From contig NZ_JH932293.1 of the NCBI RefSeq assembly GCF_000301075.1, positions 50,878 through 106,395 on the forward strand: a stretch of 55,518 bases of DNA, in the 5' to 3' direction. Within the stretch, counting starts at the first letter, position 1. Every line of letters starts with the position of its first letter. The notes under the pieces are model-generated. The model searched no databases. It saw only the letters and a list, made by a program, of their open reading frames with translations, and had not been told where the DNA came from. Both the position numbers and the translations under genes were made by a program. The stretch is from Bergeyella zoohelcum ATCC 43767. Its GTDB lineage: Bacteria > Bacteroidota > Bacteroidia > Flavobacteriales > Weeksellaceae. Shown piece by piece: positions 1 to 55,518 of this stretch.

Positions 1-104
1 TTACCTCTAAACAGTTCCACTCTTTCTTTGAATTTCCAAAGAAGATAGTCCGCATAGGAGTAGGTTTTATCTAGGTCCAGCTGATTGATATTAGTAATTT
101 CCAT
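1..104 (-). CDS. Uma2-family endonuclease-like protein, partial (N-terminus only)
   Basis: This is the first 34 codons of a fourth Uma2-type gene. It is read leftward from the ATG complementary to 102-104, and the rest lies outside the window. The translated start MEITNINQLDLDKTYSYADY is the same as in the three complete genes to the right. Its silent base choices (for example taggttttatctaggtcc at 61-78) match the copy at 736-1323 rather than the other two. It therefore appears to be the duplicate of that copy, 1219 bp away. The neighbouring gene ends 23 nt downstream. Function is as for the complete copies. Confidence 0.85.
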   Translation of the reverse strand, partial: MEITNINQLDLDKTYSYADYLLWKFKERVELFRG

Positions 105-127
105 AATTAATATTTTTACATTTTCAT

Positions 128-712
128 TTATACCTCAAAAATAGCATTGGTGTGCATCTTTAGGCTAGGGAAAATAACACTGGAAAATTCTTTATCAACG
201 ATAGGATTTAAAGTAGTGTATTTCCCATTTTCCAAAACATTCATAAGAACACTCTCTTGGTTAGGATCTACTATCCAATATTCTCTTACTCCCGCCTCCT
301 CATAGAGTTCAAACTTATATTTCATCTCCCGTTTTGAGTTCCCAGGTGAAAGAATTTCTATAATTAAATCCGGAGCACCTATACAGCCTTTTTCGTCTAA
401 CTTACTTTTATCACAAATCACACAAAGGTCTGGCTGAACTACGGTATAAATACTTTGGTCTTCTGTATTTTGCTTAGGTAACCTCACATCAAATGGAGCT
501 GGAAACAATTTACAAGTTTTATTCTTAAAAAGTATGAACATGAAACCATGCAAATTACTCGAAATACTCTGATGCCTTCTACTTGGTGCAGGAGACATCT
601 GTAATATTTTACCTCTAAACAGTTCCACTCTTTCTTTAAATTTCCAAAGAAGATAGTCCGCATAGGAGTAAGTTTTATCTAAGTCTAGCTGATTGATATT
701 AGTAATTTCCAT
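128..712 (-). CDS. Uma2-family putative endonuclease (version A, copy 1)
   Basis: A protein of 194 residues with the Uma2 (DUF820) fold, a PD-(D/E)XK nuclease-like family whose cellular role is mostly unproven. Family hallmarks visible are the SPAP...HQ stretch near residue 40, VVQPDLCVICD in the middle, and GAPDLIIEILSPGN followed by K..Y and GVREYWIVDP. The PD, E and downstream polar residues are the presumed metal-binding site, and no key residue is missing. The protein is identical to that encoded at 1347-1931. It is followed 23 nt downstream by the partial gene at the left edge and preceded 23 nt upstream by the copy at 736-1323, so the array may be co-transcribed. The start is chosen at the conserved MEITN. 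Confidence 0.85.
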   Translation of the reverse strand: MEITNINQLDLDKTYSYADYLLWKFKERVELFRGKILQMSPAPSRRHQSISSNLHGFMFILFKNKTCKLFPAPFDVRLPKQNTEDQSIYTVVQPDLCVICDKSKLDEKGCIGAPDLIIEILSPGNSKREMKYKFELYEEAGVREYWIVDPNQESVLMNVLENGKYTTLNPIVDKEFSSVIFPSLKMHTNAIFEV

Positions 713-735
713 AATGAATATTTTTACATTTTCAT

Positions 736-1323
736 TTATACCTCAAAAATAGCATTGGTGTGCATTTTTAGGCTAGGAAAAATAACACTGGAAAATTCTT
801 TATCAACGATAGGATTTAAAGTAGTGTATTTCCCATTTTCCAAAACATTCATAAGAACACTCTCTTGGTTAGGGTCTATTATCCAATATTCCCTTACTCC
901 TGCCTCCTCATAGAGTTCAAACTTATATTTCATTTCTCGCTTTGAGTTCCCAGGTGAAAGAATCTCTATGATTAAATCCGGAGCACCTATACAACCTTTT
1001 TCGTCTAACTTACTTTCATCGCAAATCACACAAAGGTCTGGTTGAACTACAGTATAAATGCTTTGGTCTTCTGTATTTTGCTTAGGTAGCCTCACATCAA
1101 ACGGAGCTGGAAAAAAATTACAAATCATATTATCTTTGTAAAAACTAAAAAAATGACCATATAGTGTTCTTGCTATCGTTTGATGCTTCACATTAGGAGC
1201 CGGAGACATCCGTAATATTTTACCTCTAAACAGTTCCACTCTTTCTTTGAATTTCCAAAGAAGATAGTCCGCATAGGAGTAGGTTTTATCTAGGTCCAGC
1301 TGATTGATATTAGTAATTTCCAT
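736..1323 (-). CDS. Uma2-family putative endonuclease (version B)
   Basis: A 195-residue paralogue of its two neighbours. The first 36 residues are identical and the C-terminal part from FFPAPFDVRLPK onward is nearly so. Residues about 37-70 are replaced: NVKHQTIARTLYGHFFSFYK stands where the neighbours have SRRHQSISSNLHGFMFILFK, with one extra codon. The nuclease-like motifs (VVQPDLCVICD, GAPDLIIEILSPGN, EYWIIDP) are intact. This segment falls in the predicted N-terminal helices, so the difference may alter partner or substrate contacts; that is inference. It sits in a four-gene tandem array with 23-nt spacers. Confidence 0.85.
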   Translation of the reverse strand: MEITNINQLDLDKTYSYADYLLWKFKERVELFRGKILRMSPAPNVKHQTIARTLYGHFFSFYKDNMICNFFPAPFDVRLPKQNTEDQSIYTVVQPDLCVICDESKLDEKGCIGAPDLIIEILSPGNSKREMKYKFELYEEAGVREYWIIDPNQESVLMNVLENGKYTTLNPIVDKEFSSVIFPSLKMHTNAIFEV

Positions 1324-1346
1324 AATTAATATTTTTACATTTTCAT

Positions 1347-1931
1347 TTATACCTCAAAAATAGCATTGGTGTGCATCTTTAGGCTAGGGAAAATAACACT
1401 GGAAAATTCTTTATCAACGATAGGATTTAAAGTAGTGTATTTCCCATTTTCCAAAACATTCATAAGAACACTCTCTTGGTTAGGATCTACTATCCAATAT
1501 TCTCTTACTCCCGCCTCCTCATAGAGTTCAAACTTATATTTCATCTCCCGTTTTGAGTTCCCAGGTGAAAGAATTTCTATAATTAAATCCGGAGCACCTA
1601 TACAGCCTTTTTCGTCTAACTTACTTTTATCACAAATCACACAAAGGTCTGGCTGAACTACGGTATAAATACTTTGGTCTTCTGTATTTTGCTTAGGTAA
1701 CCTCACATCAAATGGAGCTGGAAACAATTTACAAGTTTTATTCTTAAAAAGTATGAACATGAAACCATGCAAATTACTCGAAATACTCTGATGCCTTCTA
1801 CTTGGTGCAGGAGACATCTGTAATATTTTACCTCTAAACAGTTCCACTCTTTCTTTAAATTTCCAAAGAAGATAGTCCGCATAGGAGTAAGTTTTATCTA
1901 AGTCTAACTGATTGATATTAGTAATTTCCAT
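1347..1931 (-). CDS. Uma2-family putative endonuclease (version A, copy 2)
   Basis: A 194-residue protein identical in sequence to the product of 128-712, and the first gene of the array in the direction of transcription. An upstream in-frame ATG would add 16 residues (MLIHWRLNTTFVKIFI). I reject it because the other copies start at MEITN and the upstream sequence here is unique flanking DNA. Motifs are VVQPDLCVICD, GAPDLIIEILSPGN and EYWIVDP, as expected for Uma2/DUF820 PD-(D/E)XK-like proteins. The single nucleotide difference from copy 1 in the region compared is silent. Identity at this level points to recent duplication or gene conversion. Confidence 0.85.
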   Translation of the reverse strand: MEITNINQLDLDKTYSYADYLLWKFKERVELFRGKILQMSPAPSRRHQSISSNLHGFMFILFKNKTCKLFPAPFDVRLPKQNTEDQSIYTVVQPDLCVICDKSKLDEKGCIGAPDLIIEILSPGNSKREMKYKFELYEEAGVREYWIVDPNQESVLMNVLENGKYTTLNPIVDKEFSSVIFPSLKMHTNAIFEV

Positions 1932-2028
1932 AATGAATATTTTTACAAATGTAGTATTTAATCTCCAATGGATGAGCAATATGAAAGATTAAAAAAATGG
2001 AAAAAACAAAAAAACAACCTCCTTTTCC

Positions 2029-2796
2029 TTAATCTACATCCAATTCCACGAGGATAGGACAGTGGTCACTATGCTTTACTTCGGATAAGATGAGTCCCCT
2101 TTTGAGCTGAGCTTCTAATGTTTTAGTAGCAAAATGATAATCTATTCGCCAGCCTTTATTTCGCTCTCGGGATTGCTGTCTGTAGCTCCACCAAGTATAT
2201 TGGTCAGGCTCTTGATTAAAATACCTAAATGAATCTATAAGCCCACACTCTTCTATAAACTGACTCATCCAAGCCCTTTCCTCTGGTAAAAATCCTGATA
2301 CATTTTTAAGCCCTACGGGATTATGAATATCAATGGCCTGATGACATATATTAAAATCTCCACAGATGATAAGGTTCGGAATGTCCTTTTGTAACGCTTT
2401 GATGTACTCCAGAAAATCAAAACAAAATTCCATTTTATAGCCCAATCTTTCTATATTAGAAGCACTAGGCACATAGACCGAGATGACAGAGAAGCCCTCA
2501 AAGTCTGCCCTCAGCACTCTGCCCTCCACATCATATTTCTCTATTCCACAGCCATAATGCACATTTTTAGGAAGCTGTTTCGTTACGATTCCTACTCCGC
2601 TATAGCCTTTTCTCACCGCCGAATGCCAAAAAGAATGGTAGCCCAATTTCTCAAAACTTTCCACATCTATTTTCGCTACTTCGGCTTTGCTTTCCTGTAC
2701 ACAGAGGACATCAGGAGCTGCCACTTGTAACCATCCAAAGAAATCTTTGGTAATGGCAGCACGAATTCCATTGACATTATAAGATAAAATTTTCAT
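2029..2796 (-). CDS. xth: Exodeoxyribonuclease III (AP endonuclease family)
   Basis: A 255-residue Mg-dependent AP endonuclease / 3'-5' exonuclease of the ExoIII (EEP superfamily) type, acting in cytoplasmic base-excision repair. The motifs are in order: KILSYNVNGIRAA at the N-terminus with the catalytic Asn, LCVQESKAE with the metal-binding Glu, GDFNICHQAIDIHNP, WWSYR, GWRIDYHFAT and the C-terminal KHSDHCPI with the catalytic His. Length is normal for the family. A -7 box TACCTTTG lies a few bases upstream of the ATG, so the leader is very short. trpS lies 21 nt upstream in the same orientation but has its own promoter-like box. Confidence 0.95.
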   Translation of the reverse strand: MKILSYNVNGIRAAITKDFFGWLQVAAPDVLCVQESKAEVAKIDVESFEKLGYHSFWHSAVRKGYSGVGIVTKQLPKNVHYGCGIEKYDVEGRVLRADFEGFSVISVYVPSASNIERLGYKMEFCFDFLEYIKALQKDIPNLIICGDFNICHQAIDIHNPVGLKNVSGFLPEERAWMSQFIEECGLIDSFRYFNQEPDQYTWWSYRQQSRERNKGWRIDYHFATKTLEAQLKRGLILSEVKHSDHCPILVELDVD

Positions 2797-2801
2797 GAAG
2801 A

Positions 2802-2809
2802 CAAAGGTA
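2802..2809 (-). promoter_or_regulatory. Putative -7 box (TACCTTTG) for xth
   Basis: The complement reads TACCTTTG, an exact match to the Bacteroidota sigma-70 -7 consensus TAnnTTTG. It ends 6 nt before the xth start codon, implying a nearly leaderless transcript. I could not identify a -33 TTG at the right spacing. Confidence 0.45.
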
Positions 2810-2817
2810 TTTTTTTA

Positions 2818-3786
2818 TTACATGCCCAGTTTTTCCCTTACTCTCTTGAGGGTTTGTTCAGCTATCTTTCTGGTTTTATCGGCACCTTGTTGGAGTTTTG
2901 CCTCTAGCTCATCCAGATGCGTCATATAATGATTAAACAATGTTCTTTCTTTCTCAAATTTTTGTAATATAAGGTTCAGAAGTTCCGTTTTAGCATGTCC
3001 ATAGCCAAAGTTTCCTGCCAAATATTTTGCTCTCAATTCTTCAATTTGTGATTCATCCGCAATGAGTGTATAGATGGCAAACACCTTACAAGTATCTGGA
3101 TTTTTGGGTTCTTCCAAAGGAGTAGAATCGGTCTCTATAGACATGATTTGTTTCTTTAATTGTTTATCTGGAAGGAAAATATTGATAAGGTTGCCTCTAG
3201 ATTTAGACATTTTATTTCCATCTGTCCCTGGAACATATTTGGTATTTTCTTGCAGCTCTGCTTGAGGCAGCACAAAAGTCTCTCCCATCTGATGATTAAA
3301 CCTCGCCCCCATATCTCTTGCCATTTCTAGGTGCTGCAGCTGGTCTTTTCCTACGGGAACTACTTCGGCATCATACAGTAAAATATCTGCTGCCATGAGT
3401 ACAGGGTAGGTAAAAAGCCCTACATTCACATCTTCCAGTCGGTCGGCTTTATCTTTAAAAGAATGTGCCAAAGTCATCCTCTGGTAAGGAAAAAAACAAG
3501 ACAAATACCAAGAAAGCTCACACACTTCAGGGATATCACTCTGACGATAGAAATAAGTTTTCTCTGTATCCAAACCACACGCTAACCACGCTGCTGCAAT
3601 TTCATAAGTATTCTTTTTCAGCTCCTCTGCATTTTTAATTTGCGTAAGCGAGTGCATATTAGCAATGAATAAAAAAGATTCATTTTCCGCTTGTTTAGAA
3701 AGTTCTATAGCGGGGATAATGGCTCCTAAAAGATTCCCCAAATGCGGTGTCCCCGTAGCCTGTATTCCTGTAAGTATTCTTGACAT
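2818..3786 (-). CDS. trpS: Tryptophan--tRNA ligase
   Basis: A 322-residue class I aminoacyl-tRNA synthetase that charges tRNA-Trp in the cytoplasm. The N-terminus MSRILTGIQATGTPHLGN carries the HIGH-like motif at residues 14-18, and KMSKSRGN follows with KMSKS at 192-196. DILLYDAEVVPVGKDQLQHLE is the characteristic tryptophan-pocket and dimer region. Length is typical (320-340). It lies 21 nt upstream of xth on the same strand and is preceded by a TATCTTTG box. Nothing is unusual about it. Confidence 0.97.
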   Translation of the reverse strand: MSRILTGIQATGTPHLGNLLGAIIPAIELSKQAENESFLFIANMHSLTQIKNAEELKKNTYEIAAAWLACGLDTEKTYFYRQSDIPEVCELSWYLSCFFPYQRMTLAHSFKDKADRLEDVNVGLFTYPVLMAADILLYDAEVVPVGKDQLQHLEMARDMGARFNHQMGETFVLPQAELQENTKYVPGTDGNKMSKSRGNLINIFLPDKQLKKQIMSIETDSTPLEEPKNPDTCKVFAIYTLIADESQIEELRAKYLAGNFGYGHAKTELLNLILQKFEKERTLFNHYMTHLDELEAKLQQGADKTRKIAEQTLKRVREKLGM

Positions 3787-3827
3787 TTCTTATTTGTTTA
3801 ATGCTTAAAAATCCCTGCAAAGATAAA

Positions 3828-3835
3828 GAAAACAT
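3828..3835 (-). promoter_or_regulatory. Putative -7 box (TATCTTTG) for trpS
   Basis: The complement of caaagata reads TATCTTTG, matching TAnnTTTG. It lies about 42 nt upstream of the trpS ATG. No convincing -33 TTTG is visible 19-21 nt further upstream. Confidence 0.5.
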
Positions 3836-3970
3836 AGCATTTTTATCTGATGGAAATGATGAAAAGGAAATATGGAAATACAGAGATAGCAGACACCTAT
3901 TTCCCCAATAAAACCCGCTGTTTCAATAACTTTTCACCATCGTATTTTCATGCTTACTGCGGAGTTGGGA

Positions 3971-4080
3971 AAAACTTAGCTAAGAGTTAGACAAAACTTA
4001 GCTAAGAGTTGGGCAAAACTTAACTAAGAGTTAGACAAAACTTAGTTAAGAGTTCGGAAAAACCTAAGCAGGAATTGAGC
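3971..4080. repeat. Five tandem 22-bp iteron-like repeats
   Basis: Units begin at 3971, 3993, 4015, 4037 and 4059, each exactly 22 bp. The first reads AAAACTTAGCTAAGAGTTAG plus two bases. Units 1-4 differ at a few positions and unit 5 is more diverged. The core CTTAGCTAAG is a perfect 10-bp palindrome in units 1 and 2. The array sits in the 530-bp gap between the divergent trpS and DsbA-family genes. The rest of that gap shows no gene, only a possible -7 box at 4211. The regular two-helical-turn pitch suggests stacked binding sites, but no binder is known. Confidence 0.8.
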
Positions 4081-4210
4081 AAAAGGTAATTTCTTCCATT
4101 TCATGGACATACCATACTCTTTCCTGCATATAGAAATGAGCATCAAAAAAAATAGAATAGTTATATCGTTTGGTCTGTAAGAGAGTCCCGATGCATCTGC
4201 ATTTTTATTG

Positions 4211-4218
4211 TACCTTTG
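4211..4218 (+). promoter_or_regulatory. Possible -7 box (TACCTTTG) for the DsbA-family gene
   Basis: TACCTTTG matches the TAnnTTTG consensus and lies about 100 nt upstream of the ATG at 4319. No -33 element was found at the expected spacing. Confidence 0.4.
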
Positions 4219-4318
4219 TTCAAAGTTTTTATAGACTTTTAGCGAATATGAATACCATTAAAATAGATTCTATGCAATCATGGATTCTGATTTTACTTAC
4301 ATTAAACCCTTTTTTATA

Positions 4319-5224
4319 ATGGCACAAAATAATCATCCTTTACTATGCGACCCCCAAACAGGCGTATGCGGAACTTCACAATCCGAGAAAAACACTGAGA
4401 ATTTCCTACACAGCAACTCAAAGAAAATACAAATCATCTACTACACAGACCCGATTTGTTCTTCCTGCTGGGGCATCGAACCTCAATTGCGTAAGCTGAA
4501 ACTCGAATATGGAGACCTATTTACCATTGACTATCATATGGGCGGACTCCTCCCCGACTGGAGCTATAACAGCGGTGGCATCAGTAAACCCTCCGATGTA
4601 GCCCACCATTGGGACGAAGTGAGCCCTTATTATGATATGCCCATAGATGGAGACATCTGGCTAGAAAATCCTCTAGATTCTTCCTATCCGCCCTCCATTG
4701 CTTTTAAAGCTGCTCAGCTACAAGACACAGACAAAGCGGTGGTTTTCCTACGCGAATTACGAGAAATGGTTTTCCTCCAAAAGAAAAACATCACCCAATG
4801 GGAACACATTACCGAAGCCGCCCAAAATGCTCAGCTGGATATTGCTCAACTAAAATCGGACTATGAACACCAAGCTCCCAAATCATTTCAGCAAGATTTA
4901 GACTGGGCAAGAAAAATAGGCGTTCGTGGGTTTCCTACCGTAATTTTCTTAAACGGTAATCAGCAAGAAGTGGTGTACGGTGCTAGACCCTATGCTTTTT
5001 TTGAAATGGCAATTCTTAAACTGAATCCTGATGCGGTAAAACAAGAGTACCATAAAGACTGGAAATCACTTTTCGGATACTACCCTAGCCTCACCGCCCG
5101 AGAGTTCACAGAACTTTCAGGAACGCCTAGAAAGGACAGCGAACAGCTCCTCAACACCCTTACCCAGCAAGGTATCCTCACTAAATTTGAGACCAAAAAC
5201 GGAGCGATTTGGAAAATCAAATAG
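4319..5224 (+). CDS. DsbA-family (thioredoxin-fold) protein, SpxH/FrnE-like
   Basis: A 301-residue protein with a thioredoxin-fold active site CSSC (residues 47-50) in the context YYTDPICSSCWGIEPQLRKL. It continues as DYHMGGLLPDW, an alpha-helical insert, and the cis-Pro region GVRGFPTVIFLNG. This layout matches DsbA-family cytoplasmic proteins such as the FrnE/SpxH (YjbH) group; no signal peptide is present. Cysteines outside the CxxC near the N-terminus (LLCDPQTGVCG) could bind metal. I use the ATG at 4319 (MAQNNHPLL); an in-frame ATG 39 nt upstream is possible but less likely. Substrate or adaptor role is unknown. It is monocistronic and converges on the WG-repeat gene. Confidence 0.8.
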   Translation: MAQNNHPLLCDPQTGVCGTSQSEKNTENFLHSNSKKIQIIYYTDPICSSCWGIEPQLRKLKLEYGDLFTIDYHMGGLLPDWSYNSGGISKPSDVAHHWDEVSPYYDMPIDGDIWLENPLDSSYPPSIAFKAAQLQDTDKAVVFLRELREMVFLQKKNITQWEHITEAAQNAQLDIAQLKSDYEHQAPKSFQQDLDWARKIGVRGFPTVIFLNGNQQEVVYGARPYAFFEMAILKLNPDAVKQEYHKDWKSLFGYYPSLTAREFTELSGTPRKDSEQLLNTLTQQGILTKFETKNGAIWKIK

Positions 5225-5266
5225 CCTTACTGAATTTCTAATTGTCTAATAGAAAATGGATTTTGT

Positions 5267-5295
5267 ATAGAGACGCGAAGCAATTGGGTCTCTAT
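5267..5295. terminator. Hairpin between convergent genes
   Basis: ATAGAGAC (5267-5274) pairs with GTCTCTAT (5288-5295) across a 13-nt loop. T-rich sequence follows on the right and A/T-rich sequence on the left. It lies between the stop codons of the DsbA-family gene (+) and the WG-repeat gene (-), so it may serve both. Confidence 0.5.
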
Positions 5296-5297
5296 TT

Positions 5298-6356
5298 CTA
5301 TTGTTTTTTAAGCACTTTTTTAGGTACATCTTTACACAAAGCGATGCAACGACCTTGCCGGTCTATCAAAAAAATGTTTTTGCCAGACAATACGCTCGTT
5401 ATCCCCCCATTAAAATGATTTACTCTATCATACTGAAAAGGAATCACCACTTTTCCTGTAGGGTCTATAAATCCGTACTTTTCCTTGTACAAAACCGCCG
5501 CTAGTCCATCAGAGAAAGTATAGGCATGCTCATATTTTACTGGGATTACCTCTCTCCCGTCCTTAGCTATAAAGCCATAAAGACCTTTATGTGAGGATAC
5601 AAGTGCCAAGCCTCCGGAAAAAGACTTTACAAAAGGATAATTCGGCGAAAGCACCACCTCGCCTTTTTTATTTATAAAACTGTATTTGCCATTAATTTGT
5701 ACCCTTGCCAAATCTTCGGAAAAATCCTCCGCATATTCGTATTGAATAGGAATAACCTCCTTGCCCTGTGCATCTATAAAACCGTATTTTTCATCTTTTT
5801 TCACCCTTGCCAAGCCTTCAGAAAACGGATACACCATGTCATAATCAGAAATGATGACTATTTCTCCTGCTTTATTGATAAAACCTTCTTTTCCGTCCTT
5901 TATCACCCTTGCCAATCCCTCGGAAAAATTGCCTAAAAAATCATACTGTATGGGCATACGAATTTGCCCCGTTGCGTCTATAAAGCCATAGTTTTCATTA
6001 AGCCTCACCTCTGCCAAACCTTCGGAAAAATCTCCTGCATCACTGTACTGCAAGGGAATTACTTCTTTGCCTGTTTTATCTACAAAGCCGTATTTTTCAT
6101 CTTTTTCCACCCTTGCCAATCCCTCAGAAAAACGACTAACCCTATCGTATTTCAAAGGAACTACCACTATACCATTCTTATCTATAAACCCCTGCTTTCC
6201 ATCTACCTGCACTCTTGCCAAACCTTCGGAAAACTCGTCTATTCCGTCGCTCTTAGGGGTACTGATAGCAGGAGTAATCTTCAATCCCGAAAGGATATTC
6301 TGTGCATGAAGTGTACATACACCTAAAAATAGAAATAATGTGATTGTTTTTTTCAT
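5298..6356 (-). CDS. Secreted WG-repeat protein
   Basis: A 352-residue protein with signal peptide MKKTITLFLFLGVCTLHAQ followed by about eight WG-type (KWG Leptospira) repeats of roughly 34 residues. Each repeat carries variants of YGFID.xGkeviPlqYd...FSEGLArV. Most repeats begin YGFI rather than the family's W-G. The first seven are regular, and the last (NIFLIDRQGRCIAL) is degenerate. The fold probably forms a beta-repeat domain exported to the periplasm or surface. No catalytic motif or T9SS sorting domain is visible. Its function is unknown. It lies 146 nt downstream of the SUMF1 lipoprotein gene on the same strand, with a palindrome and a hairpin between them, so it is probably a separate transcript. 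Confidence 0.85.
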   Translation of the reverse strand: MKKTITLFLFLGVCTLHAQNILSGLKITPAISTPKSDGIDEFSEGLARVQVDGKQGFIDKNGIVVVPLKYDRVSRFSEGLARVEKDEKYGFVDKTGKEVIPLQYSDAGDFSEGLAEVRLNENYGFIDATGQIRMPIQYDFLGNFSEGLARVIKDGKEGFINKAGEIVIISDYDMVYPFSEGLARVKKDEKYGFIDAQGKEVIPIQYEYAEDFSEDLARVQINGKYSFINKKGEVVLSPNYPFVKSFSGGLALVSSHKGLYGFIAKDGREVIPVKYEHAYTFSDGLAAVLYKEKYGFIDPTGKVVIPFQYDRVNHFNGGITSVLSGKNIFLIDRQGRCIALCKDVPKKVLKKQ

Positions 6357-6393
6357 TGTAGGAAATTATTAAAATTGATTTATTTTTCATTGT

Positions 6394-6421
6394 GTAGAGC
6401 AGCGATGCATCGCTGCTCTAC
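6394..6421. repeat. 28-bp perfect palindrome
   Basis: GTAGAGCAGCGATG followed by its exact reverse complement CATCGCTGCTCTAC forms an uninterrupted 28-bp palindrome. Degenerate relatives occur at about 9190-9205 (cagcggctctac) and 9935-9985 (gccgagatacatcgtggct and cagc-rich sequence). That suggests a dispersed intergenic palindromic element rather than a simple terminator. Confidence 0.75.
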
Positions 6422-6435
6422 GGGATTCTTTTCCC

Positions 6436-6467
6436 AAGAAAAAGCCTTTTTTATTTGGCTTTTTCTT
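6436..6467 (-). terminator. Intrinsic terminator-like hairpin after the SUMF1 lipoprotein gene
   Basis: AAGAAAAAGCC (6436-6446) and GGCTTTTTCTT (6457-6467) form a perfect 11-bp stem with a 10-nt loop. It lies 36 nt past the stop codon of the leftward gene. Confidence 0.7.
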
Positions 6468-6502
6468 TTTGGGTTTTGTTCCTTATTTTTTACTTTTTTG
6501 TC

Positions 6503-9112
6503 CTACGGGAATACAACGCGGAACCCGAAATAATTGAGCTGATTACTCGGATAGTTGCTGCGCCGATGGGCAACGCGAGTAATGTTGGCGTCGTCGTTGA
6601 AACCACCACCACGGAGAACACGGAGGTTGCCAGTAGTAGGCCCAGTAGGATTAGACTGTGCATTACTGCTATAAGCACCGTACCAGTCCGAACACCACTC
6701 CCATACATTACCACTCATATCATAAAGCCCTAATTCATTCGGTTGTTTTTGCCCTACAGGATGGGTAGTACGGGTACCATTCACTGAAGAATTATCATCA
6801 TACCAAGCTACATCACCTACATTATTACTTCCTGCATAAAAGAAGCCTAAGCTATATTTCCCACCGCGTGCGGCATATTCCCATTCCGCTTCGGTAGGAA
6901 GCCTACCCCCTACCCACTGAGCATAAGCTCTAGCACCATACCAAGAAACATGTCCTACAGGGTGGTTTTCATAGCCCGGCGTGACTAAATACACTCCACC
7001 ATTTTTTTTGATACTTCCATAATATTCATCATACCAACTGTTCCCTCCCTCTGTTTGGTTGCCTTTGACATTAAGAAACTGGGCATACTGTGCATTGGTA
7101 ACCTCGTACTTGCTCATTCTAAAAGTACTTACCGTAACCTGATGCTGTGGGCGTTCATTACTATACCCTACCCCATTAGGGCTACCCATAAGAAAAGTAC
7201 CGCCCTCTACGAGTACGGTTTGGTGGGTAGTAGGTGGTAAAGTAGTTCCTTGTACTTTAAAAATTTGATAATTGGTATTTGCCAATTCAGAATTATTATT
7301 TTGCTTTAACGCTCTTACTTTCCAACGGTAATGGTTGACCCCTTGGTTAAGAATTTCGGTTGCCATATTTACTACTCGCTGGGTTTGTTGCTGAGTATAG
7401 GTTTTGGTTTGTAATACGGTATTATTTGCGTCCATTGCTTGTATAGTAAGCTCAAAAACAGTACTTCCAATATGGTTTCCTTGGTCAAAAGTCCATTTAA
7501 AATCTACCTCTCCTATCTGAAGAAACTCTTGATTATGAGTAGGTGTAACAAGGCTTACGGTAGGTACATCTGTACGGTTCAGATACCTTTTCTCAAACAT
7601 AGAAGTAGAGTTATAAGCATAAATAGCTCCTGCAATGTCTGTTCCTAATTCTGCTATTTTTACGGTGTTTGCTACAAAGTTTATTTTGTGGGTAAGCTGG
7701 TTTGCAATATCCTTAGTGAAATTTCTTGCCTTATCTGGAACGGAACTCACCCCCATATACTTTTTAAATATATCATAGAGGTTATTGATATAGGTATCTT
7801 TTGCACTGAAAGGTCTAGGTTTTGGTTTATTACTTGCAATTTGATCTAAACAAAACAGCAAAACTTGTTTTGAGGCTTCTCCAAACTCTTTTTTTATCAT
7901 ACTTTGGGTAAACTCTTGTACCTCGTCTTGGTCATTAACAAAAGCCAACCCCAAATTGGTTATAAAATCTGTGAACGGACTTTTTTTGGTACCGTATCTT
8001 AAATCATATTTAAAATCATCTTTAGAAGATTTAATTACATCACCTATTCCTAAATAGAGTGCTATCATTGGCTTTATAAAATCATTATATGCACCGTGTA
8101 CCGCCACCAACATCATTTTTAGGCGTTGCTCTTCCGTGTATTGGTTAAAAGGTTTATCTAATTTTCCAAGCCCATAAAACTCTATCGCCAGTTTATCATA
8201 GTCTTGTATATCAATATTAATAGTCTCTGTAGTGTTTTCAAACGGACTGCTAGTATCCCCAAAAGCAGAACCTTTGACCAAAGACCAATAGTCTGTACTA
8301 TTAGGTATGATGGTTTCCAAATGTGGAAGAGATACTTGATTCAATACATCTACCTCTTCTTTGGGAACACCATTGGCTTCTACTTTGGCTTTTTTAAAAT
8401 AAATATGAAGTACTCTTTTGTGTTCATTCGCAATGGAGAACTCGTATTTTCCATCGGCTCTTTTCAAATTATTAATACTTACCAAGTTAGTAGAAAGATT
8501 GGCACTATCCCAATGCTTTTGTATAACAGCCATTATTAGTGGTTTCATATTAATAGCGGAATAATCAGGCGTATAAAGCCCTTTTAATCCTGCTACTAAG
8601 GCTTGATATACTTGATTTCTATAAGTCGAAAATTCAGGTAAAGTCTTAATATACTTTACCGTATTGGTAAATACTGTTTTATCCGTGGTAATAAACAACG
8701 GATGAGTCATTACTAATGCTACTGCAGTTTTTTCGGCATCTATAAGGGTATTAGGGTCAGAGGCGGGATCATCTATACTACACATAACCATTTCCCCTTT
8801 CTTATTGATTACATTGGTAATAATAAGCCCCGTAGGAGAATATTGTATAGTGGCAGTGTACCCTACTGTTACAGATTTACCCGTATTTCCACTTTCATTA
8901 GAAGCAGTCATTGGATACTCTCCAAAAGCATTAGAAACTACTAGCTCATCTAATATACTTTTATCCACCTCTGCTGGTAAAAGTACATTTACTTTTTCTT
9001 GCTCTATCACCGTTTCCTCTTGTGGAGCGGATGTTTCTATGTCATCTTTCCGACATCCTACCACTGCGAGCATCGTCATCGCCAGTGGTAATAAAAGATT
9101 TTTTAATTTCAT
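6503..9112 (-). CDS. Lipoprotein with C-terminal SUMF1/formylglycine-enzyme-like domain
   Basis: An 869-residue protein. MKLKNLLLPLAMTMLAVVGC is a type II signal peptide with the lipidated Cys at 20. Residues about 30-530 have no family I recognise. About 535-630 is a fibronectin-III-like segment (PTVSLVTPTHNQEFLQIGEV...HYRWKVRAL). Residues about 633-869 are a SUMF1/FGE fold: VEGGTFLMG, YEVTNAQYAQFL, GRLPTEAEWEYAARGG, GNVWEWCSDWYG and a terminal FGFRVV. The Cys pair used by true formylglycine-generating enzymes in the RGG..R.A.R segment is absent (LRGGGFNDDANITRVAHRR), so sulfatase activation is unlikely. GldJ and GldK of the gliding/T9SS machinery are also SUMF1-fold lipoproteins, so a structural envelope role is plausible but unproven. 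Followed by a hairpin terminator. Confidence 0.85.
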   Translation of the reverse strand: MKLKNLLLPLAMTMLAVVGCRKDDIETSAPQEETVIEQEKVNVLLPAEVDKSILDELVVSNAFGEYPMTASNESGNTGKSVTVGYTATIQYSPTGLIITNVINKKGEMVMCSIDDPASDPNTLIDAEKTAVALVMTHPLFITTDKTVFTNTVKYIKTLPEFSTYRNQVYQALVAGLKGLYTPDYSAINMKPLIMAVIQKHWDSANLSTNLVSINNLKRADGKYEFSIANEHKRVLHIYFKKAKVEANGVPKEEVDVLNQVSLPHLETIIPNSTDYWSLVKGSAFGDTSSPFENTTETINIDIQDYDKLAIEFYGLGKLDKPFNQYTEEQRLKMMLVAVHGAYNDFIKPMIALYLGIGDVIKSSKDDFKYDLRYGTKKSPFTDFITNLGLAFVNDQDEVQEFTQSMIKKEFGEASKQVLLFCLDQIASNKPKPRPFSAKDTYINNLYDIFKKYMGVSSVPDKARNFTKDIANQLTHKINFVANTVKIAELGTDIAGAIYAYNSTSMFEKRYLNRTDVPTVSLVTPTHNQEFLQIGEVDFKWTFDQGNHIGSTVFELTIQAMDANNTVLQTKTYTQQQTQRVVNMATEILNQGVNHYRWKVRALKQNNNSELANTNYQIFKVQGTTLPPTTHQTVLVEGGTFLMGSPNGVGYSNERPQHQVTVSTFRMSKYEVTNAQYAQFLNVKGNQTEGGNSWYDEYYGSIKKNGGVYLVTPGYENHPVGHVSWYGARAYAQWVGGRLPTEAEWEYAARGGKYSLGFFYAGSNNVGDVAWYDDNSSVNGTRTTHPVGQKQPNELGLYDMSGNVWEWCSDWYGAYSSNAQSNPTGPTTGNLRVLRGGGFNDDANITRVAHRRSNYPSNQLNYFGFRVVFP

Positions 9113-9207
9113 TGTTGTAAATATTTAAATTTGTTAAAAAGTTAAAAAGCTAAAAGGTTAAAAGGCTATCTTGTGGTAATAGAACCACCATGCAGCGGCT
9201 CTACAGA

Positions 9208-9396
9208 ATGACCGTTTTGGTCTTTCGTACCACTTTGGAGGTATTATTTTGCACCTCGTAGGTCTTTCAGATGACCGTTTTGGTCTTTCGTACCACCTTG
9301 GAGGTATTATTTTTCATCTCGGAGGTCTTTCAGATGACCGTTTTGGTCTTTTGTACCACCTTGGAGGTGTTATTTTTCATCTCGGAGGTCATTATT
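9208..9396. repeat. Three tandem 63-bp repeats
   Basis: Copies start at 9208, 9271 and 9334 with an exact 63-bp period and a few substitutions. Each carries two small palindromes (GACC-gtttt-GGTC and the ACCACCTTGGAGGT type). The third copy overlaps the last codons and stop of the leftward gene ending at 9370. The same stop codon and tail codons recur in frame at 9307 and 9244. Positions 9113-9207 hold the start region of the SUMF1 gene's leader and no other gene. Confidence 0.85.
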
Positions 9397-9885
9397 TTCG
9401 TCTTGCTTAGCCTCTGAAGGAGTGTTTCCCTTTCTTGGGCGTCTAAAAAACTGCTTCTGTTCCTTGTATTTCTCCTCAAAACCTACCATTTTAGAGCTGG
9501 CACGAAACTGCGTAAAGGCATAATCTGCAAGGCTATCCTGATAGTTATCAAAATCGTGAAAGATTTTGGAATTATTACATCGGTGAGATAGATTATTGAG
9601 CCTACTGATGACCGTTTCTAAGAAATTTCTAGACTGAAAATCTTTCTCAAACTCTGCCCAATCTACATCTGGCGACTTTAGGTTAGGCTGAGACAGGGCA
9701 TAGTCTCTCGTTTTGTGGATAAAGAGTTTATTCTGCTCGTTTACTCTGCCATATCGGTTGCGGTCTTCGGGCGTGAGGTTAATATTAAGGCTTTCCAATG
9801 CCTGTTCTAATTTCGCTAAAGCCTCATTAATCGCTTCTTTCTGCTCATCACTTAGGTGATGATTGTTGAGATTGTTTAAAGACAT
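9370..9885 (-). CDS. Conserved hypothetical protein, charged, helical
   Basis: A 171-residue soluble protein starting at MSLNNLNNHHLSDEQKEAIN. The in-frame extension upstream crosses repeat-like intergenic DNA and is rejected. It is rich in Asn, Gln, Lys and Glu. Predicted helices include EAINEALAKLEQALESLNIN and an N-glycan-free charged tail (PRKGNTPSEAKQDENNDLRDEK). There is no signal peptide, no membrane segment and no catalytic motif that I recognise. I know of similar unnamed proteins in flavobacteria but no function. The C-terminal six codons are part of a 63-bp tandem repeat. It is divergent from the LytTR kinase operon, with LytTR-like half-sites in the shared upstream region, so it is a candidate target of that system. 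Confidence 0.75.
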   Translation of the reverse strand: MSLNNLNNHHLSDEQKEAINEALAKLEQALESLNINLTPEDRNRYGRVNEQNKLFIHKTRDYALSQPNLKSPDVDWAEFEKDFQSRNFLETVISRLNNLSHRCNNSKIFHDFDNYQDSLADYAFTQFRASSKMVGFEEKYKEQKQFFRRPRKGNTPSEAKQDENNDLRDEK

Positions 9886-10033
9886 AATTATTATGATTAA
9901 AAGGTTATACAATAAAATATTTGTTTCGTTGTAAAGCCGAGATACATCGTGGCTCCGCATTGGGAAACGCCACGCATAGCGGCTGTACAGCACAAATTTC
10001 CACCAAACATTTTTATCTCACAATAGCCTGAAC

Positions 10034-10105
10034 ATGAACGGTATAAAATAACACATGAACGGTATGAATTTATACATAAACGGTAAAAAATCGTGCATGA
10101 ACGGT
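10034..10105 (-). promoter_or_regulatory. Four LytTR-like half-sites, 21-bp pitch
   Basis: ATGAACGGT occurs at 10034-10042, 10055-10063 and 10097-10105, with one variant ATAAACGGT at 10076-10084. The spacing is exactly 21 bp (12-bp gaps). On the minus strand the site reads ACCGTTCAT, which fits the LytTR half-site consensus [TA][AC][CA]GTTN[AG][TG] at all nine positions. Paired direct repeats 12-13 bp apart are how LytTR domains bind. The sites face the leftward gene starting at 9885 and lie about 150-220 nt upstream of it. Confidence 0.7.
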
Positions 10106-10150
10106 AAGTGTGGAGACAAAAAAACAGCGTTTTATATGCTATAAGCAGGA

Positions 10151-10443
10151 GGCAATAGGCTGTAAGCTGTAAGCTTCAAACAACTTCAAACCTTCAAACC
10201 ATATCAAACAACTTCAATAGGCAAGAGGCAGGAAGCAATAGGCAGGAGGCAGGAAGCAGGAGGCAATAGGCTGTAAGCTGTAAGCTTCAAACAACTTCAA
10301 ACCTTCAAACCATATCAAACAACTTCAATAGGCAAGAGGCAGGAAGCAATAGGCAGGAGGCAGGAAGCAGGAGGCAATAGGCTGTAAGCTGTAAGCTTCA
10401 AACAACTTCAAACCTTCAAACCATATCAAACAACTTCAATAAA
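10151..10443. repeat. Tandem 111-bp repeat, about 2.6 copies
   Basis: The unit starting GGCAATAGGCTGTAAGCTGT at 10151 recurs at 10262 and 10373 with an exact 111-bp period and almost no differences. The third copy breaks off near 10443. Within each unit the short motif aggcaggaagca is itself repeated. It contains no gene. It lies between the two LytTR-like operator clusters in the 659-bp gap 9886-10544. Related sequence in the opposite orientation occurs near 25440-25480. Confidence 0.9.
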
Positions 10444-10477
10444 CAAAAAGTTTCTTCTAAATAATTGAATTTTATAC

Positions 10478-10507
10478 ATGAACGGTAGAAAATCGTGCAT
10501 GAACGGT
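10478..10507 (-). promoter_or_regulatory. Promoter-proximal pair of LytTR-like half-sites
   Basis: ATGAACGGT at 10478-10486 and 10499-10507 form a direct repeat with a 12-bp gap, the same geometry as the cluster at 10034-10105. The pair closely copies that cluster's last two sites, including the gaaaatcgtgc spacer. It ends 24 nt before the -7 box of the kinase gene, a position suited to autoregulation by the LytTR regulator encoded at 13528. Relative to the kinase promoter the half-sites are in reverse orientation. Confidence 0.7.
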
Positions 10508-10531
10508 AAGGTAAAATTGGTTTTATACTAT

Positions 10532-10539
10532 TAAATTTG
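10532..10539 (+). promoter_or_regulatory. Putative -7 box (TAAATTTG) of the kinase-regulator operon
   Basis: TAAATTTG matches TAnnTTTG and ends 5 nt before the ATG at 10545, which predicts an almost leaderless mRNA. A TTG at 10517-10519 is too close for a standard -33 element, consistent with an activator-dependent promoter. Confidence 0.5.
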
Positions 10540-10544
10540 CCCCT

Positions 10545-13500
10545 ATGAAAATTTTCGTTTCCGTACTCATGTTATCTTTCTTTTCCTTGTCGTGGGGACA
10601 AAAGCAAAAGCTGCCCGCATGGGAAAATAATATCTATTGGTACAACCAATACAATACGGGACGAACTTTTTTTAATGTATGGGCCGACATCTTTCCTCTA
10701 CCCAACGGCGAGGTATTCCTAAAACCGTACTACGGCGATGCCGCCAAAATAGGTGCCAATTACTACACCAATGTAAAAAAACACCTGACCGAAATAGGAG
10801 AATACACCAATACATTTTCGATTAAAAACCAAGTATTTATCATATTCAAAAACCAAATCTATCGCATAAATTCCATCGATTCATACAAAGAAAAACAATA
10901 CCAGCTCATCACCACACTTCCCCAATACCATTACGATAACACGCTTGTACAAAACCACCGTGCGTACATCGCAGGAAGAAATGACGAAACCCAAACTTCT
11001 GCCCTCTACTTATTCGATGGAGAGCAAATCCGAGAGCTTAAAAAATTCAAAGGTGCTTTTATGAAAATAGGCATCTATCACGGGGTGCAATATTGGTTTC
11101 TAAAAGACAGAAAAAACAAAAAAACTACTTTTTACACCCTAAAAGACAGCGAAGTAAAAGCCGTAAAACAAGTACCTTTCGTGATAAGTGAGCTACACTT
11201 CAACAGTCTGGAAGATTTTTATTTCGTAGGGGAAGAAACACCTTATAGAGAAGCTATCTTTCACTACAAAAACGGGAAAATATCTACTGCCTTTCCACTA
11301 CTACACGCCTATACCTCCTCTGCATTTCAATTGTTTTTTACACACAAAAACGGACAGCTCACGCAGTTTTATGACTTGAACAAAAATGAAAAACCTTTTG
11401 CACAAACCACCGCTGTAGAAAAAGTACACAAAAAAACCTATTCGCCAGAAACGGAAAGTATCTATTTCGGAACGATGAACGATTTGGCGAGAATGTTTCT
11501 CTTACTGAAAAAATATCCGAGACTTTTTAATGAGTCCAACTCTGATGCGATTTTCTCCATCGGGCAAACCGCCGACGGCAAAGTATGGACAGGCTCTTAC
11601 AACGGATACATCACCACCCTAGACGGCGAAAAACAAACGCAAAGCAAAGTACAGGAAGTATTGGCACTCCCTGGAGGAATTTCTGTAGGTAATAAACACA
11701 TCATCAACGACCAATACACGCTATCTTTACTTCTCTTCGAGAATGAAAACCGCTACAAAAAAATTGCTGAAAATGTAGCAGGATTTTACAACTTCGTCAG
11801 TAGTAAAAATATCTTTTACGCAGGAGTAAACAACTACAGAGGACTCATGTACAAGCCTGTAAAAGAAATAGAAAATACCCAAATCTCTTGGAAATTTGCA
11901 GGAAAAGAAAAGGGGATCCACCTCATCAATTGCCTCACCATAGCCGAAGACCGCTTTGGAAACATCTGGACAGGACACTCTTCCTCGGGTATCGCCGTGT
12001 ATCAGCCTGATAAAGACCAAGGAAAAACTTGGCGGATAGACAAAAATGAAATCCCTTTTGGCAGTGGTGCCATGCTTACTGACTCCTACCAAACCCTATG
12101 GATAGCTACCAACAAAGGACAACTCTATTACTGGAATGGAAAGCATAAAGAAGATTTTGATACCAAAAATTTCATTTCGCTACACCATCCGCTCTTGGAT
12201 TTAGACCATGAAAACATTTCTTTCATCCATCAGTGGAAAGATTATCTCATCTTAGGAAAACACAATAAAATTCTATTACTGGACTTAAAGGCATGGTACA
12301 GTGCTAAAGAAGTAAAAATCCGTTATCTCAATCCTGTAGAAGCTGCTTTTTCAGGAATGTTGGGACAAAACACCATCTTTACTGATTTTCGGGACGAAAC
12401 CCTTTGGTTTTCCACCACAGATATGCTCTACAACTGGGACATCAAACGATGGACAAAGTTACCTACCTACAAAGTAAAGCCTGTACTTAATATCAAAACC
12501 GAAAAGGTTGATTTTACTCTTCAATCGAAGGAAAAAACTCGCCTCGCCCCTGACCAAAATTCATTTGAACTGAATGTATTTTATCAGGCAAAAGACAATA
12601 TGCCAAGGTTTATTTCTATGATTTTAACACATGAAAGCGAAACCTCAACCACTCACCAAAAATTAGGAACAGACCGAAAATTTGATTTCAAAAATTTAGC
12701 TTCAGGAAATTATACCGCAAAAGTATTGGTTTGCCAGCAAGATGGCTCGTATGAAGAATTTTCGTATCCTATAGAAATCAGCAAACACTGGTGGGAATAT
12801 TGGACATTCTGGGCAACGCTATCACTCTTGATAATCTCTATCATTTACCTTTATTTCCGTAAACACCGAGAAGTAGAGCGGCAAAAAGCGACCATCACTC
12901 AGCTTAACCTCATTACACTGAGTAAGCAATTCCGCCCTCACTTTATGCTCAATGCACTTAACAGCCTGGGAAGCGAAATGATAGGTATGCCCCACGCCGA
13001 ACGAATCATCTCTCGTATAGGCGAAAGCATCAATATCATGTATTCCTTTATCAAGAAAAATAAAATCTATCTCCCCTTTGAGATGGAATGGAAACTTACG
13101 CTCAATACCATCGATATTCAAAAGGAAATCTTTATCAAAGAATTAGAGTTCACCCACCAAGGCTTAGAAATTATTCCCAAGAATTATAATATCCCCATCG
13201 GCTTGGTACAAATTATGGTGGAAAATGCCCTACTACACGGCATCAGACATAGAAAATCGCCTCCTTACTTGCTAAAGATTAGCATCAGCCAAGACGATAA
13301 ATTCTATTACATAGAGATAGAAGACAACGGCGTAGGGAAAGAAAATTCAGCAAAGTTCATCAATTCCAAGAAAAACGGAACGGGTATCCAAAAAACCTAC
13401 GAGACCATAGCCATTATCAACTCCAAAATCCCCAATGCCCTTGCCATAGAATTTGAAGAAATCAACCCTATGGACAAAGAAAACCCAGGAACACGCGTAC

Positions 13501-13547
13501 GAATAAAAATGAAAAAAAACATCCACTATGAAAACCATGATTTATAA
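10545..13547 (+). CDS. LytS-type sensor histidine kinase with periplasmic propeller sensor
   Basis: A 1000-residue membrane kinase. Signal peptide MKIFVSVLMLSFFSLSWGQ is followed by about 720 periplasmic residues with two-component-regulator-propeller character (for example AEDRFGNIWTGHSSSGIAVY, DSYQTLWIATNKGQLYYW) and a Y_Y_Y-like beta domain. One transmembrane helix lies near 750-770 (YWTFWATLSLLIISIIYLYF). The cytoplasmic part has the His_kinase (PF06580) box QFRPHFMLNALNSL with phospho-acceptor His799, the N box ENALLHGIRHR and glycine boxes DNGVGKE and GTGIQKTYE. All key residues are present. The stop overlaps the regulator gene by 20 nt, so the two are translationally coupled. The ligand is unknown. 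Confidence 0.9.
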   Translation: MKIFVSVLMLSFFSLSWGQKQKLPAWENNIYWYNQYNTGRTFFNVWADIFPLPNGEVFLKPYYGDAAKIGANYYTNVKKHLTEIGEYTNTFSIKNQVFIIFKNQIYRINSIDSYKEKQYQLITTLPQYHYDNTLVQNHRAYIAGRNDETQTSALYLFDGEQIRELKKFKGAFMKIGIYHGVQYWFLKDRKNKKTTFYTLKDSEVKAVKQVPFVISELHFNSLEDFYFVGEETPYREAIFHYKNGKISTAFPLLHAYTSSAFQLFFTHKNGQLTQFYDLNKNEKPFAQTTAVEKVHKKTYSPETESIYFGTMNDLARMFLLLKKYPRLFNESNSDAIFSIGQTADGKVWTGSYNGYITTLDGEKQTQSKVQEVLALPGGISVGNKHIINDQYTLSLLLFENENRYKKIAENVAGFYNFVSSKNIFYAGVNNYRGLMYKPVKEIENTQISWKFAGKEKGIHLINCLTIAEDRFGNIWTGHSSSGIAVYQPDKDQGKTWRIDKNEIPFGSGAMLTDSYQTLWIATNKGQLYYWNGKHKEDFDTKNFISLHHPLLDLDHENISFIHQWKDYLILGKHNKILLLDLKAWYSAKEVKIRYLNPVEAAFSGMLGQNTIFTDFRDETLWFSTTDMLYNWDIKRWTKLPTYKVKPVLNIKTEKVDFTLQSKEKTRLAPDQNSFELNVFYQAKDNMPRFISMILTHESETSTTHQKLGTDRKFDFKNLASGNYTAKVLVCQQDGSYEEFSYPIEISKHWWEYWTFWATLSLLIISIIYLYFRKHREVERQKATITQLNLITLSKQFRPHFMLNALNSLGSEMIGMPHAERIISRIGESINIMYSFIKKNKIYLPFEMEWKLTLNTIDIQKEIFIKELEFTHQGLEIIPKNYNIPIGLVQIMVENALLHGIRHRKSPPYLLKISISQDDKFYYIEIEDNGVGKENSAKFINSKKNGTGIQKTYETIAIINSKIPNALAIEFEEINPMDKENPGTRVRIKMKKNIHYENHDL

Positions 13548-14283
13548 TTACCTCGTAATAGAAGATGATACCAATGTGTGGAACAATATAGAGATGCGTA
13601 TGAAAGCCTTTCCAAACTGGCAGCCTTGTGGTTTTTCAGAAGAATTGGATAAAACTCTTATGCTCATCAAAAAACATTTGCCACAGCTTATTTTTATGGA
13701 TTGGAGTATTCAGGGAGGAAATGCTTTTGATATCCTAAATACCATAGAAAAAATACCCCATTACCAACCTTACATCATTTTTTTTACAGGTTTTCAATCA
13801 GACAGACCCGATATTCCGGAAGAAGTTTTGAACCGTTATCGATTTGTTCAAAAATACCTCGTAAAACCCATTCACGAAAAACTGACCAATTTCTTGGCAA
13901 AATATATACAAGAGGCCGAACAGATGACGCTCAACCGTCCCATGGCAGATTTTGCTTGGGTGGAAGATGATACCCATTGTAAAAAACGCATCATACCACA
14001 GGACTGCATGGCGATTATCAATGAGCCTACCAAACCTCGATGCAAGCGAATGATTTTTTGTAATAGTGAGCCTATCATTGTACGCAAAACTTGGGAAGAA
14101 TGCATCAGTTTCTTTGAGAACCATCAAATCGATTATTTCATTGCCCACCACAGAAAAAGCATCGTGAATATGAGACATATTAAAAGAGTGCAAAACGCCC
14201 ATATCTACCTTAACGACAGAGACTGCATAGAAGTATCAAGACAGCAATGGAAAGAGCTAGAGAAGTTATTCAGACCCGCTTAG
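13528..14283 (+). CDS. Response regulator with LytTR DNA-binding domain
   Basis: A 251-residue cytoplasmic regulator (243-251 depending on start; ATG at 13537, MIYNYLVIEDD, is an alternative). The receiver domain has the acidic pair EDD near residue 13, phospho-acceptor Asp58 in LIFMDWSIQGG, Thr in FFTG and Lys113 in YLVKP. The C-terminal LytTR domain spans about 150-250: the segment from CMAIINEPTKP through FFENHQIDYFIAHHRKSIVNMRHIKRVQ to IEVSRQQWKELEKLF. It overlaps the kinase gene and must be its partner. LytTR proteins bind paired direct 9-bp repeats; matching arrays lie at 10034-10105 and 10478-10507. Confidence 0.92.
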   Translation: MKTMIYNYLVIEDDTNVWNNIEMRMKAFPNWQPCGFSEELDKTLMLIKKHLPQLIFMDWSIQGGNAFDILNTIEKIPHYQPYIIFFTGFQSDRPDIPEEVLNRYRFVQKYLVKPIHEKLTNFLAKYIQEAEQMTLNRPMADFAWVEDDTHCKKRIIPQDCMAIINEPTKPRCKRMIFCNSEPIIVRKTWEECISFFENHQIDYFIAHHRKSIVNMRHIKRVQNAHIYLNDRDCIEVSRQQWKELEKLFRPA

Positions 14284-14467
14284 TAGTACTTTATGCCTAA
14301 TAAATTCTCTATATTATTGATTTTTAATACCTCACCATCATTATACTAAACTTTAAATCAACTAAAAGCTCAATGATACATCTTTGAAAAAAATACAACG
14401 ATAAAAACTTTCAGACGCAAACACCTCCCTATCTCAAAATATTCACTTTATTTTTAAAAATAATCAT

Positions 14468-14475
14468 TACATTTG
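14468..14475 (+). promoter_or_regulatory. Putative -7 box (TACATTTG) for the YceI-family gene
   Basis: TACATTTG matches TAnnTTTG and lies 21 nt upstream of the ATG at 14497. The 213-nt gap from 14284 holds nothing else that I can recognise. Confidence 0.5.
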
Positions 14476-14496
14476 TGAAAACTAAAATAATTCAAA

Positions 14497-15093
14497 ATGA
14501 GAAAAAGTCTATCAGTATTATTTTTATTTTGTTTACTCTTTTCAGCTTTCGGACAAAAAAGAAAAAAGTCTGGCGTACAAGTTTCTAAAGTTCAGACCTC
14601 TGAAATTAATTGGTGGGGATATAAAATGGTGAAATCCGAAGCTACCACACATACTGGTTTTGTGAAACTGAAAAACGGAAAATTTATCTTTACCGATAAA
14701 GTACTTACAGGGGGCGAATTTACATTGGATATGAGAAGCATTGCCGCAACGGACATTACAGGAGAAGAACAGCAAAAGCTGACCCATCATCTTAAAAGTA
14801 TTGATTTTTTTGATGTAAAGAAGCACCCTACCTCCAAGTTCATCATTACTAAGGTACTACCTTCTACCAACCCTGAGTACAACTACCTTATCTATGGAAA
14901 CCTCACACTTAAAGGAACCAGAAAAACCATCTCTTTTCCCGCAAAAATAAGAACGAATGATAGATTTGTAGAGTTTGAATCTGCTAAAATATCCCTTAAT
15001 AGAAGAGACTATAAAGTATATTACCAATCTTCCATTAGAGATTATTTCATTAATAATCAAATTGATATTCAAATAAAAATGACTGCTAACTAA
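14497..15093 (+). CDS. Secreted YceI-family lipocalin-like protein
   Basis: A 198-residue protein with signal peptide MRKSLSVLFLFCLLFSAFGQ and a YceI-like beta-barrel. In the barrel, INWWGYKMVKSEATTHTGFV corresponds to the family's W.G.K....H.G, followed by GGEFTLDMRSIAATD, LKSIDFFDVKKHPTSKFIIT and the LTLKGTRKTISFPA strand. YceI proteins bind isoprenoid-type lipids in the periplasm; the ligand here is unknown. It has its own -7 box and is closed by a strong hairpin terminator, so it is probably monocistronic. It follows the LytTR regulator at a 213-nt distance with no LytTR-like sites in between. Confidence 0.9.
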   Translation: MRKSLSVLFLFCLLFSAFGQKRKKSGVQVSKVQTSEINWWGYKMVKSEATTHTGFVKLKNGKFIFTDKVLTGGEFTLDMRSIAATDITGEEQQKLTHHLKSIDFFDVKKHPTSKFIITKVLPSTNPEYNYLIYGNLTLKGTRKTISFPAKIRTNDRFVEFESAKISLNRRDYKVYYQSSIRDYFINNQIDIQIKMTAN

Positions 15094-15099
15094 AAAAAT

Positions 15100-15135
15100 A
15101 AAAGCTGTCCGAAAGTATTTTCAGACAGCTTTTTT
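15100..15135 (+). terminator. Intrinsic terminator after the YceI gene
   Basis: AAAGCTGTC (15101-15109) pairs with GACAGCTTT and is followed by a T run to 15135. It sits 7 nt after the stop codon. Confidence 0.85.
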
Positions 15136-15142
15136 CTCCTTT

Positions 15143-15796
15143 ATGAAACAAAAACTCTATGTAATTAGCGGACTAGGAGCTGATTTTACTGTTTTGGAAA
15201 AAATACAATTCCCCGAACAGTATGAAGTGGTTTTCATTGATTGGCTCATTCCTACACCGAATGAATCTTTTGACCGATATGTTCATAGAATGGCAGAAAA
15301 AATAGATGATACTCAGCCGTTTTCTTTGCTTGGGTATTCTTTTGGAGGGATCATCGTGCAGGAGATTGCCACTTTTAAGTCCCCTGAAAAAATTATTATT
15401 TTAGGAAGCATCAGAAATCATAGAGAAAAATCTGCACTCATGAACTGGGGATACAGAATTCCTATGATTAAAAAAATTCCTACTCGGTTTTTTAGTCAGA
15501 ATTCTGCAGCGATGTATTTCATTATCCGAAAAATTTTTGACCCCAAAAATCCTACACTCAATCAATATTTCAGAGTAAAAGACCCTTACTACTTGAAATG
15601 GAGTATAGAAAAAATCATTCAATGGAAATTTAAAACCTTACCCCATGTAATACAAATCATGGGAGATAAGGACATTGTCTTCCCAATTGAAAAATGTAAA
15701 CCAGACTTCATCATTAAAGGAGGAACACACTTATTTCCAGTAACCAAACACAAAGAAGTAAGCAAAATTTTAGCCCATTGCCTAAACACTCAATAA
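15143..15796 (+). CDS. Alpha/beta-hydrolase fold protein
   Basis: A 217-residue cytoplasmic hydrolase of unknown substrate. The N-terminal strand KLYVISGLGADFTVLEKI provides an oxyanion-type GLGAD turn. The nucleophile elbow is LLGYSFGGIIVQE (Ser of GYSFGG). Asp in MGDKDIVFP and His in KGGTHLFPV complete a plausible Ser-Asp-His triad. It starts 8 nt after the terminator of the YceI gene and is followed 18 nt later by ung, so it may share a transcript with ung. Specific esterase or lipase activity cannot be assigned. Confidence 0.8.
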   Translation: MKQKLYVISGLGADFTVLEKIQFPEQYEVVFIDWLIPTPNESFDRYVHRMAEKIDDTQPFSLLGYSFGGIIVQEIATFKSPEKIIILGSIRNHREKSALMNWGYRIPMIKKIPTRFFSQNSAAMYFIIRKIFDPKNPTLNQYFRVKDPYYLKWSIEKIIQWKFKTLPHVIQIMGDKDIVFPIEKCKPDFIIKGGTHLFPVTKHKEVSKILAHCLNTQ

Positions 15797-15814
15797 CCGA
15801 TTAATGACTTTTTT

Positions 15815-16456
15815 ATGACTTGGAAAGATATTTTATCCCCTATAAAAGAAACTGAACAATTTACCACTTTATGGAAAAAAGTAAAGGACGAATATTCTAC
15901 ACACACTTGTTTTCCTCCTAAGCATCAAATTTTTAGAGCCATAGAACTCACACCTTTTGAAAAAGTTAAAGTAGTCATTATAGGACAAGACCCTTACCAT
16001 AATGATTATCAAGCTAATGGACTTTCTTTTTCCGTAAACGAAAGCGTAGCGGCTCCGCCTTCACTTCGGAATATTTTTCAAGAATTGCACTCAGATTTGG
16101 GAATTAACAGAACGAGAAAAGACCTACAAGACTGGGCAGAGCAGGGCATTTTACTGCTCAATGCTACACTTACCGTACGCGCCCATCATGCCAATTCTCA
16201 TAAAGATTTGGGCTGGGATTACTTTACCGATTATATCATCAAAGCACTTTCTGAGCAGAGAGAAAATATCGTTTTTGTACTCTGGGGAAGTTTTGCCCAA
16301 AAGAAAAAAATGCTCATCAATGAAGCAAAGCATTTTGTGCTTCAGTCTGCACACCCTTCACCACTCTCTGCACATAGAGGTTTCTTTGGGAGTAGGCCTT
16401 TTTCGCAAATTAATAATTTCCTATCCCAAAAAGGAATTTCTGAGATAGAGTGGTAA
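15815..16456 (+). CDS. ung: Uracil-DNA glycosylase (family 1)
   Basis: A 213-residue enzyme that excises uracil from DNA in base-excision repair. The water-activating motif GQDPYH is at residues 57-62 (Asp59). It is followed by NGLSFSV, the LLLNATLTV uracil-specificity region with the Asn, and the DNA-intercalation loop HPSPLSAHRGF with the catalytic His. Length is typical. The ATG at 15815 directly precedes TWKDILSPI, which aligns with family starts. It is the last gene of this rightward group, followed by a palindrome before the convergent trmD. Confidence 0.96.
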   Translation: MTWKDILSPIKETEQFTTLWKKVKDEYSTHTCFPPKHQIFRAIELTPFEKVKVVIIGQDPYHNDYQANGLSFSVNESVAAPPSLRNIFQELHSDLGINRTRKDLQDWAEQGILLLNATLTVRAHHANSHKDLGWDYFTDYIIKALSEQRENIVFVLWGSFAQKKKMLINEAKHFVLQSAHPSPLSAHRGFFGSRPFSQINNFLSQKGISEIEW

Positions 16457-16686
16457 TATCGTCCGTATCTCCAATTTACTGGGGTAAAAAGTTTTAATTG
16501 GATAAAGTACTATGAATTTAAAAATATCCAAACACCACTACTTATTCTGAAAAGTCAAAGTATCGCTGTACATTCAAAGAAAATTCGGTATAAGCATACT
16601 AGCGTATATTAACTAACATCCTATCCAATACTATTAAATAGTTAACCTCTACAAAATCAGTCTACCCATTGTAAAAATTTAAAATC

Positions 16687-16719
16687 AACCCTTTCAGAGT
16701 TTCGAACTCTGAAAGGGTT
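16687..16719. terminator. Perfect 15-bp hairpin between ung and trmD
   Basis: AACCCTTTCAGAGTT and its exact reverse complement flank a 3-nt loop (tcg). It lies between convergent genes and could terminate both, though it lacks a long T run. The other 230 nt of the gap (16457-16686) show no gene. Confidence 0.6.
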
Positions 16720-16745
16720 TGAAAGTTCAAGAGAGTTTGAAAGGT

Positions 16746-17420
16746 TTAATCCAACAAATCTGGTCTTCTCTCCTCGGTAATTCTGAGTGCCTCACTATGT
16801 CTCCATTCTTCTATTTTTGGGGTATTACCGCTGAGCAGAATAGAAGGTACTTTTAGCCCTTTGTATTCCTCTGGACGAGTATATATAGGAGGGGAAAGGA
16901 GATTGTCCTGAAAACTATCCGTCAGAGCACTTTGCTCATCATTCAGAACACCAGGCAATAGACGAATAACGGAATCTGCCAAAACACACGCTGCCAATTC
17001 TCCACCTGTCAGCACGAAATCACCAATGGAAATTTCCATCGTGATGTGCAAATCTCTCACTCGTTGGTCTATGCCCTTATAATGTCCACACACCAGCAAT
17101 AAATTTTCTTTAATGGAAAGCGTATTCGCTATTTTCTGGCTGAGCGTAATGCCATCAGGCGTAAGGTAAATGATTTCATCATAATTTCTTTGGGATTTCA
17201 GTTCAGTGATACACTTATCCAAAGGCTCTACCATCATGACCATTCCTGCACCACCTCCGTAAGGCTCATCATCTACCTGACGATGTTTCCCTACACTCCA
17301 GTCTCTTAACTGATGAAAATGCACTTCTACCAATCCTTTTTGTACCGCCCTTCTCAGGATGGACGCCTGAAATGGGCTTTCCATCAGTTCTGGCAATACG
17401 CTGATGATGTCTATTCTCAT
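16746..17420 (-). CDS. trmD: tRNA (guanine-N1)-methyltransferase
   Basis: A 224-residue SPOUT-class enzyme that methylates G37 of tRNAs next to the anticodon using S-adenosylmethionine. Motifs: MRIDIISVLPELMESPFQAS at the N-terminus, the DDEPYGGGAGMVM segment, the trefoil-knot segment LVCGHYKGIDQRV and SIGDFVLTGGELAACVL. The C-terminal domain is a little shorter than in E. coli, normal for Bacteroidota. It lies 19 nt downstream of the NADH dehydrogenase gene on the same strand; in this window it is not part of a ribosomal rpsP-rimM-rplS group. Confidence 0.96.
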   Translation of the reverse strand: MRIDIISVLPELMESPFQASILRRAVQKGLVEVHFHQLRDWSVGKHRQVDDEPYGGGAGMVMMVEPLDKCITELKSQRNYDEIIYLTPDGITLSQKIANTLSIKENLLLVCGHYKGIDQRVRDLHITMEISIGDFVLTGGELAACVLADSVIRLLPGVLNDEQSALTDSFQDNLLSPPIYTRPEEYKGLKVPSILLSGNTPKIEEWRHSEALRITEERRPDLLD

Positions 17421-17439
17421 AATAATTATTAATCTTTAT

Positions 17440-18702
17440 TTACTGCTCCGTTCTATTACTCTTATTCGGAATAATAATGAGTCTCAGTGATGAATCTTTG
17501 TTTAAATAGCTCCACATCCAATTAAAGAAAATAGCGATTTTATTTCGTACGGAAAGGATGAGCATCAAGTGGAGGAACATCCAGAAATACCACGCAAAAA
17601 TTCCTTGAAATTTAAACTTTGGTAAATCTACCACCGCTCGGTGCTTCCCGATAGTTGCCATGGAGCCCAAGTCTTCATATTCATATTCTTTCCAGTCTGA
17701 AAGATGAGTTTTTAAAATATTTCGCCCTAAATTTTTCCCTTGGTTAATCGCTACATTAGCCACTTGAGGATGTCCATTCGGGTATTTAGGTGTTTCCATA
17801 TAGGCGATATCTCCGATGGCAAAAATATTCTCATACCCCAGCACTCGGTTATACCTGTCTGTTTTATACCTATTTCTTACCATAACTTCAGGATTCAGCC
17901 CTTCTATGACATTGCCCGTAACTCCCGCTGCCCAAATCACATTATTACTCTCTATTTCTTTTCCACTTTCTAAGAAAACTTTATTACCATCGTAGCCTGT
18001 TACTCTCTCAGAGCTTAAAAATTTGACACCCAGCTGTTTCAGATATTGCTCTGATTTATCCTGTGCTTCCTGACTCATTACCCCCAATGGCTTCTCAGTA
18101 GAACTGATAAGAATAATATTCAAATCATTAAAATTCATATTCGGATAGTCCCTAGGTAAAATATCGGATTTCATTTCAGCAAAAGCCCCCGCTAGTTCTA
18201 CTCCTGTAGGGCCACTTCCCACAATGACGATGTTCCAGTTACCATCATCACTTCTTTTTCTTTCGATAATTAATTTTTCAAAAGTCAGCAAGATATGATT
18301 ACGAATGGCTATGGCTTCTTGGGTATTTTTCATTCCGAATGCCAAGTTTTCCATCTCCTTATTGCCAAAGAAATTGGTTTTACAGCCCGTGGCAATAATG
18401 AGTTTATCATAAGAAAACTCCGCGTCATTGGTAATGATTTTATTTTGTTCAGGGACAATGCGTTGTACCTCTGTCATTCTGTACTGCGTATTCCTAGAAC
18501 GCTGAAAAATTTTCCTAAAAGGAAACGAAATATTAGAAGGCTCTATCCTCCCACATGCCACCTGATAGAAAAGAGGCTGAAACATGTGGTGGTTCATTCT
18601 ATCAATGACAATAACTTTTTTATTTTTATTGTTCAATGTTTTTGCTAGCTGAAGTCCAGCAAATCCACCACCGATGATTACTATTTTTTCTCTTGTGTGC
18701 AT
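17440..18702 (-). CDS. Type II NADH:quinone oxidoreductase (NDH-2-like)
   Basis: A 420-residue FAD- and NAD(P)H-binding oxidoreductase. The first Rossmann motif is IVIIGGGFAGLQLAK (GGGFAG at residues 11-16), the second is IVGSGPTGVELAGAFAEM, and the FAD-closing motif is ENIFAIGDIAYM. The loop HHMFQPLFYQVACGRIEP and the C-terminal amphipathic/hydrophobic region (FAWYFWMFLHLMLILSVRNK) fit membrane-associated NDH-2. It would pass electrons from NADH to menaquinone without pumping protons. The gene lies 4 nt downstream of the ABC exporter and 19 nt upstream of trmD, suggesting one leftward operon. Confidence 0.88.
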   Translation of the reverse strand: MHTREKIVIIGGGFAGLQLAKTLNNKNKKVIVIDRMNHHMFQPLFYQVACGRIEPSNISFPFRKIFQRSRNTQYRMTEVQRIVPEQNKIITNDAEFSYDKLIIATGCKTNFFGNKEMENLAFGMKNTQEAIAIRNHILLTFEKLIIERKRSDDGNWNIVIVGSGPTGVELAGAFAEMKSDILPRDYPNMNFNDLNIILISSTEKPLGVMSQEAQDKSEQYLKQLGVKFLSSERVTGYDGNKVFLESGKEIESNNVIWAAGVTGNVIEGLNPEVMVRNRYKTDRYNRVLGYENIFAIGDIAYMETPKYPNGHPQVANVAINQGKNLGRNILKTHLSDWKEYEYEDLGSMATIGKHRAVVDLPKFKFQGIFAWYFWMFLHLMLILSVRNKIAIFFNWMWSYLNKDSSLRLIIIPNKSNRTEQ

Positions 18703-18706
18703 AGCC

Positions 18707-20446
18707 TTATTTTTTATTTTCCTCTACCAGCTGAGACTGGTACAGCTTTGCATAATACCCTCCTTGTAAAAGCAGTGCTTCATGTTTTCCTTCTTCCACT
18801 ATCTTCCCTTTATTCATCACAATGATTTTATCTGCCTTTACTATGGTAGAAAGACGATGGGCAATGATGATAGAAGTTCTATTCTGAGTAATTTTCTCTG
18901 TTGCTTTTTGAATGAGCTTCTCGCTTTCCATATCTACAGAGGAGGTAGCTTCATCTAAAATAAGTATCTTAGGGTCTGAGAGATATGCCCTAAGAAAAGA
19001 GAGCAACTGTCTTTGTCCTAAAGAGATGGAACTTCCTCTTTCGCTCACAATGAAATCATATCCCCCAGGCAATTTTTGGATAAACTCATCTACTCCTATT
19101 TCTTCGGCAGCCTTTTGGATTTGTGCAATGGTGATTTCACTATTGCCAAAAGTAAGATTTTCACGGATACTTCCATGGAATAAAAAAACATCTTGTAAAA
19201 CCACCCCAATATTTTTTCTGAGATGATAAAGTTCATAAGAAGTAATATCTTCTCCGTCTAATACTATTTTGCCAGAATTAACATCATACAACCTTGGAAT
19301 CAGAGAAATAATGGTAGATTTCCCTGCTCCTGTAGCCCCTACTATCGCCACCATTTCTCCTTTTTTTACTCGGAAAGAAATTCCCTTGAGGACTTCCTGT
19401 TTGTCATCATAAGAAAAATGGACATCTTGAAACGCTATCTCTCCTTCTAAAGTATCTTTTACTATCGTTCCCTCATTGGGCAGTGCTTGGCTTTCTTCCA
19501 TTACTCCAAAGACTCTTTCTGCCCCTACAATGCCTCTTTGGATATTATTAAACCGATCTGCAATTTGCCTCAATGGCCTGATTAACATATTAATATACTG
19601 AATAAAAGCAATAACCACCCCCGCAGAAATGGTAATATACCCTCCATAAAGAAGTATAAACCCAATGAACAGGGAAGAAACCAGCTCTACCACTGGAAGG
19701 AAAAGCGAAAAGATGAAAACTGTCTTTAATAACGCAGATTTCAGCTGGGTATTAATATCTACAAATTTCTGATATTCTTGCTTTTGCCTACTAAAAATTT
19801 GAACAATGGACATGCCTGCCAGTCTTTCTTGAACAAAAGCATTCTGCTTGGAGACCATGCTTCTTTCTTCGGTAAAAGCTTTTTTTAATTTCTTCTGAAA
19901 AATTCGGGTCAAAATGACCATGATAGGAAGAATAGCAATGGAAATATAGCTGAGATGCACATCCGTTTGGAACATCATAAATAAAACGAAAATGATTCTC
20001 AATACATCCCCGAATATCATTAAAAAACCATCCGTATATACCGTAGAAATAGTATCTACATCTCCTACCGCACGAGTAACCAACTGCCCCAATGGCGTTT
20101 TATCAAAAAAATAAGTTCTAAAATAAATTAATTTTTCAAAAAGCCGCTCTCGGATACTTCTAATAACATTTTGAGAAATAAAATGCGAAAGATAGGTAAG
20201 AAAAAAATTAAGTGCCGTTTCAAAAACCACCAGTCCTGCCAAGAGATAAATATGCTTCATCATTTGAGCTTTATCTCTGTACTTTAATATATCTTCATCC
20301 ACTATCAGCATGGTAAGATACGGACGATAGGTAGCTACTATAGCAAGAACTATTGAAAGAAAAAGTGCAAATAAAAACCACCTTCTGAACTCCATACCAA
20401 TGGTAAATAGTTTGCCCAAAGTTTTCCAAGTAGTATTTTTAGCCAT
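18707..20446 (-). CDS. ABC exporter, fused permease and ATPase (MsbA-like)
   Basis: A 579-residue half-transporter. The N-terminal ABC_membrane domain has about six membrane helices (residues 20-300; FLFALFLSIVLAIVATY is the first). The C-terminal ATPase has Walker A GATGAGKST (about 370-378), Q-loop VVLQDVFLFHGSI, signature SLGQRQLLSFLRAYLSDP, Walker B ILILDEATSS and the H-loop IIAHRLSTI. The signature begins SLGQ rather than the usual LSGGQ. It should act as a homodimer in the inner membrane exporting lipids or hydrophobic compounds; the substrate is not readable from the sequence. It is the first gene of a leftward operon with ndh-2 and trmD. Confidence 0.92.
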   Translation of the reverse strand: MAKNTTWKTLGKLFTIGMEFRRWFLFALFLSIVLAIVATYRPYLTMLIVDEDILKYRDKAQMMKHIYLLAGLVVFETALNFFLTYLSHFISQNVIRSIRERLFEKLIYFRTYFFDKTPLGQLVTRAVGDVDTISTVYTDGFLMIFGDVLRIIFVLFMMFQTDVHLSYISIAILPIMVILTRIFQKKLKKAFTEERSMVSKQNAFVQERLAGMSIVQIFSRQKQEYQKFVDINTQLKSALLKTVFIFSLFLPVVELVSSLFIGFILLYGGYITISAGVVIAFIQYINMLIRPLRQIADRFNNIQRGIVGAERVFGVMEESQALPNEGTIVKDTLEGEIAFQDVHFSYDDKQEVLKGISFRVKKGEMVAIVGATGAGKSTIISLIPRLYDVNSGKIVLDGEDITSYELYHLRKNIGVVLQDVFLFHGSIRENLTFGNSEITIAQIQKAAEEIGVDEFIQKLPGGYDFIVSERGSSISLGQRQLLSFLRAYLSDPKILILDEATSSVDMESEKLIQKATEKITQNRTSIIIAHRLSTIVKADKIIVMNKGKIVEEGKHEALLLQGGYYAKLYQSQLVEENKK

Positions 20447-20467
20447 AGCTATCTAAAAGTATTTATG

Positions 20468-20475
20468 CAAAAGTA
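20468..20475 (-). promoter_or_regulatory. Putative -7 box (TACTTTTG) for the ABC exporter operon
   Basis: The complement of caaaagta reads TACTTTTG, matching TAnnTTTG, about 22 nt upstream of the ATG. No -33 box is visible at the standard spacing. Confidence 0.5.
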
Positions 20476-20532
20476 GTGAATTTGCCTCAAACGAATTATC
20501 CATAGGAGCGTATAAAAATAGAAAAAATATTG

Positions 20533-20540
20533 TAGCTTTG
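20533..20540 (+). promoter_or_regulatory. Putative -7 box (TAGCTTTG) for lspA-radA
   Basis: TAGCTTTG matches TAnnTTTG and lies about 94 nt upstream of the lspA ATG, in the gap shared with the divergent ABC exporter. Confidence 0.45.
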
Positions 20541-20633
20541 TAAGGTTTTGAAAAGACAGAAACACTAAGTATAAATATCTATTTATCAAATAATAAAACT
20601 ATAAAAATACACTCAAAAGAAATTTAAAAGCTC

Positions 20634-21260
20634 ATGAAGAAAATAGCAATAGTTACCATTTTGGTACTGCTCATTGATCAAATATCTAAAATATACATTA
20701 AAACCCATTTTCATTTGGGAGAAAGTATCCCCGTTTTAGGGCAAGATTGGTTCAGGCTTACCTTTGTAGAAAACCCAGGAATGGCTTATGGATTGCAGTT
20801 TGGTGGAATTTTAGGCAAATACGCCTTAGTCATTCTGAGAATCGTGATGATTACCTATATGTTCTTCATTTTCAAAAAATGGATAAAAATAGGACGAACG
20901 AGCAATTACTTACTCATTCCTATGGCAATGATTTTTGCCGGAGCAATAGGCAACCTCATCGATGGAATGTTCTACGGAATGATTTTCGATAGTGGAACCA
21001 CCTTTGATGAAACTACTGGAAGATGGATAAATTATGGCGGAATCTCACAGTTTACCACTTTCGGTAGCGGCTATTCCCACTTCATGAAAGGATGTGTGGT
21101 AGATATGCTTCATTTCCCTATGGTGGACACCTATATTGGCGATTACCATTTGGAGTTTTTCAAATATGTTTTTAATGTGGCAGATTCTTCCATTACCATC
21201 GGGGTAATTCTTCTTTTCCTATTTTGGAAAAAAGCATTTCCCAATGGTTTTGATTTGTAA
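20634..21260 (+). CDS. lspA: Lipoprotein signal peptidase (signal peptidase II)
   Basis: A 208-residue inner-membrane aspartyl protease that removes signal peptides from prolipoproteins. Four membrane helices are visible. The catalytic aspartates are Asp110 in AGAIGNLIDGMFYG and Asp184 in FNVADSSITIG, with ENPGMAYG upstream. It is about 40 residues longer than E. coli LspA because of an insert after the first Asp (DSGTTFDETTGRWINYGGIS...), typical of Bacteroidota. It serves lipoproteins such as those at 6503, 33569 and 43745. radA starts 30 nt downstream, probably in the same transcript. Confidence 0.95.
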   Translation: MKKIAIVTILVLLIDQISKIYIKTHFHLGESIPVLGQDWFRLTFVENPGMAYGLQFGGILGKYALVILRIVMITYMFFIFKKWIKIGRTSNYLLIPMAMIFAGAIGNLIDGMFYGMIFDSGTTFDETTGRWINYGGISQFTTFGSGYSHFMKGCVVDMLHFPMVDTYIGDYHLEFFKYVFNVADSSITIGVILLFLFWKKAFPNGFDL

Positions 21261-21290
21261 ATCATTATTTTCACCCCCAATTCTATCACT

Positions 21291-22637
21291 GTGGCAAAAC
21301 TTAAAACCGCTTATTTCTGTCAGAACTGTGGCACCCAGTATGCACAATGGCATGGGCAATGCAAAAACTGTGGACAATGGAATACTTTGGCAGAAGAAAT
21401 CACCGAGAAAAAAAGCATATTGCCTACTTCTAAAAAAAGTAAAAATCATATTATCAATATTATAGAGGTAGAAACACAAGATGAACCGAGAATAAAGACG
21501 CCTTCTGAAGAACTGAACAGAGTATTAGGAGGAGGCATCGTACTAGGTTCGGTAACCCTCATCGGTGGAGAGCCTGGCATAGGAAAATCTACCCTACTCC
21601 TTCAGCTGGCACTGAAAATGAAGAAAAAAATCCTCTATGTATCCGGAGAAGAAAGTGCTTCTCAAATAAAAATGCGTGCCGATAGACTTACTGACCTCCA
21701 AAACCCCAACTGCTTTCTCTACACCGAAACTTCCCTTGAAAAAATCATCCACGAGGCTAAAAAATTAGCTCCTGACTTTGTGATTATAGACTCTATACAA
21801 ACCATCCAAAGTCAGCTCATCGAAAGTTCACCAGGTACCGTTTCCCAAATTCGTGAATGCTCTAATGAAATCATAAAATTCGCCAAAGAAACCGCAACCC
21901 CCGTATTTTTGGTGGGGCATATTACCAAAGACGGCAATATCGCAGGGCCTAAAGTTTTAGAACACATGGTAGATGTAGTCCTCAGCTTTGATGGAGATAG
22001 GAATCATCTTTTCAGACTTTTAAGAGCCCATAAAAATAGATTTGGTTCTACTACTGAAATTGGCATCTACGAAATGATTGCCCAAGGGTTAAAAGAAATT
22101 AAAAATCCTTCGGAGATTCTTATTACCAAAAAAAATGAAGACCTCTCGGGGAATGCCGTAGCAGTAACATTGGAAGGCAATAGACCCATGCTGCTGGAAA
22201 TACAAGCCCTAGTAAGCACAGCCGTATATGGAACCCCCCAACGAAGCTCCACAGGATTTGATGCAAAAAGACTCAATATGCTTTTGGCAGTGCTAGAAAA
22301 AAGAGCAGGATTTCAGCTCGGAGCCAAGGATGTTTTTCTCAATATCACGGGAGGCATTAAAACTCAAGACCCTGCATTAGATTTGGCAGTAGTGGCCAGT
22401 ATTTTATCTTCCAACGAAGATGAAGCCATTTCTGAAAAATATTGCTTCTCAGGAGAAATAGGACTGAGCGGCGAGATAAGACCCGTAGCCCAAATAGAAC
22501 AAAGAATTACCGAAGCTGAAAAACTGGGATACGACAAAATTTTCATCTCTAATCTGAATAAATTTCCACGAAAGAAAAAGAGTATCACCATCGTAGAAGT
22601 AGCAAAAATAGAGGATTTCGTAGAAAAACTTTTTTGA
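21291..22637 (+). CDS. radA: DNA repair protein RadA
   Basis: A 448-residue RecA-like helicase that drives branch migration in recombination repair. It has an N-terminal zinc finger (Cys10, 13, 24, 27), Walker A IGGEPGIGKST (Lys99), the RadA-specific KNRFGSTTEIG motif and a C-terminal Lon-protease-like domain (GGIKTQDPALDLAVVASILS, GEIGLSGEIRPV). The start is GTG at 21291, supported by the conserved MAKLKTAYFCQNCG beginning there. Length is typical. It lies 30 nt after lspA. Confidence 0.96.
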   Translation: MAKLKTAYFCQNCGTQYAQWHGQCKNCGQWNTLAEEITEKKSILPTSKKSKNHIINIIEVETQDEPRIKTPSEELNRVLGGGIVLGSVTLIGGEPGIGKSTLLLQLALKMKKKILYVSGEESASQIKMRADRLTDLQNPNCFLYTETSLEKIIHEAKKLAPDFVIIDSIQTIQSQLIESSPGTVSQIRECSNEIIKFAKETATPVFLVGHITKDGNIAGPKVLEHMVDVVLSFDGDRNHLFRLLRAHKNRFGSTTEIGIYEMIAQGLKEIKNPSEILITKKNEDLSGNAVAVTLEGNRPMLLEIQALVSTAVYGTPQRSSTGFDAKRLNMLLAVLEKRAGFQLGAKDVFLNITGGIKTQDPALDLAVVASILSSNEDEAISEKYCFSGEIGLSGEIRPVAQIEQRITEAEKLGYDKIFISNLNKFPRKKKSITIVEVAKIEDFVEKLF

Positions 22638-22784
22638 TTTTAGAAATTGTACAATGATTTTAGAAGTGAGAAATTAGGGCTTGTACGATGTACAAAGTAT
22701 AAAGTACAATGACTTTAGAGATTAGAAACTAATAGCCAAAAACCATCTGCCAAAAGCCAGTAGCTATTCGCCAGTCGCCAAAAT

Positions 22785-22918
22785 CCTACTGCATGTATTA
22801 ACTCCATCGGAGTCAAATGTATATAGCAATAATAACCATTTTGTTATGCGACCCCAATGGGGTCGTATGTTATATAGGAAAATATTCCACTATAAACATA
22901 TGACCTCTACGAGGTCAA
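22785..22918. repeat. Dispersed hairpin repeat, copy 1
   Basis: This roughly 134-bp block contains three small palindromes (ACTCCATCGGAGT, GACCCCAATGGGGTC, GACCTCTACGAGGTC) joined by conserved linkers such as GTCAAATGTATATAGCAA and GTATGTTATATAGGAAAATA. It recurs at 25227-25359 in the same orientation. Copies flank the surface-protein locus 23016-25109. The gap 22638-23015 otherwise contains only AT-rich degenerate repeat sequence and a terminator. Confidence 0.85.
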
Positions 22919-22930
22919 TACTTAAAAAAT

Positions 22931-22963
22931 ACTTTGCCAAAGTCTTAAAGACTTTGGCAAAGT
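22931..22963 (-). terminator. Terminator for the leftward surface-protein gene
   Basis: ACTTTGCCAAAGTCTT and its exact reverse complement form a 16-bp stem. On the minus strand the stem is followed by ATTTTTT. It lies about 50 nt past the stop at 23016. Confidence 0.75.
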
Positions 22964-23015
22964 AAAAAAGTAATAATAAATTTAAAATACAAATTACTTT
23001 TATAAAAATTTTAAG

Positions 23016-24506
23016 CTACAATCCGGAACCAAAAGCACCTGTACCATCTAGCATATTCGCTCCTCCCATGTTGTATGCCCACTTGTAATTTCCTTGTGTA
23101 TCACGCGTACAGAAACCAAACACACCTACCATTTTTCCTCCTTTATCTATTTCTTTATAGTGAATAGCTCCTGCATTAGAAGCTGAACAGCCGTCAGTAG
23201 TATCCGTAGCTTTCATTACAAATTGACTGGTTTTCAGCACCCCATCTTGATCTGCTACTACTACACGGTCTCCTGTGCCTGATAAACTTTGAATTTTTGC
23301 GTTACCATCTACGACTAACTTTTCAGTTGGTAATGATGTGTTAATATAAGTATATTTCGCCCCTACAATAAGGCTACCAGAATCAGTTAGCATAAGTTTA
23401 GGACCTCCTGCTGAATCATCACTATTGTATGACCAAAATACTAGCCCATCATTATAACCACCGGGTGTATTAGGGTCTGCATCTGTCATATTATACAACA
23501 CCCATTTATTTGCTTGATGGGGTTTGTCCTTGGAATCATTTCTAATAGAAAATGAAGGTCCTATATTTCCTTGACTTTTAATTTCAATACCGTGGCTTCT
23601 AACCCCTCCATGGACATCTAATCTAAATCCATCAGCTATTTTTCCTATCCCTACATTTCTATTAGGACTAATATGAATCGCCCCCACAGGATAGGATTCT
23701 CCTATATTTCTTACACCTATTTCTAAACTGGTTGCATAAGAGGTATCATTTTGTTTTTCCACTAATTTTGATACAATTGAAACTCCATACCCCGCATTCG
23801 CTGTTGAAACGGAAGGAGTAGGGTTAAAATAAATTCTCCCCAAGGTATCACCTACTTGTGATGCTTCAGGAGTCGCTATAGACCCTCTACCAGCTACTAG
23901 AGAAAGAGCAGGGCCGTAACCAATATTATTATATCTACGGCTACTTATTCCATAACCAGAAAAGTTACTTAACCCTTGATTAGTATTATTATAACCACTA
24001 TCTTTACTAGTGATTTCTACTTCTGATTTCTTATAAGTAAATGAAGTACCATCATTTTCAGCAGGTTTCAGATAAGTCTCTGTAACTCCACCATTATCTC
24101 TCTGAGCCCAAAGCTGGTCAGTAGCATCACTCCCCGCTTTCACCCACTCTGTACCGTTGTAAAAATAGTACCCTTTTTCCGTAATCTTCGCTACTCTATT
24201 ATTTACTGTAGCATCACTTCCTGCGGAGTAAGTAGCATCCGTAGCATATACCAAAGTACCTTCTACGGGAGTTTCAATATTAGCAATTCTCGTCTTGCTT
24301 AACTTTGGGGCAATAATCCCTTCGTTAGTTTTTGACTCTACTCGGGCGTTATCACTATTCGGCTGTACATCCATCGTAGCACTCGGTGTTACGGTGTTTA
24401 TCCCTACTTTACCCTTGTAAGGGTCTTGCTGCTGTTGCTGTGCATAGCCATAAGTCATAAAACCTAAGAACGCTAACACACTGATCTTGATTGTTGTTTT
24501 GTTCAT
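23016..24506 (-). CDS. Secreted tail-fibre-like surface protein
   Basis: A 496-residue protein with signal peptide MNKTTIKISVLAFLGFMTYGYAQ followed by a Gln-rich linker (QQQQQDP). The N-terminal motif KVGINTVTPSATMDVQPN is typical of flavobacterial surface proteins with phage-tail-fibre-like repeats. Later it repeats the theme as NVGIGKIADGFRLDVHGG and TEKLVVDGNAKIQSL. The rest is rich in Gly, Asn, Ser and Thr, with beta-structure character. A two-Cys C-terminal region (TDGCSASNAG, VFGFCTRD) may be disulfide-linked. No recognisable T9SS sorting domain ends the protein. It is transcribed from a strong promoter about 570 nt upstream through a (GT)27 tract. Function (adhesion or surface layer) is inference. 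Confidence 0.8.
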   Translation of the reverse strand: MNKTTIKISVLAFLGFMTYGYAQQQQQDPYKGKVGINTVTPSATMDVQPNSDNARVESKTNEGIIAPKLSKTRIANIETPVEGTLVYATDATYSAGSDATVNNRVAKITEKGYYFYNGTEWVKAGSDATDQLWAQRDNGGVTETYLKPAENDGTSFTYKKSEVEITSKDSGYNNTNQGLSNFSGYGISSRRYNNIGYGPALSLVAGRGSIATPEASQVGDTLGRIYFNPTPSVSTANAGYGVSIVSKLVEKQNDTSYATSLEIGVRNIGESYPVGAIHISPNRNVGIGKIADGFRLDVHGGVRSHGIEIKSQGNIGPSFSIRNDSKDKPHQANKWVLYNMTDADPNTPGGYNDGLVFWSYNSDDSAGGPKLMLTDSGSLIVGAKYTYINTSLPTEKLVVDGNAKIQSLSGTGDRVVVADQDGVLKTSQFVMKATDTTDGCSASNAGAIHYKEIDKGGKMVGVFGFCTRDTQGNYKWAYNMGGANMLDGTGAFGSGL

Positions 24507-25074
<568 letters not shown>

Positions 25075-25078
25075 GAGG

Positions 25079-25109
25079 CAAAGATAGATAAAGTTTTCTA
25101 ATACACAAA
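25079..25109 (-). promoter_or_regulatory. Strong Bacteroidota-type promoter
   Basis: On the minus strand TTTG (25106-25109) is followed after exactly 19 nt by TATCTTTG (25079-25086), matching the -33 TTTG / -7 TAnnTTTG consensus and spacing. Start of transcription is predicted near 25074, heading toward the gene at 23016-24506. Confidence 0.75.
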
Positions 25110-25226
25110 AAATTTTTTATAAGTTAATTTTAGATGTTGGAGATTGTACCGCGTACAAAGTAGAATGTATAATGATTTTAGAATTTGGAAGCTAGAAAGC
25201 TATTCGCTAGAAACCAGTCGCTCAAA

Positions 25227-25359
25227 TTCTACTGCATGTATGACTACAGCGGGGTCAAATGTATATAGCAACAGCCACCGTTTTGTTATTCGACTCCGAA
25301 GGGGTCGTATGTTATATAGGAAAATATTCCTCTATAAACATATGACCTCTACGAGGTCA
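25227..25359. repeat. Dispersed hairpin repeat, copy 2
   Basis: Same orientation and order as the block at 22785-22918. Long identical stretches include GGGGTCGTATGTTATATAGG and the CTATAAACATATGACCTCTA-CGAGGTCA segment. The GACCCC palindrome is imperfect here (GACTCCGAAGGGGTC). Confidence 0.85.
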
Positions 25360-25626
25360 GACTAAAAGCCTATAAAAGTTGGAAAGTAGAGGTTAGAAAA
25401 CTAAAAGGCTAAAAAGTTAGAAACCAACTGCTAGCAACCGAAAGCCTCCTGCCCATTGCTTCCTGCCTACTGCTTTTAGAAATTAGATGTTGGAGATTAG
25501 AATTTGGAAGTTAGAAAGCTAAATGCCATCCGCTAAAAGCCAACCGCCAATTACTTCCTGCATCCTGCTTTTAGAGATTGGATGTTGAAAATTAGAAAAC
25601 AAATCGCTAAAAGTCATTCGCTAAAA
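25360..25626. repeat. Degenerate intergenic repeats
   Basis: There is no gene here. The segment ctgcttttagaaattagatg at about 25470 recurs as ctgcttttagagattggatg at about 25565. The segment gcccattgcttcctgcc near 25450 is the reverse complement of the aggcaggaagcaat motif inside the 111-bp repeats at 10151-10443. Confidence 0.5.
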
Positions 25627-26184
25627 CTATTTCCATTTGATATTACATCCCAAACTTGGTCTTTGGCTCTCCTCTTGAGGTTCCCCTGCTAAAAGGTTTT
25701 CAAAAGCGATGATAAGATCTTCCCCCGTAATTTCCTTGGTATTTCCAGGACGAGAATCATCCATCTGACCACGATAGATAAGATCTAATTTTTCATCAAA
25801 GAAGTAAAAATCGGGCGTACAGGCAGCGTCATAGGCTTTTGCTACTGCCTGACTTTCATCATACAAATATGGGAAATCAAACCTTCTATCTATCTGGAAC
25901 TCTATCATTTTTTCGGGAGCATCTGCTGGATATTTTTCTACATCATTAGCATTGATAGCGATAAATTCTATCCCTTTTTCATTATAATCCTCGTAAAGCT
26001 CAGTAAGTTTATCTATGATATGAAGCACAAAAGGACAATGGTTACACATAAAAACCACCAAAGTCCCTTTTTCTCCTTTCAGTTCTTCTAGAGATTGAAT
26101 TTCATTATTTTGAGATGGATTTGGAAGTTCAAAAAACGGTGCTTTCGTTCCCAAAGGGAGCATATTAGATGGAGTATTTGCCAT
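25627..26184 (-). CDS. Thioredoxin-like (AhpC/TSA-type) redoxin
   Basis: A 185-residue thioredoxin-fold protein with active site CNHC at residues 47-50 in TLVVFMCNHCPFVLHII. It is followed by the GIEFIAINANDVEKYPADAP segment and the cis-Pro region ACTPDFYFFDEK. No signal peptide is present, so it is probably cytoplasmic. It resembles the family of stand-alone redoxins with a CxxCP(F/Y) motif, likely a thiol-disulfide oxidoreductase or peroxidase-like protein; the substrate is unknown. It lies 19 nt downstream of miaA on the same strand. Confidence 0.88.
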   Translation of the reverse strand: MANTPSNMLPLGTKAPFFELPNPSQNNEIQSLEELKGEKGTLVVFMCNHCPFVLHIIDKLTELYEDYNEKGIEFIAINANDVEKYPADAPEKMIEFQIDRRFDFPYLYDESQAVAKAYDAACTPDFYFFDEKLDLIYRGQMDDSRPGNTKEITGEDLIIAFENLLAGEPQEESQRPSLGCNIKWK

Positions 26185-26203
26185 AATGATTTTGTTTTAA
26201 AAT

Positions 26204-27103
26204 TTAGAGTATATTTTCCAGCAAAGATAAGGATTCTTTTAATGGATTTTCAAAATTTACCCAATGAATATTCCCTTCTTTTCTGTACCAAGTAAGCTGG
26301 CGTTTAGCAAATCTCCGAGAGTTTTTTTTAATTTCTGAAACAGCAAAATCTAAATCCCATGTACCCTCCAGATACTTAAAAAGTTCAGTATAACCTACCG
26401 TTTGTAACGGGACAAGATGCTGAAATTTTTTCAGCTGCTCCACTTCTTTTAGTAATCCTTTATTCATCATTTGATCCACCCGAGCGTTAATTCTCTCATA
26501 GATTACCTCCCTTGGAGCTGCTATACCCACTCTTATCGTTTGGAAATTACGAGGCTTTTTGGGTAAACGTATCTGTTCAGAATATTTTTTGCCCGTTTGC
26601 CAAATGACATCTATCGCACGAAGAAGCCTACGAGGGTTTTCTAAATCCACTTGCTGATGATATTCTGGGTCTAATTGTTCCAGTAACACTTGTAGTGCCG
26701 TAAGTCCTTCATTTTCCCAAATTTGCTCCAGTTTTTTTTGGTTTTCTTCATTCGCTTCGGGTAAGTCATGGAGTCCTTCTATCACCGCTTTCTCATACAT
26801 CATACTTCCCCCTACCATAATCATGACATCATGTTTTTCAAATAACTCATTTAGCCGCTGCAAGGCATCGATTTCAAACTGACCAATGGAATAATAATCT
26901 TGCACAGAAAGATTTCCAATAAAATGATGTGCTGCCTCTTGCTGCTCTTCTGGTGTGGGAGCTGCAGTACCAATGGGCATTTCTCTAAAAAACTGCCTAC
27001 TATCACAAGAAATAATCTCTGTACCATAGTGTTTCGCTAAGTCAATAGCGAGTTTCGTTTTCCCGATGCCTGTGGTTCCTACAACGGAGATCAGTGTTTT
27101 CAC
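26204..27103 (-). CDS. miaA: tRNA dimethylallyltransferase
   Basis: A 299-residue enzyme that adds a dimethylallyl group to A37 of tRNAs reading codons that start with U. The P-loop is VVGTTGIGKTKLA (residues 7-19). EIISCDSRQFFREMPIGTA, VGGSMMYEKAVIEG, NPRRLLRAIDVI and the C-terminal FAKRQLTWYRKE are family motifs. Length is normal. It is followed by the redoxin gene and preceded 21 nt upstream by the unknown gene at 27125-27505. Confidence 0.96.
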   Translation of the reverse strand: MKTLISVVGTTGIGKTKLAIDLAKHYGTEIISCDSRQFFREMPIGTAAPTPEEQQEAAHHFIGNLSVQDYYSIGQFEIDALQRLNELFEKHDVMIMVGGSMMYEKAVIEGLHDLPEANEENQKKLEQIWENEGLTALQVLLEQLDPEYHQQVDLENPRRLLRAIDVIWQTGKKYSEQIRLPKKPRNFQTIRVGIAAPREVIYERINARVDQMMNKGLLKEVEQLKKFQHLVPLQTVGYTELFKYLEGTWDLDFAVSEIKKNSRRFAKRQLTWYRKEGNIHWVNFENPLKESLSLLENIL

Positions 27104-27124
27104 AAAAATACAAACTACTAATGA

Positions 27125-27505
27125 TTAAAATACAATATGATAGACATCCCTTTCATTCCTCTCAATATGCTGATACACAAACCCGCCAGGCTGTGGTATT
27201 ACTTCTACCAAATCAAAAACACTACACGCTTTCGGTAATCCTGAAAAAATCAATGAAAAAGTATAAGCACAAAAGGGCGGCACGGCAGTCCAATGAGGAA
27301 ACATGGTAATATTTTCGGCAAATAATAATGAGGAAACTACCTGCTTTTCATGCATCAGATAAGTACTAGGCCATATTCTCAGCAGCGTTTCAAAGTTTTC
27401 TTTATTCTTATAAGTACAATGAATAATGACCTGCTTTTCCTGCTCCACAAGAGTTTCTTCTTTCAAGAGTGGAGAAACAATCGGTTTTTTTATCAATGTA
27501 TCCAT
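27125..27505 (-). CDS. Conserved hypothetical protein
   Basis: A 126-residue soluble protein starting at MDTLIKKPIVSPLLKEETLV. The 15-residue upstream extension is rejected because it begins in poorly coding sequence. Distinctive segments are LLRIWPSTYLMHE, ENITMFPHWTAVPP and VFDLVEVIPQPGGFVYQHIE. It has no signal peptide, membrane helix or catalytic signature I recognise. It appears to be a small conserved flavobacterial protein of unknown function. It lies between gpsA (64 nt upstream) and miaA (21 nt downstream), all leftward, so it may belong to one transcript. Confidence 0.75.
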   Translation of the reverse strand: MDTLIKKPIVSPLLKEETLVEQEKQVIIHCTYKNKENFETLLRIWPSTYLMHEKQVVSSLLFAENITMFPHWTAVPPFCAYTFSLIFSGLPKACSVFDLVEVIPQPGGFVYQHIERNERDVYHIVF

Positions 27506-27569
27506 GAGAAAAAACAAATCTTTATTTTGTAATGATAGTAAGGATAGCAATCGCTGAACATGGGTACTA

Positions 27570-28553
27570 CTAATTCAGTACTTGTGTGAGATTTTCAAAT
27601 TCTTTTTCAGCGTTTTTATCTTCGTACAGAATACGATAAACTGCGTTAATAATAGGAGTTTCTATGGCATGTTTCTGGGCGGTTTCGTAGATAGATTTGG
27701 CGGCATAGTATCCTTCGGCCACCATATTCATAGATTGAATGGCAGATTTTACAGTATAGCCTTTCCCTATGAGGTTTCCTAAACTTCGGTTTCTGGAGAA
27801 AAGAGAATATGCCGTAACGAGTAAATCTCCTAAATATGCACTTTCATTTACATCTCTTGGAATTTCATAAACGGCTCCTAAAAACCTTTCCATCTCCCGA
27901 ATGGCATTAGACACAAAAACCGCCGTAAAATTATCCCCATACCCTAATCCACTGGCAATTCCTGCTCCTATGGCATAAATATTTTTAAGAATAGCACTGT
28001 ACTCATTCCCAAGAATATCCGCACTACAATTCACTTTAATAAAAGAGGAAGAAAACGCTTTTTTCAGTTCTTCTGCTACTGATACTTCTGCTGTAGCTAT
28101 AGTAAGATAAGATAGCCTCTCCATGGCTACTTCCTCAGCATGACAAGGTCCTGCAATCACTGCCTGATTTCTAAACCCTATATCAAATCTTTCTCTGAGG
28201 TAATGTGCTACAATATCATTGGCAACAGGAACGATACCCTTAATAGCAGAGATAAATATTTTCCCCGAGCAGTTCACCGTCATTTGCTCTAACGCATCCG
28301 AAAGATAAATGGACGGAGTAGCCAATACGATATAATCACACGCTTCTACCAATTCATTTACCTCCGTAGTGAGTTCAAGATGTGCCACATCAAAGAATAC
28401 CGAAGTAAGATAATTAGGATTATGCCCTCTCTTTTCTATCGCACCTTTTACATATTCATTCCGAACACACCAATACACCTTTTCTACATTTTCTACCAAC
28501 ATTTTTACAATTGCCGTGGCGAAACTTCCACTTCCTATCACGCCTATTTTCAT
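27570..28553 (-). CDS. gpsA: Glycerol-3-phosphate dehydrogenase [NAD(P)+]
   Basis: A 327-residue cytosolic enzyme reducing dihydroxyacetone phosphate to sn-glycerol-3-phosphate for phospholipid synthesis. The N-terminal Rossmann motif is KIGVIGSGSFATAIVK. FISAIKGIVP and AVIAGPCHAEEVAMERL are the GpsA signature segments, and the catalytic Lys sits in NEYSAILKNIYAIGAG. Length is typical. It is divergent from relA/spoT, with a -7 box at 28615-28622 upstream. Confidence 0.96.
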   Translation of the reverse strand: MKIGVIGSGSFATAIVKMLVENVEKVYWCVRNEYVKGAIEKRGHNPNYLTSVFFDVAHLELTTEVNELVEACDYIVLATPSIYLSDALEQMTVNCSGKIFISAIKGIVPVANDIVAHYLRERFDIGFRNQAVIAGPCHAEEVAMERLSYLTIATAEVSVAEELKKAFSSSFIKVNCSADILGNEYSAILKNIYAIGAGIASGLGYGDNFTAVFVSNAIREMERFLGAVYEIPRDVNESAYLGDLLVTAYSLFSRNRSLGNLIGKGYTVKSAIQSMNMVAEGYYAAKSIYETAQKHAIETPIINAVYRILYEDKNAEKEFENLTQVLN

Positions 28554-28614
28554 GTTATTCTCCTTAAATAATTGTAATCAAAGACCTCTTCCTTAACAAG
28601 GTTAATCTTCAGTA

Positions 28615-28622
28615 CAAATATA
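28615..28622 (-). promoter_or_regulatory. Putative -7 box (TATATTTG) for gpsA
   Basis: The complement of caaatata reads TATATTTG, matching TAnnTTTG, about 61 nt upstream of the gpsA ATG. No -33 box is evident. Confidence 0.45.
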
Positions 28623-28806
28623 GGAAAAAACCTCTTTACTATGTCCCTTTCCTTTGTAGTAAAAATCTTCTGAATCATTATGGCGTTCATTGGGGAAACC
28701 TTTCCCCTAAAATAAACCAATTGTTAAATATTTAGAAGAATATCGCTTTTCATTTCTTTTCTCAAAAACTTTTCCTTATTTTAGCGAGTTAGTAAGCAGA
28801 TTGATT

Positions 28807-31011
28807 ATGTATGATTTAGAACAAGAGCAAAAGGAAATATTGGCTCGGTACAAAGATATGATAGCTCATACCTATAGGAAGCTATCTGATGAGGAAAAAA
28901 AACTCATAAGAAAAGCGTTTGATATTGCCCTAGATGCTCATAAAGACCAACGCAGAAAAACAGGAGAGCCGTATATTTATCACCCGATAGAAGTGGCAAA
29001 AATTGTAGCAAATGAAATTGGTTTAGGAGCCACCTCCATCGCTTGTGCTTTGCTTCATGATGTGATAGAAGACTCTGAATACACTTATGAAGATATTCAG
29101 AAATTATTTGGGGACAAAGTAGCAAACATCGTCTCGGGGCTTACCAAAATTTCCGTGATGAACCAAAAAAATATTTCTATCCAATCTGAAAATTATAGGA
29201 AACTCCTGCTCACACTTTCAGAGGATTTCCGTGTGATTTTGGTAAAAATAGCAGACCGACTGCATAATATGCGTACGCTGGAAAGTATGCGTCCTGATAA
29301 ACAAAAAAAGATTGCGAGTGAGACCGTGTACATCTATGCTCCATTGGCACACCGATTAGGATTGTACAATATTAAATCGGAGCTAGAAGACCTCTCCATG
29401 AAATACAATAATCCTGAGGTCTATAATGAAATCACCGAAAAACTAGAAGTAGCCAGTGAACACCGGCAAGCCTACTTGGACGAATTTAAAAAACAAGTCT
29501 CAGAAAAACTAAAAGAGGAAGGACTTAATTTTATTATCAAAGGAAGAACCAAAGCCATCTCATCTATCTACCGAAAAATGCTCCATCAGGGAGTAACTTT
29601 TGAGGAAGTGTATGATAACTATGCCATCAGAATTATTTACAAATCAGACACTAAGAATGAAAAATTCCTCGCTTGGAAAATTTATTCTATCGTAACAGAT
29701 TTGTACCACAGTAACCCAAGGAGAATGAGAGACTGGATTACGCAGCCTCGTTCCACAGGATATGAAAGTTTACACCTCACCGTCCTAGGGCCTGATAAAA
29801 AGTGGATAGAAGTACAGATACGCTCTGAAAGGATGGATGCCATAGCGGAAAAAGGCGTTGCTGCCCACTATCGTTACAAAGAAGGTTTTAGACAAAACTC
29901 TGATGACACCAATTTTGAACAATGGGTAACACAAATCCGTGAAGTATTAGAAAATCCACAGGATGTATCTACTGCCGAACTTTTAGATAATATTAAACTC
30001 AATCTCTACTCCAAGGAAGTTTTCATCTTTACTCCTAAAGGAGAGATAAAAATACTTCCCGTAGGCTCTACAGCACTAGACTTTGCTTTCTCTGTACATA
30101 CAGATTTAGGCACCAAATGCCTAGGTGCCAAGGTCAATGGAAAACTGGTGCCGATTTCTTATGTCCTAAAAAATGGAGACCAAATAGATATTCTATCTTC
30201 CCAAAATCAAAAACCTAAACCCGACTGGCTAGACATCGTGGTAACGGCAAGGGCAAAATCTAAAATCAAAGGTTTCCTTAATGCAGAGAAAAACCAAAAC
30301 ACCAAGGAAGGAAAAGAAATTCTTCAGCGAAAAATGAAAAATGCTAAACTGCAATTTTCTGAAGATGAAATCAATAAAATGCAGAAGTTTTTTAATTTAA
30401 AAAACTCTCAAGACCTCTTCCTAGCATTTTATAATGGCGTTTTAGATATTGGGGACCTCAAAAGATACGCTGATAGCAAGAGTGTTTTCTCTAGCCTACT
30501 GAGCAGATTTAGAAAAGGTACCAGCAAAAACCCTGCTGCCCCATTAGCCACAGAACCCGCCAATGTGGATATGATTGTCTTCGGGAAAGATGAAGAAAAA
30601 CTGAATTACTCTTTCGCCAAATGCTGTAGCGTAGTTCCTGGGGATAAGATTTTTGGGTTCATTACCATCAATGACGGCATCAAAGTACATAATGATGTAT
30701 GTCCTAATGCGATAAACCTCCGTGCTCAATACGATTACAGAGTGATGACCGCTAAATGGGTAAATGCCGAAAGTTTCAAAAACAGAGTAAAAATAGAAGT
30801 GGAAGGTATAGACCGTATGGGAATGATGAGTGATATTTCTCAGGTGATTACCAATGCTATGAACATTGATATGAAAAACATGAGCATCTCTTCTAATGAA
30901 GGTCTTTTCCTAGGTACCATCACTCTAGAAGTAAAAAATAAAGACCAACTGGAAGAAACACTAAAAAAATTAAAAGGCATCACTGGTGTAGTAAAAATAA
31001 AAAGAATATAG
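28807..31011 (+). CDS. Bifunctional (p)ppGpp synthetase/hydrolase (RelA/SpoT family)
   Basis: A 734-residue Rel-type enzyme that makes and degrades the stringent-response alarmone (p)ppGpp. The N-terminal HD hydrolase domain is intact (YHPIEVAKIV, LLHDVIEDS with His84-Asp85, RLHNMRTL). It is followed by the synthetase domain (KGRTKAISSIYRKM, STGYESLHLTV), a TGS domain (VFIFTPKGEIKILPVGSTAL), a Zn/helical region with CC (AKCCSVVPGD) and a C-terminal ACT domain (EGIDRMGMMSDISQVI). An in-frame TTG two codons upstream is possible, but ATG at 28807 is preferred. Both catalytic domains look functional. nhaA starts 21 nt downstream. Confidence 0.95.
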   Translation: MYDLEQEQKEILARYKDMIAHTYRKLSDEEKKLIRKAFDIALDAHKDQRRKTGEPYIYHPIEVAKIVANEIGLGATSIACALLHDVIEDSEYTYEDIQKLFGDKVANIVSGLTKISVMNQKNISIQSENYRKLLLTLSEDFRVILVKIADRLHNMRTLESMRPDKQKKIASETVYIYAPLAHRLGLYNIKSELEDLSMKYNNPEVYNEITEKLEVASEHRQAYLDEFKKQVSEKLKEEGLNFIIKGRTKAISSIYRKMLHQGVTFEEVYDNYAIRIIYKSDTKNEKFLAWKIYSIVTDLYHSNPRRMRDWITQPRSTGYESLHLTVLGPDKKWIEVQIRSERMDAIAEKGVAAHYRYKEGFRQNSDDTNFEQWVTQIREVLENPQDVSTAELLDNIKLNLYSKEVFIFTPKGEIKILPVGSTALDFAFSVHTDLGTKCLGAKVNGKLVPISYVLKNGDQIDILSSQNQKPKPDWLDIVVTARAKSKIKGFLNAEKNQNTKEGKEILQRKMKNAKLQFSEDEINKMQKFFNLKNSQDLFLAFYNGVLDIGDLKRYADSKSVFSSLLSRFRKGTSKNPAAPLATEPANVDMIVFGKDEEKLNYSFAKCCSVVPGDKIFGFITINDGIKVHNDVCPNAINLRAQYDYRVMTAKWVNAESFKNRVKIEVEGIDRMGMMSDISQVITNAMNIDMKNMSISSNEGLFLGTITLEVKNKDQLEETLKKLKGITGVVKIKRI

Positions 31012-31032
31012 ATTAAAAAATAAAAAGAATAT

Positions 31033-32190
31033 ATGATTACAATTACTAAGTATTTTCAAAACTTTTTCAATAATAGCCAGTCTTCTGGCGTTATACTCCT
31101 ATTTTGTGTAGCTATTTCACTACTTATTGCTAATTCTTCATTGGCAGAAAGTTTTCAGCATCTCCTTCATTATACCCTTGGTGCTTATTCCGTAGAAATA
31201 TGGATTAATGACGGACTGATGGCCATATTCTTCCTCTTGGTAGGTTTAGAAATTAAAAGAGAAATAGTGGAGGGAGAATTGTCAGACATCAAAAACGCCT
31301 CACTGCCCATTGTGGCAGCATTAGGAGGAATGCTTGTACCTGCTGCCATCTACGCTATTTTCAATTCGGGTACTGAGTATAGCAACGGATGGGGAATCCC
31401 TATGGCTACAGACATCGCCTTTTCACTCGCCATTGTCTCTATGCTGGGCAAAAAAGTTCCTGCATCTATTAAAATTTTCCTAGCTGCCCTCGCCATTGTG
31501 GATGATTTGGGAGCTATTCTGGTAATTGCCATTTTCTATACTGAACAGATTCATTGGATGTACCTAGGCATCAGCGGTGGAATCATGCTGCTATTAGCTG
31601 CACTCAATTATTTTAATGTGCAAAAACATATTTTCTACCTCCTTCCTGGAGTAGTACTTTGGTATTGTATGCACCATTCTGGGATTCACGCTACCATTGC
31701 AGGAGTGCTCTTAGCATTTACCATCCCTACTAATGTTTCTAAAACAGAAATTTCACCATTGGAAAAATTAGAACACGGACTCCACAAACCTGTTAATTTT
31801 CTCATCATGCCAATTTTTGCTTTGGCCAATACGAATATTACCTTTGTAGAGGGTATGGTAGATGGATTGGCTTCTAGCTTAGGATTAGGAATTCTAGGTG
31901 GGCTTTTCGTAGGCAAGGCATTGGGCATTGGGCTTTTCTCGTGGGTTGCAATCCAATTAAAACTCAGCTCATTACCTGTAGGAAGTAACTGGATTCAAAT
32001 GATTGGAACTGGGTTTTTAGCAGGAATAGGTTTCACTATGTCTATTTTTATCGCTTTATTATCTTTTAAAAGCCATATAGACATACAAAATGAAGCTAAG
32101 TTCGCTATTTTAATCGCATCAGGACTTTCAGGAATTGTAGGATTTATGATACTTAAGAGAAGTGCCAAAAAGAAAGCAATAAAAGCATAA
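31033..32190 (+). CDS. nhaA: Na+/H+ antiporter NhaA
   Basis: A 385-residue inner-membrane antiporter with about 11-12 membrane helices. Recognisable segments are INDGLMAIFFLLVGLEIKRE near residues 57-76, PMATDIAFSLAIVSMLG and FLAALAIVDDLGAILVIAIF. The last holds the adjacent Asp pair that binds Na+/H+. The C-terminal half has GTGFLAGIGFTMSIFIALL. Length matches the family. It follows relA/spoT by 21 nt and is closed by a hairpin terminator at 32211, so the two are probably one operon. Confidence 0.96.
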   Translation: MITITKYFQNFFNNSQSSGVILLFCVAISLLIANSSLAESFQHLLHYTLGAYSVEIWINDGLMAIFFLLVGLEIKREIVEGELSDIKNASLPIVAALGGMLVPAAIYAIFNSGTEYSNGWGIPMATDIAFSLAIVSMLGKKVPASIKIFLAALAIVDDLGAILVIAIFYTEQIHWMYLGISGGIMLLLAALNYFNVQKHIFYLLPGVVLWYCMHHSGIHATIAGVLLAFTIPTNVSKTEISPLEKLEHGLHKPVNFLIMPIFALANTNITFVEGMVDGLASSLGLGILGGLFVGKALGIGLFSWVAIQLKLSSLPVGSNWIQMIGTGFLAGIGFTMSIFIALLSFKSHIDIQNEAKFAILIASGLSGIVGFMILKRSAKKKAIKA

Positions 32191-32210
32191 AAAATTGTTA
32201 ACAAAACAAC

Positions 32211-32245
32211 AAAAGCTGTTTCATCCATTATGAAACAGCTTTTTC
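32211..32245 (+). terminator. Intrinsic terminator after nhaA
   Basis: AAAAGCTGTTTCAT pairs with ATGAAACAGCTTTT around a 5-nt loop, followed by T-rich sequence. It lies 21 nt after the nhaA stop. Confidence 0.85.
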
Positions 32246-32275
32246 ATTTTTTCTCTCATCAAAATAATTAACGAT

Positions 32276-32315
32276 AAACTCGTCTTGACTTTTTATTTTG
32301 TTTAAATTTCTTGAG
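32276..32315 (-). mobile_element. Remnant of an IS5-type element end
   Basis: Forty bases match the right end of the insertion sequence at 36506-37420 in 33 positions (compared with the reverse complement of 37381-37420). Read on the minus strand it still encodes LKKFKQNKKSR, the counterpart of the transposase C-terminus LRKFKQKRKSR, with the stop codon mutated. No further homology continues inward, so only this end survives. Confidence 0.7.
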
Positions 32316-32334
32316 CTTTATTCGCTTTCAAAAC

Positions 32335-32367
32335 ACTTTGTCAAAGTTTTTAGTACTTTGATAAAGT
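32335..32367. repeat. Imperfect hairpin related to the 22931 hairpin
   Basis: ACTTTGTCAAAGT and ACTTTGATAAAGT are near-perfect reverse complements around a short loop. The arms resemble the ACTTTGCCAAAGT arm at 22931, suggesting a dispersed hairpin family. The remaining gap to rnpB (32368-32589) is AT-rich with no gene seen. Confidence 0.45.
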
Positions 32368-32589
32368 ACCCAAAATAACGAAATTCATTCAACTCAATAT
32401 TCTTCATTAACTCATTTATAGATTTCTAACAAAAAAAGAATGTTATCACTTCATTTTCCTTACTTCTTAATGGCTATTCTTATCCAATAAGTCGAGATAT
32501 AGCTTCGATAATAAAAGGAAGAGAAAAATTGTTTCTATTATTTTCATTTTTCCTTCTTTTCGTTTTTTTCAATATACATGATAAAATAG

Positions 32590-32597
32590 TATCTTTG
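32590..32597 (+). promoter_or_regulatory. -7 box (TATCTTTG) of rnpB
   Basis: TATCTTTG exactly matches TAnnTTTG and ends 2-3 nt before the predicted 5' end of the RNase P RNA. A T-rich stretch at about 32563-32569 may stand in for the -33 element. Confidence 0.65.
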
Positions 32598-32599
32598 CC

Positions 32600-32912
32600 A
32601 GTAGGAAAATGAGTCTGCTGATCATTCTTAATTTAGAATGGTAGGAAAGTCTGGACACCATAGAGCAGCATAATGGGTAACGCCCATCCGTAGTAATACG
32701 AGGACCAGTGCAACAGAAAGAATGTACAGTTCGGCTGTAGTGAAATCAGGTAAACTCTATGTGGTGCAATGCTAAGTATATCGGCAACTAAGGGTGGCTC
32801 GTCCAATGCCGAGGGGTAAGCAGCTATAATTTTACTGCAAAGTAAAATACAGATAAATAGCAGACACTTCTCCACAGAGAAGTACAGAATCCGGCTTATA
32901 AGTTTTCCTACT
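32600..32912 (+). ncRNA. rnpB: RNase P RNA (class A)
   Basis: About 313 nt forming the catalytic RNA of RNase P, which removes 5' leaders from pre-tRNAs. Conserved core elements are in order: GGTAGGAAAGTCTGGACACC (P4 and J3/4 region), GGGTAACGCCC, CAGTGCAACAGAAAG, GGTAAACTC, and the 3' ACAGAATCCGGCTTATAAG that pairs back with the 5' core. The ends AGTAGGAAAA and TTTTCCTACT pair as helix P1. A promoter precedes it and a perfect-palindrome terminator follows. No protein-coding frame in this stretch is credible. Confidence 0.95.
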
Positions 32913-32923
32913 TTTTCATCAAC

Positions 32924-32965
32924 AACGAAAAAACACTCTTCAAATTTGAAGAGTGTTTTTTCGTT
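32924..32965. terminator. Bidirectional terminator, 42-bp perfect palindrome
   Basis: AACGAAAAAACACTCTTCAAA is followed directly by its exact reverse complement, giving a T run on either strand. It lies between rnpB (+) and the DUF1573 gene (-). Confidence 0.9.
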
Positions 32966-32982
32966 ATTCCACCTTTAAAAGA

Positions 32983-33396
32983 TTATTTTTTACGAGCGGT
33001 ATTGGTTACTGATTTCGTTTCAGGAGTACCTGCTGCCAATACATTTCCTTTAATATAAATCACCGAACGGCTATTTTCAGGGTCGTTAGAAAAAACTTCA
33101 ATGAGTTTTTGGAAGCCGCCTGTTATAGCAGTATTGTAATGTACTTTAATATGCCCTGACTTTCCTGGTGCTATAGGGTCCTTACTGAAATCTGGCGTAG
33201 TACACCCGCACGAAGGTTTTACACTGGTGATAATCAATGGTTTTTTTCCTGTATTTTTTACCGTAAAAACTCTATTTCCATCTGAATTTTGTTTTACTGT
33301 TCCGTAATCCAAAGTGGTATTATCAAATGTAATAGTTTGTGCTGCAGTAAATGCCATTGCTCCTAGAAAAGCAAAAAACGCGAATGTTTTCTTCAT
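32983..33396 (-). CDS. DUF1573 secreted protein
   Basis: A 137-residue periplasmic protein with signal peptide MKKTFAFFAFLGAMAFTAAQ and a single Ig-like DUF1573 domain: FDYG-type strand (LDYGTVKQNSDGNRVFTVKN), the conserved TSVKPSCGCTTPDFSKDPI with a CGC motif, PGKSGHIKVHY and the IYIKGNV terminus. Such small DUF1573 proteins are common in Bacteroidota and their function is unknown; the Cys pair could be redox-active or bind metal. It has a well-formed promoter upstream and is monocistronic. Confidence 0.9.
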   Translation of the reverse strand: MKKTFAFFAFLGAMAFTAAQTITFDNTTLDYGTVKQNSDGNRVFTVKNTGKKPLIITSVKPSCGCTTPDFSKDPIAPGKSGHIKVHYNTAITGGFQKLIEVFSNDPENSRSVIYIKGNVLAAGTPETKSVTNTARKK

Positions 33397-33430
33397 AATT
33401 AACTGGATATATTGATTAAATTCTTTGAGA

Positions 33431-33463
33431 CAAAGTTAAGCATTATTTTCATTAGTAGTCAAA
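33431..33463 (-). promoter_or_regulatory. Promoter of the DUF1573 gene
   Basis: On the minus strand TTTG (33460-33463) is separated by 21 nt from TAACTTTG (33431-33438), fitting the Bacteroidota consensus. The leader would be about 30 nt. Confidence 0.65.
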
Positions 33464-33536
33464 ATTTATACCAAATAATATGTCAGGCACATTCAATCCT
33501 CAAGTATAATTTTTCATACTATAAATTTATTTTACC

Positions 33537-33544
33537 TAAATTTG
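33537..33544 (+). promoter_or_regulatory. Putative -7 box (TAAATTTG) for the M1-like lipoprotein
   Basis: TAAATTTG matches TAnnTTTG, 24 nt before the ATG at 33569. Its position argues against the in-frame TTG at 33542 being the start, since that codon overlaps the box. Confidence 0.5.
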
Positions 33545-33568
33545 TATAGAAACAAAGTATTACTAAAA

Positions 33569-34780
33569 ATGCAAAAATTATTTCTCATCATAATTTGCCT
33601 CGTGTATGTAAGCATCCCCTTTTCTTGCCAAACCCCAAGCACACCGAAAGATAATCTATGCACCATAGCTATTGACATCAAAAATAATGAAACAATAGAA
33701 GTGGAAAGTCATTTTGAATTTAATAAACCTATTAAGAAAACACTCTCTTTTGTAATTGACAAAAATATTTATGATATAAGAATAAATAATACTGCTGATT
33801 ACCATTATACCATGGACACTCTTTCAGATGTCAAAAAAATAAATTTCACTTTTTTAAGTGATCATGTAAAAAATATAAAATTCACATACAAAATCCCTTT
33901 AAAGTCTATTCATTACAAGGATACATCAGGCTTATTATTAATGAATAAGTCTCTTGTACCTCAAATAAATGATGATACACATATTCATTTTTTCTCCTAT
34001 GAAATCATTCCTAAAAACATAACACCTTACAAATATTATATAACTAATCATGATATCACAGATAAAAATCTGACAGATAGAATAATACTAATATTATCGA
34101 ATAATAAATATTCAAAATTAAGCAAAAACCATATTAATGTATTTTCTACTGAAGTAACCGATGATAAAATTAATTTCATAATAAAAGAAACCGAAAAAAT
34201 AAAGAATATTTACAATAATTACCTGAAAATAAATGAGCTAAAGAGCATCAACATACTCATTAATAATTATTACGACTATTCTTTTTATTCTAGAGACAAC
34301 TTTATAAGTTTACAGAATATCCCATATCTAAAGGGAACTGTGTATCTTCTGTCCCATGAAATAGCCCATAGCTGGTTTCACAATGCGGAAATATTTAATT
34401 ATACCAGTGATGCTTTCATTAATGAGAGTCTATCAGAGTACATGAGCTATATCTACTATAGAACCATTTATGGAGAAGATGCTTTTAAAAATCTTATTGA
34501 AAAAAAGAAAAAAGAGTCTAATGAAATAGCTTACTCTTTGATGGATGTAAGTAAGAATATGGATGGCAATGTTCGTGAAAAAATACTTTATACAAAAGGA
34601 GCTATTATTTGTTATGAAGTTGAAAAAAAGATTGGAAAAAATAATTTTAGAAATCTCTTACAAACGATTATAAAAAATAAAATATCCTCTATTTCAAAAT
34701 TAGAAGAAATCTTACATCAAAACTATGGGAAAGAAACGGTTCTTCTTTTCAAAAATTTAAAAAATAGCAAATCATTTTAG
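33569..34780 (+). CDS. Lipoprotein with M1-type metallopeptidase domain
   Basis: A 403-residue protein. MQKLFLIIICLVYVSIPFSC is a type II signal peptide with lipid-attachment Cys at 20. The zinc site is HEIAH (263-267) followed by Glu286 in INESLSEY, giving HEXXH-X18-E exactly as in M1 aminopeptidases. It is much shorter than classical M1 enzymes, with an all-beta N-terminal region. The segment before the zinc site (NFISLQNIPYL) lacks a clear GAMEN substrate-recognition motif, so aminopeptidase activity is uncertain. The gene is visibly more AT-rich (many AAA, AAT, ATA codons) than its neighbours, suggesting acquisition. The ATG at 33569 is preferred over an upstream TTG. It is a single gene. 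Confidence 0.8.
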   Translation: MQKLFLIIICLVYVSIPFSCQTPSTPKDNLCTIAIDIKNNETIEVESHFEFNKPIKKTLSFVIDKNIYDIRINNTADYHYTMDTLSDVKKINFTFLSDHVKNIKFTYKIPLKSIHYKDTSGLLLMNKSLVPQINDDTHIHFFSYEIIPKNITPYKYYITNHDITDKNLTDRIILILSNNKYSKLSKNHINVFSTEVTDDKINFIIKETEKIKNIYNNYLKINELKSINILINNYYDYSFYSRDNFISLQNIPYLKGTVYLLSHEIAHSWFHNAEIFNYTSDAFINESLSEYMSYIYYRTIYGEDAFKNLIEKKKKESNEIAYSLMDVSKNMDGNVREKILYTKGAIICYEVEKKIGKNNFRNLLQTIIKNKISSISKLEEILHQNYGKETVLLFKNLKNSKSF

Positions 34781-34889
34781 TTGTGATTTTAATAACCAAA
34801 AAAACTAATTATCAAATCTAAATCATAGAGAAAACACTATGCACTTGGGCAAAAAATAAAGTTAAGAAACACTCGAATTAATTTTCAGT

Positions 34890-35120
34890 CTAAACCTCCT
34901 TTACTGAAATAATTTTCACAGGACACGCTTTGGCTGCTTTATCACAAGGTTCAAAAGCATCAGGGATAGGAGTTTTGAGTGTAAAAAATCCTTTCTTATC
35001 CGTAGATTTTAAAAGGACTGATTTTCCATCTTTCTTGGACATGCGAAAATACTCGGGAGCAAACTCTGCACAATAGTTGCACCCGATGCATTTATCTCTT
35101 TGTAATGTAATGATGACCAT
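34890..35120 (-). CDS. Ferredoxin, single 4Fe-4S type
   Basis: A 76-residue electron carrier. DKCIGCNYCAEFAP provides three clustered Cys and CDKAAKACPVKII provides the distal Cys-Pro, consistent with one [4Fe-4S] cluster plus a spare Cys. The middle is a basic insert (MSKKDGKSVLLKSTDKKGFF). It lies 45 nt downstream of the U32-family gene on the same strand and may supply electrons to it; this is inference from position. Confidence 0.9.
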   Translation of the reverse strand: MVIITLQRDKCIGCNYCAEFAPEYFRMSKKDGKSVLLKSTDKKGFFTLKTPIPDAFEPCDKAAKACPVKIISVKEV

Positions 35121-35165
35121 GTTTTCACTTTAGGCTTTAAGCAAGAAGCTCATATTAGCACTGCT

Positions 35166-36413
35166 TTAATCCGCTTTCACTATTTTATACAGTTTATCAC
35201 TCGGGCGTACACGAAATTCGGTTTTAAAAGTAATCACATCCGCTTTAGTAGCTTTCTCTTGCATCCCTTTACCATCTACCATCATTTCCGTAATTTCCAT
35301 CTCTTGAGATCCAGTAGTAGGCCCTTGGATAAGCACTTTATCGCCCACCGTTAAATCATAAGCTTCTATCAAAAATTCGGAAATATTGGACTTTGGATAG
35401 AAGTGTCTTCCCTTACCGATATACACCTTTTTCTGCGTCGCATTAGAGCCTGGATTCGGTGACCATTCTCCCAACTCTTGTCCCAAATAATAACCACTCC
35501 AAAAGCCTCGGTTGTACACCGTTTCCAGCTGCTTCATCCATTCCGCCACTTTATCTTGGGAAAAAGTACCTTCCGCTATAGCATCAATAGCTTCTCGGTA
35601 GCATTTAGTTACGGTAGCTACATATTCGGGAGCTCTGCCTCGCCCTTCTACTTTAAGTACTTTCACCCCTGCACCGATGATTTCATCTAAAAATCCTATG
35701 GTACAAAGATCTTTAGGAGACATCATGTATTCATTATCCAGTTCTATTTCGAAGCCTGATTCTTGGTCAATCACGGTATATTTCTTACGGCAATTTTGTT
35801 TACAAGCCCCTCTATTGGCAGAGGAATTATGTGAGTGCAAACTGAGATAGCATTTCCCAGAAACTGCCATACAAAGTGCCCCATGCCCGAATATTTCAAT
35901 TTCCACCAAATTCCCTGAAGGGCCTTTGATTTGTTCTTTTTCTATCTGATCACAAATTTTTTTGATCTGGCTAATGCTCAACTCTCGGCTCATTACCATA
36001 GTATCTGCAAACATGGCATAGAAACGCACCGTCTCTATATTGGTAATATTGATTTGCGTAGAAATATGCACCTCCATCCCGATTTGCCTTGCATAAGCGA
36101 TGACCGCTTGATCCATCGCAATGACTGCAGTTAAATTTGCTGCCTTAGCCTTATCCAAAAGGGTTTTTATAATGGATAAGTCATGATCATAGATGATAGT
36201 ATTCAGCGTAAGATAAGTTCTCACTCCTTTTTCTTGGCATCTTCTGGAAATTTCGGGCAAATCATCTATGGTAAAGTTCATGGAAGCCCTTGCTCTCATA
36301 TTGAGCTGCTCCACTCCGAAATAGACGGAGTCTGCTCCGTTATCCAACGCTGCTTGTAAGGAAGTAAAATCTCCCGCAGGAGACATGAGTTCTATTTTTC
36401 CGCTTTTAGTCAT
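35166..36413 (-). CDS. U32-family protein, TrhP-like tRNA hydroxylation factor
   Basis: A 415-residue member of peptidase family U32. MSPAGDFTSLQAALDNGADS near the N-terminus, VYFGVEQLNMRARA, YLTLNTIIYDHDL, STQINITNIETVRFYA and the Cys-rich segment FGHGALCMAVSGKCYLS...RGACKQNCRKKY are all family features. The Cys residues match the Fe-S ligands of TrhP (YegQ), which is needed for 5-hydroxyuridine at tRNA position 34. True peptidase activity is doubtful. The C-terminal domain (KVYIGKGRHFYPKSNISEFL) is a small barrel. Length and order fit TrhP; the neighbouring ferredoxin supports redox chemistry. Confidence 0.85.
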   Translation of the reverse strand: MTKSGKIELMSPAGDFTSLQAALDNGADSVYFGVEQLNMRARASMNFTIDDLPEISRRCQEKGVRTYLTLNTIIYDHDLSIIKTLLDKAKAANLTAVIAMDQAVIAYARQIGMEVHISTQINITNIETVRFYAMFADTMVMSRELSISQIKKICDQIEKEQIKGPSGNLVEIEIFGHGALCMAVSGKCYLSLHSHNSSANRGACKQNCRKKYTVIDQESGFEIELDNEYMMSPKDLCTIGFLDEIIGAGVKVLKVEGRGRAPEYVATVTKCYREAIDAIAEGTFSQDKVAEWMKQLETVYNRGFWSGYYLGQELGEWSPNPGSNATQKKVYIGKGRHFYPKSNISEFLIEAYDLTVGDKVLIQGPTTGSQEMEITEMMVDGKGMQEKATKADVITFKTEFRVRPSDKLYKIVKAD

Positions 36414-36432
36414 TGATTTTAAAAAATTTGTG

Positions 36433-36440
36433 CAAAGATA
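36433..36440 (-). promoter_or_regulatory. Putative -7 box (TATCTTTG) for the U32-ferredoxin pair
   Basis: The complement of caaagata reads TATCTTTG, matching TAnnTTTG, 20 nt upstream of the U32 start codon. Confidence 0.5.
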
Positions 36441-36505
36441 AGGAATAATATCGGAGTGGTAAGGCGTAAAATTTTCTTTAATACCTTAGATGAGTATTTT
36501 ACTAT

Positions 36506-37420
36506 GAGTCTATCTTGACTTTTTGAAAACAAACAAGGAATTATGATTTTTGTGGTGTGAAACATAAAAACCTAAGACCTTGTTTGTAGTACTGGACAAA
36601 GATACGATAGTAGAAGAAATTATCCCACATTTACCTAAAAGAAAAAGAGGATTTAAACCAAAATCGCCTATTAGTGAGATAATTAACTGTATTTTATACA
36701 AATTAAAAACAGGTATTCAATGGGCACTTTTACCAATGGAACAATTGTTTTCAGAGGTAGTTCCGAGCTATAAAACCGTGTTTGGGCATTACCGGAAATG
36801 GTGCAAAGAAGGTGCTTGGCAGACTTGTTGGGTAGAAATTTTGAAGAAAAACAAATCGAAAATAGATTGTTCAAGTTGCGATTTTGACGGTAGCCAAACA
36901 CCCGCAAAAAAAGGAGGGGAACAAGTAGGATATCAAGCTCGTAAAAAAGCAAAAACAACGAATAGTTTGTTCTTGTCCGACAGGCAAGGTTTGATGTTAG
37001 CAATGTCTCAGCCTATATCTGGCCAGCATCACGACTTGTATAACATAGAGACTCATTTTCAAGAAATTACATCCGTTTTGAAAAAGGCTGAAATCTCCAC
37101 AGAAGGTTTATTTGTGAATTTTGATGCAGGTTTTGACAGTGAAAATCTTCGGAAAATAACCGCCTCAGAAGGTATCATAGCCAATATTTGTGAAAACAAA
37201 AGAAACCAAAAATCACCCTCTGAAACGGAACATTATTTCGATAAAAAACTCTATAAAGAGCGTTACGCCATTGAAAGAAGCAACGCTTGGATGGATAGTT
37301 TTCGTTCGGTTTTAAATCGTTTTGATACTACCGTAAGTAGTTGGATAGGTTTTAATTACCTTGCCTTTATCGTCTTAGGACTCAGAAAATTTAAACAAAA
37401 GAGAAAGTCGAGATGAGTTC
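36506..37420 (+). mobile_element. IS5-type insertion sequence, about 915 bp
   Basis: The ends carry imperfect terminal inverted repeats: GAGTCTATCTTGACTTTTTG (36506-36525) against GAACTCATCTCGACTTTCTC (reverse complement of 37401-37420). TAT directly flanks both ends (36503-36505 and 37421-37423), a possible 3-bp target duplication; a 4-bp CTAT would also fit with shifted ends. One transposase gene fills the element. It lies between the U32 gene and the tRNA-Met without breaking a gene. A related end survives at 32276-32315. Confidence 0.75.
36580..37416 (+). CDS. IS5-family transposase (DDE)
   Basis: A 278-residue DDE transposase. The N-terminal DUF4096-like helix-turn-helix part reads IVEEIIPHLPKRKRGFKPKS and LYKLKTGIQWALLP. 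The catalytic Asp is in DFDGSQTPAKKGGE, the second in VNFDAGFDSENL, and the Glu in YKERYAIERSNAWMDSFR. RFDTTVSSWIGFNYLAFIVL closes the protein. There is no ATG before codon 52, so translation probably starts at TTG 36580 (MFVVLDKDTIVEE). The frame is intact, so the element may be active. Confidence 0.88.
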   Translation: MFVVLDKDTIVEEIIPHLPKRKRGFKPKSPISEIINCILYKLKTGIQWALLPMEQLFSEVVPSYKTVFGHYRKWCKEGAWQTCWVEILKKNKSKIDCSSCDFDGSQTPAKKGGEQVGYQARKKAKTTNSLFLSDRQGLMLAMSQPISGQHHDLYNIETHFQEITSVLKKAEISTEGLFVNFDAGFDSENLRKITASEGIIANICENKRNQKSPSETEHYFDKKLYKERYAIERSNAWMDSFRSVLNRFDTTVSSWIGFNYLAFIVLGLRKFKQKRKSR

Positions 37421-37521
37421 TATGTATAATAATACGAAAAATAAGTAAAACAAATATGGATTTATCCAAAACAAGGATTCTACCACTGCATTTATTCAAT
37501 AAATGATGAAGTATAAATAAA

Positions 37522-37548
37522 AAATCGCACTGATAATCAGTGCGATTT
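37522..37548 (-). terminator. Terminator after tRNA-Met
   Basis: AAATCGCACTGAT pairs with ATCAGTGCGATTT with almost no loop spacer. On the minus strand it is followed by TTTTATTT. It lies directly after the tRNA 3' end. Confidence 0.75.
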
Positions 37549-37549
37549 G

Positions 37550-37623
37550 TAGCGAAGACGGGAATTGAACCCGTGACCTCAGGGTTATGAATCCTGCGCT
37601 CTAACCATCTGAGCTACCTCGCC
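37550..37623 (-). tRNA. tRNA-Met (anticodon CAT)
   Basis: A 74-nt tRNA on the minus strand beginning GGCGAGGTAGCTCAG, with D-arm GCTCAGATGGTTAGAGC, anticodon loop TTCATAA and T-arm CGGGTTCAATTCCCG. Acceptor arms GGCGAGG and CTTCGCT pair with two G-U pairs and discriminator A. CCA is not encoded. The anticodon stem lacks the three G-C pairs of an initiator, so I call the elongator; a CAT tRNA that is lysidine-modified to read Ile cannot be fully excluded. Confidence 0.93.
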
Positions 37624-37666
37624 ATTTGAGTGGTGCAAAGATAGCAAAAAAAAGTTATCTACAAAA

Positions 37667-38947
37667 TTATAATCCTAAAAATTGTAATAAATCTTGTAAA
37701 TGTTCTGGTACTGCAATGATCTTATTCTTATTATCAACTACATAATATGATGGTGTACCGTGAACATTATAAGTAGAAACAAAAGAACTATTCCATCCTC
37801 TCAGCTCTGAAGCGTTAATCCACGGATACATATTCGCTTTGTTTTCATAATTCGCTTTATCAGCGTCAAGAGATAATCCAATAACTTCTATCCCCTTTTG
37901 CTTCATCTGAGGATATTTTTCCAAAATTTTTGGAAGTTCGGTTTCGCAATGTGCACAAGTAGAAGACCAAAATACAATCACCTTTTTATCCGCTTTTACC
38001 TCATGTACCGTTTTAGCTTTGGTATTAATCGCATTAACGAAAGCATAGTTGGGGAGGGTAGCTCCTACAGAAGTATCTTTATTCGCTTTAATGGTTTTTG
38101 CCAGTCGGTCATTGATTGTACATTTTAAATTTTGAGCATTGGCAAGGTACTTTTGTTTCGTATCTTTCATACCATAAGCATCAAAGATATCAATAAATTC
38201 AGATAGTACGGTTTGTCCCCTTGGGGTTTCATATTGTAATACCGCCATCATATCATCCGTTGCTTGTTCAGGATTTTTACCGCTGATATTAAGATAATTT
38301 AACAAGATGGTTCTAAGCAATCCTGAACTTTCTAAATAAGGGCCAGATTTATTAATAAATGAAATGAAATCTTCCCCCTTAATATTCTTTTCCTTTCCTG
38401 TCATTTGCTTCCCATACTTAGAAAAAGTAGTAAGATAATAAGTTACAAAAGGATATGCACTGGTATTTGTATTGGTATTTTTCAAGAAATTAATCTCTTG
38501 ATCTAATGCTTTTCCAAAGGCAGATGATGGCTCATAATACCCCGCAATCTGAACTAATGCTGGGAGGATGATTTCACTTTTATGCATTAACTCTTGTGCA
38601 GTATTCATCATTTTATTTGCTTCATCTAGATAGGTGATTTTCTTATCTTGATTAATGACAATAGACACAGGTTTATTTTCAGAAACAAAACGAACAGTAA
38701 AATTTTCATCTGGGAAATAAGCCTTCATGAGTCCTATATAATTTTGCTTAGATGAAAAATTTAATTCCCCTTTATTATTGGTTTTTTCTCTACCGAGCAT
38801 TATATCTTTAGAACCATTTACACCATATATATATACTTCTTGATTTGGAAAAACAGAACTTGATGAAAGTTTTAAAGATATTTGGGCATTTGCCATCATA
38901 GCTACAGATAACATTGCCCCTAAAAATATACTTTTATTATTGATCAT
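37667..38947 (-). CDS. TlpA-like thiol-disulfide oxidoreductase, exported
   Basis: A 426-residue protein with signal peptide MINNKSIFLGAMLSVAMMANA, about 290 residues of an uncharacterised N-terminal region (beta-rich start, then helical; ISLKLSSSSVFPNQEVYIYG), and a C-terminal thioredoxin-fold domain. The active site is CAHC (Cys331, Cys334) in IVFWSSTCAHCETELPKIL, and the cis-Pro is in YNVHGTPSYYVVDN. This layout is common in Bacteroidota TlpA/ResA-like proteins thought to reduce periplasmic disulfides. A single gene, leftward, immediately downstream of a 225-nt gap. Confidence 0.88.
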   Translation of the reverse strand: MINNKSIFLGAMLSVAMMANAQISLKLSSSSVFPNQEVYIYGVNGSKDIMLGREKTNNKGELNFSSKQNYIGLMKAYFPDENFTVRFVSENKPVSIVINQDKKITYLDEANKMMNTAQELMHKSEIILPALVQIAGYYEPSSAFGKALDQEINFLKNTNTNTSAYPFVTYYLTTFSKYGKQMTGKEKNIKGEDFISFINKSGPYLESSGLLRTILLNYLNISGKNPEQATDDMMAVLQYETPRGQTVLSEFIDIFDAYGMKDTKQKYLANAQNLKCTINDRLAKTIKANKDTSVGATLPNYAFVNAINTKAKTVHEVKADKKVIVFWSSTCAHCETELPKILEKYPQMKQKGIEVIGLSLDADKANYENKANMYPWINASELRGWNSSFVSTYNVHGTPSYYVVDNKNKIIAVPEHLQDLLQFLGL

Positions 38948-39125
38948 ACTTTAAAATTTACTTGATAAAATTTTACTAAATAGTTTTTGTATTTTTGCTA
39001 TAATTCCACTTACACAGATATTTGAATAAGCATAAAAAACTATAAGACTTTTAGTCTTTTAATAACCTATAGTCAGCATTTTAGCAGCATAAGAATTCAT
39101 TAACCTTATTTTACTCCGAACAAAT

Positions 39126-39157
39126 AAAACTCATCAAACACAAGTCTGATGAGTTTT
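39126..39157 (-). terminator. Terminator after the T9SS/small membrane protein pair
   Basis: AAAACTCATCA (39126-39136) and TGATGAGTTTT (39147-39157) form an 11-bp stem. On the minus strand it is followed by ATTTG. It lies 16 nt after the stop at 39173. Confidence 0.75.
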
Positions 39158-39172
39158 GAAATATTATCACAA

Positions 39173-39418
39173 CTATTCTGTGAGGCTTCTTTTCTTATAA
39201 GTGTAAGTGTAAAATAGAACAAGCATAACAGCCACTATGATTAACAAAGGAATATACATATCTATATCCACCACTCTATGTCCTGGGGCAGTACCTCCCG
39301 CTCCTCCTGGACCTTCTTCAGGAGTAGGAGGATTATTTCCTGGAGCAGAACCTCCTTGGCCAAAAACCAACATGAGGTGTGCCATAAAGAGAAGCCCTAT
39401 CGCTAGTATTTTTTTCAT
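39173..39418 (-). CDS. Small exported single-pass membrane protein
   Basis: An 81-residue protein with signal peptide MKKILAIGLLFMAHLMLVFG, a Gly/Pro/Glu-rich low-complexity linker (GGSAPGNNPPTPEEGPGGAG), a transmembrane helix (MYIPLLIIVAVMLVLFYTYT) and a basic tail YKKRSLTE. It lies 10 nt downstream of the T9SS type A protein gene and shares its terminator, so the two are co-transcribed. No family function is known to me. The topology suggests a cleaved protein anchored in the inner membrane with the Gly/Pro linker outside. Confidence 0.75.
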   Translation of the reverse strand: MKKILAIGLLFMAHLMLVFGQGGSAPGNNPPTPEEGPGGAGGTAPGHRVVDIDMYIPLLIIVAVMLVLFYTYTYKKRSLTE

Positions 39419-39428
39419 TTTTTTAATT

Positions 39429-41477
39429 TTATTTAATTACTTTTCTAACGGCCTTAACCCCTTTGTCTGAAACTACCTCTACGATGTAGGCTCCTTCTAC
39501 TAATGAAGGAAGTACAAAGTTTTTAGAAGCATCTACATCTCTATTGACTGAAATTCTTCTTCCTGACATATCGAAGATGGTTACTGTTGCCTTATTCCAT
39601 CTCTTAGGGAAAATAACCTGATGTGTTGAAGATTCTTTTTCATAAGCTACTTCTAACTCATTATCTACTTCTAATTTATTTTCATTTATAGAAAGTTGAG
39701 CCGTTGCTGGTAATCCAAAATATAATCCTGCCTCTCCTACAGTAGCCGAAACAACCATATCATGAGTAATCTTAACAAATTGCCCCGGAGTTTGTTCTAT
39801 ATAAAAACTCTTTCCTCCATCTGCAAATTGAGACTGACCATTGGTAAACCCTTGTGCGTTTTCTGCAAGTTCAAATTTATATTTAGCAACATTGGCAAGT
39901 TTAGTTTCTAAATGCATTTTCTTGCCTTCAAAGTCCGTCTCATTTGCTTCATTAATGTACATTGCTGTATTACTAATTAATGAAGTATCTGCTCCACCAG
40001 TTGGAAGTTCTTCTTTTGTAAATACATTAGAATGAATAGAAGTCCCTACTTGAACAGTAGCTCCATTATTAACCCCTGTTTTAAATTGATCAGATACTAC
40101 AAAATAAGTTCTTCCCACTTCACTATCATCAGAATCAAAAGCAATCACTTTAAGCTGTTTGATAGAAGAGATATTTCCATTTCTATCCGAATTAACTCCA
40201 TAAGGGTTAAATGCTATATTGGAATTTGGATCAACTCTTCTTGGTTTGTAAGAAAATCTCCTAAGTTTATTAAACGAAAATACTCTTTCATTATCAGGAC
40301 AAGTATTATTTCTCATCTTAATAGCAAATGATTGCATTGGCTTGATAAGAGCACCTTCATAATCCCCTACAGGAATTCCAGAAGGGGTTTTATCTGTATA
40401 AGTGATATATTTAAAAGAAGTAGACCCATTCACTTGATTCGTTATTTTAACCCCCGTTGCCTCATAACGAACTGCTTGAATTTGACAAAGTGTATTTCCG
40501 TCATCCGTTCCATCAGTACGCTCCTTATAACCAATAGTACTAAGGTCAATATTCGTCATAAATGGGTTACCAAACTGATAGTAGTTTCTACCAAAAGTAC
40601 CATTCTCAGAACCAATAGTTTGGTTAAAAAAACCTTGAGTATTATAATCAAGAACATCTTGCAAGTAAGAATAAACTAACTCACCATGATTATTAAGTCT
40701 TCTACCAGTCCCTACCCCATAAGGCACCGGACTACCATCCAGACGATATCCAGCATTTTTAAGTGTAAAGCTTATTTCATCTACATCACTATACAACTGA
40801 CCAGAAATTTTTTTAACAGAACCCTCAGGATCCCAAGTATTAGTACCAGAACCTGTCCCTACAATATAATATCTTGCAGCATAATTTTTTTCTGAAATAT
40901 TATCGTCATCAAATCGATTTTTGTGCTGAGTACTTTGTGCAGCTAACAAATGATGAAACTGTGGCATCCCATTATTATCCCAGTACATCACGGACGGGTT
41001 ACCCCTTTGATTGCTAAAACCTTGAAGTCCTAACTCTGTTTTTAAAGACGCTAGCGTCTTTTGGTAAAAAGGCAACGCCATTTGCTGATATGCACCATGT
41101 TTTTTCGCTTTGTATTCTTTCGTTACAAAAGCATTCATATTACCTTGCAAAATACCCGTAATATACAACTGACCGTATTTGGAAGCACCATAATTCGCGG
41201 CATCGTTAAGCCTAAGAACAATATTATCCTCAGCATTTGATTTATCTAATCCAGCAACAGTCAATGTACGGAAAGTATCAGTATTTCCACCTACCACCAT
41301 AACATTGCCATAAACATCTAACAATCCTGCCCCTTTAGTTTGCATTCCTCCACCATTATACAATAGCGATTCCTCCGAAACATACATAGAGGACTGATCA
41401 TCTATATGCAAAGTAGACTGTGCAGATATAGAAAAGAGTCCAGCCAAAAGACCTATAGACAATAAACTTTTCTTCAT
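39429..41477 (-). CDS. T9SS type A sorting-domain surface protein
   Basis: A 682-residue secreted protein. The signal peptide is MKKSLLSIGLLAGLFSISAQ. The body has no enzymatic motif and is beta-rich, with segments such as GAGLLDVYGNVMVVGGNTDT and FGRNYYQFGNPFMTNIDLST. The last roughly 75 residues are a type A C-terminal sorting domain: ATVTIFDMSGRRISVNRDV, then FVLPSLVEGAYIVEVVSDKG and KAVRKVIK. T9SS should export it across the outer membrane and attach it to the surface. It has a clear promoter directly after the clpX stop codon and is co-transcribed with the 81-residue membrane protein. Confidence 0.9.
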   Translation of the reverse strand: MKKSLLSIGLLAGLFSISAQSTLHIDDQSSMYVSEESLLYNGGGMQTKGAGLLDVYGNVMVVGGNTDTFRTLTVAGLDKSNAEDNIVLRLNDAANYGASKYGQLYITGILQGNMNAFVTKEYKAKKHGAYQQMALPFYQKTLASLKTELGLQGFSNQRGNPSVMYWDNNGMPQFHHLLAAQSTQHKNRFDDDNISEKNYAARYYIVGTGSGTNTWDPEGSVKKISGQLYSDVDEISFTLKNAGYRLDGSPVPYGVGTGRRLNNHGELVYSYLQDVLDYNTQGFFNQTIGSENGTFGRNYYQFGNPFMTNIDLSTIGYKERTDGTDDGNTLCQIQAVRYEATGVKITNQVNGSTSFKYITYTDKTPSGIPVGDYEGALIKPMQSFAIKMRNNTCPDNERVFSFNKLRRFSYKPRRVDPNSNIAFNPYGVNSDRNGNISSIKQLKVIAFDSDDSEVGRTYFVVSDQFKTGVNNGATVQVGTSIHSNVFTKEELPTGGADTSLISNTAMYINEANETDFEGKKMHLETKLANVAKYKFELAENAQGFTNGQSQFADGGKSFYIEQTPGQFVKITHDMVVSATVGEAGLYFGLPATAQLSINENKLEVDNELEVAYEKESSTHQVIFPKRWNKATVTIFDMSGRRISVNRDVDASKNFVLPSLVEGAYIVEVVSDKGVKAVRKVIK

Positions 41478-41517
41478 TTTTATATATTTTTTATTAATTA
41501 CAATTTATTTCAGTAGG

Positions 41518-41550
41518 CAAATATACAAATATTTTATCACTCTAAACAAA
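41518..41550 (-). promoter_or_regulatory. Promoter of the T9SS type A gene
   Basis: On the minus strand TTTG (41547-41550) is separated by 21 nt from TATATTTG (41518-41525). The predicted leader is about 34 nt. The -33 box lies 7 nt past the clpX stop codon. Confidence 0.7.
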
Positions 41551-41557
41551 AATATTT

Positions 41558-42739
41558 TTAATTCAGTATATTATCTTTTGTTAATATTATTTTTTCCTGT
41601 TCACCGATGGCATACATATAGGGCTCCAATACTTTTTCCGTTGTCCCTCTTAAACCTCTTGCTCCAAGTCCTTTTTCTATGGTTTCCTCTACTATTTTCT
41701 CTACTGCCTCTTCGGTGAATACAAGTTCCACTCCATCCATATTAAATAATTCAACAAATTGATTTACGATGGAATTTTTCGGTTCCGTCATGATTCTTAT
41801 CATGGTTTCTTTGGTAAGGCTATCTAAATGAGTGATGATAGGAAATCTTCCAAGCAACTCCGGAATCAACCCGAACTTTCTTAAATCAATCGCATTGATT
41901 TTACTCAAAACATTGGCATCTTCCCCCTGTTGATGTTTTTCAGAACTAAAACCTATTGCTTGTTTATTAAGTCTTCTTTCTATGATTTCTTTAATACCAT
42001 CAAAAGCACCTCCAGCAATGAATAATATATTCTGTGTATTGACCTGAATGTATTTCTGATCCGGATGTTTTCTTCCGCCCTGAGGAGGTACATTAACAAT
42101 ACTTCCCTCCAAGAGTTTTAGCAAACCCTGCTGTACCCCTTCGCCCGAAACATCTCTGGTAATACTTGGATTATCTGATTTTCTTGCAATTTTATCAATC
42201 TCATCAATGAAAACAATTCCTCTTTCCGCTCTCTCCACATCATAATCTGCCACCATAAGCAGCCTTGATAAAATACTCTCCACATCCTCACCTACATACC
42301 CTGCTTCTGTAAGAATCGTGGCATCTACAATACAAAAAGGAACATCTAGTTCTCTCGCTATAGTTTTTGCTAAGAGTGTTTTTCCCGTTCCTGTTTCACC
42401 TATCATAATGATATTGGATTTCTCCAATTCCACCGTTCTATCATCATTCTCCGCGTGTAACAATCTTTTATAATGATTATATACCGCAATGGACATCTGT
42501 TTCTTGGCTTGATCTTGACCTATCACATATTGGTCCAAGAACACCTTAATCTCCTTAGGTTTTTTTAAAGATTCAAAATTAAAATCTAATGAGTCTTCTT
42601 CTCCTTCTATTAAATTTTCTTCTACGATATGATGTGCCTGTTCTACACAATTTTCACAAATATGCCCATACATACCTTTGATAAGCATCTGTACATCTTT
42701 TCTATTTCTCCCGCAGAAAGTACAAGTATTTGCATCCAT
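41558..42739 (-). CDS. clpX: ATP-dependent Clp protease ATP-binding subunit ClpX
   Basis: A 393-residue AAA+ unfoldase that feeds tagged proteins to ClpP. The N-terminal zinc-binding domain has Cys at 6, 9, 28 and 31. Walker A is GETGTGKT (114-121), Walker B is [12 protein letters not shown], and the sensor/arginine region [12 protein letters not shown] follows, then [13 protein letters not shown]. It is about 20-30 residues shorter than E. coli ClpX at the C-terminus. It starts 4 nt after the HIT gene, in a leftward greA-HIT-clpX group. clpP is not in the window. Confidence 0.96.
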
Positions 42740-42743
42740 ACAA

Positions 42744-43133
42744 TTACGCTCTACTTATTTTGTTGATGATATTTTGGTATTCCTCTGTACTAAATTTTAA
42801 TCTTTCATTAGAAAAATTCATTTCCTCCACTTTATGAATAGGTAAAAGATGAATATGTGCATGTGGCACCTCTAAGCCTACCACAGCTACAGCGATGCGT
42901 TTATCTGGGTATGCTTTCTGAAGTTTTTTGGCCACCTGCTGAGCAAACCCCCATAACTCCTGATACGCTGGTGTATCTATATCAAAGATAAAATCAACCT
43001 CCTTTTTAGGAATCACCAAAGTATGCCCTTCTACTAAAGGCATGACATCTAAAAATGCCAATTCATTTTCAGACTCATCTACTTTATAACAAGGAATTTC
43101 TCCTTGCACTATTTTCGTAAAAATGGAACTCAT
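42744..43133 (-). CDS. HIT-family nucleotide-binding protein
   Basis: A 129-residue histidine-triad hydrolase or transferase, probably acting on AMP-conjugates like HinT. The histidine triad is PHAHIHLLPI (HAHIH at 91-95). The N-terminus MSSIFTKIVQGEIPCYKVDE and GHTLVIPKKEVDFIF are family features. The exact substrate is unknown. It lies between greA (38 nt upstream) and clpX (4 nt downstream). Confidence 0.93.
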   Translation of the reverse strand: MSSIFTKIVQGEIPCYKVDESENELAFLDVMPLVEGHTLVIPKKEVDFIFDIDTPAYQELWGFAQQVAKKLQKAYPDKRIAVAVVGLEVPHAHIHLLPIHKVEEMNFSNERLKFSTEEYQNIINKISRA

Positions 43134-43171
43134 CGCTTAGTTTTTATTAGTACCAATAATCATGCCTAAAA

Positions 43172-43642
43172 TTACAAAGTAATTTCTAGAACTTCAAATG
43201 AAAGTTTATTACCATTTGGAAGTACTATTTCAGCCGTTTCACCTACAGCTTTCCCCAAAAGACCTTTAGCGATAGGTGTATTTACAGAAATCTTGCCTGC
43301 TTTTAAATCACTTTCATTATCTGGAACAAAGGTAAATGTTTGCTCTTTTTTTGTAGCATTATTCATAAGTCTTACTGTGGTAAGAATTGCCACTTTAGAA
43401 GTGTCTAACTGCGACTCATCGATAACTTTAGAAGTAGCAATAGCATCTTTTAACTTAGAGATTTTCATTTCTAGTAGTCCCTGTGCTTCTTTCGCTGCAT
43501 CGTACTCTGCATTTTCAGACAAATCTCCTTTATCTCTCGCTTCTGCAATTTGCTGAGTAACCTTTGGTCTTTCTACACTTTCTAGATGCTCTAGTTCTTT
43601 CTTCATCTTGTCTAAGCCTTCTTTTGTAACATAAGTTGCCAT
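43172..43642 (-). CDS. greA: Transcription elongation factor GreA
   Basis: A 156-residue factor that rescues backtracked RNA polymerase by stimulating transcript cleavage. The N-terminal coiled coil carries the signature EARDKGDLSENAEYDAAKEAQ with the acidic tip (DLSENAEYD). The C-terminal FKBP-like domain ends IAKGLLGKAVGETAEIVLPN and LSFEVLEITL. Length is typical. It is first in the greA-HIT-clpX group, and its upstream region is shared with the divergent lipoprotein gene at 43745. Confidence 0.96.
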   Translation of the reverse strand: MATYVTKEGLDKMKKELEHLESVERPKVTQQIAEARDKGDLSENAEYDAAKEAQGLLEMKISKLKDAIATSKVIDESQLDTSKVAILTTVRLMNNATKKEQTFTFVPDNESDLKAGKISVNTPIAKGLLGKAVGETAEIVLPNGNKLSFEVLEITL

Positions 43643-43744
43643 AGTTTTATTGTTTAAAAATTAATATAAAAAAAATTATCCGCCCCAATGGCACGGACAA
43701 TAGATAAATTTTATTTTACTTTGCAAAGGTATAAAATTTTTGTG

Positions 43745-44197
43745 ATGAAAAAAATCATTTCCCTTTACGCAGCATTGTTATTATGTTTACTTTTTACATT
43801 AATACCAATATCATGCCGAAATACACCCGAAGCCATAAATTGTTTCCCTCACAGCCCAATTAATGTTACTATCCATCTTAATCTACCTGCCTACCAACCG
43901 CTTAATATCATTGGTGGATGGCAATATATAGATGAACAATCTTCAGGAACAAGAGGGCTTATCATTGTCAGAACGAATACAGGCTTTCATATTTACGATA
44001 GAAACGCTCCGCATATTTGTCCCGATAATGGAACTACTTTAGAAGTAATTAACGATACCAAAATAATATGCCCCAAAGATGGAGCAGAATGGATGCTTCT
44101 TACTGGAGAAATGCTTAAAATAGCCAATGTTCCCCCAAAAATGTATAGAAACTATGTCTATGATCCTTATAACAATACGCTTACGGTCTATCAGTAG
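43745..44197 (+). CDS. Small lipoprotein with degenerate Rieske-like fold
   Basis: A 150-residue protein starting at ATG 43745, not the longer frame from 43688. MKKIISLYAALLLCLLFTLI ends in a lipobox PISC with the lipidated Cys. The mature part reads GLIIVRTNTGFHIYDRNAPH followed by CPDNGTTLEV, IICPKDGAEWMLLTGE and YVYDPYNNTLTV, matching the strand order of Rieske [2Fe-2S] proteins. The ligand motifs are altered: HICP and CPKDG replace C-x-H and C-x-x-H, so a normal Rieske cluster is unlikely. It may be a structural relative or use other ligands. Neighbours give no functional clue. Confidence 0.75.
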   Translation: MKKIISLYAALLLCLLFTLIPISCRNTPEAINCFPHSPINVTIHLNLPAYQPLNIIGGWQYIDEQSSGTRGLIIVRTNTGFHIYDRNAPHICPDNGTTLEVINDTKIICPKDGAEWMLLTGEMLKIANVPPKMYRNYVYDPYNNTLTVYQ

Positions 44198-44286
44198 TGT
44201 TAATATTTTAATAAATTTCGCTTGAAAAACAAATATGCTTATGGTAATTATTTATTATTTTTTTCTGCAATATCATTAGAAAATAG

Positions 44287-44294
44287 TACATTTG
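44287..44294 (+). promoter_or_regulatory. Putative -7 box (TACATTTG) for the TPR-ribH-ypfJ operon
   Basis: TACATTTG matches TAnnTTTG and lies 22 nt upstream of the ATG at 44317. Confidence 0.55.
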
Positions 44295-44316
44295 CATTTT
44301 GTAGAAATTAATCATA

Positions 44317-45021
44317 ATGGCAAAACATTCTCAGAACAAACAAGAACAAGAAGGTAAAGAAACCGTAGAGTTTTTTAAAGATTTAGATAGAGAAGCCCTA
44401 CAAACAGAAAGATTTATAGAGAGAAATGCTAAGCTTTTGGCTGGAATTTTTGGGGCACTGATATTGGCTATATTGGGCTATTTTGTGTACCAACAGTTTG
44501 TGGTAGCTCCTAAAAATGAAGAAGCAATGAAAACTTTCTTGGCAGCTCAGAAAAATCTTCAAGAGGGCAAAGATAAAGAAGCTCTAGGAGGGAAATCTGG
44601 AGCAAATCCAGGTTTTTTAGGAACTTATGACAAGTATTCAGAAACCAATGTAGGTAAACTTTCGGCTTATAATGCAGGGCTACTTAAATACAAAGAAGGA
44701 AAATACAAAGAAGCATTTGAACTCCTAGAAAAATTCTCTTCTGATAATAAAACACTTATGGCACTGAAGTACGGTGCTATGGCAGATGCTAAATCAGGCA
44801 TGAACCAAAATGACGAAGCACTTTCTCTGCTAGAAAAAGCAATTTCTGCTTCAGACGACCCATATACCGTATATTATTTTACAAAAAAATCAGGCGTTTT
44901 AGCAGTAGCCCTAAACAAAAAAGATATTGCTAAAAAACATTTTACTACTATTGATGAGAAATACAAAGACTATGATAATGGCATGTCTGATGCATATATA
45001 GAAATGGTAAAATATTATTAA
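44317..45021 (+). CDS. TPR protein with N-terminal membrane anchor (YfgM-like)
   Basis: A 234-residue protein. A charged N-terminus is followed by one transmembrane helix (LLAGIFGALILAILGYFVYQ, about residues 44-63) and a periplasmic part with TPR-like helices (LSAYNAGLLKYKEGKYKEAF, ALKYGAMADAKSGMNQNDEA, DPYTVYYFTKKSGVLAVALN). The arrangement resembles YfgM-type ancillary proteins linked to the translocon or envelope stress, though the assignment is by architecture. The gene is separated by a single nucleotide from ribH, so the two are co-transcribed. Confidence 0.85.
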   Translation: MAKHSQNKQEQEGKETVEFFKDLDREALQTERFIERNAKLLAGIFGALILAILGYFVYQQFVVAPKNEEAMKTFLAAQKNLQEGKDKEALGGKSGANPGFLGTYDKYSETNVGKLSAYNAGLLKYKEGKYKEAFELLEKFSSDNKTLMALKYGAMADAKSGMNQNDEALSLLEKAISASDDPYTVYYFTKKSGVLAVALNKKDIAKKHFTTIDEKYKDYDNGMSDAYIEMVKYY

Positions 45022-45022
45022 T

Positions 45023-45508
45023 ATGGCTACAATTAATCTTTCAGAATACCAACCATTAGAAATAAATAATGCCGATGAATTCACCATCGGCATTGTATTT
45101 TCAGAGTGGAATAATTTTGTTACGCATCGTCTCAGAGATGCAGCGATAGAAATTTTAAAAAAAGAAGGCGTAGGAGAAAATCATATTTCCATCTTCCAAG
45201 TGCCTGGTGCCTTTGAACTTTCTTATGCCACAATGCAGCTCTGTAAAAGTAAAAAGTATGACGCAGTAATTGCTATAGGATGCGTTATTCGTGGAGAAAC
45301 ATCGCATTTTGATTATGTTTGCTCTGCGGTAGCTCAGGGAATTAAAGATTGCAATGTTTCTACAGATGTGCCTGCTGTTTTCTGTGTGCTCACAGATGAC
45401 ACTAAGGAACAATCTATAGCCAGAAGTGGAGGTAATCTGGGAAATAAAGGCGTAGAAGCTGCTGTAACGGCATTACAAATGATAGACTTTAAAAGAAAGA
45501 TAGAATAA
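45023..45508 (+). CDS. ribH: 6,7-dimethyl-8-ribityllumazine synthase
   Basis: A 161-residue enzyme of riboflavin biosynthesis that condenses 5-amino-6-ribitylaminouracil with 3,4-dihydroxybutanone 4-phosphate; it usually forms large cage-like oligomers. Motifs: FTIGIVFSEWNNFVTHRL (substrate pocket), FQVPGAFELSYA, AIGCVIRGETSHFDYVC with the catalytic His, VFCVLTDDTKEQSIARSGG and NKGVEAAVTALQM. Length is typical. It is not next to other rib genes but sits between the TPR protein and the zinc peptidase. Confidence 0.97.
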   Translation: MATINLSEYQPLEINNADEFTIGIVFSEWNNFVTHRLRDAAIEILKKEGVGENHISIFQVPGAFELSYATMQLCKSKKYDAVIAIGCVIRGETSHFDYVCSAVAQGIKDCNVSTDVPAVFCVLTDDTKEQSIARSGGNLGNKGVEAAVTALQMIDFKRKIE

Positions 45509-45526
45509 TCTCAAATCAAAATAAGT

Positions 45527-46378
45527 ATGAAATGGACCAACGATCGTAGTGGCAATGTGGATGACCGCCGTGGTAGAGGTGGCGGAGCTGTCATCGGGGG
45601 AGGACTAGGCACCCTCATCATTGCTGCAATAGTTTTTTTCTTAGGAGGAGACCCTTCCATGGTGCTCAATTCTAATATGAATGCTTCTTCACCCACAACC
45701 GAACAAAGAGAATTAACCAAAGAAGAAAAGCATGTGTATGAATTTGTAAATATGCTTACTGGGGCAAATGAGGTAACTTGGAATCAATTATTTAAAGAAG
45801 AAGGAATTCCTTTTCAGGCGGCCAAAGTGGTACTTTTTGAACAAACTACGCATTCTGGCTGTGGCACGGCACAATCGGCAATGGGACCTTTTTATTGCCC
45901 TGCAGACCAAACCATATATGTGGACATGAGCTTTTTTCAAGAATTAGAAAAAAGATTTGGTGCAGAGGTCTCTGATTTTACTGTTGCCTATGTTTTAGGG
46001 CATGAGTATGGACATCATATTCAGTATCTTTTGGGAACGCTCACTAAAACACATCAGATGAGACAGAGTGGAAGATATACAGAGAAACAGCTTAATGAAA
46101 TATCTGTAGCTACAGAGCTTCAAGCGGATTTTTTCGCAGGGCTTTGGGCGAATAGAACCAACCAAAGACAAATGATTATAGAACCAGGAGATATAGAAGC
46201 TGCCATTTCAGCAGCGGAAGCAGTAGGAGATGATAATATCCAAAGACGCACACAAGGACATGTAAACCAAGAAAGTTTTACACATGGTTCTTCTGCTCAA
46301 AGAAAAGAATGGTTCATGAAGGGGTATCGTGCTCAGAGTATCCGACAGGGCAACACTTTCGAAGTGTTATTACGATAA
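45527..46378 (+). CDS. Neutral zinc metallopeptidase, YpfJ family
   Basis: A 283-residue member of the Zn_peptidase (PF04228) family. MKWTNDRSGNVDDRRGRGGG is the conserved start, followed by a membrane helix (GGGLGTLIIAAIVFFLGGDP). The conserved Cys segment THSGCGTAQSAMGPFYCPAD comes next, and the zinc motif HEYGHH starts at His159 in VAYVLGHEYGHHIQYLLG. ELQADFFAGLWA follows with the presumed third ligand. It is probably anchored in the inner membrane with the catalytic domain outside; substrates are unknown. Last gene of the TPR-ribH-ypfJ group, followed by a bidirectional terminator. Confidence 0.93.
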   Translation: MKWTNDRSGNVDDRRGRGGGAVIGGGLGTLIIAAIVFFLGGDPSMVLNSNMNASSPTTEQRELTKEEKHVYEFVNMLTGANEVTWNQLFKEEGIPFQAAKVVLFEQTTHSGCGTAQSAMGPFYCPADQTIYVDMSFFQELEKRFGAEVSDFTVAYVLGHEYGHHIQYLLGTLTKTHQMRQSGRYTEKQLNEISVATELQADFFAGLWANRTNQRQMIIEPGDIEAAISAAEAVGDDNIQRRTQGHVNQESFTHGSSAQRKEWFMKGYRAQSIRQGNTFEVLLR

Positions 46379-46394
46379 AATATCGCAATGATAA

Positions 46395-46428
46395 AAAAAT
46401 AACTCCTCATTTCTGAGGAGTTATTTTT
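46395..46428. terminator. Bidirectional terminator between ypfJ and carbonic anhydrase
   Basis: AAATAACTCCTCA and TGAGGAGTTATTT form a 13-bp stem with a 4-nt loop, with T runs on both strands. Confidence 0.85.
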
Positions 46429-46439
46429 TATTTGTTAGT

Positions 46440-47129
46440 CTATGGTGTATCCAATAGATTTCTGTTAGAGTTTAAGCTCATATTCCAGTTGGTTTCAGTA
46501 AGATTATAGATCTTTTGAATGTCTTTAAGTATTTTTTCAAAATCAATTTCTAAATCTTTCAGTCTCCCTGTTTTTAAATCGAATACCCAGCCGTGTACAA
46601 TGGGATACTCCTCTTCAGCATATCGCTCTTGTACACATGCCATTTTAATAACATTGATGGCTTGTTCTTGTACATTGAGTTCTATAAGTCGGTTATATCT
46701 TGCTTCTTCATCTTCTATGGCGTCTAATTCTGTTTGGTGTAATCTATAAACATCACGGATATTTCTCAGCCAAGGGTTAAGAAGACCGAGGTTCTGAGGC
46801 GTCATTGCGGCTTTTACCCCACCACAGCCATAGTGTCCACATACGATGATATGTTTTACCTTGAGATGGCTTACAGCATATTCTATTACTGCCGTAGAAC
46901 TCATATCTAGGGTATTCACTACATTGGCTATATTTCTATGTACGAAGACTTCCCCAGGTTTTAGCCCCATGAGTTCTTCTGCGGTAGCTCTAGAGTCTGA
47001 ACATCCAATATACAGATATTCAGGAGATTGCCCCTCTGCAAGGCGATTAAAAAAATCAGCATCTTCACCTAAGCGAGTTTCTATCCATTTTTTATTGTTT
47101 TCGAAAATGTTTTTATACGAATGCGACAT
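46440..47129 (-). CDS. Beta-class carbonic anhydrase
   Basis: A 229-residue zinc enzyme interconverting CO2 and bicarbonate. Zinc ligands are Cys43 in YIGCSDSRATAEELMG (with the Asp45-Arg47 dyad), His99 and Cys102 in IIVCGHYGCGGVKAAM. VFVHRNIANVVNTLD is also characteristic. No signal peptide is present, so it is cytoplasmic. It lies 140 nt downstream of the SulP-type transporter on the same strand; such pairs are often bicarbonate uptake systems. Confidence 0.95.
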   Translation of the reverse strand: MSHSYKNIFENNKKWIETRLGEDADFFNRLAEGQSPEYLYIGCSDSRATAEELMGLKPGEVFVHRNIANVVNTLDMSSTAVIEYAVSHLKVKHIIVCGHYGCGGVKAAMTPQNLGLLNPWLRNIRDVYRLHQTELDAIEDEEARYNRLIELNVQEQAINVIKMACVQERYAEEEYPIVHGWVFDLKTGRLKDLEIDFEKILKDIQKIYNLTETNWNMSLNSNRNLLDTP

Positions 47130-47269
47130 AATATTGTTTTTAAAATTTGTTAAAGTTAATGATTTTTATTTTTGAATTTGAAAACTATGGAATGGTAAAA
47201 ATCCACTCATTCTGTTGTTCAAATCAGTCAAAGCTCAAATAGAGATGAGTATTCTTTTCCATAAAAAAA

Positions 47270-48874
47270 TTACATAGCTCTCCTATGATGGATTTCAATG
47301 TGGGAGTGCTGGTCTTTTTCATAGTCTGTATAGGAAGTTTTAAACCCTAATAGTTCTACCTCTATATCGTTTTCTCTGGCTCGTACATTGGCAAAATCCT
47401 GAATCAGTTCCAGAACATCCATGGTAATGTATTGGGTGGTACGAGCATCTATAATGACTTTAGAATTGGGTTTAATATTTTTGAGTGTCTTTTTAATTGC
47501 GGCTTTATTTAGGAACGACACCTCTTCGGCCAACTTAATCTTAATCTCATCAGCGTCATCTAATTCCTCACGGCTATAGTAATATGCTCTCTTCATGTTT
47601 CCTTGTAAAATATAGAATATGGCAATGGCCATACCTATGCCCACCCCTGTGAGTAAATCTGTAGCTACTACCGCAATGATGGTTGCTATGAAAGGAATAA
47701 ACTGATATTTACCTTTATGCCAAAAGTGCATTACCGTAGCAGGTTTAGCCAGTTTATATCCCACCAAAAGAAGTACGGCAGCTAAAGTAGCCAAAGGAAT
47801 TTTATTAAGTAGTACAGGAATAGTGAGTACACAGATTAAAAGTAAAAATCCGTGGATGATGGCAGATAGTTTAGAAGTGGCTCCCGCATTGGCATTGGCA
47901 GATGAACGAACTACCACAGAGGTCATTGGTAATCCTCCGATGAATGAACTTGCTAAATTCCCAATGCCTTGAGCTCTCAGCTCTAAGTTGGTATCTGTGA
48001 TTCTCCTTTGTTTATCCAATCGGTCTGATGCCTCAATACAGAGGAGAGTTTCAATGGACGCTACAATAGCAATGGTAGCACCCACTATCCATACTTTAGG
48101 ATTCAGGAAGCCTGAGAAATCTGGAAGCGTTATCAAGTTCACAAAATCACTTGCAGATTGTGGCACAGGAAGTTTTACCAAATGTTTTTCATCAATGGCA
48201 AGACTACTTCCTGAAGAGATAAAAAACTGATTAAGGAGAATCCCTACTACTACAGCCACCAATGCACCTGGAAGCATTTTTAACCTTTTAAGCATAGGAA
48301 CTTTATCCCAAATTAATAATATAGCTAATGATACTAAAGTGATGACAATAGCTCCTAAGTGAATAGAGCTTACCATATTATTCAAATTATTGGAGATGGC
48401 ATCATAGCTGTATCCATTACTAAAAAGACTTTCATTATTATGGAAATCAGCATCATACCCTAAAGCATTAGGGATTTGTTTTAAGATAATAATAACCCCG
48501 ATACCTGCCAGCATCCCTTCAATGACATTGGTAGGAAAATAGTTAGAAATACTTCCCGCTTTTATAAACCCGAGTGCCAACTGTAATGCCCCTGCGATGA
48601 TTCCTGCACATAGAAATAGCTCAAATGTCCCTAAATCTGTAATGGCAGAGAGAATAATGGCTGTAAGTCCAGCGGCAGGTCCTGTTACGGAAATATGAGA
48701 ATTACTGAGATATCCTACCACAATTCCTCCAATAATCCCAGAGATGATTCCAGACAAAGGCGGTGCCCCCGATGCTAATGCAATTCCTAAACATAGTGGT
48801 AATGCTACTAAAAATACCACTAACCCAGAGGGGAAGTTTTCTTTTAAACCTCCTATTAAAGATGTTTTTTTCAT
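47270..48874 (-). CDS. SulP-family anion transporter with C-terminal STAS-like domain
   Basis: A 534-residue inner-membrane transporter. I start it at MKKTSLIGGLKENFPSGLVV; the 27-residue upstream extension (MNTFSFKNLE...) lacks the family's N-terminus. About 10-12 membrane helices are visible, with the SulP motif SHISVTGPAAGLTAIILSAI and FIGGLPMTSVVVRSSANANA. The last roughly 100 residues form a STAS-like domain (SKVIIDARTTQYITMDVLEL). Substrate could be sulfate or bicarbonate; the adjacent carbonic anhydrase favours bicarbonate. Confidence 0.9.
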   Translation of the reverse strand: MKKTSLIGGLKENFPSGLVVFLVALPLCLGIALASGAPPLSGIISGIIGGIVVGYLSNSHISVTGPAAGLTAIILSAITDLGTFELFLCAGIIAGALQLALGFIKAGSISNYFPTNVIEGMLAGIGVIIILKQIPNALGYDADFHNNESLFSNGYSYDAISNNLNNMVSSIHLGAIVITLVSLAILLIWDKVPMLKRLKMLPGALVAVVVGILLNQFFISSGSSLAIDEKHLVKLPVPQSASDFVNLITLPDFSGFLNPKVWIVGATIAIVASIETLLCIEASDRLDKQRRITDTNLELRAQGIGNLASSFIGGLPMTSVVVRSSANANAGATSKLSAIIHGFLLLICVLTIPVLLNKIPLATLAAVLLLVGYKLAKPATVMHFWHKGKYQFIPFIATIIAVVATDLLTGVGIGMAIAIFYILQGNMKRAYYYSREELDDADEIKIKLAEEVSFLNKAAIKKTLKNIKPNSKVIIDARTTQYITMDVLELIQDFANVRARENDIEVELLGFKTSYTDYEKDQHSHIEIHHRRAM

Positions 48875-49167
48875 TTGTAAAATAAATTGAAATAAATTGA
48901 AAAGATTGAAAAAATCACTGTCAGTTTCTAAATTTTTGAAACTAAATGTGTTCAATTATATTGAAAGGCGTTTGGAATTATTTTAGTTGGCGATGTTTTT
49001 TAAAGAAACATTTAAAAATCACATTCCCTATTGAGACTAGGAGAATGGAGGATATTATAATTTCTTACCATTGTAGATTGACTAACGGTACGAGCTACAA
49101 TGAATAAAAAAACATCATGTAAAAGAAAAAAGGCTTATTGGCCTCTACTTATTCCAACACCATTCGG

Positions 49168-49473
49168 TTAAATGAAAAACTCTGGAGGAGGAGAAAATAT
49201 AGAAAGATGAGGAGATACATGCGTATCCTCATTGTTTTGAGTAAATTTTTTAGGATTCTTTATCGGTTCAAAGAATTTAACAAAATCATGAATATAAAGC
49301 GTTTTGGGAATATTTTTTTCAGAATAAACAAATCCCTGAGAAACGGTATTTTCTTCTTCGGAAAGAATAATATTGGCTGTCATAATATGAATATCAAATA
49401 CTTTAGCAATACTCGGTAGTGCTAAAAAATTGACAAAAATTAATAAAACCAATATATTTAAGAATCCTTTCAT
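49168..49473 (-). CDS. Small exported protein of unknown function
   Basis: A 101-residue protein with signal peptide MKGFLNILVLLIFVNFLALP SIA and a short mature part (KVFDIHIMTANIILSEEENT, LYIHDFVKFFEPIKNPKKFT) ending in SPHLSIFSPPPEFFI. The Pro/Phe-rich ending is a distinctive feature that I have seen in small flavobacterial exported proteins, without known function. It is monocistronic with a -7 box upstream, divergent from the large adhesin. The preceding gap 48875-49167 holds the SulP leader and no other gene. Confidence 0.7.
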   Translation of the reverse strand: MKGFLNILVLLIFVNFLALPSIAKVFDIHIMTANIILSEEENTVSQGFVYSEKNIPKTLYIHDFVKFFEPIKNPKKFTQNNEDTHVSPHLSIFSPPPEFFI

Positions 49474-49508
49474 ACATCCATTTTATGGAGAAAATTGTCA
49501 TAGACATA

Positions 49509-49535
49509 CAAATATAATGCCTGTATGAAAACAAA
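49509..49535 (-). promoter_or_regulatory. Putative promoter of the small exported protein
   Basis: The complement gives TATATTTG at 49509-49516, an exact -7 match. A TTTG at 49532-49535 lies 15 nt further upstream, shorter than the usual 19-21. Confidence 0.45.
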
Positions 49536-49644
49536 ATTTAATTTTAACAAAAAATTAATATATAATGCACTTAGTATTTTTTAATGCCATTTCTTGTGTT
49601 CAGTTTTCTTTTTTTATTATTTTTACGATTATTTTATGATAAGC

Positions 49645-52600
49645 ATGAAAACGAATTTTTTTACCATATTATTTTTAGCTTTTTGTGTATTGTATAACGC
49701 ACAGTTACAAAGGAACCCTGAAACTAAGAAACCCCAGCAAATTTCTATGGCAAGAGCTGGGAATTTTATTGATGTCAATGTACCACAATATCCACAAAGT
49801 GCTTACACTATAGAGCAGTTAATTCAGAATGTGCTCATTAGCGGTGGCGGATGTGCAGGAACGGTTTCTAATGTCATCGTTTCTCCCAATCTTCAGGCCT
49901 CCAGCTCTAGGCGTTCATGGGGCTATTTTAATAAATCTACTTCCCCTTTTCCATTTGATGAAGGAGTGGTCCTTGCCACAGGAAGACTAAATAACATTGC
50001 CAATAGTCAGTTCGCTGCTACATTAAGTACCACATTAGGCACTGGGGGAGATACAGACTTAGCTACTGCTCTTTCTATAAACCCATCTCGATTTAAAGAT
50101 GCTACTTATATTCAGTTTGATTTTGTACCCAATAGCAATACCATTAGCTTTGAATACATTTTTGCCTCTGAGGAATATTCAGGGAGCTATGCATGTAACT
50201 ACACCGATGGGTTTGCCTTATTACTAAAAAAAGTAACTGACCCTAATTATACCAACTTGGCGGTACTTCCCAATAATGGAGGCCCTGTAAGCGTCTCTAA
50301 TATCCATCATTATATTAATTCTTCATGTCCTGCGGTAAATCAACAGTATTTTCATGGGCTAAATTCCGGAAATGTAGAAACTAATTTTGCAGGAAGAACC
50401 ATTCCTCTCACTGCCACAGCTTCCGTAGTTCCCGGAGAAACTTACAGATTTAAAATGGTTTTAGCAGATTATAATGATGCTCAGTTTGACACAGCTGTTT
50501 TCCTTAAAGGAGGGTCTTTTAATCTAGGATTGCAGTTAGTAGATAGTTCCGGAAATGCACTTCCTTCTACAATTGAATTATGCCAAGGAGAATCTCAAGT
50601 ACTGACCGCAAATATTGCTATTGCTGGTGTTACTTATCAGTGGTTTCTGAACGGAAATCCTATCACTGGAGCTAATACTAACACCTATACAGCCACTCAA
50701 TCTGGAGTCTATAAATTGGAAATTCAAACTGGGAATAATAGCTGTAATGAGTCGGTGGAAATCACAGTAAATGTACTCCCTGCCCCTCAGGTAAACAATG
50801 CCGATATTTCTGTATGTACTACGGGGAATCAGGCGATATTTGACCTTACCTCGGTACAAAATACCATTAGTACCACACCAAATGCTACCTTTCAATTTTA
50901 TCAAAATCAAGCCGATGCAATGGCAGGAAATGCCAACACCATTGCTAATCCTAATGCTTATACTTCAGCGTCAGGCATAGTATATGCCCGTGTTTCGGTA
51001 GGGCAATGTTACGCCATTGCTACCATTACCCTTACTGCGAATCCTACACCTCCTACGCCTGTAATTACAGCTTCCGCAACGAATATTTGTGGAACAGGCA
51101 CGGTAACATTAACCTCTAGTGTTACTCAGGGAATTGTATGGTCTACAGGAGAAACTACACCTTCTATTACCGTAAATACGGGTGGAGTATATAGCGTAAC
51201 GGCCACACAAAACGGATGTAGTAGTTCTTCTGCTGATATTACCATTACTCATGACCCAGACCCTGCACTACAAATTACAGGAAATTTGAGCATCTGCACG
51301 GGAAATGATACCACATTAACGGCTGTCGGAAATGGAAACTTTGTTTCCTATCTTTGGTCTAACGGAGCTACTACTCCTACCATTACTGTGAATACAACAG
51401 GAACTTATACGGTAATGGTAACCACAGCAAATGGTTGTCAGTTTCAGGCCTCAGCTACCGTGACCATAGGCACTGCTCCTGTAGTAACAGCCCATCAAGT
51501 AGATGTATGTAGTCCTAATGGTATGCATACCTTTGACCTTACCACTTATGAACCGAATATTTCTACCGCTACAGGAATTGCGTTTACCTACTATGAAAAT
51601 CAAGCAGATGCAATGGCGGGAAATGCGAACACTATTGCCAACCCTACAGCATACACCACGGGCACCAGAACCGTCTTTGTGCGTGTAAGTGATGGGAATT
51701 GTTTTGCAATAGCGGAATTGACTTTAAATATTAAACCAATTCCTACACCACAAATTCAGCAGTCTGCTGCTGTGATCTGTGGTACTACTCCCGTTACTTT
51801 GACTTCCAATTATCCTACTGGAAACCTTTGGTCTAATGGAGCAACCAGCTCATCCATTACTGTAAACACCCCCGGGACTTATACGCTTACAGTAACAGAA
51901 AATGGCTGTACCAGTACGCCTGTTTCGGTAACCATTGCTCAAGAATTGAATCCGAATCTTAATATTACAGGAAATCTTTCATTGTGCCAAGGTAGTACCA
52001 CCACGCTTACTGCTGATACTACAGGAGCAATAAATAGCTACCTTTGGTCTAATGGAGCTACTACTCCTACCATTACAGTGAATACAGCAGGAACTTATAC
52101 GGTAACGGTTACTACAGCAAATGGTTGCCAGTTTGAGGCTTCAGCTACTGTAATAATAACCAACGCCCCTACTGTAGCCCCCCATCAAGTAGATGTATGT
52201 AGTCCTAATGGTATGCATGCCTTTGACCTTACCACTTATGAACCGAATATCTCTACTACCGCAGGAGTGGTGTTTACCTATTATGAAAATCAAGCAGATG
52301 CAATGGCAGGAAATGCGAATACCATTGCCAACCCTACAGCATATACCACGGGCACCAGAACCGTCTTTGTGCGTGTAAGCGATGGAAATTGTTTCGCAAT
52401 AGCGGAATTGACATTGAATGTTCAGCTAATTCCTACACCGCAAATTCAGCAGTCTGCTCCCGCTATTTGTGGTATTGCTCCCGTTACTTTGACCTCCAAT
52501 TATCCTACTGGAAACCTTTGGTCTAATGGAGCAACAAGCCCATCCATTACCGTAAATACTCCCGGAACTTATACCCTTACTGTAACCAATGGCAATTGTA

Positions 52601-54030
52601 CCAGTACGCCTGTTTCAGTTACCATTGTTCAAGAAAATGACCCGAATCTTAGTATTACAGGGAATCTTACTTTCTGCCAAGGAAGTTCTACTACACTCAC
52701 TGCTAGTACTACTGGAGTGGTGAATGCCTACAATTGGTCTAATGGAGCTACTACACCATCTATTACAGTCAATACAGCGGGAACCTATACGGTAACAGTA
52801 ACTACTCCTGCGGGATGCCAATATACACAGACGGTACAAGTAGTTCGAGAAGCAGTAGCTGCTATTGCCATTGCAAATCCAGCACAATTGAACTGTGCCG
52901 TAAATGCTGTGCCTATTCATGCCACAGTAACCAATATGCCTACTGGTGCTACCATTGCATGGACAGCAAGTCCGGGTGGAAATATTGTGTCAGGTGCCAA
53001 TACGCTTAACCCTATCGTAAATCAGCCTGGAACCTATACCCTTACGATTACCAATCCTTCGGGATTACAATGTGCAGTCTCTCGTAGTGTAACGGTGCTT
53101 AGGGATACCAGTGCTCCAGGGATTATTCTTATGGCGAATAAAACCGTGATTTGCGAAGGAGAATCTGTAGATTTGGTAGCGACGGGGGCAGTTACTTATA
53201 CTTGGGATGGACTTCCAGGGAATGGGGCTATACAGACCGTTTCGCCTACTACAACTACCACTTATACCGTAACAGGTATCGGAGCAAATGGATGCCAAGG
53301 AAATGTAGCTACGGTAACCATTATCGTTCGTCCGAATATTACCAGTCCGCTCACTGATGTGGAATTTTGTAAAGGTGAAAAATATATTTTAGATGCAGGA
53401 ACAGGACCTAACTACACCTACCTATGGAGTACGGGAGCTACCACCCAAACTACCGAAATTACTGCAGACGGAGAATATTGGGTGGAGATTTCCAATGGTG
53501 CTTGTACCAAGAAATTTACCATCACGGCTTCTTATGCAGAAATGCCACAGCCGTCGGAAATTCATTATGACCCCAAAGGACATACACTGAGTATCGTAAT
53601 GAAAAATTCAGCATTGAATTATGAATATTCTACCGATGGAATTAATTGGCAATCGAGTGCTATTTTTCATTATATCCAAAGAAACAAAGCTTATTTTATC
53701 TATGTGAGACAAAAAGGTATGAACTGCTATTCTATGACAGAATACTATACTTTTAACCTTCAGAATGTGCTTACCCCTAATGGCGATGGAATTAATGATG
53801 TACTAGATTTCTCAGGCGTGAGTAAATACCCCGACTTCCAAGCCGTCATTTTTGACCGATATGGAAAGGAGGTATTCCGTGCTTCCCAAGGGAATACGGT
53901 ATGGAAAGGAAAATATTTGAATGCCCATGTGCCTACCAACACCTATTGGTATCAAGTAACATGGCGTGACCCTTATACTCAAAAATTAATAGAAAGCACA
54001 GGATGGATTTTAGTGAAGAATAGGGAGTAA
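49645..54030 (+). CDS. Giant T9SS type B adhesin-like protein with choice-of-anchor-L domain
   Basis: A 1461-residue surface protein. I start it at MKTNFFTILFLAFCVLYNAQ, a good signal peptide; the longer frame from 49594 would prepend a poorly coding stretch. An N-terminal choice-of-anchor-L domain covers about residues 60-270 (SWGYFNKSTSPFPFDEGVVL, IQFDFVPNSNTISFEYIFAS). Then come repeated Ig-like modules with the signature ATTPTITVNTAGTYTVTVTT and CSPNGMHAFDLTTYEPNI, some nearly identical. The last roughly 90 residues are a gliding-motility-type C-terminal (type B) sorting domain: VLTPNGDGINDVLDFSG, FDRYGKEVFRAS, VPTNTYWYQVTW. It is probably a secreted adhesin or a gliding-related surface protein; ligand unknown. 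Confidence 0.92.
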   Translation: MKTNFFTILFLAFCVLYNAQLQRNPETKKPQQISMARAGNFIDVNVPQYPQSAYTIEQLIQNVLISGGGCAGTVSNVIVSPNLQASSSRRSWGYFNKSTSPFPFDEGVVLATGRLNNIANSQFAATLSTTLGTGGDTDLATALSINPSRFKDATYIQFDFVPNSNTISFEYIFASEEYSGSYACNYTDGFALLLKKVTDPNYTNLAVLPNNGGPVSVSNIHHYINSSCPAVNQQYFHGLNSGNVETNFAGRTIPLTATASVVPGETYRFKMVLADYNDAQFDTAVFLKGGSFNLGLQLVDSSGNALPSTIELCQGESQVLTANIAIAGVTYQWFLNGNPITGANTNTYTATQSGVYKLEIQTGNNSCNESVEITVNVLPAPQVNNADISVCTTGNQAIFDLTSVQNTISTTPNATFQFYQNQADAMAGNANTIANPNAYTSASGIVYARVSVGQCYAIATITLTANPTPPTPVITASATNICGTGTVTLTSSVTQGIVWSTGETTPSITVNTGGVYSVTATQNGCSSSSADITITHDPDPALQITGNLSICTGNDTTLTAVGNGNFVSYLWSNGATTPTITVNTTGTYTVMVTTANGCQFQASATVTIGTAPVVTAHQVDVCSPNGMHTFDLTTYEPNISTATGIAFTYYENQADAMAGNANTIANPTAYTTGTRTVFVRVSDGNCFAIAELTLNIKPIPTPQIQQSAAVICGTTPVTLTSNYPTGNLWSNGATSSSITVNTPGTYTLTVTENGCTSTPVSVTIAQELNPNLNITGNLSLCQGSTTTLTADTTGAINSYLWSNGATTPTITVNTAGTYTVTVTTANGCQFEASATVIITNAPTVAPHQVDVCSPNGMHAFDLTTYEPNISTTAGVVFTYYENQADAMAGNANTIANPTAYTTGTRTVFVRVSDGNCFAIAELTLNVQLIPTPQIQQSAPAICGIAPVTLTSNYPTGNLWSNGATSPSITVNTPGTYTLTVTNGNCTSTPVSVTIVQENDPNLSITGNLTFCQGSSTTLTASTTGVVNAYNWSNGATTPSITVNTAGTYTVTVTTPAGCQYTQTVQVVREAVAAIAIANPAQLNCAVNAVPIHATVTNMPTGATIAWTASPGGNIVSGANTLNPIVNQPGTYTLTITNPSGLQCAVSRSVTVLRDTSAPGIILMANKTVICEGESVDLVATGAVTYTWDGLPGNGAIQTVSPTTTTTYTVTGIGANGCQGNVATVTIIVRPNITSPLTDVEFCKGEKYILDAGTGPNYTYLWSTGATTQTTEITADGEYWVEISNGACTKKFTITASYAEMPQPSEIHYDPKGHTLSIVMKNSALNYEYSTDGINWQSSAIFHYIQRNKAYFIYVRQKGMNCYSMTEYYTFNLQNVLTPNGDGINDVLDFSGVSKYPDFQAVIFDRYGKEVFRASQGNTVWKGKYLNAHVPTNTYWYQVTWRDPYTQKLIESTGWILVKNRE
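51274..52810 (+). repeat. 690-bp in-frame repeats inside the adhesin gene
   Basis: The segment starting attacaggaaat occurs at 51274, 51964 and 52654, exactly 690 bp (230 codons) apart. The first two units are nearly identical over long stretches, for example AGTCCTAATGGTATGCAT at 51513 and 52203. The third stops after about 160 bp. A more diverged earlier unit is visible at about 50570-51270 (its gccgatgcaatggcagg lies 693 bp before the match). The repeats keep the reading frame. Confidence 0.85.
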
Positions 54031-54046
54031 TACCTTTTTGAAACAT

Positions 54047-54080
54047 GAAAAGAGTCCTCATTTTTGTGAGGACTCTTTTC
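54047..54080. terminator. Bidirectional terminator after the adhesin gene
   Basis: GAAAAGAGTCCTCA and TGAGGACTCTTTTC form a 14-bp stem with a 6-nt loop, between the convergent adhesin and esterase genes. Confidence 0.85.
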
Positions 54081-54138
54081 GTATTTATAAGGAAGTGGTT
54101 TCTGTATTTGATAAAAATAAACTTCCCCCATTGCTTTA

Positions 54139-55020
54139 CTACTTATAAATTCCGTATCGTTTAGGGTCTTTTATCAGTCTCTGCATTGCTCGTTTTATGT
54201 TCGCATTAGAAAATAGATTACCCGTAGCATGCTTATTTCCTTCTATTACAAAAAAATATAGAGGATGTATAGCATGTGGATACTCTCTAAAATAAAAGTT
54301 TTCTTTGGAAGTAGTAGGGTTACCTGCCAAATATTTAATCTCTGTAAAGTGCGAAAGCCCATTATAAGCTGCCCATTTATTTACCGTTTCTTTTACCGAT
54401 TCAAAATTAGGACTTACAAGAGAATACTTCCCCTTCCCTCCTTGGTAAGGTACTACTTCATCACCTGTAGCATGGATAAAAATCATAGGGATTTTAGATG
54501 CAGTATTCGGGATGTCATGCCCTGCTTCAAAACTCATGGAACGAATAACGGCTGCCTTGAAAAGCGAAGTTTCCTCTGCTAGTTTCATTGCCATAGCTCC
54601 ACCATTACTAAAACCATATACAAATACTTTCTCAGGATTAAATACCGAACCCATTTTTTGCTGTACATCATTATAAACATGGGTAATATATACCACATCA
54701 TCGCTCCTATTAGTAAAAGAATCTGTAACCTTCCAAGTGTTCCACACATTACCTTCCCAGAAGAATAAATTTATATATTTCCCTTCTGGGCGTACCGAAA
54801 TGTATTGCTGAGCATTGATGATATCCTGGTCATCCATTTGGGTTTTATTTTTTCCAAAGGAATGAAGTTCAAATACAATGGGATATTCTTTACTAGGATT
54901 GTAATTGGTAGGTGTAGTAATATCATACGCTCTTCCTCCCACAAAGTAAGTTTGTACGCCACTCTGTAGCTGGGCCATGGTAAGCACAGGGGTGCATAAT
55001 AACACAAATAATTTTTTCAT
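54139..55020 (-). CDS. Secreted alpha/beta-hydrolase, PHB-depolymerase/esterase family
   Basis: A 293-residue exported hydrolase starting at MKKLFVLLCTPVLTMAQ, a signal peptide; the ATG five codons upstream is rejected. The core resembles LpqC/Esterase_phd proteins: YPIVFELHSFGKNKTQMDDQ, then the nucleophile elbow VYGFSNGGAMAMKLAEE, Asp in IFIHATGDEVVPYQGG, and His in VIEGNKHATGN, completing a plausible Ser-Asp-His triad. The substrate, probably an acyl or feruloyl ester or short polyester, is unknown. It is monocistronic, leftward. Confidence 0.82.
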   Translation of the reverse strand: MKKLFVLLCTPVLTMAQLQSGVQTYFVGGRAYDITTPTNYNPSKEYPIVFELHSFGKNKTQMDDQDIINAQQYISVRPEGKYINLFFWEGNVWNTWKVTDSFTNRSDDVVYITHVYNDVQQKMGSVFNPEKVFVYGFSNGGAMAMKLAEETSLFKAAVIRSMSFEAGHDIPNTASKIPMIFIHATGDEVVPYQGGKGKYSLVSPNFESVKETVNKWAAYNGLSHFTEIKYLAGNPTTSKENFYFREYPHAIHPLYFFVIEGNKHATGNLFSNANIKRAMQRLIKDPKRYGIYK

Positions 55021-55042
55021 TTCTATTTTTTGCAAATGTAAA

Positions 55043-55068
55043 AAAGTTGCCTCAAATGAGACAACTTT
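55043..55068 (-). terminator. Terminator of the partial gene at the right edge
   Basis: AAAGTTG-c-CTCA pairs with TGAG-a-CAACTTT around a 2-nt loop with one mismatch. It lies directly after the stop at 55075, and T-rich sequence follows on the minus strand. Confidence 0.65.
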
Positions 55069-55074
55069 CCATCT

Positions 55075-55518
55075 TTATTTTAACAATTGTTCTAGTCTTT
55101 CTAATCTTTGCTTCAAATCTTGAATCTCTTTTTCCTTCTCCATAAGATGTAAATAAAGCTCTTCTATTTTCTCTACATTGGTCAGCTGCGTTTCCATTAA
55201 ATCTACATAACCTTGTGCTTTAATAGTCTCCGCAGATTTATACCCTGGTAAATGTCCATTGGTTTTTACAAAATCTTCTATTTGACTCAGTGATTTGAAA
55301 TTGTAATCTGCCTTGATAGACGAAGTCCCTGTATAGTACTTTTGGAATACATAGTCTGGGAAAATAGTAGCTCCATTGGTACCCATAAATGAAGACGCAT
55401 GTACTTTACCATCATCTAAAATACTAACCGTATTTGAACGAGTAGAACCATCCGAATTTACAGCAAGTTTAATGGAATTGTTAGTAACATCTTCCGTCCA
55501 TAAGCTGGCTAATGTAGT
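55075..55518 (-). CDS. Surface protein with tail-fibre-like C-terminus, partial
   Basis: The 3' part (about 147 codons) of a leftward gene that begins beyond the right edge; the frame is open to 55518. It reads ...TEDVTNNSIKLAVNSDGSTR, then FKSLSQIEDFVKTNGHLPGY and a heptad-rich coiled coil (YLHLMEKEKEIQDLKQRLER LEQLL) at the end. The sequence FVKTNGHLPGYKSAETIKAQ with following coiled coil is the usual end of flavobacterial tail-fibre-like surface proteins. It belongs to the same broad class as the protein at 23016-24506. An internal ATG near 55386 is not the true start. Confidence 0.85.
   Translation of the reverse strand, partial: TTLASLWTEDVTNNSIKLAVNSDGSTRSNTVSILDDGKVHASSFMGTNGATIFPDYVFQKYYTGTSSIKADYNFKSLSQIEDFVKTNGHLPGYKSAETIKAQGYVDLMETQLTNVEKIEELYLHLMEKEKEIQDLKQRLERLEQLLK

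Follow-up and report, generated by a model that had tools for sequence, protein, structure and literature searches.

Introduction

LytTR-type operators consist of two imperfect 9-bp direct repeats with a gap of 11 to 13 bp, placed approximately 10 bp upstream of the -35/-33 element, and their half-site consensus is [TA][AC][CA]GTTN[AG][TG]. In the agr P2-P3 region of Staphylococcus aureus, the LytTR regulator AgrA acts from direct repeats that separate its operon from the divergent promoter of its target (PMC4227749), an arrangement also proposed for the locus described here. The agr region differs in that each promoter comes with a separate set of repeats and that an RNA is the target, whereas our compact orthologous loci have one common array whose sites face the divergent promoter. 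HdrRM, BrsRM and their relatives, together with two Bacteroides examples, likewise have a 12-bp gap, with the -35/-33 element lying about 10 bp downstream of the repeats (PMC6193735). In the same source, the gaps of published LytTR promoters are mostly 12 bp with the repeats some 10 bp upstream of -35, two Bacteroides LytTR examples stand at 11 bp, and predictions are given for two operators in Bacteroides that belong to a different LytTR type (PMC6193735). Systems of the HdrRM/BrsRM type combine a membrane-protein partner with canonical self-regulation, whereas the present locus encodes a kinase-receiver pair and its canonical geometry is directed toward a divergent unit. Nor is it a LytTR regulatory system in the sense of a LytTR protein with a membrane inhibitor and no kinase, as the regulator's partner is a histidine kinase. 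ComE of Streptococcus pneumoniae provides the best PDB matches to a model of our regulator (17-18% identity, TM-score of approximately 0.4 over the whole chain) and differs from it in kinase, promoter type and targets. A literature search on LytTR proteins in Bacteroidetes with direct repeats, on Flavobacterium and on Bacteroides autoregulation, covering titles and the openings of abstracts, found no work on kinase-linked operators.

Results

We analysed a stretch of 55,518 nucleotides from Bergeyella zoohelcum ATCC 43767 (contig NZ_JH932293.1, positions 50,878 to 106,395), hereafter the window. It contains a kinase-regulator operon and a divergent unit:

10545-13547, plus strand: sensor kinase of 1000 aa (Reg_prop, His_kinase)
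13528-14283, plus strand: response regulator of 251 aa, receiver plus LytTR (Pfam and structural model)
9370-9885, minus strand: 171-aa ORF, first of the divergent unit, member of a dispersed family (ORF list and family search)
6503-9112, minus strand: 869-aa protein with an FGE-sulfatase domain, predicted by eye to be a lipoprotein; proposed specific target
5298-6356, minus strand: WG-repeat protein, also present beside a related lipoprotein in genome G142; membership of the unit uncertain

A preliminary description of this DNA had named the last gene of the operon a LytTR regulator, and Pfam agrees (1.8e-7; 31.7 bits against a cut-off of 22.6), with a match confined to positions 39-97, the second half, of the profile. 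The Response_reg match, at 26.4 bits, falls below its cut-off of 30.2. Assignment to the receiver-plus-LytTR class draws on these scores, on the strands of the model and on the structural matches to ComE. The AlphaFold model was built from 9 aligned sequences (pLDDT 87.5, pTM 0.56), and its five best PDB matches by E-value were all full-length ComE chains (4cbv; E 9.9e-11 to 4.1e-9). The 2.33-Mb genome encodes two LytTR proteins, of which this is one.

Between the operon and the divergent unit lie two groups of repeats:

10034-10042, 10055-10063, 10076-10084 and 10097-10105, minus strand: far array of four half-sites at a pitch of 21; ACCGTTCAT reads toward the divergent gene
10478-10486 and 10499-10507, minus strand: near pair, oriented as the far array (genome-wide pair search)
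10069-10108: duplication copy 1, holding far-array sites 3 and 4 (sequence comparison)
10471-10510: duplication copy 2, holding the near pair; 95% identical to copy 1
10143-10441: 111-bp x 2.7 tandem repeats in the stretch parting the two groups (repeat scan)

Scanning the window placed ATGAACGGT on the plus strand at 10034, 10055, 10097, 10478 and 10499 and ATAAACGGT on the same strand at 10076, reproducing the six 9-mers reported previously, with a pitch of exactly 21 bp and a gap of 12 bp inside both groups. The enriched feature is the pairing, for single 9-mers with at most one mismatch were seen 8 times in the window against 8.75 expected. A genome-wide search (2,332,784 bases) for 9-mer pairs with a 12-bp gap and at most 3 mismatches in 18, a check that the preliminary description had suggested, returned four matches, all at the window arrays (three overlapping in the far array plus the near pair), and 0 in the reversed control. 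The two groups are not independent arrays, because the 40-bp duplication joins them; the tandem repeats lie between its copies. Read as ACCGTTCAT, the half-site matches the LytTR consensus at every position, as does the ATAAACGGT copy, read ACCGTTTAT. At the level of sequence the earlier assignment to a LytTR-type operator with a 12-bp gap is thus upheld, and a putative LytTR operator is the best reading of the repeats.

Orthologous pairs were sought by a kinase query against 320 genomes of the family, with two candidates scored per genome. Matches, mostly distant, occurred in 247. Strong long matches came from the window's genome (G000), G118 (42%), G028 (34%) and G334 (32%), with a kinase-only remnant in G131; the rest were distant. 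A four-row regulator alignment scanned against genome contigs gave nine loci, eight of them usable after one from Methylophaga (L087; 27% over 117 residues) was dropped: three from Capnocytophaga (L079, L080, L082), one each from a Flavobacteriales MAG (L081), Flavobacterium lacus (L083) and a Chitinophagaceae MAG (L086), and L084 and L085, which are the G028 (Weeksellaceae bacterium TAE3-ERU29) and G334 (Flavobacteriaceae bacterium Ap0902) loci and were each counted once. The ortholog set comprises ten full-length kinase-LytTR pairs plus the G131 remnant.

Motif-like repeats at the 21-bp pitch precede the kinase in seven of the ten (G000, G118, G028, G334, L081, L083 and L086). The expectation that relatives retaining the pair would keep the spacing holds for these seven and fails for the three Capnocytophaga, before whose kinases no motif-like operator was found; AGTGAAAAGT-like pairs that appeared in the motif scan of L079 were not counted as operators. 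The G118 locus has four sites at pitches of 21, 19 and 21; the outermost of them is degenerate and was spotted only after the 40-nt rule given below. Two or three degenerate sites are present in G131. Among orthologs the motif drifts (CATGAACGGT, CATGAGCAGT, CACGAAACC, CATGAAACGG) and the pitch is constant, recurring as far as the Chitinophagaceae MAG; half-sites are conserved and spacers vary. Half-sites of the GGTTTCGT types match the LytTR consensus poorly.

Base-weighted matching over the ten upstream regions ranked pitch 21 best of 35, with five regions at P<=0.02, one of them the Capnocytophaga L080 repeat (P 0.015), which is AT-rich and unlike the motif. For G118, G334, L081 and L083, an unweighted null test was weak at this pitch (P 0.33-0.46), and base-weighted scoring gave P 0.015-0.085, none significant singly. 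In a wider test, 37 loci were fetched, 28 with a kinase and an adjoining regulator-sized gene were counted and 9 were dropped. Of the 35 pitches compared, 21 again had the smallest combined P value (2.2e-4, with P<=0.02 at 4 of the 28 loci), in a set whose regulators were not all checked for LytTR, which includes many close relatives and uncertain start codons, and in which only L119 is clear by eye. The result is no more than suggestive of a 21-bp pitch that is general beyond the ortholog group.

Several features of these loci were noted in passing. In L119 (2670-2740), a kinase-regulator operon outside the ortholog group from genus g21, which we take to be on the Chryseobacterium side, ACTTGGTGAA occurs twice at a 21-bp pitch approximately 70 nt before the start, with TATCTTTG at -12. 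The regulator residue after the invariant R209 is K in G000 and G118, Y in G028, G334 and L086, and D in L081 and L083, and by eye co-varies with half-site type. The G131 remnant (L078:6720-8283) has a kinase cut to 241 aa, lacking the sensor part, and retains the regulator and degenerate operator. In Capnocytophaga sp. oral taxon 338 (L079:4195-18000) the pair apparently lies, by eye, among phage-like genes.

Promoter-like elements are present on both sides of the window array, a candidate for an agr-like divergent switch:

10021-10023, minus strand: candidate -33 element (TTG) for divergent transcription, separated from the first half-site by 10 nt
9993-10000, minus strand: GAAATTTG (CAAATTTC on the plus strand), candidate -7 box for divergent transcription, at a distance of 20 nt from the TTG and 40 nt from the first site
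10532-10539, plus strand: TAAATTTG, candidate -7 box for the kinase and regulator genes; it lies 34 nt past the C that precedes the last site and stops 5 nt short of the ATG

The half-sites, read as ACCGTTCAT, point away from the kinase. According to PMC9723704, the -7 box recognised by flavobacterial sigma-A reads TAnnTTTG, and TAnnTTGY is a shorter flavobacterial motif. On the minus strand, six of eight loci have a box within one mismatch of TAnnTTTG placed before the first site at a distance of exactly 40 nt, a register with a chance probability of about 1e-7 after 88 offsets under independence; both the boxes and the degenerate outermost G118 site were, however, picked with the data in view, the loci are related and the null models are simple. 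The G131 box stands at 41 nt, and at the 40-nt place G334 has TACTTTGC, which misses the sigma-A box and by eye matches the shorter motif. Ten divergent-type promoters align as repeat-N12-repeat-N10-TTG-N20-[TG]AnnTTTG. TTG occurs exactly 10 nt from the repeat in seven of them, TTT in two and neither in G131, while the -7 box is within one mismatch in eight and exact in three. Two details count against the proposed divergent target: the window's own -7-like box carries one mismatch, and L086 possesses the divergent-side elements with no divergent gene in the 900 bp examined. As this register matches that of published LytTR promoters (PMC6193735), the repeats are canonical in orientation and spacing for the putative divergent promoter, which supports the divergent side as a target.

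Once the 40-nt rule was established, six genomes were searched with a pattern made of the sites alone. When up to 3 mismatches were allowed, the pattern matched 81 times, no more often than its reversed control (103), and only matches with 0-1 mismatch stand out. Loci were available for 30 of the 81 and were read: five home loci, three other one-mismatch matches, L149 (scored at a better neighbouring site, its own 2-mismatch site being uncounted) and 21 weaker matches, some overlapping repeats. Beyond its home locus, G028 has two one-mismatch pairs on other contigs, both with TTG at +10 and TAnnTTTG at N20 with 0 mismatches. One precedes a 1051-aa Fib_succ_major protein whose N-terminal part is homologous to 6503-9112 (41%, E 4.5e-144), the other two tandem BspA-LRR/Big_2 proteins (1009 and 674 aa); by eye, the proteins behind both operators are lipoprotein-like. 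The genome of L086 (G345) contains a further one-mismatch pair, with the TTG present and a poor -7 box (2 mismatches). None of the 21 weaker matches has a TTG, or a -7 box within one mismatch, at the expected places. The motif had been offered as ready-made for finding a regulon; no other pair occurs in this genome, and its G028 version yielded two more loci.

On the strength of the geometry and of the two G028 operators that carry both elements before predicted surface lipoproteins, we see the divergent unit 9885-6503 as the probable main target and self-regulation as a weaker second face. Within the unit, the lipoprotein 6503-9112 is more likely to be the specific target than the 171-aa ORF (9370-9885), the candidate named by the preliminary description. 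The 171-aa ORF is probably a passenger because its family is dispersed and its contexts are unlike: relatives occur in 129 of the 320 family genomes (up to 5 matches per genome), 127 of these lie outside the five genomes holding the pair or remnant, and the ten loci that were inspected have unlike contexts. A search with the first 631 residues of the lipoprotein matched three of the 320 genomes, G000, G028 and G142. In G142 (L172:2296-9380), a TPR-kinase/LytTR pair, different from that of the window, is followed by a Fib_succ_major relative of 6503-9112 and then by a WG-repeat protein, the same neighbour as in the window. Counting against the lipoprotein is its distance of 880 bp from the divergent promoter, with the 171-aa ORF and the 63-bp tandem repeats that follow it (9208-9885) in between; no TAnnTTTG occurs on the minus strand of 9113-10040 and, by this test, that region therefore offers no better promoter.

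A diversity-generating retroelement behind the FGE-type C-terminus of 6503-9112 was also considered and rejected: the last 398 bases gave one other genome match (40 bp, 83%) and no template-like copy.

Divergent cargo differs between orthologs. At the G028 home locus it is a T9SS-tail protein behind a 319-aa protein, with relatives of both in L083; L081 has an M23 peptidase with a T9SS tail and G131 a T9SS-tailed protein. G118 and G334 (L076:4720-6660, L085:2859-5528) have two proteins in common, one judged by eye to be a membrane protein (30%) and one a P-loop protein resembling Double-GTPase 1 (39%). PADLOC returned no defence match for these four proteins, and their one Pfam match, Double-GTPase 1, scored 24.1 bits, below the cut-off of 27.

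On the kinase side, TAnnTTTG stands 33-34 nt after the last site in G000, G028 and G334 and 42-44 nt after it in G118, L081, L083 and L086, thus in all seven loci, the two classes differing by approximately one helical turn. This regularity, and the retention of operators beside the kinase in most orthologs, would suit sites whose main role is to let the kinase-regulator operon control itself, with the divergent side incidental. The preliminary description thought self-regulation the simplest reading. We regard such a main role as unlikely, since the half-sites are inverted on this side relative to published LytTR promoters and no TTG is present at -33 in those loci, leaving the repeats without a -35/-33 element some 10 bp beyond them. 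Furthermore, only 2-13 nt separate the ends of the boxes from the called starts in six loci, so that transcripts would be leaderless or have very short leaders (in G334 the start must be later, because the box falls within the called ORF), and the two extra G028 operators have a divergent-type promoter only, with no adjoining kinase. The geometry thus reverses the order of targets first proposed, self before divergent.

Somewhat less probable still is a double role for the regulator, which would activate the divergent unit but, from the near pair, repress the kinase promoter: the last site ends approximately where a -33 element would be in G000, G028 and G334 but lies one turn farther away in the four other loci. 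Binding of another protein, or neutral tandem repetition in a region with several unrelated tandem repeats close by, is very improbable, given that half-sites are kept while spacers differ, that the pitch recurs up to the Chitinophagaceae MAG and that the promoter elements are in register at these operators and missing from the 21 weaker pattern matches.

Discussion

We consider it likely that the regulator-bound operator activates the divergent unit by its canonical face and, less certainly, its own operon by the other face, from an ancestrally compact array that was later split. The regulator, once activated, presumably by phosphorylation, would bind half-sites in pairs, at a spacing of two helical turns. 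At the far array, the canonical face would activate the divergent promoter, and the transcript would span the 171-aa ORF and, with read-through, the surface lipoprotein. The other face of the near pair would act on the kinase-regulator promoter, probably as feedback activation.

The window array seems to be split, with four sites toward the divergent promoter and the duplicated copy of the last two toward the kinase. Taking as a guide G118, where a compact four-site array still lies between two promoter-like elements, the simplest history, drawn from one genome, would be a single four-site array adjoining both promoters, followed by an insertion with the 40-bp duplication. The insertion would now carry the 111-bp repeats, and the kinase promoter would have been displaced together with the copy of sites 3 and 4.

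The kind of system is known, and the new predictions concern its targets, its orientation and a register exact to the base. A template of repeat-N12-repeat-N10-TTG-N20-TAnnTTTG could make the regulons of orphan regulators testable, as in G028, and links the kinase-LytTR pair to surface lipoproteins. More tentatively, the Bacteroidota kinase-LytTR pair might be a two-faced promoter cassette, whose canonical face drives the opposite cargo and whose other face feeds the sensor, with a half-site that drifts with the regulator and a divergent register that is fixed to the base. Cargo under such a reading comprises surface lipoproteins, T9SS-sorted proteins and a membrane protein with a GTPase-like partner.

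Elsewhere in the window, a perfect run of 27 GT dinucleotides occupies 24939-24992, and three near-identical tandem ORFs lie approximately 610 bp apart at 128-1979, presumably encoding Uma2-like nucleases, as judged by eye.
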